A stretch of 40,495 nt of DNA. Origin: Leptospiraceae bacterium. GTDB lineage: Bacteria > Spirochaetota > Leptospiria > Leptospirales > Leptospiraceae. Where the stretch lies: the NCBI GenBank assembly GCA_025360185.1, contig JANYCR010000266.1, forward strand, positions 1-40,495, written 5' to 3'. The notes under the pieces were generated by a model that saw only the letters and a program-made list of their open reading frames with translations, did no database searches and was not told where the DNA came from. Made by a program: the position numbers and the translations under genes. Shown piece by piece: positions 1 through 40,495 of this stretch (position 1 is its first letter; the number at the start of each line of letters is the position of its first letter).

Positions 1-258
1 GTTTAGGTTTTTCTAGGCAATTCATTTTTGTTTGGCTTTATCTTTATCGTTTTTGAATTTTATTCTTTAAATCTTTCATTCCGCATTAAACATTTCTCAT
101 TAGTATACATAGCTTCGCAGCGTCAGTCACATGTATTTTTAGGAGAAACATTACCATTTCCATTTTTCAAATTAAATTCAATGCCTATTTCAGTAATTTA
201 CTTTTGCATTGAACGGATAATATAAATTACCCGTTATTAGTAAACTAGATTATATTTT
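1..258. other. No supported gene
   Basis: AT-rich stretch at the window edge. A 65-codon open frame on the plus strand (28-225) has no ribosome binding site and a low-complexity, Phe/Ser-rich translation, so it is not called. The adjoining minus-strand gene ends at 259. Confidence 0.5.
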
Positions 259-573
259 CTAGCGATTACTAAACCCCGGCTTGATCTTTCGACACTTTTC
301 AGCTTCTATGGAGGATTGGTAGCATTGAGTCCATATCCACGAATTAAGCTGCTCCCTAAATACACGAATAGATTCTAATTGCTCAGGTGTTTTCGGACTA
401 TTCGACTTTGAGGTCACCGATGCTGTATTCGCTATAAGTAGCAACATCGCACAGTCGTCTGCTGTTTTATCATTACTATTGCTAGCTCTACGCGTTTCGC
501 ATTGATCCCTTGGATTAATATCAGCGCATACTATAAATAATGCCATTAGCATTACTAATATAATTTTTTTCAT
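259..573 (-). CDS. Small putative lipoprotein, unknown function
   Basis: A 104-residue product starting at the ATG at 573. The open frame extends further upstream, but this start follows AAAGGA at about 10 nt and immediately gives a Lys-Lys plus hydrophobic signal segment ending in FIVC, a possible relaxed spirochaete lipobox (Cys17). The mature part has four more cysteines in a Ser/Asn/Lys-rich background and no domain I recognise. It lies 25 nt downstream of the end of the 599-1066 gene on the same strand, so the two could be co-transcribed. Small lipoproteins placed behind the C-terminus of a large polymorphic protein are sometimes immunity or partner proteins, but nothing in this sequence demonstrates that. 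I am moderately sure it is a gene and do not know its function. Confidence 0.5.
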   Translation of the reverse strand: MKKIILVMLMALFIVCADINPRDQCETRRASNSNDKTADDCAMLLLIANTASVTSKSNSPKTPEQLESIRVFREQLNSWIWTQCYQSSIEAEKCRKIKPGFSNR

Positions 574-598
574 TGAAGGATTTTCCTTTAAAACATTT

Positions 599-1066
599 TT
601 AATATGAACCCGAAAAACTAAATTTCTGCCCTGTCCCATGCCATTGACTTGGGGCAGTACGGTCATATCGTGAATGTTTAACGTATCGAGCATCATTAAC
701 CCAAGTCACTAGGCTAAATAAAATAGTACCTGTTATTGCGGCAGCATAATCAACGGGACCATGTGGATGCTTCCAAGCATTTTTAATCCAACGTTTATTC
801 CCATCTCGATTATTTGGATCTCCTACATTACCTGAATATTTATCATGATAAAATGATGCTTGATCGACACCTTTATCAGGAGTAACCACTTTATTTGTCA
901 TATAGTACCAAGTAAGTAAGGTTGCTAAATCGCTTCTGTTATTTAAAATATTATCCGCTACTAGGAACGCGTTCAAATCTCTTCGACTTATATTATTTAT
1001 AAAGGTCGGAGATCCTTTACTTTTTTGAAATTCATAGTATAGATGAACAGCTAACATTTTTTGCAC
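599..1066 (-). CDS. Possible C-terminal remnant of a larger protein
   Basis: A 155-codon frame from a GTG at 1066. The frame stays open upstream of that codon to a TAG at 1109-1111, and those extra codons read DTDTDSDGNPVV, an Asp-rich linker of the kind found inside long secreted repeat proteins rather than at an N-terminus. The rest looks like a globular domain rich in Trp, Tyr, His and Asn, with a short hydrophobic patch near residues 108-120 (TGTILFSLVTWV), and no signal peptide. I see no clear ribosome binding site at the GTG. The simplest reading is the 3' end of a longer gene whose 5' part was lost or interrupted by the stop. The small lipoprotein gene follows 25 nt downstream. Domain identity is unknown; an effector or toxin tip is only a guess. 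Confidence 0.4.
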   Translation of the reverse strand: MQKMLAVHLYYEFQKSKGSPTFINNISRRDLNAFLVADNILNNRSDLATLLTWYYMTNKVVTPDKGVDQASFYHDKYSGNVGDPNNRDGNKRWIKNAWKHPHGPVDYAAAITGTILFSLVTWVNDARYVKHSRYDRTAPSQWHGTGQKFSFSGSY

Positions 1067-1635
1067 GTTAACAACAGGGTTTCCATCGCTATCAGTATCT
1101 GTGTCTTTCTAGTAATTTGCATTCCACTACTCCCATAATTCTCTCCCATTCTATCCTTCAAATGAAATGCTTAAAGCAAAATTGGATTGCGTGTCATTCA
1201 TAAAGAGATGTTTTGAACTAAACGGGGTAAAATTTTTGCGCCCAAATTTGAAAGCTTTTTGTGATGTGGATATTCCTCTAGTATCCAAGAAAGATCTGGC
1301 TTTATAAATTGTCAATAGGATTCAAAATTCAAAAACAATAATTCAAAATTATTTATGGCGGACTTTTTCGCCCATTGTAAAGGGGTTAGGGGATTTCTTT
1401 GCACAATCTGGACAATGCTCAGGCTTTGCATCAAAACTTTTCTCTCGTGTATCTTTCTCTACCCAACTCTTGTATCGAAATGTAACAGTAGGAAGTCTGG
1501 TTAATGGGTTCGCTGAGCCATCATCTATTTTTTGAATCTGTGAATTGTGGAAAAATCCTGATGCAATGTATTCCGCGCTGTGTCATATATTGAAAAAGTG
1601 ATTTGTGAAAATGGGGATATATTTTTTCTATAATT
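1067..1635. other. Intergenic region with decayed reading frames
   Basis: About 570 bases without a convincing gene. On the minus strand there is a 54-codon frame at 1151-1315 with a possible TTG start and protein-like composition (contains FLDTRGIST and LSISFEG). There is also a start-less 78-codon frame at 1349-1582, listed separately. Both are interrupted by stops and no ribosome binding sites are visible. This fits remnants of genes degraded after rearrangement. No RNA gene, insertion sequence or attachment site is seen. Confidence 0.4.
1349..1582 (-). pseudogene. Fragment with a CPDC motif, no start codon
   Basis: An open frame of 78 codons, bounded upstream by TGA at 1583-1585 and ending in TAA at 1349-1351, without a usable start codon until a late ATG. 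The translation has natural-looking composition, including a single CPDC motif (two cysteines two residues apart, as in half a zinc ribbon) followed by a Lys/Pro-rich tail ending GEKVRHK. I read it as the 3' end of a broken gene of unknown family. It could equally be a chance open frame. Confidence 0.2.
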
Positions 1636-1980
1636 ATGCGCAATGCTATTCATAAATCCTCTTTGCCGGAGTTCATAGTAACCAATTCGAAACCATATTT
1701 CAATGGCAAAAGAATCGGCATTTCGATTTTTCTAATCCTCTTCGGACTTTCTCTTTACCCACAAGAATTTTCCAGTGAAGAAGAATCGAAACCACTACTT
1801 CGAGTGTTTCCTATTTTTCGTCCTGAGGAATGTGAATGGTCGATTCGCTTTGATATTTGCTTAAGATGTATGAAGAAGAAAGAGCGCTATGCCCAGAGAA
1901 TTCTATTTATGAAAGAAGGTGGACCTTATCGTGAGCATGGATGTTATACAGATGCAAAAGGGTTTTATATTTTGAAATGA
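1636..1980 (+). CDS. Small Cys-containing, probably exported protein
   Basis: A 114-residue frame. Residues 25-42 form a hydrophobic stretch after basic residues (GKRIGISIFLILFGLSL), suggesting a signal peptide or single membrane anchor, so the true start may lie inside the annotated one; no good ribosome binding site marks the ATG at 1636. The remainder is charged, with four cysteines (in FRPEEC, ICLRC and GCYTD contexts). That may point to disulfides outside the cytoplasm or a metal site. It stands alone, convergent with the minus-strand lipoprotein gene ending at 2008. I do not recognise the family. Confidence 0.45.
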   Translation: MRNAIHKSSLPEFIVTNSKPYFNGKRIGISIFLILFGLSLYPQEFSSEEESKPLLRVFPIFRPEECEWSIRFDICLRCMKKKERYAQRILFMKEGGPYREHGCYTDAKGFYILK

Positions 1981-2007
1981 ATTCCGTCACCCTCGAATTT
2001 TTAAAAT

Positions 2008-2280
2008 TTATTTTTTACAAGTCTGTAAATCGGCGACGTTGTTTGCTGTTTTCAAGCAATCTACTTTGTATTTTCCAGACATGCATTCTTTGATGACACC
2101 TGGTTTAATAGAAGCTTCCATTGCCTTCAATCTCTCTGCTTCTTCCGGCGTGAGTTCTTTTAGCAAATTTGCGAACATTCGAGTAACAGCAGATTCGCAA
2201 TCTGTCTCAACGGAACTTCCCGCTTTGCTGGGATGAATAAATAAAAAAAACAGCGCACCTACTATAAAAAATATTTTCAT
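2008..2280 (-). CDS. Small four-Cys secreted protein, copy 1
   Basis: A 90-residue product from the ATG at 2280. An upstream in-frame ATG at 2298 exists, but the 2280 start gives a clean signal peptide (MKIFFIVGALFFLFIHPSKA) with an A-G cleavage site. The mature domain is about 70 residues, alpha-helical in appearance and acidic/basic. It has three of the family's spaced cysteines plus a C-terminal QTCKK, and the core TPEEAERLKAMEASIKP. It is clearly paralogous to the gene at 2356-2634, sharing the pattern VIKEC-SGKY-DCLK-A-LQTCKK. This resembles a family of small Leptospira lipoproteins with four conserved cysteines (I recall it as TIGR04454, from memory). This copy lacks a lipobox Cys and may be periplasmic. 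Function unknown. Confidence 0.7.
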   Translation of the reverse strand: MKIFFIVGALFFLFIHPSKAGSSVETDCESAVTRMFANLLKELTPEEAERLKAMEASIKPGVIKECMSGKYKVDCLKTANNVADLQTCKK

Positions 2281-2294
2281 TTGTGTTGACTGGA

Positions 2295-2335
2295 ACACGG
2301 AAACTCAGCACTAAATCTTCACTGTGTCTCCGTGT
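2295..2335. repeat. Inverted repeat between the two four-Cys genes
   Basis: ACACGGA at 2295-2301 is matched by TCCGTGT at 2329-2335, a perfect 7-bp inverted repeat with a 27-nt loop, in the gap between the paralogues. There is no T-run, so a terminator role is uncertain. The CTCCGTGTC-like sequence resembles short dispersed intergenic repeats seen in many bacteria, which is an inference from appearance only. Confidence 0.3.
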
Positions 2336-2355
2336 CGAAGCATGGCATTTAAATA

Positions 2356-2634
2356 TTATTTTTTACAAGTTTGTAAAGCTGCAATGTTAGTTGCTGCTTT
2401 TAAGCAATCTAAGTTGTATTTTCCAGAAGTGCATTCTTTGATTACACTTGGCTTCATAGCAGCTTCCATAGACTTTGCTTTTTCAGCTTCTTCAGGTTTC
2501 AGGTCTTTTACTAAAACAGTAAACATTTGGTCAACGATAGGTCCACATTCAGCAGCACTTACAACATCTCCTTTGCAATTAGAAAATAGGATAGATGCCA
2601 CAAGTAGCATAGCGATAATTAAAATTTTTTTCAT
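2356..2634 (-). CDS. Small four-Cys lipoprotein, copy 2
   Basis: A 92-residue product from the ATG at 2634. The longer open frame starting at 2766 runs antiparallel-free through the end of the upstream kinase-like gene and is low-complexity, so it is rejected as the start. The signal peptide MKKILIIAMLLVASILFSNC ends in a good lipobox, predicting a lipid-anchored Cys20. The mature region repeats the pattern of copy 1: an N-terminal Cys, then MFTVLVKDLKPEEAEKAKSM, VIKEC, DCLKAATN and a final QTCKK. It lies directly downstream of the ATPase gene ending at 2711 on the same strand and upstream of copy 1. Likely an envelope protein. Tandem duplication with loss of the lipobox in copy 1 is the simplest history. 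Function unknown. Confidence 0.75.
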   Translation of the reverse strand: MKKILIIAMLLVASILFSNCKGDVVSAAECGPIVDQMFTVLVKDLKPEEAEKAKSMEAAMKPSVIKECTSGKYNLDCLKAATNIAALQTCKK

Positions 2635-2710
2635 TCGATTCAGTTCCTTTCTTGGATTTTTACTCAAAATATCCTCTCTAGGCTCTGTGAAAACTGTTTT
2701 TTTCTTTTTT

Positions 2711-3853
2711 TTAGGCTTCTTCAGGATTGTCTGCGGGGTTTTTAGAGATTCGAACGCGAATTTCATTTCCTAGAAAATTCCAACTTACATGAAATAATTT
2801 TTTCATAATATGAATTCCTCTACCCGTTGGAACATTAATCCTATCAGGTCTTGCTGGATCAGGAACAAGTTCAGGCTCAAATCCTTTTCCACTATCTATT
2901 ACATAAATATCTAAGAGTTTACTAGTTTCGAAAACTTGAACTGTCACTTCATCATCGGAGCGTCTGCCCCCATGCTCTACTGCATTGTCTAGAGTTTCAT
3001 CAATGATAATGCTAAACCAAAATTCATTTAAAAATTTTTTCCAATTTTCTAATTCGTAGATTTTCCAGAGTTCTTCTTTTAGAGATTGAGCGCCTTGCAA
3101 ATTGGAAGGCGCGATGCTTTGGATGACCAGTCGCGGCAATTCTCGATAAATGAAAAAAGAAAGAAATCCAGGATAGAATGCAATAAACTTAAATTGAATG
3201 AGGGAAAGTAAAACAACAGAAAGAAAAAGAATATCAATCAAAAGAACATTGATATTTGCTTTAAGAACCTTGTAATCCAAGGTCAAATAATAGTTTACCG
3301 TCAGTATGAAAATCGTTAGAATAATGATGTAAGAAAGGGAACGATAGAGAAATTTCTTTAATCCATTGCTGGCATGCGTTAACTTATAGATAACAATTAC
3401 GAGAAATGAAAGAAGGGCAAAGACAGAGAATGCCCTAGTTAAGAAAAAATTTATATTCTCATAAAATCTACTTTCTAAAGGAAAATATGCATTGATATAA
3501 GGAATGGAAATCGTCTGAATCGTAATCAGATAGCCTACTCCACCTACAAAAGCAGTGTAGATGGTAATCATAACTTCTCTTCTTCGATAAAATGGAAAGT
3601 GTAGTCCGAAAATTACAAGTAAGTAAACGGTGAGATTTGAAAATACGATTTGTTGTAGGTGAAAGGATTCAAATCCAATGAGTTGAAATTTGTGTAAAAT
3701 CTCCATAAAATTCCATAGGCTTAACGCAAATCCAAAAAGGAAGAAAGCAATCTTTGTAGAGGTAATTGGAACTCGAAATACAGATACTAAAAATAATAGA
3801 AGAACGATTAAAATCGTCAGGATAGAAAATATTATTTCGACAATTAGGTTCAT
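2711..3853 (-). CDS. Membrane protein with cytoplasmic HATPase domain
   Basis: A 380-residue protein. The first ~220 residues contain about seven hydrophobic membrane segments; the last ~130 form a GHKL/histidine-kinase-like ATPase domain. Visible motifs are the N box DETLDNAVEHGG (about residues 283-295), the G1 box IDSGKGF and the G2 box GRGIHIMKKL. There is no HisKA dimerisation segment and no phosphorylatable His box, so this looks like the RsbW/SpoIIAB-type anti-sigma kinase fold tethered to a membrane sensor rather than a classical two-component kinase. Such proteins usually phosphorylate a STAS-domain antagonist. The STAS-like protein at 17495-17824 is far away and pairing is not implied. 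Its 3' end is just upstream of the four-Cys lipoprotein genes. Substrate and signal are unknown. Confidence 0.8.
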   Translation of the reverse strand: MNLIVEIIFSILTILIVLLLFLVSVFRVPITSTKIAFFLFGFALSLWNFMEILHKFQLIGFESFHLQQIVFSNLTVYLLVIFGLHFPFYRRREVMITIYTAFVGGVGYLITIQTISIPYINAYFPLESRFYENINFFLTRAFSVFALLSFLVIVIYKLTHASNGLKKFLYRSLSYIIILTIFILTVNYYLTLDYKVLKANINVLLIDILFLSVVLLSLIQFKFIAFYPGFLSFFIYRELPRLVIQSIAPSNLQGAQSLKEELWKIYELENWKKFLNEFWFSIIIDETLDNAVEHGGRRSDDEVTVQVFETSKLLDIYVIDSGKGFEPELVPDPARPDRINVPTGRGIHIMKKLFHVSWNFLGNEIRVRISKNPADNPEEA

Positions 3854-3988
3854 TTCAAAAAAATAATCTTTACTCTATAGAATGCGCAAGTTAATTAACT
3901 TTCAGCTAGTAAATTATGACGCATATTCTAATCTCATCTATTTTTCTAGCAATAACTAATTTAAACCGAATGAGAAAACTTTAAATCT

Positions 3989-5449
3989 ATGAAATATATT
4001 TTGACTTTCTTTTTTTTGACGCTACCGATCGTTTCTATTTTTAGTGAACAGATTTCTGACTTTGATAAGGTTCGAAAAGGCGTAGTTCAAATTCGCACGT
4101 ATTCACAGGGGCTAGATGCATTTTCCCCTTGGCTAACGACGGGGGTGCGTGCAAGCGGAGGAACAGGGTTTATCATCGATAAAAATAAAATCATGACAAA
4201 CGCCCATGTAATTTCAAATGCAAAATACATTCAAGTGCAAAGATATAACCAAACAACTTGGTATGAAGTGGAAATTTTGTTTGTCGCGCATGATTGCGAT
4301 TTAGCTCTTCTCAAAGCTAAAGATGAATCATTTTATGAAGATGCTACATCGTTTGAACTAGGCGCAATTCCTGATTTGAATTCTTCAATCACGGTAGTCG
4401 GTTATCCTATTGGTGGAGACAAAATCTCTGTTAGCCGCGGTATTGTTTCTAGAAAAGAGCAGTCTACTTACGCACACTCGGAGGTAGACAGTCATCTTGT
4501 GATCCAGGTAGATGCAGCGATTAATCCTGGTAATTCGGGCGGACCTGCTATTCAGGATAATAAAGTCGTAGGCGTAGCCTTTCAAGTTGCCAGTCGAGGG
4601 GAAAACATCGGTTATCTCATTCCGACAACTGTTATAAAATACTTTCTAAAAGACATTGAAGATGGAAAGTATGACGGCTATGTAGAATTAGGCGTTAGAA
4701 CTTTGAATTCATTTAATACTACTTTGCGTGAATTTCGAAAAATTCCAAAAGAATTAAATGGAGTATTCGTGACCAAAGTATTAAAAGGTGGAAGTGCAGA
4801 AGGGTATATAAAGAAAGATGACCTGCTACTCGAAATAGATGGGCTTCCTATCGGACGTAATGGAACTATTGTTTTAGATAAAGATGCACGGATTGATTTC
4901 GTTGAGATAGTAGACAATAAACATTCAGGCGAGCAAATATCTTTTCGAATTCTTCGTGATGGGCAGCTAATTACTGTTAACTTTCCAGCTAAGCGAATGG
5001 ATGAATTTACTTATATGCGACACAAATACGATGAGCCTTTCGACTACTTCGTATTAGGCGGGCTTGTCTTTCAACCAATTTCTAGAGACTTACTCCAAGA
5101 GTGGAATAAAAATAACGAAACACAGGGTGGGAGTCAATTCCTTTACCGTTTCTTTTATTTTATCGATGACGATCTATGCAAGGAGGTTGAATCCGATGTA
5201 ATATTATATAGAAAACTTGCGCACCCGATTAATACAAATTCAGATTTTTTTCTCAACATGGTTGTTGAATCTGTAAATGATATAAAAATACAAAACATCA
5301 AACATTTAAAAGAAATCATTGGCAAAAAAAATTATTCCTTTCTAAAAATTAAATTTAGAGATGTAGATGTTCCGCTCATTCTAAAAAAAGAGGAAATAGA
5401 AAAAGCCGACAAAGAAGTTCAAGCCGTTTATAAGGTAGGAAATAAATGA
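3989..5449 (+). CDS. HtrA/DegP-like exported serine protease
   Basis: A 486-residue trypsin-like protease with an N-terminal signal peptide (MKYILTFFFLTLPIVSIFSE). The catalytic triad is visible: His73 in TNAHV, Asp105 in CDLALLK and Ser184 in NPGNSGGPA. A PDZ-like domain follows at roughly residues 230-330 (GVFVTKVLKGGSAEGYIKKD), and a second, more divergent one appears near 390-470. This is the arrangement of periplasmic quality-control proteases that cleave misfolded envelope proteins. The stop codon overlaps the start of the next gene by four bases (ATGA at 5446-5449), so translation is probably coupled to the degenerate paralogue downstream. The divergent 135-bp gap upstream must hold its promoter, but I could not pick one confidently. 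The active protease assignment is firm; substrates are unknown. Confidence 0.88.
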   Translation: MKYILTFFFLTLPIVSIFSEQISDFDKVRKGVVQIRTYSQGLDAFSPWLTTGVRASGGTGFIIDKNKIMTNAHVISNAKYIQVQRYNQTTWYEVEILFVAHDCDLALLKAKDESFYEDATSFELGAIPDLNSSITVVGYPIGGDKISVSRGIVSRKEQSTYAHSEVDSHLVIQVDAAINPGNSGGPAIQDNKVVGVAFQVASRGENIGYLIPTTVIKYFLKDIEDGKYDGYVELGVRTLNSFNTTLREFRKIPKELNGVFVTKVLKGGSAEGYIKKDDLLLEIDGLPIGRNGTIVLDKDARIDFVEIVDNKHSGEQISFRILRDGQLITVNFPAKRMDEFTYMRHKYDEPFDYFVLGGLVFQPISRDLLQEWNKNNETQGGSQFLYRFFYFIDDDLCKEVESDVILYRKLAHPINTNSDFFLNMVVESVNDIKIQNIKHLKEIIGKKNYSFLKIKFRDVDVPLILKKEEIEKADKEVQAVYKVGNK

Positions 5450-6957
5450 AATCTAAGTTTTTATTTATTGTAGGCTTTATTTTTTTTAGCGCATACTCTT
5501 CCTTATTCTCTTTAGAAACAATTGAAGATAAGTTTAAAAATTCTGTTGTTCAAGTTAAGATTACAACTCAATTACCTAACTTTCTTTTTCCCTGGCAGCC
5601 TAAGAAGCCACAGACTAGCGGTGCAGTCGGAGTTGTCATTAGCAACAAGAGAATTTTAGTATTTACTTCGCTCATCGACTATCATACATCCATTGAAGTA
5701 AAGAAATTTTCCTCTTATACCTCTGTTCCGGCAAAAGTAATTAAGATGGATTATGAATCCAATCTAAGTGTTTTAGAAGTGAGTGACCCAGATTTTTTTA
5801 AAGATCTTGTTCCTATTTCTTTCGAAGCAAAGATTGAGCCTTTCAAAGCAGTATCTATTTTACAATTGGATAATTCCGGATCTATTCAAAATTCTAAAGG
5901 TCGCTTAACAGGAATTGACATGGAAAACTATCCAATGGGCTACACTGAATTGCCCTACTTGCATGTAAATTCAAATGAAAAATTAGATGGGAATGGAGAA
6001 TTAATTTTAGACAATGATAAAGCCGTTGGCGTATTATATAGATTTACCTCTTCAAAGAATTCGGGAAAAGCAATTCCTAGTTTTGTAATCAATACATTCA
6101 TTAAACAAAAATTTGAAAAGACAAAGAACACTGTTTTTCCTTTTAAAGGATTTCGCTTTAGACCAATTCCAGACGAAACTACAAAAGAATACTTCGGACT
6201 TGATAAAAAAATAGATGGGGTCCTTGTTGCAGAGGTCATCCCCTACTCTTCTGCAGGTACTCATTTGCAGTTAAATGATATTATCCTCGAATACGGTGGT
6301 ATGAAAATTGATTCACAGGGTTATTTTAAACATCCCATATATGGCAAACAATACATTTCTTTTCTCGCCCACTGCGGGGAAGAATTTGGATTTAAAATGG
6401 GGAGTAAAATTCCTGTAAAGATTTTGCGTGATAAAAAAGAAGAAATGATTTCAATGCCACTCAAAGCATTTCCATATAAATCAGTAAAAATTCCTTATAT
6501 GAACAATGAAGGTAAAGAGCCTGAATATTTAATTAAAGGCGGTTTCATATTTGCAGAGCTCTCTGAATTTTTGATGAAAGAATTTGGTGCTAGCTGGAGA
6601 TCGAGAATTGATAAAAAATTGTTATACTTAAATGACTATAGCCGAATGAATAAGAAAGGGGATACTGGTCGTTATGTGCTTTTAGTGCAAGTTCTTCCTG
6701 ACGATTCTAATAATGGCTATCATTCTATGAGTTTTGATATTGTAAGGACTGTAAATGGAAAGCCTCTTAAATCCATACGGGAATTGGATTTGGCTTTTCA
6801 AAATTCTGAATCTAGTTTTCCTGATTCAGTTGGCGGACGCTTCGTGAGTTTGCAAACAGAGAATGGAACAGAAATTGTTTTAGATAAATCAACTCTGAAA
6901 GGAATTGATGAAAAGATTCAAAAAAAATTCGGGATTGAACGATTAAAGAATTTTTAA
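5446..6957 (+). CDS. Catalytically dead HtrA paralogue (pseudoprotease)
   Basis: A 503-residue protein with a signal peptide (MKSKFLFIVGFIFFSAYSSL) and the same trypsin-fold plus PDZ layout as the upstream gene. Aligning the two by eye, the catalytic His position reads FTSLID (Leu76), the Asp position reads ESNLSVLEV (Asn), and the GNSGGP serine loop has become KLDGNGELIL, with no Ser. All three triad residues are therefore gone while length and PDZ-like segments (around residues 230-340 and 400-490) are retained. That argues for a maintained non-proteolytic role, such as a substrate-binding or regulatory partner of the active protease, rather than decay. The four-base overlap with the upstream gene supports stoichiometric expression. 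It ends 16 nt before the helicase gene. The function of the pair is inferred. Confidence 0.82.
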   Translation: MKSKFLFIVGFIFFSAYSSLFSLETIEDKFKNSVVQVKITTQLPNFLFPWQPKKPQTSGAVGVVISNKRILVFTSLIDYHTSIEVKKFSSYTSVPAKVIKMDYESNLSVLEVSDPDFFKDLVPISFEAKIEPFKAVSILQLDNSGSIQNSKGRLTGIDMENYPMGYTELPYLHVNSNEKLDGNGELILDNDKAVGVLYRFTSSKNSGKAIPSFVINTFIKQKFEKTKNTVFPFKGFRFRPIPDETTKEYFGLDKKIDGVLVAEVIPYSSAGTHLQLNDIILEYGGMKIDSQGYFKHPIYGKQYISFLAHCGEEFGFKMGSKIPVKILRDKKEEMISMPLKAFPYKSVKIPYMNNEGKEPEYLIKGGFIFAELSEFLMKEFGASWRSRIDKKLLYLNDYSRMNKKGDTGRYVLLVQVLPDDSNNGYHSMSFDIVRTVNGKPLKSIRELDLAFQNSESSFPDSVGGRFVSLQTENGTEIVLDKSTLKGIDEKIQKKFGIERLKNF

Positions 6958-6973
6958 TAGGTTTGCTGCATTT

Positions 6974-9900
6974 ATGAATTACTCACAATTATTGATTGAA
7001 AAAGCCTGCGAACAATGGATACAAGAATTAACAGATCTATCCCGTCGTAATAATTTATTATACTATAAGGATTTGAAAGTTGGAACACTTGAATTGGTTA
7101 AATACAATGAGAGCTTTTTAACTGATTTTTTTAATGGTGATAAGGTTTCTATTAATGATTTACTTTCGCTGAAAGATAATAACCCAGAGATTTATAGAAA
7201 GATAAAAATCATTCATAAACGATCAAAGCAGAACCTCGAAGAAAGAGGTATCGACACATTACTATTAGCCTATGGCTTTGTTTCCTGGGAAGTAGATGAT
7301 GGTGGTATACCTCCAAAAGCACCTCTGATTTTAATTCCGGTCACCATTGACAATAAAAGTAAAATCTATTTATCTCAAAGTGGAGAGGCAATTATTAATC
7401 CAGTGTTACTTGCCTATTTAGATAAAACGCATAATATTAGGTTAACCTCTGAAGAGTTACTTAGCGAGGAAGGGCAAGAAGATTTTGAGAATGCAATTCC
7501 TGATTTAGAAAAGGTTGCTTCAAAATTAAAGACTTTCGCCAGTAAAAAAAATCAAACACTTCAAATAGAAAAGCAGTTAATATTAAGTAACTTCTCATTT
7601 CAAAAAATGTCAATGGTTGAGGATATTAAATACCAAAAAGAAAATCCAAATAATAATAACGAACTAGTTTTTGCTATGGCAGGAAATGAAATTTCCATTA
7701 GAAAACTCAAAGAAAATATTAGTGAGATTGATCCAAAAAAATTTGATCTCATTGTGCCTGAAGATGACTTCATTGTATTTGATTGTGATTCGAGCCAGCA
7801 AAGTGTTATCCAGGCTGTTCTAAAAGGCGAAAATTGCACCATCCAGGGTCCACCTGGAACCGGCAAAAGTCAAACGATAGCAAATTTAATTGTAACCCTA
7901 GTGGCTAATGGCAAAAAAGTTTTATTTGTAGCAGAGAAGAGAGCTGCATTAGAAGTAGTGAAGCGAAGATTAGATCAAAAGAAATTAGGTCATTTACTTC
8001 TGGATTTACATGGAACAGGAATTTCTAGAAAAATGGTATTGGACCAGTTCAAAGATAGTTTGGATTTGATTAGAAATTCTAGAAATGTCGAAGTTGGAGA
8101 AACTCATAAACAATTTGCCAGAAAGCGTAGAGAACTAAATGCACATGTAGAGCAATTTCACAAAAAGAGACTCCCATCGAATAAAAGCGTTTATGAAATC
8201 CAATCTGAGCTTTTAAGTTTTTCTGATGAGGAGAAAAGTCAGACTAAGTTTACAGGGAAGGAACTACAGGGTTTATCTCCCGAAGTGATAGATAGTTTAA
8301 AAGCAAAATTAGAAGAATTACACAAACCGGGATTAGCCTCTCTTTTTTTAGATACAAAAGCATCACCATGGCAAACAACGAATATCTCTAATGTAGAAGA
8401 TGCAACGATTCTCTTACATTCCGTTAATAAGATTTATAAACAACTTCAATTATTTGAGCAAGAACTTTCTAAGCTTGCCGCGTACGGTTTAAATGATTCG
8501 AAAAATTTCAAAGAAATTGAAGGCATGATTCATTTAATGGAAAGAATAAATTTTATGTATGATTTATATACAGATAATTCAGAAATATTTAAAGCGGAGT
8601 TAAAGAATTTTCTCCAGATTAAAAATGCTTTCGAGGTTGGTACCGAGCTAAACCAGGGAATGGGCTATTTAAAACAACTTTATAATTCTGAATTCAATAC
8701 ACCTCTTTTAATCAATCAAAAAGTAAACCTACTAACCGATATTAGCCGCACAGTAGATAAATATTCTGATAAAATATACCAAGAAGATCTGTCAAAGTGT
8801 ATTGAAATTCTAGAATCCGCGGAATCAAAGAAATGGCTTTCTAATTTTTTTGATAATGATTTAAAAATTACGATTGATTCCTTGAAAAAAATTCGTGTGT
8901 CTGCTGACGTTTCAAGAGACGAGCTACTCAGTGAAATTAAAAAAATTTTACAACAAGTAAAACAATGGAAAGAACTTTTCCCTAATAGTCTATTTCCAGA
9001 TAAAAAAACCATTAAACTTTTAAGAGATAATGAATTTTTTACAAAGGTTGCAACAACCGAATTTTGGAAGAATTATGAATCTATTAGAAATTCTAGAAAT
9101 CCCCTACCCGATTCTGATTCTGAATTTTTTTCAGAAATTGAAAAGATAAATGGACTGCTTAGAGAGTGGAAAGCACAGCATCGCGCTACAATTTATCCAG
9201 AGCCGGTTAGAGATTGGAAAAATATAAATACATATTTTTTAGAATTACAAAAAGAAATTCAAGCAGCTAAATCAAAGATAAATCAGAACCAAATCGAACG
9301 ATTCGCCCTTGAAGAAATTTCAGGAATTTTCAAAGAGTTAAATAATGACTCGCAAGCTTTGTCTTTTGGAAGTGTTAAAGAAATTGAAAGAGAGTTTAAT
9401 GCTCGTAATGCGACAGCATTCTTAATAGAGATTAAACAAAGTAAATCTGATCCAAATGTTTGGGTTCGACAATTGGAATATGCATGGCTGTATTCCTGTT
9501 TGGAAGAGGCATATAGAGAGGAATCAAAATTAAAAATCTTTCATGGTAAAACACAAAGTGAAATAGTAAGTGAATTTCAAGAACTAGATAAAAAGAGGCT
9601 TGAGCTAACAAAGGATAGACTCCACTACAGGCATGCAAGGTGGGTAATTCAGCAAATGAGCCAGCATGGAGATGAAGAAAATCTAGTAAGAGCTGAAACA
9701 AATAAAAAGTCAGCGAGACTTTCCCTCAGAAAATTACTGCCTGAAACACCAAATGTCCTGACCAGTCTTCGTCCATGTTGGATGGCAAGTCCGTTATCCA
9801 TTAGCCAGTTAATTGATGCGAAGAAGCAATATTTTGATGTAGTTATCTTTGATGAAGCGAGCCAGATTATTCCAGCCGATTCTATTCCTGCATTGATGCG

Positions 9901-11026
9901 AAGTAAACAAGTAGTAGTTGCTGGGGATACAAGACAGTTGCCTCCGACAGATTTTTTTAAGGCGAATCAAGAGGAAGAAGAAAGTGAGGAAGTCTCTCAT
10001 ACAAAAGGTTTTGAAAGCCTACTCAATAGGACAGCGAGTTTTCTTAATGAAAGACAATTGCTCTGGCATTATCGTAGCAGATCAGAAGAGTTAATAGCAT
10101 TTTCAAATGAAAGTATTTATGCAAATAAATTAATAACATTCCCAAGTCCTAAAAATACACGAGTTATTAATCATGAATTGGTTCCATTTACTTTGGGACA
10201 AACCTCAGAAGAGAGCGAATTACTGGAAGTAAGTAGAGTGATTGAATTAATTATCGATCATGCAAGTACCCGTTCGAAAGAGACGTTAGGCGTTATTACA
10301 ATGGGGATTGCACATGCCCAAAAGATCGAATCTGCATTGGAAGAAGTTTTAAAAGATAGATCAGATCTAGATGCTTTCTTTAATGAGGAAAATACTGACC
10401 ACTTCTTTGTTAAAAATATAGAGCAAGTGCAGGGGGACGAAAGAGATGCTATTATTTTGTCCATTGGATATGTAAAAGAGGCGAATGGTAATTTACCGCA
10501 TAATTTTGGACCTTTAACACACCAGGGCGGAGAACGTCGGTTAAACGTCGCAATTACCCGAGCTCGTCAACGAATGACCGTGGTCTCTTCTTTTCAAGAT
10601 CGTGATATAGATTTAGAAAGATCAAATTCGGAAGGTGTCAAATTATTGAAGTTCTATTTAAGTTATGCGAATTACGGTGGTAAACCGCAAAGTATTAATG
10701 ATGATGATCGTTTGAATCCTATAGAGCGAGAAATATTTGATACCTTACAAAAAAATGGAATTCCTCTCACTTCAAAATTTGGATATTCTCAATATAAAAT
10801 TGACATGGTTGCAAAGCATCCAACTAAAGATGAATACGTATTAGCCATTGAATGCGACGGGGAATACTATGCATCCAGTCCAACCGCAAAAGAACGCGAT
10901 CGCTTGAGAGAACAGCAATTAGCTTCTCTTGGCTGGAAATTTTATAGAATTTGGTTATTAGATTGGATCAATAATAAAGACCAAGAAATTGAAAGAATTA
11001 AGAAAGCATACCAAGAAGCTTTATAG
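6974..11026 (+). CDS. DUF4011-helicase-Vsr-like nuclease (Hhe-type)
   Basis: A 1350-residue multidomain protein. The N-terminus has the DUF4011 signature (W-x-ELTDLSRRNNLLYY, residues 15-31). A superfamily 1 helicase follows, with Walker A GPPGTGKS at about 292-299, then a ~660-residue helical insertion. Walker B FDEAS lies near 960, the GDTRQLPP motif just after it, then HYRSRSEEL, VQGDERDAI and AITRARQ near 1190. The C-terminal ~110 residues (IECDGEYYASS, then W-K-F-Y-R-I-W) match the Vsr/DUF559-like endonuclease found at the end of such helicases. Single proteins combining DUF4011, helicase and Vsr nuclease (Hhe) have been reported as anti-phage defence genes. I infer a role in degrading foreign DNA. 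The start follows the pseudoprotease gene by 16 nt with no terminator visible, so all three may be co-transcribed. It ends 4 bp from the convergent Fic-like gene. Confidence 0.85.
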   Translation: MNYSQLLIEKACEQWIQELTDLSRRNNLLYYKDLKVGTLELVKYNESFLTDFFNGDKVSINDLLSLKDNNPEIYRKIKIIHKRSKQNLEERGIDTLLLAYGFVSWEVDDGGIPPKAPLILIPVTIDNKSKIYLSQSGEAIINPVLLAYLDKTHNIRLTSEELLSEEGQEDFENAIPDLEKVASKLKTFASKKNQTLQIEKQLILSNFSFQKMSMVEDIKYQKENPNNNNELVFAMAGNEISIRKLKENISEIDPKKFDLIVPEDDFIVFDCDSSQQSVIQAVLKGENCTIQGPPGTGKSQTIANLIVTLVANGKKVLFVAEKRAALEVVKRRLDQKKLGHLLLDLHGTGISRKMVLDQFKDSLDLIRNSRNVEVGETHKQFARKRRELNAHVEQFHKKRLPSNKSVYEIQSELLSFSDEEKSQTKFTGKELQGLSPEVIDSLKAKLEELHKPGLASLFLDTKASPWQTTNISNVEDATILLHSVNKIYKQLQLFEQELSKLAAYGLNDSKNFKEIEGMIHLMERINFMYDLYTDNSEIFKAELKNFLQIKNAFEVGTELNQGMGYLKQLYNSEFNTPLLINQKVNLLTDISRTVDKYSDKIYQEDLSKCIEILESAESKKWLSNFFDNDLKITIDSLKKIRVSADVSRDELLSEIKKILQQVKQWKELFPNSLFPDKKTIKLLRDNEFFTKVATTEFWKNYESIRNSRNPLPDSDSEFFSEIEKINGLLREWKAQHRATIYPEPVRDWKNINTYFLELQKEIQAAKSKINQNQIERFALEEISGIFKELNNDSQALSFGSVKEIEREFNARNATAFLIEIKQSKSDPNVWVRQLEYAWLYSCLEEAYREESKLKIFHGKTQSEIVSEFQELDKKRLELTKDRLHYRHARWVIQQMSQHGDEENLVRAETNKKSARLSLRKLLPETPNVLTSLRPCWMASPLSISQLIDAKKQYFDVVIFDEASQIIPADSIPALMRSKQVVVAGDTRQLPPTDFFKANQEEEESEEVSHTKGFESLLNRTASFLNERQLLWHYRSRSEELIAFSNESIYANKLITFPSPKNTRVINHELVPFTLGQTSEESELLEVSRVIELIIDHASTRSKETLGVITMGIAHAQKIESALEEVLKDRSDLDAFFNEENTDHFFVKNIEQVQGDERDAIILSIGYVKEANGNLPHNFGPLTHQGGERRLNVAITRARQRMTVVSSFQDRDIDLERSNSEGVKLLKFYLSYANYGGKPQSINDDDRLNPIEREIFDTLQKNGIPLTSKFGYSQYKIDMVAKHPTKDEYVLAIECDGEYYASSPTAKERDRLREQQLASLGWKFYRIWLLDWINNKDQEIERIKKAYQEAL

Positions 11027-11030
11027 AGAT

Positions 11031-11606
11031 TTACTCTTTCATAATTGCAATAATTGTAGAATCCAGGCATGAACGTAAAAATAAATTCATGATAAATCGA
11101 CCCATTCGTTTATTGACATCGTAAAAAAATTGAGTTCTTGCCATAATTAAAAATAGATGGATTGCTCTGTCGAAAACGTCTCCTAAATTTCCCATTTCGG
11201 AAAGCATCTCGACAAATCTAGAATTCAATTCTGAGTGATGTGGTTGAGCATAGCTTGTTCCAGAAATATAAACGCTTCCTGTGCGAAATTCGCCCCAGGT
11301 TAAAGCTTCTTCTTTAGCGGCAATTTTATGTAATTCGCAAACCGTCTCTATTGAAATAGAAAAACTCTTTTTTAAGACAAGTTCAAAAAGTTTTCGCCAA
11401 GCATTTCCCTGATTAACTGCAATTTGTTGGTCGGAGAGTTTGTGTCCTCCGACCGTCACTCCATCTAGGAGGGTTTGTATTTCTGGTAGGGAAAAGTTTA
11501 ACCCTTCCAGGTTTACAGCGTCATACACAAACTCGGCTAATTGCCGTTTTGCGATCATGAGAGCCTTACCTGGATCGGTAGTCATTCCCCAAGAGCTTTC
11601 TTTCAC
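11031..11606 (-). CDS. Fic-like protein, His-to-Gln, short C-terminus
   Basis: A 191-residue protein with the Fic/Doc fold signature: an N-terminal VNLEG helix resembling the inhibitory helix, the flap FRTGSVYISGTSYAQPHH, and the core motif. The core reads QFFYDVNKRMGR instead of H-x-F-x-D-x-N-x-R, so the catalytic His is Gln159 while Asp, Asn, Lys-Arg and the final Gly-Arg remain. It may be an inactive or altered AMP-transferase; I think a Gln-containing Fic subgroup exists, but cannot confirm it here. The product stops about 20-25 residues short of the usual Fic C-terminus, 4 bp from the helicase stop, suggesting trimming by rearrangement. The GTG at 11606 directly follows the htpG stop and GAGGA lies 14 nt upstream; an ATG at 11585 is an alternative. 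Probably the last gene of the batC-batD-htpG transcript. Confidence 0.72.
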   Translation of the reverse strand: MKESSWGMTTDPGKALMIAKRQLAEFVYDAVNLEGLNFSLPEIQTLLDGVTVGGHKLSDQQIAVNQGNAWRKLFELVLKKSFSISIETVCELHKIAAKEEALTWGEFRTGSVYISGTSYAQPHHSELNSRFVEMLSEMGNLGDVFDRAIHLFLIMARTQFFYDVNKRMGRFIMNLFLRSCLDSTIIAIMKE

Positions 11607-13427
11607 TCAGTTAGTCAAGTCCTCTAGAATCTGGCTAGAGCGTTTAAGGAAATTTCCCATATCAGCTTCGTTCATCACCTTAGAAGAAATCAATGCCAAA
11701 TCATATACATGCTGTGCAATGAGTTTCGCCTTATCTGTATTAACCCCTTCACTTAAACGGAAAGCATTTTTCACAAGCTTCGAACTAGAATTAATGAGCA
11801 GTGTATGCATTTTGAGAAGTGCACCTTTATCGTGATTCATTCCGAGGTTCATTTCCGAAATTCTGCGCATATGCTCAGGCAAAATTACTACAGCGGGAAC
11901 ATCCCCCGATTTCAAAGACTCTACTTTGATTTCAAGACCTTCTCTTCCAATTGCAGATTTGAAAAATTCCTGCAGTCTATCAGATTCAGTTCTATTATTT
12001 TCGTCTACAATTTCACTCGTGGTAGATTTATCAATCAACTGGTCTGTAATCTCTGCATCTACGCGTTGGAATCGAACTTCAGGATTTTTGCCTTCCATGT
12101 ATTGGATGAAATGGGAATCAATGCGGGTATCCACAAGAACTGCTTCAAGTCCACTCGATTTAAAAAGTTCCATAATGGAAGACGATGCCTCTACTTCCGG
12201 CGCATAATAGACTTTGTTCTCATTTTTTTCTTTGTTGCGCTCTAAGTATTCTTCCAAAGTTGTATGACCGCCATTTGAAGATTTGAATAAAACGCACGAT
12301 TTCGCTGAGTCATAGAATTTCTCGTCACTGATAATTCCATACTTCACAAAAAGCGCAATCTCATCCCAGTTGCTTTCAAACGTAGCCCTGTCTTTGCGGA
12401 AATCCTCTGTTAGTCGGTCTGCAATTTTTTTGATGATATGTGCTGAGATTTTTTTGACTAAAGGATCTGTTTGTAAATATGATCTAGATACGTTAAGCGG
12501 TAGATCTGGAATATCAATCGTTCCTTTTAAAACTGTTAGGAATTGCGGAACAAGCTCGTTAGCCTCATCACTTACAAATACATGATTGCAATAAAGCTTA
12601 ATCCCATTCTTAGAAACATCTAGTTCGTGTTTTAATTTAGGGAAATACAAAATCCCCTGTAAACGAAATGGGAAGTCTACGTTGAGATGAACCCAAAAAT
12701 GTGGCTCACCTGAAAATGGAAATAGGTAATTGTAGAATTCCACATAGTCTTCTTTCTTTAAAGAAGAAGGAGACTCAGACCAAAGTGCCTTACGCTTATT
12801 AGCCTCTTCTGTTTCTACAGTAATTGGGACAGCTAAGAAATCACAATATTTTTTGATTAGCTCTTTGAGTTTCCACTTGTCCAAGTATTCACCTGATTCA
12901 GAATCTAAATGGAGGGTAATCTTTGTTCCGCGCTCACTTCTTTCAATCGTAGAAAGTTGGAAATCGGTTCCTGATTCACTTTCCCATTTAACAGCTTGTT
13001 CGCCTTTCTTGTAAGATTTGGATTCGATAACTACTTTTGTAGAAACCATGAACGATGAATAAAAACCTAATCCAAAATGTCCAATGATGCCTGCCTTGTT
13101 ATCCGCAGATTCATATTTCTTTGCGAATTCTTCAGCACCACTAAATGCAATCTGGTTAATGTACTTTTTGATTTCTTCACCACTCATACCAAGACCATTG
13201 TCTTCGATAGAAAGTGTGCGTGCTTCTTTATCGAAGGTCACTGCGATTTTATAATCGGTGCCGCCTTCAAACTCTTCTGTTAATGCGATTTTTTTTAACT
13301 TTGAAATCGCATCTGTTGAATTGGAAATTAGCTCTCTGAGGAAAATATCTTTCTCAGAATAAAGCCACTTCTTTATGATTGGAAAAATATTTTCCGTTTG
13401 AACTGAAATTTTACCTGACTCACTCAT
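11607..13427 (-). CDS. htpG: Chaperone protein HtpG (Hsp90)
   Basis: A 606-residue bacterial Hsp90, close to the usual length. The N-terminal GHKL ATPase domain is complete: [24 protein letters not shown] near the start, [12 protein letters not shown] (catalytic Glu and Asn), DNGLGM, and the lid region [13 protein letters not shown]. Middle and C-terminal dimerisation domains follow at normal spacing ([26 protein letters not shown]). It is a cytoplasmic ATP-dependent chaperone. The start ATG at 13427 overlaps the batD stop (ATGA), with AAAGGAG inside the end of batD, so it is translationally coupled to batD. The Fic-like gene begins one base after its stop. The coupling to Bat genes suggests stress-related co-expression. 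Confidence 0.97.
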
Positions 13428-15085
13428 ATTAATTTATTCTCCTTTAATATCTCTTTTGTTAAATTTAAAATTATTTCTCTATTCCTAGCATCTGACTTTG
13501 TATAAATTTCCGAGAGTTTTAGATTGCCAGAATTTGATTTTATTCGGACAAGCTCTTCTACTTTTGTCCTATTAAGACCTTTTTCTTGCAAAAAGACTTT
13601 TAGTAAAGCACCTTTTTTATTACCTATCGCTTTATCAAGTATACCAATTTCTGGATTGACTCGTCCTTTATTCAAGGAGATTAGCGATAATTTTTTTTTC
13701 CCATACTCTTTGATTTCCACTCTTAATAGATAAAAAATGTATCCTATAAATCCAGAAATTACAAAGTAAAAAATCCAAAGTTTAAAATTTAGACTCGATA
13801 CGGAAGGAATTGCCTTAGGTGGAAAAATGGGGGCTTCTTTAATATTGATTTCGGGAAATGGAAATGAACTTGTTTCGTATTTTGCGGTATTGGGGTTAAA
13901 AAAAACGATTTCCATTTCACCTAGATTTAGTTTCCCCTTTTCTTTTGGAAAAAGACTATATCGAAAAATTCCTTCCGATTCAAATCCATATTCTCCATTT
14001 TTGAGCTTTGCGAATTTTTTAGATTTTGACTCATCTAATAAAGTAATATCCGCCTTACATAAATTATCCTTACAAAAATTTTGTAACGGGTCTTTAAATA
14101 GAACACCTGTTCCCTGTCCTGTAATTTGAACAGAAAAAGTAATCGGAATGCCGACTGAAGTTTCTTTTGAATCCATAAGAATTTTTACTCGATAATCGCC
14201 AACTTCCCCAGAAAAATTTTTTGGTACGGGTGAAGGCAACTCTAGCACCTCAACCGTTTTCTTGAGAGATTCTTTTACTAAAGGGGAAAAATAAGAGAGA
14301 GGATTTCCTTCAATATGAAACTTCGCAGCGCCTAAACTATATTTGCCTTTACGGAGTGCAGTTAATGCATATATTTCTCTATTATAAGGGGTAATCTTAT
14401 ATTCGCCCCCATTTAAAGATGCTTTAGGAGGTAGAGAAATATTTACATTCGATAAATGCTCGCTAGTAAAAAAAGGAAATTCGAGAGGCTCTTGCTCATT
14501 GCGTTCAAAATTTGGTCTTTCTAAATTTCTATAATATAAAGTAAAACTGCCAATCATTGTTTCGCCAACATAGATTCTAGGACGACTCGTATAAAATCCG
14601 ATTTTAATATCGTCATCACTTGGATTTGCATAGGCTCGTTCCTGGAAGCCGGGAAAATTACCCGAAAAGAATTGATCAAAAATTGGATCCATAGGGCGGG
14701 GCTTGGGAGCATATTTCTCTGGCTTAACTGTAAACGTTAATGCACTTGCGGTAAATGGCTGTTGGTTGATAGATAAAATAATTTTTGGTGTTGTTAAGTT
14801 CCCTGATTTAGAACTGAGAACTCTAAACTTTACAATTTTTTTGTGAGTTACTTTTGTGTTAATGATAGTAGTATTGTCTTCAAGCCCCACATACTCGGCA
14901 GTAACCCCATTTTCAGAAAACACATTTTTGGAAATGGATACTTCTGGGTCAGAACCTCCAATTTCAATTCTTAGTTCTAATGGTTCGCCTTTTAAAATCG
15001 TGTCTTTGCTTAAATAAACTTTGGGGTCAGCAAAAATAGAAATGGAAATAAAAAAGAAAATTAATAGACTACCAAAATACTTCAT
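13424..15085 (-). CDS. batD: BatD-type oxygen-tolerance membrane protein
   Basis: A 553-residue protein with signal peptide ([19 protein letters not shown]), a large extracytoplasmic region of Ig-like beta-sandwich character ([21 protein letters not shown], then a [20 protein letters not shown] linker) and one membrane span near residues 450-470 ([19 protein letters not shown]) before a Lys-rich cytoplasmic tail. This is the BatD layout. Bat proteins are tied to aerotolerance and oxidative-stress resistance in Bacteroides and to the redox state of Leptospira; their biochemical role is unsettled. The start at 15085 has AGGAG 5 nt upstream and overlaps the end of the TPR gene by 17 nt. It overlaps htpG by 4 nt. 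BatA and BatB, the VWA-domain partners normally encoded alongside, are not in this window. Confidence 0.85.
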
Positions 15086-15824
15086 TTCTCTCCTGTGGTC
15101 TTTGACTCAATTTTTTTCTATTGATTTTATTCTGTTTTGCAGATTCTAAAATTCTTTCCGCTTCTTCTTTAGTAATTGGTTTATTTGATTCCTTTATTTT
15201 GTCTTCGCCCTTATCCTCAGGTTCTTGTTTTTTATTTGCCTGCGTGTCCTTTTTATCTTTAGACGGAGAATTCTTTTTGTCAGATTGGTTGTCTTTTTCT
15301 TCTTCGTTTTCAGAGTCCTGATTTTTCTTATCTTGCTTTTGATCCTGTTTATCTTTGTTATCCTTACGGGTAAGCATCTCTAAATTTTTTCGAGCTGGTA
15401 AAAAATCAGGGCTAGTGTTTAACGCATCCATATAGGATTTAATTGCATTTTTTTTATCACCTAACTTGGCGTAGGTGTTACCTTTGTTATAAAGCGAACG
15501 GAGCTTTAAATCTTTATCGTCTGATGTCGCTGACTTTTCAAAATATTTAAGTGCAAGCTTGTAATCATTGAGTTTATAATAACTGGTCCCTTTATTAAAA
15601 TAAAGCCTATCGTCTTCTTTTGCCTGCGACTCTGCTTGGTTAAAACTCTCAAGTGCTCCTTGAAAGTTCTGCGCCTTATAGCGTTCTACCCCTTCTTTGA
15701 CATTTTTTCCAACGGGGTCAACGTCGAAGGCGACAAGAGTAGAGAAGGAAAATAAAACAGACAAGAAAATGGTTGCTTCGCACAAGCTCAATGGAAGTAT
15801 TTTAAAAAAATTTCTTTTACTCAT
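15069..15824 (-). CDS. BatC-like TPR protein
   Basis: A 251-residue product from the ATG at 15824; an upstream TTG at 15863 would merely lengthen the signal peptide. Residues 1-30 are a signal or anchor segment (FLSVLFSFSTLVAF). Three or more TPR units follow at about 40-150 (KAQNFQGALESFNQAE, YFNKGTSYYKLNDYKLALKYFEKSA, SLYNKGNTYAKLGDKKNAIKSY). Then comes a strongly charged Lys/Asp/Glu/Gln tract of about 65 residues and a conserved-looking end ([14 protein letters not shown]). TPR proteins with this charged tail are found beside BatD, and the 17-nt overlap with batD supports a BatC role as a periplasmic or membrane scaffold. The name is inferred from context and architecture. Confidence 0.72.
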   Translation of the reverse strand: MSKRNFFKILPLSLCEATIFLSVLFSFSTLVAFDVDPVGKNVKEGVERYKAQNFQGALESFNQAESQAKEDDRLYFNKGTSYYKLNDYKLALKYFEKSATSDDKDLKLRSLYNKGNTYAKLGDKKNAIKSYMDALNTSPDFLPARKNLEMLTRKDNKDKQDQKQDKKNQDSENEEEKDNQSDKKNSPSKDKKDTQANKKQEPEDKGEDKIKESNKPITKEEAERILESAKQNKINRKKLSQRPQERNEVFW

Positions 15825-15963
15825 AATATTAGTCTTTATCAACACAATGATCCAATTATGCAATGCTGAGAAAAGTAGAAATTTACTTTTCTACCATTCT
15901 TCATTCATAATTCAACACTTGCACTGAGCCTATCGAATAGCGTAAGCGTGTTCCTAATTATTC

Positions 15964-16482
15964 TCACTCTCCCGCGTAAAAGGCTTCCTCGGCAGCGAGA
16001 ATAAATCCTGTTTTGGGATCAATGATTCTACAGTTTAGACCATAGCCATTATTAAAACTGGTAATCATTCCAGTAACAATTGCATTTAGTCCCAAAAGTT
16101 CTCCGATTTTTTTCATTTCGGATAAGTCACTACTTGAGTTCAAGGTCAATTGGTTTGCTTGAATTTGTTTGGCAAATAGAAGTCTATCGAGTACAACCAC
16201 GCTTTCTCTTCGGACTAAATCTGTTGTAAGTTTTTCTGCAAATAGACTTCCAAGCTTATGCTCTTTTCCTTCTGTATTTGTAAAAGTTAATACAATCAAA
16301 CGAGCATTTGGTGTAGTGATTTTTTTTGTAAGCGTTTCAGCAATTTTTTCAAGCGGAGTTTGGATGCTCCCGTCAGTAGCATTGCCTTGTGACGATTTTT
16401 TTGTATTAGCCGTTAATAGGGAGCATGAGCTTCCAATAACCGATAGAAGCAGAATTAAGAATATTTTCAATATTTTTTGCAA
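15964..16482 (-). CDS. FlgO/CsgG-like lipoprotein
   Basis: A 172-residue product from a TTG at 16482, chosen because AAGGA lies 7 nt upstream; a further TTG at 16503 has no such site. The signal peptide ends in the lipobox IGSSC. The mature domain has the mixed alpha/beta pattern of the FlgO/CsgG superfamily: ARLIVLTFTNTEGKEHKLG, then LFAEKLTTDLV, SVVVLDRLLFAKQIQ, and IGELLGLNAIVTGMI, ending with a strand pair. Relatives form outer-membrane-associated assemblies, such as flagellar outer-membrane proteins or secretion-pore components. The domain call is good; the specific function is unknown. It starts 53 nt after epmA ends on the same strand, so co-transcription with epmA is possible. Confidence 0.72.
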   Translation of the reverse strand: MQKILKIFLILLLSVIGSSCSLLTANTKKSSQGNATDGSIQTPLEKIAETLTKKITTPNARLIVLTFTNTEGKEHKLGSLFAEKLTTDLVRRESVVVLDRLLFAKQIQANQLTLNSSSDLSEMKKIGELLGLNAIVTGMITSFNNGYGLNCRIIDPKTGFILAAEEAFYAGE

Positions 16483-16535
16483 GTATATTTCCTTATTGTT
16501 CAAATGTAATATTTTTACTAAAAGACCAATTTGTT

Positions 16536-17495
16536 TTATTCATAATTATTCTTAAAGTATGGGCTTACAAATTTTAGATTTTCTTGACCCAGGATAATCA
16601 TTAGTAACCTATCTAAGCCCATTGCAATTCCAGAGCAAGATGACAAACCGCGTTTTAATGAATCTATAAAATTAGTATCTAATTCAAATGCTTCCTTCCC
16701 TATTTCTATTCGTTTTACTTGCTCTTCTTTGAAACGATGAATTTGCTCTTCGACAGAGGTTAATTCGAAGAATGCGTTACCCAATTCTACACCATTCCAG
16801 TAAATTTCAAATCTTTTTGCACGACTATTTTCTACTTTAGCAAGCGCAGCCAATTCTTGCGGATAATCATAAATAAACACTGGGGCACCTTGTGGTAGAG
16901 TATTTTCGATACAATTCAAAAAAACTAGAAAAAATAAATCCTCATAATACATTGAATCAAACTGGTAGTTTGACTTAGGAAATTTTTCTTGTAAAGTCAA
17001 AATTAGATCGTCCACAGAGAAGGATCTTCCTGTCTTTTCTAAGAAAAGAGTTTCCATTTTCACTTTTATACATTTATCTTTTCGAAACCCAAAATCTTTA
17101 AAGTGAATTTGCAGATATTCAAATAGGGATATGCAAACATCAATTAACTCTATTTCTGAAATTCCGACTCGATAAAACTCTAACATTAAAAATTCTTTTG
17201 TGTGGAGAACTCCCTTTTCGCCCGATCTAAAACAATGAGCAATTTCATAGATTTTTTCAAGTCCTAAGGAAAGCGTTTGCTTCAAAGAGTATTCCGGTGA
17301 GGTGATTAAATATCCCTCTCTTTCTTCATGTGGAGAACGAACAACCATAGGATCTAAATAGGGCTCCATTCCGGGAAAGGATTTTAAAGTAGGAGTATCT
17401 ATTTCTAAAAAACCATTCTCTTGAAAAAAAGAACGGATTGCAAATAAGTAGTGGGATCGATACTTTAGTAATTGAGGGGAAAGGAGTTGATTCAT
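16536..17495 (-). CDS. epmA: EF-P--lysine lysyltransferase EpmA
   Basis: A 319-residue class II lysyl-tRNA synthetase-like catalytic core without the N-terminal tRNA anticodon-binding OB fold, the hallmark of EpmA (PoxA/GenX). Visible class II motifs are FRSGE (motif 2 region), the substrate-site helix TKEFLMLEFYRV and motif 3 GLDRLLMIILGQ near the C-terminus. The length is close to the ~325 residues of E. coli EpmA. The enzyme activates beta-lysine and attaches it to a lysine of elongation factor P, helping ribosomes through polyproline stretches. The usual partners epmB and efp are not in the window. Its start codon shares one base with the start of the divergent STAS-like gene, a very tight divergent arrangement. 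Confidence 0.9.
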   Translation of the reverse strand: MNQLLSPQLLKYRSHYLFAIRSFFQENGFLEIDTPTLKSFPGMEPYLDPMVVRSPHEEREGYLITSPEYSLKQTLSLGLEKIYEIAHCFRSGEKGVLHTKEFLMLEFYRVGISEIELIDVCISLFEYLQIHFKDFGFRKDKCIKVKMETLFLEKTGRSFSVDDLILTLQEKFPKSNYQFDSMYYEDLFFLVFLNCIENTLPQGAPVFIYDYPQELAALAKVENSRAKRFEIYWNGVELGNAFFELTSVEEQIHRFKEEQVKRIEIGKEAFELDTNFIDSLKRGLSSCSGIAMGLDRLLMIILGQENLKFVSPYFKNNYE

Positions 17496-17824
17496 TGAAT
17501 AATCGCTTCAAGCATTTCTTTATAAAACAAAAGTCTGAAACGGCAGTGATTATACAATGCCTTTTTGAAACGATTGATGAATCTGTAGAAGATGAAGCAG
17601 AGGCAATCTTTAACGTGCTATTTTTAAGCACAAGGTTTGATGTAATTCTTGCTTTAGAAAATCCAGCTTACATAACTCCTAAGTTTATCACGTTAGTTCT
17701 TAACTTTGCAAGAGAGCTGAATCATAGCGGAAGACGAACAACCATTGTCAACGCACCGGAAAGTTTAATTCGCTATTTAAAGCGATTTGAATTTGATAAG
17801 ATCATACAAATTTCAAATGATTGA
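17495..17824 (+). CDS. STAS-domain-like protein
   Basis: A 109-residue product from a TTG at 17495, preceded by AAAGGAG with an 8-nt spacer. The open frame extends 57 bases further upstream inside epmA, but this site decides the start. The fold pattern is that of a STAS (anti-sigma factor antagonist) domain: strand TAVIIQCLF, then VILALENPAYITPKFITLVLNFARELN, strand RRTTIVNAPES, helix LIRYLKRFEF and strand KIIQI. The usual phosphorylatable Ser after the central strand is not obvious (Thr or none). It could take part in a partner-switching pathway, but no sigma factor or switch kinase is adjacent. Its end overlaps the convergent DUF4279 gene by 12 nt. The family call is moderately sure. Confidence 0.55.
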   Translation: MNNRFKHFFIKQKSETAVIIQCLFETIDESVEDEAEAIFNVLFLSTRFDVILALENPAYITPKFITLVLNFARELNHSGRRTTIVNAPESLIRYLKRFEFDKIIQISND

Positions 17825-18226
17825 AATGCCTGCACCGCTTAATTTGTGATTATCCCACTGTGTGACTTCCATATCTACACCTAAATTCCCAATTAAAGTT
17901 AGTGACCTCGAACTTAGATGAAGAGATTTTTTTGACTCATCTGAATATTCAATAGAACAATAGAGCGTTGCTATATGCTTTTCATTGAGATCTTTAAATT
18001 CTGTCCGAACAGGCGCAATTTTTTTTAGAAGTGCGACGATATGGGATTCTATATCATCGTCTGGTGGAAGGTTAGAATTCAATTGCCAAACGGTTTTAGT
18101 TGTTCCATTTTCTTCTATTGTATTAAAAAAATCTGGCTGTATATTTAATAGATTCGTAATTTCTTTTGAATCTAAATTGGAACTAGATAGAATTAAAAAG
18201 GCTGAGCTTTTAGGGTTCTTCAACAT
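17813..18226 (-). CDS. DUF4279-domain protein
   Basis: A 137-residue single-domain protein. The pattern matches DUF4279: an N-terminal strand (SAFLILSSSNLDSKEITNLL followed by IQPDFF), then VWQLNSNLPPDDDIESHIVALLKKI, a central strand region ATLYCSIEY, and the C-terminal LTLIGNLGVDMEVTQW. There is no signal peptide or membrane segment. The function of this domain is not established; members are often annotated only as hypothetical. It ends by overlapping the plus-strand STAS-like gene and lies 79 nt downstream of the carbinolamine dehydratase gene on the same strand. Confidence 0.75.
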   Translation of the reverse strand: MLKNPKSSAFLILSSSNLDSKEITNLLNIQPDFFNTIEENGTTKTVWQLNSNLPPDDDIESHIVALLKKIAPVRTEFKDLNEKHIATLYCSIEYSDESKKSLHLSSRSLTLIGNLGVDMEVTQWDNHKLSGAGISII

Positions 18227-18305
18227 AAGTCGAATAGGTTTATAGGAATATTAAAATTCAGCAAGCAATTTTTTGACTAGATAGAAAGAAATTTACTATT
18301 TCGAG

Positions 18306-18605
18306 CTAAACACTGTGGTGTAGTAAATAAAATTTATCTAAGCTAGACGCTAATTCAAAATCTAGTGATCCTACTCCGCCAATAGAATGAGTATGAACCT
18401 GAACTAATACCTTTCCCCAATGGATATGAATGACCGGGTGATGATCCATAGCTTCAGACACTAGTCCAATTGCGTTTACGAATTCGATAGAGTCAAGGTA
18501 TGAATCAAAAATAAATTCTCTACTTAAATCCTTCCCTTCTAAAAACCATTTCGGTGCTTCTTGGGTTATTTTAATATTAATTTCTGGTTCAGTTAATTTG
18601 TTCAT
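18306..18605 (-). CDS. phhB: Pterin-4a-carbinolamine dehydratase
   Basis: A 99-residue cytoplasmic enzyme with the complete family signature: EAMDHHPVIHIHWGKVLVQVHTHSIGG, in which the HHP motif, the downstream Trp and the second His lie at the conserved spacing, ending with a late Asp (SLDFE). It dehydrates 4a-hydroxytetrahydropterin to quinonoid dihydropterin, recycling the cofactor of aromatic amino acid hydroxylases. No hydroxylase gene is nearby, so it may have another pterin role. Length is typical. It lies between the FadL-like porin and the DUF4279 gene on the same strand, only 19 nt after the porin gene ends. Confidence 0.92.
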   Translation of the reverse strand: MNKLTEPEINIKITQEAPKWFLEGKDLSREFIFDSYLDSIEFVNAIGLVSEAMDHHPVIHIHWGKVLVQVHTHSIGGVGSLDFELASSLDKFYLLHHSV

Positions 18606-18624
18606 ATCTGTTTTCTTTTATAGA

Positions 18625-20073
18625 TTAGTTATTTTTGGAACTCACAATCACATAAATAGCCGTGCTATCATAACTCATCTGCTGCGATGGTCTGGTGCTA
18701 TCTAATTGAGATCCGCCTTTGCCAGATTCTTTGACGATTGTGAGACCAATGGAGGCACGCGAAGTTGACCAAGAAAAACCGAGCGAATAACCTATTAAGT
18801 TTACATACTCATTTCGAACTGGAGTTCGAAGAGACGACAGTTGGTAACTAATGATTCCATTTTGTGTTTGAGCTAATGTCTCGCGATCACTTCCTGCATC
18901 ACGGTTTGCAGCTTCTACAGCAGTCCTGATCCAACTAATATTTTTTGAACTTGCGTTATTCGTAAAAGTTCCTGCTCTCATGGAAAAATTATCTGTTAAA
19001 TAATATTCTATCCCTAAAGCAAAGTTCATTGTCGCATAACGTCTTAATTCTTGTATGTCTGAATCTTTGAGAACCAATTCGTTATTTCTTCCGCCAAAAA
19101 AATAAATTTCATTTTGATTTGAATTTCTTTTGAATCCAGAAGTATAAATTGTATCAAAGGCTGCCATAAATTTCTTTGTTGGGAAAAATGCTATGCCAGT
19201 TCGGATTTCGGTTGTCTCTGGTATACGACCGTTTAACGCTCCTGTTTTATAAATGCTATTTCCGATGCTTCCTCCACCAGCTTTATCAGTTCCCTCTGCA
19301 AATACAATGCTATCTGAATTAGTGTTAGAGGAAAGTGCAAACCCATTTGTCAACCTGTTACCACCCGTGACAAACTGATGACGTAAGGATAATCCTAGAG
19401 ATACTTTATTATTCGGCATGTACATTAAACCAATAATCGGATAGAAACCAACGGTTTTTCTATTGTCATTGCCTGTAATAGAATTAAATCCTTTATTCGC
19501 AAATTGAACCAATGCGGTATTTGTCAAATTTGCAGTGTCATGCGTATAATAAAGAGTTGCCCCGATTGATAATTTTTCTGTGATTGGTCTCGCAATACTT
19601 ACACCGGTCTGCACCTGGTTATAGGATTCAATATTAAAAGATCGCAAACTTCTTACGCTAGGGTAATATATTGGATTAACCACTTGATCGGTTCTATCAA
19701 AAGTTTCGTTAAGCGTGTTTACGATTGAGAACCCAATTTTATATTTACCGTATTCTTTTACGATACCGAAAAAATTAGGAATGTAGTTTTGTGAATTTCT
19801 AGAATATCCCTGACCGGGACCGATTACGTTTTCATAATTTTTATTTGTTCTAGTAATATTACTCGCAGAAAGAGAAATAGAGTTATCGTATGCAAATGTT
19901 AAACCTGCAGGATTATAATATGCACCCGATGGATCATCGGATATTGCAGTGTAAGCCCCACCAAGCCCAGCAGCCTTTTCTCCAAAAAATCCATTTATGT
20001 TATGAAACGCATCCGCATCCAAAGTGGTAACCGATAGAAAAAAAAGAATTGGTAAAATTTTTCTTGTAAACAA
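18625..20073 (-). CDS. FadL/OmpP1/TodX-type outer membrane protein
   Basis: A 482-residue protein starting at a TTG (20073), supported by AAGGG 8 nt upstream. The signal peptide (MFTRKILPILFFLSVTTLDADA) is followed by the conserved FadL N-terminus: GEKAAGLGGAYTAISDDPSGAYYNPAG, where NPAG is the family hallmark plug motif. The rest alternates in short amphipathic strands (for example KVSLGLSLRHQF and NFALGIEYYLTDNFSMRAGTF), ending in a strand (STAIYVIVSSKN). It should form a 14-strand barrel importing hydrophobic compounds such as fatty acids or aromatics. Length is within the family range. It lies 32 nt after the M48 protease gene, probably in one transcript with it. Confidence 0.88.
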   Translation of the reverse strand: MFTRKILPILFFLSVTTLDADAFHNINGFFGEKAAGLGGAYTAISDDPSGAYYNPAGLTFAYDNSISLSASNITRTNKNYENVIGPGQGYSRNSQNYIPNFFGIVKEYGKYKIGFSIVNTLNETFDRTDQVVNPIYYPSVRSLRSFNIESYNQVQTGVSIARPITEKLSIGATLYYTHDTANLTNTALVQFANKGFNSITGNDNRKTVGFYPIIGLMYMPNNKVSLGLSLRHQFVTGGNRLTNGFALSSNTNSDSIVFAEGTDKAGGGSIGNSIYKTGALNGRIPETTEIRTGIAFFPTKKFMAAFDTIYTSGFKRNSNQNEIYFFGGRNNELVLKDSDIQELRRYATMNFALGIEYYLTDNFSMRAGTFTNNASSKNISWIRTAVEAANRDAGSDRETLAQTQNGIISYQLSSLRTPVRNEYVNLIGYSLGFSWSTSRASIGLTIVKESGKGGSQLDSTRPSQQMSYDSTAIYVIVSSKNN

Positions 20074-20105
20074 TGAATTAACCCTTACTATAAATTTTTC
20101 AAGTT

Positions 20106-20921
20106 TTAAGATTTCGGAATATTTTGTTTATAACGTTTAACGTTTGTCTTCCCCGTTTTGGGTAACTTTTGGTCTGAGATAAATTTTTCTATGGCGGTTA
20201 TGCGGTCGTCTACTGGTGGATGTGTTTTTATAAATACCTTGTTATCTTGCGTTGATTTCATTTTCTTAAGATAACCTATGTATGCCGCCGAATCATAACC
20301 TAACTCTGAAATCAAAATACTCGCAGATGCGTCTGCTTGAGTTTCGAATTCTTTTTGTCTTCCATTTTCGAGCATACTTTCTTCGAGTTCTTTGGAAGCA
20401 GCTTCCATCATAGTTGAAACCATATCACCGCCTGGTGAAAGCATAGATGCGACCAAATCTATCCAAATTTCTTCTTTCGCTTCATACTTCCCCGAATGAA
20501 ATAAAGAAACATGAGATACTTCGTGGGCAAGAACTCCTACTAGCTCAGCTTCGTTTTCAATTAAACCCAGTGCGCCCTTTGTGATGAATATATAACCACC
20601 GGGGCAGGCAAATGCATTTACTTCTTGTGTATTCAATATTCCAAATTTAAAATTCAATTCTTGACGAGGAGAAAGTTCAGCAATTTTACTTCCAATAAAG
20701 TTTAAATATTTTGTCTGGTTGGTATCTTGAACAAGACCGTATTTTTTTATAAATTTTGCAGCGAGGGCACGCCCGATTTTAATTTCTTTGTATACTTGTT
20801 TAGGTGGCTCAGGCTTTTCTTCTTTCTGACTGGTTGATTTACAAGATAGAGAAAGAAAAAAGGAAGATAAGATTAAAGCGTGAATGATGAATGTAAGGAA
20901 TCGTCTCAAATTAGATTGCAC
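20106..20921 (-). CDS. M48 family metalloprotease lipoprotein
   Basis: A 271-residue zinc protease. The signal peptide ends in LSLSC (lipid anchor Cys27). The zinc motif HEVSH is at residues 133-137 in the helix GVLAHEVSHVSLFH, and the third-ligand region FETQADASAS lies further on. NAFACPGGYIFITKGAL upstream is the typical edge strand of BepA/LoiP-type proteases, which degrade or help assemble outer-membrane proteins. The GTG start at 20921 follows the stop of the SH3-like gene without a gap, with AAGAAG upstream. Next to a FadL-type barrel and an SH3-like protein, it fits an outer-membrane maintenance cluster. The fold is firm; the substrate is not known. Confidence 0.9.
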   Translation of the reverse strand: MQSNLRRFLTFIIHALILSSFFLSLSCKSTSQKEEKPEPPKQVYKEIKIGRALAAKFIKKYGLVQDTNQTKYLNFIGSKIAELSPRQELNFKFGILNTQEVNAFACPGGYIFITKGALGLIENEAELVGVLAHEVSHVSLFHSGKYEAKEEIWIDLVASMLSPGGDMVSTMMEAASKELEESMLENGRQKEFETQADASASILISELGYDSAAYIGYLKKMKSTQDNKVFIKTHPPVDDRITAIEKFISDQKLPKTGKTNVKRYKQNIPKS

Positions 20922-21392
20922 CTATTCTTCTTTAAATTTCTCAATGTCATCAGGTTTAACTGTTATTTTATCTAGCCAATCTAAACTTTCAAAATCATAT
21001 TCATCGTTATTCCCTCGTGTTCTTAACTTTTTAGATTCAGAAAGTCCTCGAGCCGAGGCTGTTTCTGTAAATGTAGAGGCACGAGCTCTAGATTGAATCG
21101 GTCCAGATTTATCCTGGTTGCCTGCGCTACTTACCTTAGCGGAAGGAGGAATCTTGGAAACATAAAGCTTCATAACCCAACCTGTGTCTCCACCTGATTT
21201 TACTTTTAGAAACATATCTTGTTCACCAACCTGTTGAAGTTCCAATCCAGCCTTCAACGGCTTACCTGCGCTAGCGACATTTGGTTCTGCCAAAAGTTTT
21301 GCAATAGGACTCTGGACAAATACAGAATTTGAAAACAGAAAACTGGAAGTAAAAAAAGGAAATAATATAATGACTAATTTTACATTTTTCAT
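20922..21392 (-). CDS. Exported bacterial SH3-like protein
   Basis: A 156-residue product from the ATG at 21392; an ATG at 21416 is an alternative and neither has a clear ribosome binding site. The signal peptide (MKNVKLVIILFPFFTSSFLFS) is followed by an SH3b-like domain at about 25-85: FVQSPIAKLLAEPN, then GLELQQVGEQDMFLKVKSGG and TGWVMKLYVSKI. The rest is a Ser/Arg-rich linker and an acidic tail. Such domains bind peptidoglycan peptides or mediate contact with envelope partners. It is directly coupled, stop to start, to the M48 protease gene, suggesting a partner or targeting subunit. Function inferred from domain and context. Confidence 0.7.
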   Translation of the reverse strand: MKNVKLVIILFPFFTSSFLFSNSVFVQSPIAKLLAEPNVASAGKPLKAGLELQQVGEQDMFLKVKSGGDTGWVMKLYVSKIPPSAKVSSAGNQDKSGPIQSRARASTFTETASARGLSESKKLRTRGNNDEYDFESLDWLDKITVKPDDIEKFKEE

Positions 21393-21478
21393 ATTAACTA
21401 TACTTAAAGGACTCATTGTTCTATTTTAATTTTCAAAAATTTATTGCAAGCAATTAACATAATTTTTAAATAGAATAC

Positions 21479-21757
21479 ATGGAAGCACAGGAAAAGTTAG
21501 CAACAGAGTTTAAGGTATTAAGCAGAGAATCAGAGAACATAAAAAAAAGAGCGAGGGAAAATTACTTGGAACAAGTATCAGATATTTCAGAAAAAATTAA
21601 ACATTTTGGCGACGAAGCTGGAGTAAAGGCAAAGCAAGTCATTGATAACGTTGGTGATTACATAACAAAGAATCCGCAGAAAGCAACTTTGATAGGCATT
21701 GGAATTGGCGTTGGTGTCGGTGTACTAGTCGGACTTTTAGCACGTAGAAAAGAATAA
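21479..21757 (+). CDS. YqjD/ElaB-like (DUF883) membrane-anchored protein
   Basis: A 92-residue protein with a long charged amphipathic helix ([19 protein letters not shown], about 10-65) and a C-terminal Gly-rich transmembrane segment ([18 protein letters not shown]) followed by Arg-Arg-Lys, the exact layout of the DUF883/YqjD family. Enterobacterial relatives are tail-anchored inner-membrane proteins that associate with ribosomes in stationary phase. It is the first of three tightly packed plus-strand genes (gaps of 1 and 2 nt), matching the yqjD-yqjE-yqjK order. Its promoter must lie in the 86-bp divergent gap with the SH3-like gene. Confidence 0.8.
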
Positions 21758-21758
21758 T

Positions 21759-22118
21759 TTGGCAAGAAAGAAAAAAGCATCTCAAGCTCAAGTAGAAGAG
21801 CAAGAAGAAAAAAAAGATACACTCTTAAATCAAGTGCTCAGTTTAGTTGAGCACTTTGTATCTTACTTCGAATTATTATTTCTTTACATTCAAAAGACAA
21901 TCCAAAAAAAAATCCAAGTTGGTTTTATAATTACTATTGCGATTTTATACATGCTCTTTTTGAAAGTCGTAGGGAGTGTTTTGATAATAATGGCAACTTA
22001 CTTTGCGCTATTAAAATATTTCAACGGCGATCATATTTTAACTGGTCTCAGTCTTGGCTCGGGTATAATGATATTATCCTTTATACTTTTGGCAGTCCTC
22101 ATTAAGAAAATTGTCTAG
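21759..22118 (+). CDS. YqjE-like / phage holin superfamily III protein
   Basis: A 119-residue protein from a TTG at 21759, one base after the previous stop. A Lys/Glu-rich N-terminal segment is followed by an amphipathic helix and two strong membrane spans (VGFIITIAILYMLFLKVVGSVL and a C-terminal GLSLGSGIMILSFILLAVLI). That is the pattern of YqjE and the DUF1469/holin-III group. It is placed as in the yqjDEK operon, between a DUF883 protein and a small soluble protein. It probably works with the DUF883 partner at the inner membrane; its biochemical role is not established. Confidence 0.72.
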   Translation: MARKKKASQAQVEEQEEKKDTLLNQVLSLVEHFVSYFELLFLYIQKTIQKKIQVGFIITIAILYMLFLKVVGSVLIIMATYFALLKYFNGDHILTGLSLGSGIMILSFILLAVLIKKIV

Positions 22119-22120
22119 GC

Positions 22121-22375
22121 ATGAATTCAAAAATTCCTTTTAATCCATTTCACGGCGGAGAAGAATTCAGAACCAAAAATCCAAAAGATATGTCCTTAGA
22201 TGAATTAGAACTTTTACTTCATGCGAAAAGACTAAATTTACGACTAGATTTAGAGCGGCTTCACAAACATATCAACTATACCAAATTTCTATTTGATATT
22301 GTCAAAGCATCAGGTCTGGGAGAAATGGTTGAAGAATTACTTACTCCTAAAGAAAAAGAGGATAAGAAAACCTAA
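22121..22375 (+). CDS. Small charged protein, third gene of yqjDE-like set
   Basis: An 84-residue soluble protein starting 2 nt after the YqjE-like gene. It has a Pro/Gly-rich N-terminus (NPFHGGEEF) and a long Leu/Lys/Glu-rich helix (MSLDELELLLHAKRLNLRLD), then a Lys/Glu tail. I do not recognise a family; position suggests the YqjK slot, but no sequence resemblance can be claimed. It is convergent with the SUMT gene, leaving only 14 nt between the two stop codons; a weak 5-bp hairpin sits there without a T-run. Confidence 0.6.
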   Translation: MNSKIPFNPFHGGEEFRTKNPKDMSLDELELLLHAKRLNLRLDLERLHKHINYTKFLFDIVKASGLGEMVEELLTPKEKEDKKT

Positions 22376-22389
22376 ATAGCTGAAGCAGC

Positions 22390-23103
22390 TTAGACGTGGT
22401 TTAATCCAATTGCAAGCAGTGTCGGACTTTCTAAATTAGAATTTTTTATTTCTTCAATCGCATTCGAAAGTGTAGTCTTTATTATCCGCTGATTGGCTCT
22501 ACCTAAGTTACTCGCTGCAATAAATGAGGTTTCGGGTGGTTTGCCGGATTCAAGAAGGAGCTTAACGATAGATTCAACCTCGCCTAGTCCCATGAAAATA
22601 ATATGCGCATCTGTATTTGGTAGACTGACTCGTGGAATTGTTTTATCCCAATATCCACTGTAAAAGGAAATGCTTCGTGTTAATTCCCGATGTGTTAACG
22701 ATTCACCCAAAGCCTCTGCCAAAAGTTGTGGACTAGAAATTCCCATAACAAGTTTAACTTTAAATCCATGTTTTTGCATTACTTTGATTTCTTCGGAACT
22801 ACGTGCAAAAAAACTTACATCGCCCCCTTTGAGGCGAACAACTTTCATATCTATAAGTGCATATTTCAATAGAAGTTCATTTATTTCACTCTGTTTTTTC
22901 TCGTGAAATCCTCTTCGTTTTCCAACCGCCTCCCAAATAGCTTGCGGATAATATTCTTTTAGCGTATCTAGTTTTGAATCATATAGAATAATTTCTGCCT
23001 GAGAAAGAATAAAATGTGCTTCTAAAGTTAGATTTTTAACATCGCCCGAACCCGCCCCAACGAGATAAACAGTATTATCCTCAAACGGTATATTTATTTT
23101 CAT
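22390..23103 (-). CDS. cobA: Uroporphyrinogen-III C-methyltransferase (SUMT)
   Basis: A 237-residue tetrapyrrole methylase. The family motifs are present: VYLVGAGSGDVKNLTLEA at the N-terminus (SAM loop), VRLKGGD, GISSPQLLAEALGESLTHR, then HIIFMGLGEVESI and the C-terminal LLAIGLNHV. It adds two methyl groups to uroporphyrinogen III to give precorrin-2, the first committed step to siroheme. The segment after VRLKGGD reads VSFFARSSEE rather than the usual PFVFGRGGEE, so it is somewhat divergent. It is the last gene of the sulfate reduction locus, 59 nt after the Met8-like gene; siroheme is the cofactor of the sulfite reductase encoded at the other end. Confidence 0.88.
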   Translation of the reverse strand: MKINIPFEDNTVYLVGAGSGDVKNLTLEAHFILSQAEIILYDSKLDTLKEYYPQAIWEAVGKRRGFHEKKQSEINELLLKYALIDMKVVRLKGGDVSFFARSSEEIKVMQKHGFKVKLVMGISSPQLLAEALGESLTHRELTRSISFYSGYWDKTIPRVSLPNTDAHIIFMGLGEVESIVKLLLESGKPPETSFIAASNLGRANQRIIKTTLSNAIEEIKNSNLESPTLLAIGLNHV

Positions 23104-23162
23104 TCAAATCTTTTTGATTGTTTTTTGAAAGACAAGGCTATTATTCATTTTTAATTTAAAAT

Positions 23163-23699
23163 TCAAAATTGCAATTTCCTCGCTTCTCTTTGTTTTGCCA
23201 TTTCCCCGACCCTGTTGTCCAAATCAGGCAAATCAAGCTTAACCTCTATTTCCTGACGGATCATTTTAGCTCCACCAGGAGCTCGTCCATATGTAGAAAT
23301 AAAGATACTAAAATTCTCTTGGATTAATGTCGAAGCAGAAATGAAATCTGAATCTTCTACCTTGTCGATAAAATTTATGAGAACATTTCTTTCTCGTGCT
23401 TCTTTTAGAATTTCTCGTTCAACGTCTCGGTCGTTTACTCCCGAATAGACTACATCGAATTCTTTTAAGTCTCCGTATTCATATTTTCGATAAATAAAAT
23501 CAATCCAGCCTAAAGAATGAAACTCTTCGATAAATTCGGGGGAAATGGCTGTTATCCTTGTTCCTAGTTGTGAAAGAGTTCTGAGTTTTTCTGCACTTGC
23601 CTTTCCTCCTCCCAGTAACAAAATTTTTTTATTCGTTACATCTAGCATCATCGGAAGGTATTTTCGATTCAGATTAAATCTCCCTCTATAATCATGCAT
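23163..23699 (-). CDS. Precorrin-2 dehydrogenase / siroheme ferrochelatase
   Basis: A 178-residue Met8/CysG-N-type protein. The NAD-binding region KKILLLGGGKASAEKL begins near residue 24, followed by ITAISPEF, the FDVVYSGVNDRD segment and FSIFISTYGRAPGGAKMIR, the classical C-terminal helical region. It oxidises precorrin-2 and inserts iron to make siroheme. It is shorter than typical family members (about 200-220), ending soon after the helical region, so the ferrochelatase portion may be reduced. The ATG at 23699 overlaps the cysN end by 31 nt; the preceding residues RKYLPMMLD match the family start, so this start is kept. Acts between CobA and the sulfite reductase. Confidence 0.85.
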   Translation of the reverse strand: MHDYRGRFNLNRKYLPMMLDVTNKKILLLGGGKASAEKLRTLSQLGTRITAISPEFIEEFHSLGWIDFIYRKYEYGDLKEFDVVYSGVNDRDVEREILKEARERNVLINFIDKVEDSDFISASTLIQENFSIFISTYGRAPGGAKMIRQEIEVKLDLPDLDNRVGEMAKQREARKLQF

Positions 23700-24958
23700 G
23701 CACCGGATGTCTGATTGGTTCCTTCATCAATCAGAATACAGGCTCCAGTTCCACGATTCGTTGCGTACTCGTCATAAAAAATTGGTTTCGCTGTTTTAAC
23801 AATAATTTTGGCAATATCGTTTAATTCCAATGCGTCGATACCTTCGATTTTTTCAAGAGTGTTAATATTGATTTTATACTTAATTTCTTTTACGATACAC
23901 TTAACAGAATTTGTTGTATGACGTAATAGGTATTTGCCTCCGGATTGCATTTTCTTTGCATCCATCCAGCATACATAGGCTTCGAATTCCTGGGTCGTAA
24001 CGGGTAATTTTTCTTTTACTAACATGTCTCCGCGACTAACATCGACTTCATCTTCCAAACGAATTGCCACTGACATAGGAGGATACGCTTCATTTACCTC
24101 CCCTTCTAGAGTATCAATCGCCTTGATCTTTGACTTCGTTCCTGAAGGAAATACTGTAACTATATCACCCTTTTTAAATACGCCTGAGTTCACCATCCCT
24201 GCATAGGCTCTATAATCATGATATTCATTGGCGATTGGTCGAATCACCCATTGAACAGGAAATCGAGGTAAATCATAATTATGCGACTTATCAATATCGA
24301 CATTTTCTAAATATTGAATTAAAGAAGAGCCTTTATACCATGGCATATTAGAGGAAGGGTCAACTACATTATCTCCATTGAGAGCAGAAATAGGAATGAA
24401 ATTAATTTCTTTAATTCCCATTTTTTCAATTAACGGCTTTGCGAATTTTAAATAGTCTGCTTTGATTTTTTCAAACACTTCTTCAGAATAATCTACAAGG
24501 TCTAATTTGTTTATGCAAACAGTAATATAAGGAATATCTAATAGAGCAACTAAGAATGTATGGCGATAAGTTTGTTCAATGACTCCCTTTCTTGCGTCGA
24601 TTAAAATAATTGCCAGGTTGGCAGTCGATGCTCCTGTTACCATGTTGCGGGTATACTGAATATGCCCCGGAGCATCAGCAATTATAAATTTTCTTTTCGG
24701 AGTAGCAAAGTATTTATAGGCAATATCAATCGTTATCCCCTGCTCTCTTTCTGCTTTCAGCCCATCAGTAAGTAAGGCTAAGTTAGTGTAACCGTCACCT
24801 CGTCTTTCGCTAGATTTCTCAATTGCATCCATTTGGTCATCGAAAATTTGTTTACTGTCAAAAAGAAGTCTTCCAATCAATGTACTTTTTCCATCATCTA
24901 CGCTGCCCGCTGTGATAAAGCGAAGCATATCCATATTCATATAAGTTTCTGTGTTCAT
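23669..24958 (-). CDS. cysN: Sulfate adenylyltransferase GTPase subunit CysN
   Basis: A 429-residue translation-factor-like GTPase. G1 is GSVDDGKS at residues 18-25, the effector region has REQGITIDIAY, G3 is DAPGH and G4 is NKLDLVD; beta-barrel domains follow. It couples GTP hydrolysis to APS formation by CysD. There is no APS-kinase (CysC) domain at the C-terminus, so this is the unfused form. The ATG at 24958 has AAAAGG about 7 nt upstream. It lies 12 nt downstream of vapC, which together with vapB separates it from its partner gene cysD. Its transcription may depend on read-through across the toxin-antitoxin genes. Confidence 0.96.
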   Translation of the reverse strand: MNTETYMNMDMLRFITAGSVDDGKSTLIGRLLFDSKQIFDDQMDAIEKSSERRGDGYTNLALLTDGLKAEREQGITIDIAYKYFATPKRKFIIADAPGHIQYTRNMVTGASTANLAIILIDARKGVIEQTYRHTFLVALLDIPYITVCINKLDLVDYSEEVFEKIKADYLKFAKPLIEKMGIKEINFIPISALNGDNVVDPSSNMPWYKGSSLIQYLENVDIDKSHNYDLPRFPVQWVIRPIANEYHDYRAYAGMVNSGVFKKGDIVTVFPSGTKSKIKAIDTLEGEVNEAYPPMSVAIRLEDEVDVSRGDMLVKEKLPVTTQEFEAYVCWMDAKKMQSGGKYLLRHTTNSVKCIVKEIKYKININTLEKIEGIDALELNDIAKIIVKTAKPIFYDEYATNRGTGACILIDEGTNQTSGACMIIEGDLI

Positions 24959-24970
24959 TTTTTTGCCTTT

Positions 24971-25378
24971 TTATTTAGGGGAAATCATACTTATTCTTTT
25001 ACTTCGATGTATTCGATAAATTTGAAAGTCACTATCTGTTGTCAGAATTATCCCACCTTTTATTAACTCTAACATTCTTACAAGAGATGCATCAGCTAGA
25101 GAAACTTTTTGGGTCTTATATTTTGACAGGGTTTGACCAACTTCTTTTACATGATCACCGAGGCTAAATGGAATTTGTATATAGCCATCTTCTATCATTT
25201 TTAAAATTGCTTCATCCCCACCACTTCCCTGAAGAAGATAACAGCATTCTGCCACTACGGCTTCGCAAGTCAATAAAGGAGGAGTTACCCTATCTAATTC
25301 TTTGCAAGCCCATTCATGTAAGTTATCTCGTCGATTAAGATAAGCAACTAAAACACCTGTATCGACAACGTATTTCAT
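24971..25378 (-). CDS. vapC: PIN-domain toxin (VapC-like)
   Basis: A 135-residue PIN-domain ribonuclease. The acidic active-site residues are in place: Asp6 in VVDTGVL, Glu44 in VVAE, Asp96 in SLADASLV and Asp115/117 in TTDSDF. Proteins of this size paired with a small ribbon-helix-helix protein are toxins that cut tRNA or rRNA when freed from the antitoxin. The start overlaps the antitoxin stop by four bases (ATGA at 25375-25378), the usual coupling for such modules. It lies in the same orientation between cysD and cysN. The pairing and toxin call are good; the RNA target is unknown. Confidence 0.88.
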   Translation of the reverse strand: MKYVVDTGVLVAYLNRRDNLHEWACKELDRVTPPLLTCEAVVAECCYLLQGSGGDEAILKMIEDGYIQIPFSLGDHVKEVGQTLSKYKTQKVSLADASLVRMLELIKGGIILTTDSDFQIYRIHRSKRISMISPK

Positions 25379-25629
25379 CGACCGAAACCTATTAAATGTT
25401 GTTTGTTTGTAGATAAATCTGGCGCAAGAGAAACTAAACCGCGATATTTTTTGGTCTTTTCGGCAAAGGAAGATTTACTTTCTGTATGTATCTTTGTCAT
25501 ATAATCAAGAATTGCATCTCGAACAAAAGCTGATTGAGTTATATCCAAATCTTCCGTTAAAGTTTGAATATCTTCAAGCATATCCTCGGTTATTTTCATG
25601 GTAATAGTTTTTAAATTCATTCGATTCAT
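25375..25629 (-). CDS. vapB: Ribbon-helix-helix antitoxin (VapB-like)
   Basis: An 84-residue protein (an ATG three codons later at 25620 is an alternative start). The N-terminal 45 residues are a ribbon-helix-helix DNA-binding domain: strand LKTITMKIT, helix EDMLEDIQTLTEDL, turn DITQ, helix SAFVRDAILDYM. The C-terminal Lys/Ser/Leu-rich tail would wrap and block the PIN toxin. GGGAG lies about 15 nt upstream, a loose fit. A perfect palindrome overlapping a promoter just upstream is the expected autoregulatory operator for this kind of antitoxin. It is translationally coupled to vapC. Confidence 0.85.
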   Translation of the reverse strand: MNRMNLKTITMKITEDMLEDIQTLTEDLDITQSAFVRDAILDYMTKIHTESKSSFAEKTKKYRGLVSLAPDLSTNKQHLIGFGR

Positions 25630-25647
25630 AGCTTTTAAAAATCTCCC

Positions 25648-25690
25648 GGTATTACTTTTTTAACAATAAGTAATACCTGTATTTTGTCAA
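25648..25690 (-). promoter_or_regulatory. vapBC promoter with perfect palindromic operator
   Basis: On the minus strand TTGACA (25685-25690) and TATTGT (25663-25668) are 16 nt apart, a good -35/-10 pair. The arms GGTATTACTT (25648-25657) and AAGTAATACC (25668-25677) form a perfect 10-bp inverted repeat with a 10-nt spacer that touches and surrounds the -10. It ends 19 nt before the vapB start. This is the layout of an antitoxin-repressed promoter; binding by VapB is inferred. Confidence 0.72.
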
Positions 25691-25707
25691 GTTTTTCAAA
25701 AAAAAAC

Positions 25708-26613
25708 CTAAAAATAACCCTCTCTTTTTCTTTCTTCCATTGCGGCTTCCGAGCGTTTATCATCTGCACGACCACCTCTTTCTGTGACACGAGCAGAGGC
25801 TACTTCTTGTATAATCTCAGTGAGATTTGATGCGTTAGAAATAACTGCTCCTGTGCAAGTCATGTCCCCTACCGTTCGATAACGAACCTGCATCTCTTTT
25901 ACTTCATCATTTACGTCTGGAAGCACTACATCTGAAACGCTAAGAAGCATATTGTCATGCATAAATAAATTTCTTTTATGAGTAAAATAAATACTTGGGA
26001 TGGCAAGATTTTCTTTTAAAATATACTGCCACACATCCATTTCTGTCCAATTGCTAATGGGGAAAACGCGTATATGCTCACCCTTTTGAATTTTCCCATT
26101 GTATAAATCCCAGAGCTCTGGTCTTTGTTTTTTAGGCTCCCATTGACCAAATTCATCTCGAAAAGAAAAAATTCTTTCTTTCGCGCGAGCCTTCTCTTCA
26201 TCTCTTCTAGCTCCACCGAAAGCTGCATCGAATTTAAATTCTTCTAAAGCATCAAGAAGAGTTATAGTTTGCAATTTATTTCTACTCGGAATTCTTCCAG
26301 TTTCTTCAACTGCCTTACCTTGGTTAATAGAGTCTTGCACATAACGTATAATTAGTCTCTCATCAATTCGCTTTACCATTTCATCGCGAAATGTAATCGT
26401 CTCGGGAAAATTATGACCTGTATCAATATGAAGTAGCGGAAAAGGAAACTTAGCCGGTCGAAAGGCTTTTTCTGCAAGGCGGACAAGGGTAATAGAATCT
26501 TTTCCCCCTGAAAATAAAAGCACTGGCTTTTCAAATTGAGCAGCAACCTCTCTCATTATATAAATCGACTCTGCTTCCAATTCTTGTAAATGATTCAAAT
26601 GATACTTACTCAA
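25708..26613 (-). CDS. cysD: Sulfate adenylyltransferase subunit CysD
   Basis: A 301-residue PP-loop ATP pyrophosphatase, the normal CysD length. SGGKDS is at residues 35-40; the conserved IDTGHNFPET, FGGARRDEEKARAKER and FPISNWTEMDVWQYI segments all follow, along with TVGDMTCTGAV near the end. With CysN it makes adenosine 5'-phosphosulfate from sulfate and ATP in the cytoplasm. It lies 52 nt after cysH and is followed by the vapBC promoter region, so the usual cysD-cysN adjacency is broken by the toxin-antitoxin pair. Confidence 0.96.
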   Translation of the reverse strand: MSKYHLNHLQELEAESIYIMREVAAQFEKPVLLFSGGKDSITLVRLAEKAFRPAKFPFPLLHIDTGHNFPETITFRDEMVKRIDERLIIRYVQDSINQGKAVEETGRIPSRNKLQTITLLDALEEFKFDAAFGGARRDEEKARAKERIFSFRDEFGQWEPKKQRPELWDLYNGKIQKGEHIRVFPISNWTEMDVWQYILKENLAIPSIYFTHKRNLFMHDNMLLSVSDVVLPDVNDEVKEMQVRYRTVGDMTCTGAVISNASNLTEIIQEVASARVTERGGRADDKRSEAAMEERKREGYF

Positions 26614-26665
26614 AATCTTTTCTCCTTTTAAGAGCTATTCGCTTTAATGACTCTATTATTTTTCT

Positions 26666-27415
26666 TTAGACAAACATTGATTTGTCGCTCTTTGGCTTAT
26701 TCGGAACTAGTTTTCCATCTTGCCAATGAAGCCCACATTCTTTTGTAGCAGGATCTTCCCACCACCATCTTCCTGCTCTTGAGTCTTCGCCTTCTTCAAT
26801 TGAACGCGTGCAAGGAGCACAACCGATACTAGGATACCCTTTGTCATGAAGTTCATTGTAGGGAATATTTTTTTCTTTGATATAATCCCAAACTTGTTTT
26901 TCCGTCCAATTCAAAAGTGGATTTATTTTTAGGACTGAATACTTTTCATCCCATTCTGCAAATTTCATATCAGAGCGAGTAACAGATTGTTCTTTTCTGA
27001 GACCTGTAATCCAAAGAGATTTATCTTTCATTGCACGCGCGAGTGGTTCTAACTTTCTTACAGAACAACATTCTTTTCTATTTTCAATGCTTTCATAAAA
27101 GAGGTTAATACCCTTTTCCCGCACCATTTTCTCAACTGATATGTAATCAGGGAATTGAACTTGAATTTTGATATCGTATTTTTTTTCCGTATCTTCTATC
27201 GTTTTATAGGTCTCATACGGCAAACGACCAGTATCCAGTGTAACAATTTGAACAGTATTATCAATGCTCATAATCAAGTCAGTTAATACTTGATCTTCGG
27301 CACCAAGGCTAGAAGAAAACAAAACTCCGCCTTTATACTTTATCAATGCAAGCTGTAAAATTTCTTTCGTATTCGAAACTTGAAACTTTTGGTTAAATTC
27401 GTCTATATTTGTCAT
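26666..27415 (-). CDS. cysH: Adenylylsulfate (APS) reductase, CysH family
   Basis: A 249-residue assimilatory reductase. In addition to the catalytic Cys227 in ECGLH, it carries Cys116-Cys117 (ECCSVRK) and Cys199/Cys202 (GCAPC), the four ligands of the [4Fe-4S] cluster found in APS-using enzymes. PAPS-specific enzymes lack these, so the substrate is most likely APS. This agrees with the absence of an APS kinase gene in the locus. The product is sulfite. It starts 14 nt after the sulfite reductase gene ends and precedes cysD, in the order of pathway partners. Confidence 0.93.
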   Translation of the reverse strand: MTNIDEFNQKFQVSNTKEILQLALIKYKGGVLFSSSLGAEDQVLTDLIMSIDNTVQIVTLDTGRLPYETYKTIEDTEKKYDIKIQVQFPDYISVEKMVREKGINLFYESIENRKECCSVRKLEPLARAMKDKSLWITGLRKEQSVTRSDMKFAEWDEKYSVLKINPLLNWTEKQVWDYIKEKNIPYNELHDKGYPSIGCAPCTRSIEEGEDSRAGRWWWEDPATKECGLHWQDGKLVPNKPKSDKSMFV

Positions 27416-27429
27416 AGGATGAGTTAACC

Positions 27430-29028
27430 TTACTCTCCTTTCGAGATGGCTATTCCCAATAATTCTGCAACTTGTTCTTTCTCATAATCTTTATAGAAAT
27501 CACGAAAAGATTGCCCATTCACTTTCTTTGCATAATACTGATTAGCCAGTTTCTCTACGATCGGACCACATTGGTCGGCTTTCACTTTCAAAACACTGTG
27601 AGTAAAAGATGGATTATTCCCTATAGAGCCACCGAGGTGTAGCATGTAGGCTTCTTCCATTTCATCGTTTTCCCCTTTTGTTTTTCCCCCGATGAACCCG
27701 ATGTCTGCAATAGAATATTGAGAACAGCTATTTGTGCAACCAGAGAAGTGGATATTAATATTATCCACGCTTACATTTTTTTCATTTAAGTAGTCGATCA
27801 GTTTTGCTGTTCTATTTTTTGTTTCCACAATGGCAAGGTTACAAAACTCGGAGCCGGTGCAGGAAACGATTCGATTATGTGTTTGCTTTGGGCTATAAAT
27901 TCCTGAATCTTCTAGAGCTTTAACAGCGCCCGCAACGTTTGCGTCTGGTATTCCCAGGATTAGAACATTTTGTTTATTTGTATTTCGTAGAAGTCCATTT
28001 CCAAATTCTTCCGCAATATCACAAAGCTTTTTGAGTTGATCCCCATTTAATCTTCCTACTTTAATAGGCACTCCAATAAAATTCATTCCTGGTTGTTTCA
28101 TTTTATTAGGACCGAGAGGATCTGAATTTTTCTCGACAACTTGCGGATTAGGATAGTCTGTTAACTTGTATCCAAGTTTTTTTTCTAACTCTTCGCGCAT
28201 TTTTTCATGACCCCAGGCATCCATTAAAAATTTCATTCTTGACTTACGGCGATTTTCTCTGTTTCCATGATCTCGGTAAAGCTCTGTTAGCCCCGCACAT
28301 ACAGCTAAAACTTCATTGTCATCTTTTAAGAAAACATTTAACCATTTAGAAAAATAAGGATTTGTAGAAAGTCCCCCGCCTACACGAATTGTATATCCAA
28401 ATTTTGTTTCACCGTTTACTTCTAATTTTGCGCCAACTATTCCAATACAATTAATCTCTGGTTGTGCAAGATTATGCGGCGCTCCTGAAATAGAAACCTT
28501 AAACTTGCGAGGTAAATCTCCCAAATCAGGACGTTCAGAAATTTCTTTTACATAACGGCTAATGATTCCGTTTGCGTTTAAATATTCCTCTGGATCAATT
28601 CCGGCAAGTGGATTTCCGGTAATATTTCTCGTTATATCACCGCACGCGCCTAGAACACCAAGACCTATTTCGTCTAGTTTATCAATGATGGGAGGTATGT
28701 CGGCTATCGTCAGCCAATGAACTTGAAAACATTGACGGGTAGTAATATCGATTAGCCCCCTAGCACGCTCGTTCGTGAACTTAGCAATCTCTCGTCCTTG
28801 CTTCGAAGTAAATTGTCCAGACGGAATTCTCATTCGCATCATAAAATAACCATCAGTCTTAGGCTTTTGCAAATAACAGCCGAACCATTTAAAACGAATA
28901 TGGTCATCTTCTGGGATTGCCTGAAAGCCTTCCTTCGCCCATTTGTCAATCTCGGGGCGTAGTTTTAAAGGATTTTTTTCCTTCTTAATTCTTTCTTCGT
29001 TTGTGATTTTGGATTCTTCTTTCGCCAC
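27430..29028 (-). CDS. sir: Siroheme-[4Fe-4S] sulfite reductase, ferredoxin type
   Basis: A 532-residue nitrite/sulfite reductase. The cluster/siroheme ligands lie in CTGSEFCN (about residues 389-395) and GCTNSCSQ (about 431-435). TRQCFQVHWL and the ACGDITRNITGNPLAG segment mark the first half-repeat. With no flavoprotein gene nearby, electrons probably come from ferredoxin. The family includes nitrite reductases; the sulfate reduction and siroheme neighbours favour sulfite. The GTG start at 29028 follows GAGGT by 7 nt. It is the first gene of the cys transcript. Confidence 0.88.
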   Translation of the reverse strand: MAKEESKITNEERIKKEKNPLKLRPEIDKWAKEGFQAIPEDDHIRFKWFGCYLQKPKTDGYFMMRMRIPSGQFTSKQGREIAKFTNERARGLIDITTRQCFQVHWLTIADIPPIIDKLDEIGLGVLGACGDITRNITGNPLAGIDPEEYLNANGIISRYVKEISERPDLGDLPRKFKVSISGAPHNLAQPEINCIGIVGAKLEVNGETKFGYTIRVGGGLSTNPYFSKWLNVFLKDDNEVLAVCAGLTELYRDHGNRENRRKSRMKFLMDAWGHEKMREELEKKLGYKLTDYPNPQVVEKNSDPLGPNKMKQPGMNFIGVPIKVGRLNGDQLKKLCDIAEEFGNGLLRNTNKQNVLILGIPDANVAGAVKALEDSGIYSPKQTHNRIVSCTGSEFCNLAIVETKNRTAKLIDYLNEKNVSVDNINIHFSGCTNSCSQYSIADIGFIGGKTKGENDEMEEAYMLHLGGSIGNNPSFTHSVLKVKADQCGPIVEKLANQYYAKKVNGQSFRDFYKDYEKEQVAELLGIAISKGE

Positions 29029-29060
29029 GTCAACTACCTCGATTCTAAGTGTATCTTTAC

Positions 29061-29089
29061 CATATCGAAAACATTATCCCTATTGTCAA
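29061..29089 (-). promoter_or_regulatory. Candidate promoter of the cys operon
   Basis: On the minus strand TTGACA (29084-29089) is followed after 17 nt by GATATG (29061-29066), which matches the -10 consensus in only three positions. Transcription would start about 25 nt before the GTG of the sulfite reductase gene. The -35 is perfect but the -10 is weak, as expected for an activated promoter; no activator site is assigned. Confidence 0.4.
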
Positions 29090-29188
29090 TATATTAGAAT
29101 TTCTATCTAGTATAGTGGAATAACGGGAAATGGAAACTTTAAAAAGTTGTAATAAAATATGCCTATTCCACGATGAGATTGAATATTT

Positions 29189-30568
29189 ATGGGAAAGATT
29201 AGAGATGAATTATACAATCAACTTGCAGAAAAGCCCCACCCAATTTTTGTATTTCAAAATAATTTAATCCCTGCAGCGACAATCTGGGTTGGAGTTAAAG
29301 CATGGGTTAATTACTTTCGGGAATTAAAATTAGAATCGGGCGATCGAATCATTCTTAGTTATCCGGAAAGTCCTGCCTTTGTTCACATTGTATTTGCTTG
29401 TATTTGGGAGGGGCTAACACTTATTATTTTAAAACCTGACTCTGAGAACTTAGAGCCTCTAGAATTTTTTGATGCAAAACTAATTATTACTGCCAAGGAA
29501 ATTCCCTATTCAATTCAGCCGGATAATATGGGAATGCCGCAATCTGCAAAAGAATTAAGGAAAACAAAAAAAAATAGAAACCCAGAAATTCGATTTATTT
29601 TGCAATCCTCTGGGTCAACGGGGCACCCTAAATTTATTTGTTTAGCCGAAGATGCCGTCTTTAATGTTATAGAAACACATGCTAAAATATTTGAATCTAA
29701 TAAAAACAGCGTCTTATCGGCATTACCCTGGAGCCATTGTTTTGGGTTAGTTTTGGATTTACTTTTATGCACTTTTTATTCGGAGGTAATTATTCGGGAT
29801 AGTGAAGGCGGAAGAAGTTTAGACAACTTATTTGAAAATTTCAAAAAATATGAAATCAATCATTTCTCCTCCGTCCCTTTACTCATAGAAAGAATTTTAC
29901 AGAAACAAGGAGGGTTAGAATTTTTGCAGAATCTATCTTCCGGTATCATTGGCGGAGCCCCTATTTCATCAATGATTGCAGACAAATTAAAGAATTCAAA
30001 GCTTTCTATTGGTTATGGTCAAACAGAAGCTTCGCCTGGAATTTGTCTTGGTGAAAAAGGAAAAATTTTTGCGAATTATATAGGTAACCCGTTAGGCTGT
30101 GATACTAAAATTTCAGAAGATGGAGAGCTTTTTTTTAGAGGGAAGAATGCATTTCTTGGGTATTGGCAGAATAGGCAAATAAGCATTATCCCGAAAAATG
30201 AGTGGGTACCTACTGGGGATATGGTCGAAAAAAAAGCAGAAGGGTTATTTTTTGTGGGTCGTATTAATTTCTCTTTTAAGCTTTCGAATGGACTTATGAT
30301 CCATCCGGAACCCATAGAAAAAGACTTACTAGAAAAAAACAAACTTATTTCTCATTGTATGTTATTTTTCCAGCATGAAATACAATTAATATTCTCGCAA
30401 ACATCATCAGGTTGGAACGAAGAAGAAGTTATCGCGAGTATCCGCGACTCCATTCATCCTCTACTAAAAAAAACGAGCATTACAATTAAATCTCTACCTT
30501 CCCACGATTGGGTCTATTCGGCGAAAGGAGAAATCAATCGGATAGCGATGCAGCAAAAATTAAAATAA
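29189..30568 (+). CDS. ANL-superfamily adenylate-forming enzyme
   Basis: A 459-residue AMP-forming ligase. The phosphate loop SSGSTGHPK is at 140-148, SALPWSHCFGL follows, the core A5 motif YGQTEASP starts near 276, TGDMV is the A7 motif, and SAKGEINR near the C-terminus supplies the A10 Lys. It is shorter than typical acyl-CoA synthetases (500-600), mainly in the N-terminal subdomain, and resembles stand-alone acyl- or aryl-activating enzymes. The substrate cannot be read from the sequence. No carrier protein, thioesterase or ketosynthase is adjacent. It is divergent from the cys operon across 160 bp and convergent with the response regulator. Confidence 0.82.
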   Translation: MGKIRDELYNQLAEKPHPIFVFQNNLIPAATIWVGVKAWVNYFRELKLESGDRIILSYPESPAFVHIVFACIWEGLTLIILKPDSENLEPLEFFDAKLIITAKEIPYSIQPDNMGMPQSAKELRKTKKNRNPEIRFILQSSGSTGHPKFICLAEDAVFNVIETHAKIFESNKNSVLSALPWSHCFGLVLDLLLCTFYSEVIIRDSEGGRSLDNLFENFKKYEINHFSSVPLLIERILQKQGGLEFLQNLSSGIIGGAPISSMIADKLKNSKLSIGYGQTEASPGICLGEKGKIFANYIGNPLGCDTKISEDGELFFRGKNAFLGYWQNRQISIIPKNEWVPTGDMVEKKAEGLFFVGRINFSFKLSNGLMIHPEPIEKDLLEKNKLISHCMLFFQHEIQLIFSQTSSGWNEEEVIASIRDSIHPLLKKTSITIKSLPSHDWVYSAKGEINRIAMQQKLK

Positions 30569-30599
30569 GTTGCAACCACTAACCCGCTTTTGCTATGTT

Positions 30600-31217
30600 C
30601 TATAAACTCAAAGTTTCATAGTAGCGAATAATTTCGGAAAGGCTTTTCATATTTAATTTTTCTTTAATATTATTCTTGTGAAACTCAATTGTTCTTACAG
30701 AGAGATTAAATTTTTCTGCTATTTCGATATTAGAAAAACCTTTAGCAATAAAATCCAACACTTCTTTTTCCCTTGGGGTTAATGAATCGTAACCGACAGA
30801 TTCTTTGGAATGAGAAACTAGATATTTTTGCATTTTTGGGGAAGCAGCAAAACCACCATCCATTACTGAACTGAGCAGTGGAGAAATCATTTCAAATGGT
30901 TCTGATTTTAGAATATAGCCATTGATGCTAGCTTCAATCGATTTGAGGAAAAAAGATCTTTCTTCATGAAACGTAAATATAACTTTTTTAATTTTGGGAT
31001 ATTCTTCTTTTATACGCTTGAGAACATCAAAGGTATTCGAACCTGGCATATCAATATCAGTCATAATTACTTCTGGGTTCATTGTCGTAACCATCGTAAA
31101 AAGCTCCTCTGCATTCGAGGCAACTCCCTCTAACGAAAATATTTTTGAGTCTTTTAAATAGGCTTTTATGCCTTCTCGTATCACAGGATGGTCATCAGCT
31201 AAAATTAATTTATACAT
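30600..31217 (-). CDS. NarL/FixJ-family response regulator
   Basis: A 205-residue two-domain regulator. The receiver domain has the acidic pair ADDH, the phosphorylated Asp54 in TDIDMPG and the conserved Lys104 (YILKSEPF). The C-terminal LuxR-type helix-turn-helix covers about 140-205 (LTPREKEVLDFIAKGFSNIEIAEKF followed by VRTIEFHKNNI). It probably binds DNA as a dimer after phosphorylation. No histidine kinase is next to it, so it is an orphan here. It lies 56 nt downstream of the GH5 gene on the same strand and may be read from the patatin-GH5 transcript, but could have its own promoter. Confidence 0.93.
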   Translation of the reverse strand: MYKLILADDHPVIREGIKAYLKDSKIFSLEGVASNAEELFTMVTTMNPEVIMTDIDMPGSNTFDVLKRIKEEYPKIKKVIFTFHEERSFFLKSIEASINGYILKSEPFEMISPLLSSVMDGGFAASPKMQKYLVSHSKESVGYDSLTPREKEVLDFIAKGFSNIEIAEKFNLSVRTIEFHKNNIKEKLNMKSLSEIIRYYETLSL

Positions 31218-31273
31218 AGTAAAAATGGAAATATGCCATTCGTTTTTTACAAGTAAATTTTTTTTCTATACCA

Positions 31274-33169
31274 TTAATCTTTTAGAATCGTAATTCCGTA
31301 TAAGTCGACACCGCTCTCGCCCTGAAAGAAAAGTAGGTTCTTATCTTTTTTATACGTATATGTACCTGCATTAATTAGCACTTTAAAGCCAGCAGCGTAG
31401 TGAATTTGAGGGATAAAGATTATGCAAGATCCCTTGTCATAGTCGCCTCTTCTAAATGAATACTTGAACAATCCCTTTGACATATCAAAATAAAGTGAGA
31501 CTGGATTTCCTTCTGTCAAAACAGGATAAGGACGGGAGAATGCTTTTGTTCCTCGACCTCCATCTTCACAAACTTCTTTCGGAGTATCTTTAGAATAAAT
31601 CGATAAATCTTCTTCATTCCATTTGTCGCCTAGCTTATGTGTATTATCTGGAGTATAATTCCATAAAGTCACATTCACCAGGTTTTTCTCAATCGCTTTG
31701 AAAATCGAATCCATCGCAGATTCTTGTTTACTATAATCAAGCGTTTTATATGCATTAGCCCCTTCCATGTCCATAGGAATTCCAGTCTCTCCAATTAACG
31801 TCGGGCATGAATTCATTTCAGTGACGGACATATTTTTTATGGCTGCGATAGACTCATTGTACATAGCCTTAACAGCATCTTTCCCGAAGGCAGGCTTCAT
31901 TTTAAAACCATGAACACCAAACCAATCGAAATATTTTTTTGTAAAAAGTAAAACTCCATCATACCAATGGCTTGCATTGACAACGGATGAGTAGCCTTTC
32001 TTTTCTTTTTCTTCCCATTTTAATTCAAGCTTGGTAGGATCACTTTCTATAAAAATAAAAAATTGTTTATTTACTTTTTGAATTGCAGTTTTAAAGTTTT
32101 TGATAAATGGCTTCATAAAATCAGAATAAAAATCAATATTTCTTCCATTTACTTTTGCAAAATAATCAGACTTCAGAAGCATTGGAGCACCATTTGGGTC
32201 ATAGTTCCATACGCCATGTCTGCGCCAAATACATATATGCCCCTTATTCCAAATTGAAATTCCATCCGGGTTCATAGTATGTTTTCCAATAGTAACTCCA
32301 AAAGAACCAGCAAGGAATTTTACATCTATACTACACGAGACACCTTCAGAGGCATACATTTCTTGAAATGGGCTTGATATAGGAAGAACCCCGCTCCCAA
32401 TTCCAATAAAATCGGTTAAATTTTTTCTTCCTATAAATCCAGGAGAAGGTTCATTTAAGGATCCAAACCCGACAACATTTTTAAATTTGGAAATTTTTCT
32501 AGCCAGACGAAGAATTGATTTTAAATAATGCGATTGCAGATACTCTTGAATATTCACACCATCGACTTTAAGGTTTGGAGAAAAAAAATTTCCTCCAAAG
32601 AAAAGAGTAAAAAGAGTCGCCGTCGGATACTTATGATAATTCTGAGGCCAAATCATTTTCTTGTAATCTTTACCCTGCGCATAATGGATATAAGCCATTT
32701 CTGCATCTTTTAACTTCATAATATCGATGCCTATCGTCTCCAGCGTCCAGCCGGGGGCGCCATCTCCGCCTGTAAACCGTGACCAAACATCCTGATGCGG
32801 ATCGATGAATAAATAGAACCCTTTTTTTTCAGCAAGTTTAATCATCCGGGCAATGTATTCGATATACTCGTCATCGTAAATTCCGGGTCCACCGTGCTCA
32901 ATAGCTTCCCAAGTAATTAAAAAACGGAGAAAATTAAAACCCCATTTTTTTAAACGATCGAAATGCTCACTCGCTTCTTCTTCTAAAAAGGGTCGCCCTA
33001 CAAAAGAAACGGTGCGGTGATTCTGAAAACTTTCTGTTTGGTTTAGGTAAGTAGTTCCGTCTGGAACGATAGGAATTTTGGAGCTGCCCGCAAGATTAAC
33101 TCCGCGTAATAAGATTATACCCCCATTCTTGTCTGAAAAAAATCCATTTTTAGAGTAAAGCCGATTCAT
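31274..33169 (-). CDS. GH5 steryl-glucosidase/glucocerebrosidase-like enzyme
   Basis: A 631-residue glycoside hydrolase family 5 protein. The TIM-barrel landmarks are ILLRGVNLAGSSK, WGFNFLRFLITWEAIE, YLFIDPHQDVWSRF, the acid/base Glu240 in LNEPS, the nucleophile Glu461 in IGETGIP, and a C-terminal beta domain. The stretches GGDGAPGW and ATLFTLFFGGNFF are, from memory, characteristic of the eukaryotic-looking subfamily GH5_12 (fungal sterylglucosidase and glucocerebrosidase). There is no signal peptide, so it should act in the cytoplasm or leave by another route. Its start overlaps the patatin stop (TAATG), implying coupled expression. I infer that it removes glucose from a sterol- or ceramide-like glycolipid. 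Confidence 0.82.
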   Translation of the reverse strand: MNRLYSKNGFFSDKNGGIILLRGVNLAGSSKIPIVPDGTTYLNQTESFQNHRTVSFVGRPFLEEEASEHFDRLKKWGFNFLRFLITWEAIEHGGPGIYDDEYIEYIARMIKLAEKKGFYLFIDPHQDVWSRFTGGDGAPGWTLETIGIDIMKLKDAEMAYIHYAQGKDYKKMIWPQNYHKYPTATLFTLFFGGNFFSPNLKVDGVNIQEYLQSHYLKSILRLARKISKFKNVVGFGSLNEPSPGFIGRKNLTDFIGIGSGVLPISSPFQEMYASEGVSCSIDVKFLAGSFGVTIGKHTMNPDGISIWNKGHICIWRRHGVWNYDPNGAPMLLKSDYFAKVNGRNIDFYSDFMKPFIKNFKTAIQKVNKQFFIFIESDPTKLELKWEEKEKKGYSSVVNASHWYDGVLLFTKKYFDWFGVHGFKMKPAFGKDAVKAMYNESIAAIKNMSVTEMNSCPTLIGETGIPMDMEGANAYKTLDYSKQESAMDSIFKAIEKNLVNVTLWNYTPDNTHKLGDKWNEEDLSIYSKDTPKEVCEDGGRGTKAFSRPYPVLTEGNPVSLYFDMSKGLFKYSFRRGDYDKGSCIIFIPQIHYAAGFKVLINAGTYTYKKDKNLLFFQGESGVDLYGITILKD

Positions 33170-34044
33170 TAGGATAACGCGCCTAATTGCTCTTTTGCGT
33201 CATTGTACCCTAACTCTATTAGGGAGTCAGCTTGCAAGTGACTAAAATTTAAGATACTTCTAAGTCCTAGAAAATTCTTAGGACTAACTGCCCTTATTCG
33301 GATATTTTTATTTTGAATCAAATAGTCAAAGAAGGAAAGAATGGATTTCGGTTCTTTTTCGGGATCTGTATATTCAATACTTGATCGTATAGCTTGATAA
33401 GAGGAAATCAGTGTCATTTCAAATACTCTCTCGAGTGCTTCTTTTCTTGATTTTGGTAGTTCCATTTGAACTTTACCTACAGGAGAAAGTAAAACTACTA
33501 TAATATCTTTTGCGTCTTCGTCAATGGCAGGCGCGATGGGTGTATTTGCCATTAACCCCCCATCCCAATATGGATCACCATTTACATACTGCCATGGAAA
33601 TACAACGGGAATTGCAGATGAAGCCATCAAATGTTGAATTCCTATTTCCTCATTAGAAAAGTAGACTAGTTCCGAATTACTGATATTTACCGCAGAAATA
33701 AAAATTTTTGCATCAGCATTACGTAATTTACCAAAATCCAATTGACGCGCAAGCAAATGCTTCATCGGGGTTGTATCAACCATAGGCGAAAATTTTCTTA
33801 AGAAAATATCTTTTATATTTTGCCAAATAGAATAGCGCATTACATTTCCTGTTTCAATATTACGCCAGAGTTCGATTAATTTTTCAGGCGTAAAACCACA
33901 ACCCAATGCAGTTGCATTAAGAGCACCAACAGAGGTGCCGCAAATTACATCAGGAACAAATTTTTGCTCGGTGAGATATTTGTATACGCCAGCTTGATAA
34001 GCACCACGTGCCCCACCACCAGATAAAATCAATGCTTTTTTCAT
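33169..34044 (-). CDS. Patatin-like phospholipase
   Basis: A 291-residue lipase-like protein from the ATG at 34044 (a TTG at 34068 is an alternative). The oxyanion segment [12 protein letters not shown], the nucleophile elbow GTSVG (Ser38) and the catalytic dyad partner Asp161 in DGGLMANTP are all present. The domain is of the bacterial RssA/YjjU type: soluble, without a signal peptide. It would hydrolyse acyl esters of phospholipids or glycolipids. The stop codon overlaps the GH5 start, so the phospholipase and the glycolipid glycosidase are made together and may act on one substrate in sequence. It is divergent from argB across 84 bp. Confidence 0.92.
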
Positions 34045-34128
34045 AAATCCATTTTGAGGAAACGACAACAGGTCTCAAGAATAAAAAAAACTTTTAGGAT
34101 ATGTACCTTTCTAAAAGATAGGTCTAGT

Positions 34129-35001
34129 ATGGAAGAAAATATTTCGAAAATAAAAAACATCCTGGAAGCATTACCATATATTACGGAATTTGCGAATAAA
34201 ATTCTAGTGATCAAATATGGCGGAGCCGCAATGGTAAAAGATGAGTTGAAGGAATCTTTTGCAAGAGACATTGTGCTATTGAAATATTTAGGAATTCACC
34301 CCATTATCGTACACGGCGGTGGACCTGAAATAAACCAAATACTCGACATATTGAAATTGCCCGTAAAGTTTGTGAGAGGTCATAGGGTTACGGACGATAA
34401 AACAATGGAAGTAGTCGAAATGGTTTTATCCGGAAAATTAAATAAACAAATTGTTAGCCTAATTAATTCGAAATCAGGAAATGCTTTAGGAATTTCAGGC
34501 AGAGACGGAAAACTTGCAACAGCAGAAATTCAAAAAATCGAAGTTGCGAATGAGGACGGCAAAGTAGAATTAGTCGATGTTGGTTTCGTAGGCAAGATTA
34601 CTAAAATAAATAAAACCCTACTTCAATCTTTGCTTGATGCTAAAACCATTCCAGTTATTTCGCCAGTCGCAGAGGATAATAATGGTCAGGCGCTGAATAT
34701 AAATGCAGATACCATGGCAGGTGCAATTGCAGGTGCATTGAATGCAGAGAAATTAATTCTTCTAACGGATACTCCCGGTATCCTCATAAAGGAAAAGTTA
34801 GCTGAATATTTGAATGAAGCGCAAGTAAGAGAACTCATCCAATCAGGCGACATTTCCGGTGGTATGATTCCTAAAGTAGAATGTTGTTTAGATGCAATTC
34901 AAAATGGAGTCAAGAAAACTCATATCATCGATGGAAGAGTTCCTCACTCACTTCTCATGGAGCTTTTTACTACGAGCGGAATTGGAACTCTAATCTCTTA
35001 A
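34129..35001 (+). CDS. argB: Acetylglutamate kinase
   Basis: A 290-residue amino-acid kinase. The upstream in-frame ATG at 34054 would add 25 residues of unlikely sequence, while the start at 34129 matches the expected MEEN N-terminus. Motifs: VIKYGGAAM (phosphate-binding Lys), [10 protein letters not shown] (acetylglutamate site), the [15 protein letters not shown] segment, LLTDTPGIL and GGMIPKVE near the end. It phosphorylates N-acetylglutamate, the second step of arginine synthesis. No other arg gene is in the window, as is common in Leptospira where arg genes are scattered. Confidence 0.96.
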
Positions 35002-35106
35002 ATAGTAGAAAATTATAACTAGCCCTGTCAATTTTTTATTGATTTTTCAAAATGAATAGTAGCATATATATGCAAGAATTTCCCAGAATTTCTTGTCTTA
35101 TATAAT

Positions 35107-38100
35107 ATGAGAAAAGAGGTTCAAAGATTTAATATAATAAGCCTTTTCAGACAATTGCTTATTATGATTACTCTTTTATTATTTGCGAATTGCACTGCTT
35201 GGCCAATGCTAACTGGTCTATTACTTCCTGCGAAAGGTAAAAAATCCCAATTACTATTTCCTCCTCCAACAAATGCAAATTCTGGAAACAACGAAAGTCT
35301 TCCAGATTCTCTAGTCGCGGGTTTCTCTGTTAGCCCAAAAAACGGATTAATGACAAACGAATCGGGAACAAGCGCTACGTTTACAGTTAAGTTAAACAAA
35401 ATTCCATCTAGCAACGTTACGCTAACCGTAATATCTTCAGACCTATCTGAAATAATTGCCAGCTCGAATTTGCTCACCTTTACACCGGATAATTGGAATA
35501 TTCCTCAAACTATAACACTCACAGGAATCGATGATACTTTGCAGGACGGAAATCAATCAGTTACAATAGACTTAGGAAATGCAACGAGTATAGATAGCAG
35601 CTACCAAAACTTATCCGCTGGAACTATCACAGCCGAAAATATAGACAATGAAGCGACTGGTATAACGGTTTCGGCGCTGGGCGGTCATATAACAACTGAA
35701 GCAGGTGGAAGTTCTACCTTTACAGTAGTTTTAAATTCGATTCCGTCGGCAGATGTAACAATACCAATCTCAAGTAGTGACTTAACAGAAGGAAACGTTA
35801 GTCCCTCTACTCTCACGTTTACAAATTCCAATTGGAATATTCCACAGACAGTTACTATTACAGGCGTTGACGATTCATTAGCAGATGGAAATAGTAATTT
35901 TACAGTTAGTCTTGATCCGTCTACAAGTGCAGATGCAAATTACAACGGGTTATCTCAGCCAAATATTGCCGTTATAAACCAGGACAATGACACCGCAGGG
36001 TTTACAATTATTAATCCGACAATAAACACAAATGAATCCGGAACCAGTAGCGTTTTTTTTGTTGTTCTAAATTCACAACCTACGGCAAATGTAGTTTTGC
36101 CACTGACAAATAATAATACCTCAGAAGGAACTGCCAGTGTAGCGAGCTTAACTTTCACAACGTCTAGTTGGAATATCCAGCAAGCGGTTACAGTAACCGG
36201 ACTAGATGATTTTAACTTAGATGGGAATATCTCTTACACAATTCAAGTCGGTGCTCCTGTCAGTGCCGATTTAGCGTATAATAGTCTTTCGCCTCAAAGT
36301 GTAAGTGTAACTAATATCGACAATGACTCTCCTGCATTTGATATTACTACAATTAGCGGGCATACAAGCGAAGATTTGAACACAGCAACCTTTAAAGTGC
36401 GGCTAATGACAATTCCATCTGCCAATGTAAGCATTAATTTTAGTTCTTCTAATCTCACAGAAGGAATTATTCTATCCGGGTCTAGCCTTACATTTACTAC
36501 CGCAAATTGGAATACATACCAGACTGTTACAATCAGAGGAGTTAACGATAGTTTAGGAGATGGTGATATTACCTACTCCATTATTCCAGCACCTGCAATA
36601 AGTGGAGACGCGAATTACAACGGTTTGACTCCTTCTAATATTACTGTAATTAATGATGACAATGATACAGCAGGTGTAATCGTAAATGCAGTAACCAATC
36701 CACTCATCACAACAGAAAGTGCCGGCAAAGCAACATTTACCGTAAAACTCAGAACGAAACCAACAGCGAACGTAACATTCACCGGAATCACAAGTTCAAA
36801 TACAACAGCCGGAACCGTAGCTCCCGCAAACTTAACATTTACCGCATCAAACTGGAGCGTTCCACAAGTTGTAACCATAACAGGGGTTAATAACGATTAC
36901 TTTAATCCAAGCGGAATTTTGTATACAATCACAGTCCCATCTCCGACTAGTCCTGACATAAACTATAACTCACTTGCAACTAATACTGTAAATGTAAAAA
37001 ACAACGATAACGACACACAGGGATATACTGTTAGCAAAACAAAAAATTTCATAACTGCGGATTCTAATAAATCAGATTCTTTCACGATTCGTCTGAATAC
37101 TCAGCCTGTAGGTGGCAATGCTGTAATACCTGTAACAAGCTCAAATCCTTCTGAAGTCATAGTCTCTCCCTCTGTCTTAACCTTTACAGCGGCTAATTGG
37201 AATACCCCACAAACAGTTACAATGACGGGGCAAGTAGATGGAGTTACCGATGGTTCTAAATTAATTACAATAGCACTCGGAACCCCAACGGTCGCTTCAG
37301 GAAATAAAGACTATTATCCAGATGCAACTGGAAGCGATTATAGTTTAATCAAACTTCCTGATTATAATAGTGCGATCGCAAACAACGGTATGATTACGAT
37401 AAATAATTGTGACACAGACGCGAAGATAGCTCTTTGCTTACCGCCTGCATCAGAGCGAATCACAAGCGAGACTGGAACGAGCTTTCAATACTATGTTTTA
37501 TTAAGTCAAGCTCCTACGGCAAACGTTACAATTAACGCTACTGTTTCTGATACAAATGAAGCAACCGTATCAACGGCAACTATAACAAAGACAGCGGCTA
37601 ATTGGGATACTATGCAGCTCATTACAGTTACAGGAAAGAATGACCCTGCTCTCGAAGCAATTGGTCAACAGCTAGATGGAAATAAACTTTATAATATAGT
37701 TCATTCAGTCGCAGCGAGCCCCGACCCTTATTACAATGGATTTGATGTTGCGGATATTACCAATATAACCAACACAGATCCAGACGTTCCTGATATTATC
37801 ATGTCACCCGCAAATAGTTCGGGAAGCCGAATTACCTTAGTCAATAATAATTCTACTACAGTAACAGTCAGACTTAACGCCCAACCAACGGCTAACGTAA
37901 CTATTAACCTCAGTGGAGCAGGATTTACTTCTACTCCTAGTTCCTTAACATTTACATCAGGAGATTGGAATGTAAATCAAAACGTAACTATCAGTTACAC
38001 TGGAGCGATTGGAAATAGGCAGGTTATTACTTCTAATTTTGCGAGCCTTGATGCGAAGTTTAATGGGAAAACAGTTTCTGATATTTTCTTCACAATTGTT

Positions 38101-38442
38101 CAACCCGGGTTTATGATCGGGGCGATTTCAGGAAATACAGACGAGACAGGAACTACTAGAACGTTTACGGTTAAACTCAATTCGCCTCCAACTGCAAATG
38201 TTATTATAAATATTGTTTCAGCAGACACAAATGAAGTCATAATTCAATCAGCGGCTACTCTCACTTTTACTCCAGCGAATTGGAACACAAACCAGACTGT
38301 CACGGTTAAAGGAGTAGACGAAGGAAATCTGGACGGTGACCAATCAGTTCTGATTCAGCTACAACCGGCAACCAGTGCAGATACTTCCTATGATGGGCTT
38401 GATCCTACCGATGTGACTGTAATTAATTTAGACAATGACTAG
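35107..38442 (+). CDS. Large surface lipoprotein of nine beta-rich repeats
   Basis: An 1111-residue protein. The N-terminal hydrophobic segment (LIMITLLLFANC) ends in a lipobox-like site, so a lipid-anchored Cys is likely; the start could be the ATG at 35107 or one at 35164. From about residue 70 to the last residue it consists of nine units of about 105-130 residues. Each has a TF-V-L motif, LTFT--NWN-PQTVT-TGVDD, an Asp-rich turn DGN, SADANYNGL, then V-N-DND. The pattern is like Calx-beta/cadherin-type calcium-binding beta-sandwiches. Unit 6 is longer, and cysteines occur only at its end and at the start of unit 7. It ends exactly with the ninth DND, without any anchoring domain. I infer an extended surface adhesin or structural protein. 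Confidence 0.8.
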   Translation: MRKEVQRFNIISLFRQLLIMITLLLFANCTAWPMLTGLLLPAKGKKSQLLFPPPTNANSGNNESLPDSLVAGFSVSPKNGLMTNESGTSATFTVKLNKIPSSNVTLTVISSDLSEIIASSNLLTFTPDNWNIPQTITLTGIDDTLQDGNQSVTIDLGNATSIDSSYQNLSAGTITAENIDNEATGITVSALGGHITTEAGGSSTFTVVLNSIPSADVTIPISSSDLTEGNVSPSTLTFTNSNWNIPQTVTITGVDDSLADGNSNFTVSLDPSTSADANYNGLSQPNIAVINQDNDTAGFTIINPTINTNESGTSSVFFVVLNSQPTANVVLPLTNNNTSEGTASVASLTFTTSSWNIQQAVTVTGLDDFNLDGNISYTIQVGAPVSADLAYNSLSPQSVSVTNIDNDSPAFDITTISGHTSEDLNTATFKVRLMTIPSANVSINFSSSNLTEGIILSGSSLTFTTANWNTYQTVTIRGVNDSLGDGDITYSIIPAPAISGDANYNGLTPSNITVINDDNDTAGVIVNAVTNPLITTESAGKATFTVKLRTKPTANVTFTGITSSNTTAGTVAPANLTFTASNWSVPQVVTITGVNNDYFNPSGILYTITVPSPTSPDINYNSLATNTVNVKNNDNDTQGYTVSKTKNFITADSNKSDSFTIRLNTQPVGGNAVIPVTSSNPSEVIVSPSVLTFTAANWNTPQTVTMTGQVDGVTDGSKLITIALGTPTVASGNKDYYPDATGSDYSLIKLPDYNSAIANNGMITINNCDTDAKIALCLPPASERITSETGTSFQYYVLLSQAPTANVTINATVSDTNEATVSTATITKTAANWDTMQLITVTGKNDPALEAIGQQLDGNKLYNIVHSVAASPDPYYNGFDVADITNITNTDPDVPDIIMSPANSSGSRITLVNNNSTTVTVRLNAQPTANVTINLSGAGFTSTPSSLTFTSGDWNVNQNVTISYTGAIGNRQVITSNFASLDAKFNGKTVSDIFFTIVQPGFMIGAISGNTDETGTTRTFTVKLNSPPTANVIINIVSADTNEVIIQSAATLTFTPANWNTNQTVTVKGVDEGNLDGDQSVLIQLQPATSADTSYDGLDPTDVTVINLDND
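35314..38442 (+). repeat. Nine protein-coding tandem repeats (~110 codons each)
   Basis: Units begin near 35314, 35653, 35992, 36328, 36667, 37015, 37420, 37786 and 38107 (approximate, by eye). The most conserved codons encode LTFT followed by NWN and the closing DND. Nucleotide identity between units is modest, so this is an old expansion rather than a recent slippage array. Units 6-8 are the most diverged; units 1-4 and 9 are closest to each other. Confidence 0.7.
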
Positions 38443-38488
38443 ACCTGTCAGTTCGAGCTAGGTCGAGAACTACTAGCTGGAGTAAGCG

Positions 38489-39820
38489 TCATTTATTCTT
38501 CACTTCCCGCAAAAGCCTTTTAGTCTCCGCTATCATGTAGAGGGGAATAGAAAGTAGCCCCTCATAATAAGACAAAGGAAGCTTTGAATAACGAATAGAA
38601 ATCGAATTTTGCATTTCTTCTTTGTATAATTTTAAACTTTTTAAACTTCCTGTTTTCCCTGCTTTTACTTCGACAGGGAATACTTCTGATTTATATACAA
38701 ACAGATAATCTATCTCCGCACTACTCCCCCGTTTAAATCTTTCCCAATAAAATAATTTTGTTCTCTCTTCTGGATTTGACTCTGCGAGTAATTCTTGTCC
38801 AACAAATTGTTCAGCAAGTCCGCCTTCATAGACTCCCAGTATATTAGGAGAAGTTAAAATTGTATCTTCGAGTCCACTTGCTTTTAAAGAAAGTCCAGTA
38901 TCTAAAAAAGTAAGCTTATAGAAATTATCCTTTGCGTGATAGGAAAGTGGAAGCTCAATATTATTAGTCCCTACAATTCGATTCACAACACCTGCTGATT
39001 CTAAAAGTTCTACAGCATTCTTTAATTCTCTTGAGGGAGTTTCTCTGTCAATTTCGGAGTAGCGAATTTTTTTACCAAGCATTGTGTGGATACTATAGAA
39101 TACCTTCTCTAAATACTTTTGTTTGACCTTACCCGCATACTTAGAAAAATCATTTCGATAGGTATGTAAAAGAGAAAGCTGGATTTGTTTTACTGTCTTA
39201 AAATCTTTTGTTTCGAGATAGACTTTTACGGCTTCTGGCATTCCCCCTACTATCAAATAATCTTTGTATAAATTTAACAATTTTTCATGAACGGCTAATT
39301 CAAATTCATCGGAGAGTTTTACCTCTCGTAAAAAATCTAATACAATAGTTTCGCCTATCGCATCTAAAAATTCTTGAAAGCTGAGAGGATACAGGTGAAT
39401 GTATTGAATTCTTCCCACAGGAGAACGATATTCTTCCGAATTTAATGCAAATTCTAAAAGCGATCCCGCTGCGATTACTGCGAGCGTCGGCATCTGCTCG
39501 TGAAAATAGCGAAGCGAGAGAATCGCCTCAGGACATTCTTGTATTTCATCTAGAAAAAGAATTGTATTTTCCAATTCTATTTTTCGATTCAAAATAAGTT
39601 CTAATTTTTTCAGAATGCGTTCTGGTTTTTTCTCTTGGAAAGAATTTTTCAACTCCGGTTGCAATTCAAAATTGATTTCAATGAAATTCAAAAACTCCTT
39701 TTTTGCAAATTCTCTCACTAGAAACGATTTTCCTACCTGTCTCGCTCCTCGCAGAATCAGCGGCTTTCGGTAGGGCGAATTTCGCCATTCTAGCAATTTT
39801 GGATATAATTTTCGTTTCAT
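38489..39820 (-). CDS. AAA ATPase with DUF4143 domain
   Basis: A 443-residue protein of the widespread ATPase/DUF4143 family. Walker A GARQVGKS is at 25-32 and Walker B ILFLDEIQECP near 87-97; AAGSLLEFAL and FQEFLDAIG are typical of the family. The C-terminal part has E-I-D-Y, then VEVKAGK about 12 residues later, which resembles a PD-(D/E)xK nuclease core. Members are often mobile or accessory and have no settled function; links to toxin-antitoxin-like or defence roles have been suggested. The ATG at 39820 has no Shine-Dalgarno sequence; a duplicated promoter sits immediately upstream. It converges with the repeat lipoprotein across 46 bp. Confidence 0.88.
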   Translation of the reverse strand: MKRKLYPKLLEWRNSPYRKPLILRGARQVGKSFLVREFAKKEFLNFIEINFELQPELKNSFQEKKPERILKKLELILNRKIELENTILFLDEIQECPEAILSLRYFHEQMPTLAVIAAGSLLEFALNSEEYRSPVGRIQYIHLYPLSFQEFLDAIGETIVLDFLREVKLSDEFELAVHEKLLNLYKDYLIVGGMPEAVKVYLETKDFKTVKQIQLSLLHTYRNDFSKYAGKVKQKYLEKVFYSIHTMLGKKIRYSEIDRETPSRELKNAVELLESAGVVNRIVGTNNIELPLSYHAKDNFYKLTFLDTGLSLKASGLEDTILTSPNILGVYEGGLAEQFVGQELLAESNPEERTKLFYWERFKRGSSAEIDYLFVYKSEVFPVEVKAGKTGSLKSLKLYKEEMQNSISIRYSKLPLSYYEGLLSIPLYMIAETKRLLREVKNK

Positions 39821-39825
39821 GGGGC

Positions 39826-39888
39826 TATTTTATACATATAATGTATAAAAGTCAAGGTTATTTTAGACATTTTATGTATAAAAGTCAA
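39826..39888 (-). promoter_or_regulatory. Duplicated palindrome-containing promoter of DUF4143 gene
   Basis: Two 30-bp copies, 39826-39855 and 39859-39888, are spaced with a 33-bp period. On the minus strand each contains TTGACT, a 17-nt spacer and TAAAAT. The proximal pair is at 39850-39855 and 39827-39832; the distal pair is at 39883-39888 and 39860-39865. Overlapping each promoter is an inverted repeat: TTTTATACAT/ATGTATAAAA is perfect at 39828-39850, and the distal one (39861-39883) has one mismatch. The proximal promoter would start transcription at or next to the ATG (39820), giving a leaderless mRNA. Confidence 0.7.
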
Positions 39889-39943
39889 TCATTGAAAATA
39901 TTTTACTAAGACTTATCTTATCAAATCAGGCAAATCTCAAAGG

Positions 39944-40453
39944 CTACTTCCCGAAAACCTTCTCTTCAAAGTCTGCCAGAAATTTCTCAGGGAAAATCTG
40001 GCGTTTGCGAATTTGTTCTGGGGTAAATAGGATTATGCTCCCGGTCGCCTTTGCAGCGAGAATATTTTCGTGGTTAAACACTGACGCCTCGACAATTACT
40101 TCCCGCTCATTTTTCGTTTCGACGATTTTTCCAATAGAATGAATCTCCTTTCCAACGAAAAGAGGTTGCAGGAACTCAACGTTAAGCGCTTTCGTAAGCA
40201 TATAACTCTGGCGAAGATAGATGACCGCCCAGGCAATTGTCTCATCGAGGATAGTCGTCGTTACCCCACCATGAACTACATTACTCCATCCGCAAAGATG
40301 AGCGGGAACTTGTAGACTAGAAAATACAGATTTCTCATCCGTGTAAAATTTCATCTTTAAACCCTTATCATTTACTGGACTACAGGCAAAACAAGCACTA
40401 TCTTCCTGATTTGGAACTTTCTTATAAGAAGTTAGGTTTGCAAAATTTATCAT
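39944..40453 (-). CDS. PaaI/hotdog-fold thioesterase
   Basis: A 169-residue single hotdog domain. The N-terminal CFAC, then NDKGLKMKF, is typical of the PaaI-like group with a CFxC-G-L motif. The helix region carries HGG at residues 61-63 followed by Asp70-Glu71 (LDETIAW), the usual catalytic or oxyanion area, and LNVEFLQPLFVGKEI gives the conserved long strand. It hydrolyses an acyl- or aryl-CoA thioester in the cytoplasm; the acyl group cannot be read from the sequence. AAGAT precedes the ATG at 40453. It stands apart from the DUF4143 gene, whose promoter lies 56 nt beyond its end. Confidence 0.85.
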   Translation of the reverse strand: MINFANLTSYKKVPNQEDSACFACSPVNDKGLKMKFYTDEKSVFSSLQVPAHLCGWSNVVHGGVTTTILDETIAWAVIYLRQSYMLTKALNVEFLQPLFVGKEIHSIGKIVETKNEREVIVEASVFNHENILAAKATGSIILFTPEQIRKRQIFPEKFLADFEEKVFGK

Positions 40454-40495
40454 AAGTTATCTTAATAAATACTGACTCAATCGTTTTAAAACTTT

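Follow-up and report, generated by a model that had tools for sequence, protein, structure and literature searches.

The vapBC toxin-antitoxin module described here sits exactly between cysD and cysN, two genes of one sulfate-activating enzyme, and is encoded on the same strand. It is probably an ordinary type II VapBC, acquired horizontally, that inserted at the cysD/cysN boundary in the ancestor of a single Leptospiraceae genus and has been kept mainly as a positionally locked, self-maintaining addiction pair, not as a sulfur regulator. What is unusual is not the pair, an ordinary one, but its fixed address.

The window, by which we mean the whole 40,495-nucleotide stretch of DNA that was analysed, contains a minus-strand run in the order NirA/sulfite-reductase-like gene, cysH, cysD, vapB, vapC, cysN, siroheme dehydrogenase-like gene and uroporphyrinogen methyltransferase-like gene (Table 1). 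Both flanking proteins, CysD and CysN, are full length, so the insertion is seamless; the cysD stop is separated from the vapB ATG by 78 nt and the vapC stop from the cysN ATG by 12 nt. The earlier note had proposed that a vapBC module lies between these two genes, with no terminator after vapC. Both proposals hold: PIN and RHH_1 matches are flanked by CysD (TIGR02039) and CysN (TIGR02034), and a minus-strand scan finds no terminator-like site between 24623 and its upper end at 29300, either in the cysD-cysN interval as a whole or in the 12-nt gap before cysN. Given gaps that are 12 nt long or overlapping, vapBC is likely to be cotranscribed with its host cys genes. No riboswitch or other Rfam RNA is found in the window. 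The last 31 nt of cysN (window positions 23669-23699) are shared with the siroheme dehydrogenase-like gene, and comparable overlaps occur in genomes G002, G003 and G007.

Table 1. Features of the cys gene run and of the vapBC module, in window coordinates.
Feature	Position	Strand	Evidence or remark
Uroporphyrinogen-III C-methyltransferase-like gene, last in run	22390..23103	-	
Siroheme precorrin-2 dehydrogenase-like gene	23163..23699	-	31-nt overlap with cysN
cysN, sulfate adenylyltransferase GTPase subunit; intact downstream neighbour with an AAGG ribosome site of its own	23669..24958	-	NCBIfam TIGR02034
vapC, PIN-domain toxin, 135 aa	24971..25378	-	Pfam PF01850, alignment
vapB, antitoxin, 84 aa; N-terminal ribbon-helix-helix and C-terminal tail DLSTNKQHLIGFGR	25375..25629	-	Pfam PF01402, alignment
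Putative operator, perfect 10-bp inverted repeat GGTATTACTT-N10-AAGTAATACC	25648..25677	.	half-sites 25648-25657 and 25668-25677
vapBC promoter-like site TTGACA-16-TATTGT, overlapped by operator	25663..25690	-	10/12 matches; TTGACA invariant in four genomes
cysD, sulfate adenylyltransferase small subunit; intact upstream neighbour	25708..26613	-	NCBIfam TIGR02039
cysH, upstream section of same run	26666..27415	-	
NirA/sulfite-reductase-like gene, upstream section of same run	27430..29028	-	

By sequence criteria the module is a type II VapBC toxin-antitoxin. The vapC product matches the PIN domain (PF01850) with an E-value of 3.9e-10, and its acidic residues Asp6, Glu44, Asp96 and Asp117 are invariant in an alignment of 9 homologs. 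The match of the vapB product to RHH_1 (PF01402; E 1.9e-4) scores 21.7 bits, barely above the cut-off of 20.5, and in the VapB of G001 the RHH domain does not reach the cut-off even with its highest-scoring Pfam model; the C-terminal tail of VapB is conserved among the aligned homologs. The two genes overlap by 4 nt (ATGA). As a predicted trait of the family, VapC would act as an RNase that is neutralised by the VapB protein. The only solved chain matched by the VapC sequence is M. tuberculosis VapC26 (PDB 5x3t; E 3e-6), which is distant, so that its RNA target is not transferable. An AlphaFold model of VapC built from a 3-row alignment has a mean pLDDT of 41 and is unusable, and the PADLOC defence models give no match. 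Leptospiral VapBC modules, for example in L. interrogans, which belongs to the same family by NCBI taxonomy, likewise pair a PIN toxin with a small antitoxin, but the VapC copies on Leptospira plasmids are only ∼33% identical to the VapC here. The VapC of L. interrogans cleaves initiator tRNA (PMC4105405).

Comparisons with relatives give the insertion a clear direction. The genus comprises four genomes, all of them draft: G000, which is the genome analysed here, and G001, G002 and G003. The order cysD-vapB-vapC-cysN is found in every one of them (4/4). In a survey of junctions in 48 genomes of the class, from which G016 was left out because of a partial cysD match, cysD and cysN are adjacent at 29 junctions outside the genus, where the gaps range from -13 to 208 nt, with a median of 17, and leave no room for vapBC; in G011 a long distance separates cysD from cysN. 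The closest outside genome with cysDN, that of the sister genus G007, carries the sequence TAATG, in which the cysD stop overlaps the cysN start. The earlier note had suggested an insertion between cysD and cysN, and the 29 junctions at which these genes adjoin each other without the module agree with this; it had also named an ancient order fixed across the whole family as the finding that would speak against it. The order is instead old within the genus yet, as judged from these gene neighbourhoods, derived, being fixed there and absent elsewhere in the family and class. The four VapC proteins form one clade, supported at 100/99 in a tree with homologs from cyanobacteria, viral contigs and Spirochaetota (an earlier tree gave 96/99), and a single insertion in the genus ancestor is thus the simplest reading.

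The module has since been kept intact. Between G002 and G003, dN/dS is ∼0.05 for vapB and for vapC, and between G000 and G003 dN is 0.08-0.09, with dS near saturation. These substitution patterns indicate purifying selection on both genes, which is also compatible with a host function.

The promoter that the earlier note had assigned to the module, a TTGACA/TATTGT pair with a perfect 10-bp inverted repeat lying across it, is present, and its TTGACA is invariant in the four genus genomes. The promoter score is not significant alone, since 29 such sites are found where 22 are expected. Two perfect 10-bp inverted repeats occur in the 40-kb window, the putative operator being one of them, and a shuffled 78-nt gap holds such a repeat in 138 of 20000 cases (0.7%). 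Stronger proof than either promoter score or repeat rarity comes from conservation across relatives in sequence comparison: the core half-sites, GTATTAC and GTAATAC, lie 21 bp apart centre to centre, and a GTAWTAC pair at a distance of 21-22 bp is kept in all four genus genomes despite the low identity of the G001 VapB (44%). An inverted-repeat operator thus lies over the module promoter as a predicted site of autoregulation. The exact operator occurs once in G000 (5.8 Mb), and a looser pattern, applied to the four genomes, adds six matches in G001 and a single one in G003 beyond the cys locus. These extra matches were considered as a possible VapB regulon and rejected, since on inspection they sit in coding stretches, such as a ribosomal protein L6-like gene, and are attributed to chance. 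With the operator found elsewhere only by chance inside genes, there is no sign of a VapB regulon outside the module.

A probable course of events can be drawn from these features. The ancestor of the genus would have acquired VapBC horizontally, the module slotting in without a scar where cysD meets cysN. The internal promoter is probably shut when dimers of VapB, either by themselves or together with VapC, occupy the pair of GTAWTAC sites, which are separated by two turns of the helix; repression of its own promoter by a VapB-type antitoxin, alone or with the toxin, is standard for the family (PMC3920265). Loss of VapB would both free VapC to cut RNA and open the promoter. Transcripts from the internal promoter, together with read-through from the upstream cys promoter, would extend into cysN and keep it expressed. 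Persistence is then most likely that of a self-maintaining addiction pair at a site where imprecise deletion would also break the assimilation operon. The alternative offered in the earlier note, that the cell may have become addicted to the locus, would fit.

Toxin-antitoxin pairs inside metabolic operons are already known; what is new here is this locus, and its main merit is the well-polarised history of the insertion. A search of the available papers for vapBC together with cysN gave nothing relevant. The autoregulated type II mazEF module, located after relA in E. coli, is transcribed with host genes, as vapBC probably is, but it has a MazF-type toxin and does not split the subunits of one enzyme. 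The product of mazG, which is cotranscribed with mazEF in E. coli, is reported to act on mazEF itself (PMC3920265). A closer parallel is the Sll1225-Ssl2420 pair inside the hoxEFUYH hydrogenase operon of Synechocystis, for which a role in stabilising the operon has been suggested (PMC4963859). As with vapBC here, the genes around it encode subunits of a single metabolic enzyme, and the arrangement is conserved in a close relative. It differs in the operon that it occupies and in the presence of a second TA-associated gene, and it is described within a longer transcription unit, whereas vapBC has a conserved promoter and operator of its own. By its placement the vapBC module is a toxin-antitoxin resident of the hox type, between the genes of one pathway, on their strand and with no terminator.

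By analogy with the hox pair, vapBC might serve mainly to stabilise the cys operon, cells that lose the segment being poisoned. Its position within the operon and its long retention would agree with this, as does the published suggestion for hoxEFUYH, but the operon is kept at 29 other junctions that have no toxin-antitoxin pair, showing that the pair is not needed for its maintenance, and in G001 the siroheme genes stand apart from the cluster despite the presence of vapBC. We regard this explanation as unlikely, while ranking it first among the alternatives to a positionally locked addiction pair.

Less probable still, and in our view doubtful, is co-option of the module, in which VapBC occupancy of the internal promoter would set the CysN:CysD balance and so link toxin state and growth arrest to sulfate assimilation; loss of antitoxin under stress would raise cysN, and induction of the cys genes would raise vapBC. 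Retention and selection in all four genomes are compatible with such a role, as are the missing terminator before cysN, the replacement of a direct CysD-CysN stop/start overlap of the kind seen in G007, and an ATGA overlap of vapC with cysN in G001, which is consistent with translational coupling. Passive insertion would predict every one of these features too, however, and no other sulfur gene has the operator. The earlier note had gone further and suggested that cysN and the siroheme genes could come under antitoxin control. As a function of the module this was not upheld: the operator is found only at its own locus, in G001 cysN is not followed by the siroheme genes, and transcription from the upstream cys genes can read through. 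That toxin state controls sulfur assimilation is thus possible, but unsupported.

The divergence of G001 raises the question of a second arrival. Its VapC is only 53% identical to those of the other genus members and its VapB 44%, against 74% for CysN, and it is conceivable, from these low values, that one VapBC has been replaced by another at the same spot. If the cysD-cysN junction were a hotspot, G001 and the ancestor of G000, G002 and G003 could have received VapBC separately; the low VapBC identity relative to CysD and CysN, and the additional repeat sequence between cysD and vapB in G001, would fit such a history. Already disfavoured by the placement of all four VapCs in one clade to the exclusion of all sampled relatives, and by the sameness of antitoxin architecture, operator motif and spacing, and slot, this explanation is very improbable. 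An artefact of assembly or binning, conceivable for G000, a draft metagenome genome of 623 contigs with an estimated contamination of 7%, has a negligible chance of being correct and is refuted by the identical arrangement in three other assemblies, two of which are public Leptospiraceae records from separate projects (UBA2033 and Go_SlAct_bin_98).

The single capture of an addiction pair, as preferred here, makes the locus a clean, polarised natural case of a toxin-antitoxin module in a housekeeping operon, one that offers a known empty site, insertion branch and conserved operator. The question of why chromosomal toxin-antitoxin modules are retained thereby becomes testable at one place. If the pair is passive, it shows positional lock-in; if it is not, a toxin-antitoxin module would have been recruited as a metabolic regulator.

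The G001 cys cluster has several further peculiarities. A 551-aa open reading frame that has no Pfam match (L031:11602-13257) directly follows cysN, where the siroheme genes would be. The cysD-vapB gap is 353 nt long (L031:9313-9665) and contains a ∼90-bp dispersed repeat, with ∼40 scored copies in G001 and almost none in the three other genus genomes, as well as a long, perfect, A/T-rich hairpin. This hairpin was considered as a terminator and rejected, as no T-run lies behind it. Upstream of the sulfite-reductase-like gene there is a second vapBC-like pair (L031:4745-5379), made up of a small antitoxin-like open reading frame and a PIN domain for which no ATG start is obvious, so that the cluster has toxin-antitoxin pairs in two places.

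The nearest relatives of VapC are PIN proteins encoded on cyanobacterial plasmids, with identities of up to 51%; some of these genes adjoin transposases or an integrase, and homologs also occur in putative viral contigs. Phage records give no match to VapC. The PIN/DUF2281 pairs of cyanobacteria share related plasmid VapCs and the antitoxin tail DLSTN..GxG with the module here, but the N-terminus of their antitoxins is non-RHH, just one of those examined being annotated as DUF2281. Two of the viral-contig relatives have antitoxins that are RHH-like in appearance and carry a similar tail. Together these architectures suggest domain swapping among the antitoxins of VapC relatives, in which a common toxin-binding tail is joined to differing DNA-binding domains.

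PIN genes number 21-51 per genome in the genus, compared with 1-27 among the family's four remaining genomes. Some 33 other PIN loci were examined in G000 and G001; a few have a close downstream gene on the same strand, and at none was a toxin-antitoxin pair seen to split the genes of one enzyme. At another PIN toxin-antitoxin pair in G000 (contig C144, L091:1284-2419), a gene with a weak HD_4 match follows 18 nt downstream, and its product could be a small alarmone-hydrolase-like protein.

Follow-up and report, generated by a model that had tools for sequence, protein, structure and literature searches.

Autorepression through tandem operators is a known kind of control. In toxin-antitoxin modules and in the controller proteins of restriction-modification systems, autoregulated operators are palindromes that lie over the promoter and travel with a potentially harmful gene. 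Iteron-type initiators combine an AAA+ domain with a winged helix, and spaced direct repeats lie just upstream of their gene. The locus described here has features of both. As in toxin-antitoxin and restriction-modification systems, its palindromic sites lie over the promoter and appear to move with a potentially harmful gene; unlike in those systems, the window and a close relative have no partner gene in common, the reader and the nuclease would be one protein, and the spacing of the sites follows the protein clade. As in iteron initiators and Orc1/Cdc6, an AAA+ domain and a winged helix go together with spaced direct repeats upstream of the gene, whereas the present family has a fused nuclease-like domain and steps of 15, 23 or 33 nt (15 nt in DUF234 genes). 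The fold of ATPase, lid and winged helix is that of the STAND ATPases (NLR resistosomes, CED-4, Avs5) and of the archaeal proteins 2QEN and 2FNA, from which the protein differs in being 443 aa long with a nuclease-like C-terminus. DUF234 ATPases (PF01637 plus PF03008) are a sister architecture that also bears upstream repeats, with a spacing of 15 nt instead of 33 or 23 and only weakly in the archaeal set (3/22).

The family corresponds to PDC-S01, a single-gene phage defence candidate of PADLOC composed of AAA_14 (PF13173) and DUF4143 (PF13635). It was counted 29,494 times in bacteria and 9,986 times in archaea, as the fourth most common defence across prokaryotes, and most PDCs are said to be without experimental validation (PMC12988326). 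Passages on this candidate in PMC12988326 and PMC13356809 mention no operator or repeats, and we found no description of the operator pattern of the family in the open-licence PMC literature, with preprints outside the scope. A family-wide, clade-spaced, self-carried operator on a single-gene ATPase-nuclease would thus be new among the literature searched.

The window, which is the whole 40,495-nt stretch of DNA that was analysed, contains the following features of the gene and of the doubled element that precedes it.

38489..39820, minus strand: gene for a 443-aa AAA_14-DUF4143 ATPase (PADLOC PDC-S01), from the open reading frame and profile matches
39365..39769, minus strand: AAA_14 ATPase domain, residues 18-152, Walker A GARQVGKS and Walker B FLDEIQ, from profile match and alignment
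38873..39208, minus strand: winged-helix region, residues 205-316, candidate operator reader, from model and fold match
38492..38956, minus strand: PD-(D/E)XK nuclease-like region, residues 289-443, with conserved E337, E369, D371, E384 and K386, from alignment and fold match
39856..39888, minus strand: distal 33-nt putative operator-promoter unit with imperfect palindrome, from sequence, repeat scan and promoter score
39823..39855, minus strand: proximal 33-nt putative operator-promoter unit with perfect palindrome, from sequence, repeat scan and promoter score
39861..39883, minus strand: distal palindrome TTTTATACAT-AAA-ATGTCTAAAA, one mismatch, from pattern search
39828..39850, minus strand: proximal palindrome TTTTATACAT-TAT-ATGTATAAAA, perfect, from pattern search
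39883..39888, minus strand: distal -35-like TTGACT, from promoter score
39860..39865, minus strand: distal -10-like TAAAAT, from promoter score
39850..39855, minus strand: proximal -35-like TTGACT, from promoter score
39827..39832, minus strand: proximal -10-like TAAAAT, from promoter score

The window protein matches the PADLOC PDC-S01 models over its full length (residues 1-440, E 7.9e-148). The Walker residues and E337, E369, E384 and K386 are invariant in all 28 aligned long-form proteins, and D371 is conserved in at least 90% of them, so that the catalytic E..ExD..ExK set of PD-(D/E)XK nucleases is kept in these proteins. Searches with the sequence alone returned little more: weak AAA matches among solved structures, a BrxF match below the cut-off in NCBIfam and an ATPase match in PHROGs (E 0.03). 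In the AlphaFold2 model (mean pLDDT 90), the first 316 residues matched the archaeal ATPases 2QEN (Z 17.1) and 2FNA (Z 15.7) and, after these, the STAND proteins RPP1 (Z 14.8), CED-4 (Z 14.4) and EfAvs5 (Z 11.5); Orc1/Cdc6 was also among the fold matches. The STAND arrangement of nucleotide-binding domain, helical lid and winged helix is found in this model (Z 14.1-17.1 over residues 1 to 315-334 with 2QEN, 2FNA, RPP1 and CED-4). When the C-terminal part was modelled alone (pLDDT 87), its winged helix gave modest values with 2QEN (Z 7.2) and with an ArsR-type repressor and CodY (Z 6.1), and it matched the nucleases Can1, Can2, Card1 and McrBC at a likewise modest Z 5.4-6.6; the values for Can1, Can2 and McrBC (Z 5.9-6.6) lie in a range that may reflect just a common arrangement. 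The models make it most likely that the protein combines ATPase, winged helix and nuclease in one chain. No Pfam HTH family matched any of the 28 long-form proteins scanned; from the 115 short-form relatives, 70 were drawn at random and 60 of these were scanned, of which 11 matched HTH_36 and 10 matched HTH_11 at E <= 0.1, mostly weakly, and the Thermus relative matched HTH_IclR and HTH_5 above the cut-off.

The doubled element consists of two 33-nt units that are 88% alike and start 33 nt apart. Each unit is a TTGACT-17-TAAAAT promoter-like sequence with an TTTTATACAT-N3-ATGTATAAAA palindrome, and the order on the minus strand is TTGACTTTTATACATAAAATGTCTAAAATAACC, TTGACTTTTATACATTATATGTATAAAATAGCCCC and the ATG (39820-39818). 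A preliminary description of the sequence had reported this duplication, and it proved well beyond chance: the direct repeat scores 21 at period 33, a value reached by none of 3,000 dinucleotide shuffles (best 14), and the inverted repeat scores 17, reached by none of 1,500 (best 13). The same description had placed a palindrome in the spacer of each copy. A palindrome is indeed present in both units, but it extends beyond the spacer, taking in the final -35 base and five of the -10 bases; the proximal one is perfect, with 10-bp arms and a 3-nt centre, while the distal one carries a mismatch that had gone unmentioned. Both units score 10 of 12 promoter matches with a spacer of 17. Here, as elsewhere in this work, promoters are consensus matches only, and such a match is weak on its own because the AT-rich 2.2-kb stretch around it holds 15 sites of this kind against 5.7 expected.

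The proximal -10 ends 6 nt from the ATG, and no Shine-Dalgarno was seen before the gene, both as previously noted. A leaderless mRNA is compatible with this layout and is plausible for the window gene. The lack of a Shine-Dalgarno is not distinctive and is uninformative on a leaderless start, because it is common in this genome: SD-like 4-mers precede 1 of 11 DUF4143 genes of the genome and 5 of 21 genes of the window. Nor is proximity to the ATG a rule of the family: among 75 genes whose 32-34 nt repeats are clear, the distance from the end of the matched downstream copy to the start codon ranges from 0 to 75 nt (median 29).

We searched the genome of origin (G000; 5.83 Mb, 623 contigs) for further copies of the palindrome, as had been proposed, and found none with up to one mismatch beyond the two sites in the window; 4 further places match the pattern at 3 mismatches. 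The idea of a regulon was therefore rejected, the window palindrome being unique in its own genome.

The upstream repeats of the window are one case of a wider pattern of the PDC-S01 family. The genome of origin has 17 DUF4143 matches, and 8 of its 11 testable family genes are preceded by a 32-34 nt or an inverted repeat (p <= 0.05), with letters that differ from gene to gene. As many as 43 DUF4143 matches are listed for the 2.3-Mb genome of locus L031 (G199, a MAG titled Cyanobacteria bacterium REEB446). Similar upstream repeats were seen at many of 36 loci from records of many phyla. To quantify the pattern, 205 family matches in the loci were reduced to 173 genes by removal of 20 without a P-loop, 2 without a start and the duplicates. 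We tested 172 of them on the 120 nt before the start, one being excluded for unread bases, and took as controls 156 upstream regions of 110 nt that belong to other genes of the first loci. Direct repeats of 32-34 nt (p <= 0.05) precede 82 of the 172 family genes and 7 of the 156 controls. The corresponding numbers are 64 and 9 for any direct repeat (p <= 0.01), and 76 and 14 for inverted repeats (p <= 0.05). With regions of an equal 110 nt, the family counts are 81, 64 and 77, respectively. Control matches were kept in the counts although two of them adjoin a DUF4143 array (L054, L082), and in most tests a shuffle p value cannot fall below 1/201. The significant family periods cluster at 32 (20 genes), 33 (35 genes) and 64-67 nt (8 genes), with any other period in at most two genes, whereas control periods are scattered. 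Among long-form genes (>= 420 aa), 44 of 56 have 32-34 nt repeats and 9 have inverted ones; short-form genes have 38 and 67 of 116, respectively (p <= 0.05).

Part of this set comes from 80 family regions taken from the top of a longer match list, and a single genome supplied 20 of these. Many of the genomes are metagenome bins whose phylum names may be wrong, although the arrays themselves are independent of binning. A replicate combined two samples: PF13635 matches from the phylum of G222 (a MAG titled Clostridiales) and, from the class of G220 (a Bacteroidetes MAG), relatives found by their similarity to the window protein. The second of these leans by its construction to the clade of the window. 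Of 39 loci given, 37 were usable; 17 have 32-34 nt repeats, compared with 0 of 46 controls, inverted repeats were found in 7 and 4, respectively, and 13 of the 37 genes lack any site. In the DUF4143 set from the phylum of an archaeal MAG plus one Thermus gene, 7 of 23 genes have 32-34 nt repeats and 5 have inverted ones (28 given; 5 dropped for want of an open reading frame with P-loop, a start or flank). Finally, 8 plasmid- or phage-labelled records were hand-chosen from 25 matches listed. A p of 0.002 for a 32-34 nt repeat was obtained in 6 of them, namely Criblamydia sequanensis, Segatella copri, Collinsella aerofaciens and three phage-labelled contigs. The Parabacteroides distasonis record has only a 66-nt repeat, and that of Fusobacterium vincentii no clear direct repeat (inverted p 0.03). 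Overall, 66 of 252 family genes show none of the three site types.

Similar repeats were also seen before two other open reading frames. On the plus strand of L056, 32-nt direct repeats precede a 281-aa open reading frame at about position 2000, which the family search used did not pick up. On the reverse complement of L082, a 32-nt-spaced GGAAAAATGTGATT pair precedes a 129-aa open reading frame starting at 2946; the pair resembles that of the neighbouring DUF4143 gene, and the small frame is of another kind.

The spacing of the repeats is a clade trait. We pooled all samples and sorted 254 genes by P-loop type. Among the 73 long GARQ-type genes, which form the clade of the window, 57 have a 33-nt step, 1 has a 23-nt step, 3 are palindromic and 12 have none. 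The 25 G[PA][KR]W-type genes include 20 labelled 23 and none labelled 33, and the 106 short G[PA]RQ genes comprise 47 that are palindromic, 28 at 33 and 2 at 23; small P-loop classes hold the remaining 50 genes. In a dedicated set of the GPKWCGK clade (30 loci, of which 28 were used and two others are identical copies), 24 of 28 genes have significant direct repeats, 22 of them at 22-24 nt, one at 46 and one at 18, and none of the 28 has either a 32-34 nt repeat or a significant inverted repeat. Without the four genes that first suggested the 23-nt step, 18 of 24 remain at 22-24 nt. On a FastTree tree of 252 proteins, the 33, 23 and palindrome labels (186 genes) change 19 times, as compared with a mean of 73.4 and a minimum of 67 in 100 shuffles; the 33 and 23 labels alone (126 genes) change 4 times (mean 24.9, minimum 22). 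The two steps are about one helical turn apart. Sister DUF234 genes, one of which (L204) matches PADLOC PDC-S27 (E 1.3e-62), have a step of their own. In the first set (L204-L229, PF03008 loci; 26 given, 23 used), 9 genes have significant direct repeats and 8 of these have a 15-nt step, two of the eight coming from archaeal MAGs; none of the 23 is at 32-34 nt, and 11 have inverted repeats (p <= 0.05). In the archaeal DUF234 set the signal is weak, with direct repeats (14-15 nt, p <= 0.05) in 3 and inverted repeats in 3 of 22 genes used from 28 loci given.

The motifs within the sites track the protein much more closely than the genome. Among pairs of family genes, 53 of 71 with at least 60% protein identity reach an ungapped upstream score of at least 11, as do 33 of 128 pairs at 50-55% and 30 of 591 at 40-45%. 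In the regions downstream, compared for 89 genes with enough flank, similarity does not rise above background, even in the 5 pairs with more than 80% identity. We also compared the proteins by segments over 460 pairs at 45-80% identity, and no segment clearly predicts operator similarity: residues 41-80, 101-120, 241-260 and 421-440 differ by just 0.05-0.07 between the 122 similar-site and the 225 dissimilar-site pairs, which are not independent. A search for spaced TGCAAWAAGTTG pairs in 8 genomes, with position judged by coordinates, returned in 4 of them only two overlapping pairs each, just before the DUF4143 gene; the other 4 genomes have variant motifs. Genome-wide uniqueness thus refers to two motifs, the window palindrome and the TGCAAWAAGTTG pair.

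The preliminary description had made its reading depend on the palindrome being present upstream of close homologues, and it is found before the two closest: L028 has both copies, 33 nt apart, and L029 has one, beside two unread bases. L028 encodes a 93% identical protein in different surroundings. Its homology to the window sets in at the outer palindrome, 64 nt ahead of the ATG, and stops within 7 nt of the gene end; it comprises the repeats and the DUF4143 gene only, with different flanks and no partner gene in common. As judged from this alignment, the window sites moved with the gene. A toxin-antitoxin operator would have a conserved partner gene beside it, and such a gene is lacking from what the window and L028 share. 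L029 and the window have an upstream thioesterase gene in common, and their neighbourhood is therefore older. In the window, argB and the DUF4143 gene are separated by a 1111-aa open reading frame with a Calx-beta match (35107-38442). In L029, sequence that by eye resembles the end of argB seems to follow directly on the DUF4143 gene.

Other close pairs show that gene plus operator is less general as a unit of homology than the window and L028 might imply. Among the 70 close pairs with enough upstream flank, homology reaches 40-150 nt upstream in 24 and further, to more than 1.4 kb, in 2 (the L090/L091 pairs), while 44 have no upstream nucleotide homology; this weakened the idea that gene plus operator is the usual unit. 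Downstream, homology ends near the stop codon in 24 of 44 close pairs with downstream flank, earlier in 15 and beyond it in 5, all of which involve L051. Two pairs of DUF4143 genes are near-identical (97-99%), L103/L153, both in G211, and L164 (G223)/L165 (G220). Their upstream homology stops at 95 and 68 nt, respectively, which suggests recent copying of gene and operator.

Taken together, these data make it probable that the doubled element is a private operator of the PDC-S01 gene that is read by the gene's own product, with the protein binding its own sites and repressing its own promoter. Self-regulation of a potentially harmful protein through tandem operators had been suggested before; the comparison across relatives supports it, and that the protein is its own repressor is what we infer. 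The case relies mainly on the spacing and on the coupling of site to protein. Binding and repression by the protein itself are suggested by its winged helix, by unique sites that overlap the gene's own promoter (a consensus match), by a spacing set by clade and by site sequences that follow the protein; at the window, the sites were inherited with the gene in L028 and are unique in G000. According to this reading, the ATPase-winged helix-nuclease protein would bind its two palindromic sites, which share a face of the DNA at a distance of three helical turns, and family members would bind sites two or three helical turns apart in their own promoters. The bound protein would be a cooperative oligomer over the -35 and -10, and self-repression would keep the level of its own nuclease low. 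Titration or destruction of the protein, or a switch in its nucleotide state, could lift repression, for example when foreign DNA invades. Because reader and sites would form one unit, the gene could work in any host, and paralogues in the same genome need not cross-talk. Several points count against self-reading: the winged helix of STAND proteins is better known as a nucleotide switch than as a DNA reader, the 28 long-form proteins scanned match no Pfam HTH family, no protein segment clearly predicts operator similarity, and the 32-nt repeats of L056 precede an open reading frame that the family search did not pick up. The family genes that lack any site, the 44 close pairs with no upstream homology and a small excess of similar sites among distant pairs of the same genome also speak against it.

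A hint that genes of this family are inducible comes from Thermus thermophilus HB27, where RNA of the AAA_14-DUF4143 gene TT_P0211 rose 6.6-fold with a plasmid in an Argonaute-bearing strain, while in the strain without Argonaute no gene changed more than 4-fold; the authors tie the rise to Argonaute and not to the DUF4143 protein (PMC4406477). The DUF4143 gene of pTT27, taken as TT_P0211 by position only, has by eye two palindromes before its ATG (inverted repeat p 0.02).

Among the other explanations, the one that survives best, although we regard it as unlikely, is that the main role of the spaced sites is to load the ATPase itself onto DNA, where a poised AAA+/STAND assembly would sense invasion or license its nuclease, with lower transcription as a side effect. 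A spacing fixed by clade is expected if it mirrors the geometry of the protomers, the fold resembles oligomerising STAND proteins and Orc1/Cdc6, and the ATPase and nuclease residues are kept. However, the array lies just before the start codon and the two motifs sought were not found elsewhere, which favours gene control.

We give little credence to a separate host repressor, unrelated to the gene product, as the factor that binds the sites. Palindromes overlapping the -35 and -10 are typical of ordinary repressors and count in its favour, as does the slightly larger share of pairs below 40% identity that score at least 11 within a genome (6.3% of 416) than between genomes (3.5% of 2,000 pairs drawn). 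Mean site similarity of these pairs is nevertheless almost equal within (7.9) and between genomes (7.7), and at 45-60% identity sharing a genome brings no gain in the mean (8.8 for 44 pairs and 8.9 for 352 pairs, respectively). In addition, the site of the window occurs nowhere else in its genome, and a spacing of 33 nt is found both in bacteria and in the phylum of the archaeal MAG.

Slightly less credible still is that the repeats are where the nuclease recognises or cuts DNA, or where a mobile unit inserts. Gene and repeats are the unit of homology between the window and L028, and the 24 close pairs that have just 40-150 nt upstream in common fit this explanation too, but inspection of L028, L029 and the window by eye showed no matching repeat beyond the stop codon. 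Control at the RNA level, by hairpins or a leader RNA, comes lower again and seems very improbable: although inverted repeats lie upstream of 67 of the 116 short-form genes, those of the GPKWCGK clade are direct, with significant inverted ones absent (0/28), a spacing near whole helical turns suits duplex DNA, the Rfam scan of this region returned no family at the cut-off (one match lies far below it), and a leaderless RNA, if this is what is made, would not contain the sites. Chance duplication of a promoter in an AT-rich region with many promoter-like matches is almost certainly wrong, as none of the 3,000 shuffles reached the score and the pattern is seen again throughout the family as well as in the replicate.

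A bolder extension of the self-read operator is tentative, and we consider it doubtful at present: PDC-S01 and DUF234/PDC-S27 may form a large class of immune devices, each made of a single gene, whose sensor includes the operator. A compact STAND-like ATPase-nuclease would be poised in a self-silenced assembly on its own helically phased DNA ladder, with a step of 15, 23 or 33 nt set by clade. Invading DNA or an attack on transcription would disturb this complex and so release or activate the protein. If so, a genome could hold dozens of such devices, each with its own address, acting in parallel.

For the family as a whole, the clade-set operator offers a first handle on PDC-S01, as it predicts the DNA target of the protein and the geometry of its oligomer, and also how one genome can hold as many as 43 family matches. 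With sites that differ from gene to gene, these self-contained repressor-operator pairs would provide a set for studying how DNA specificity evolves.
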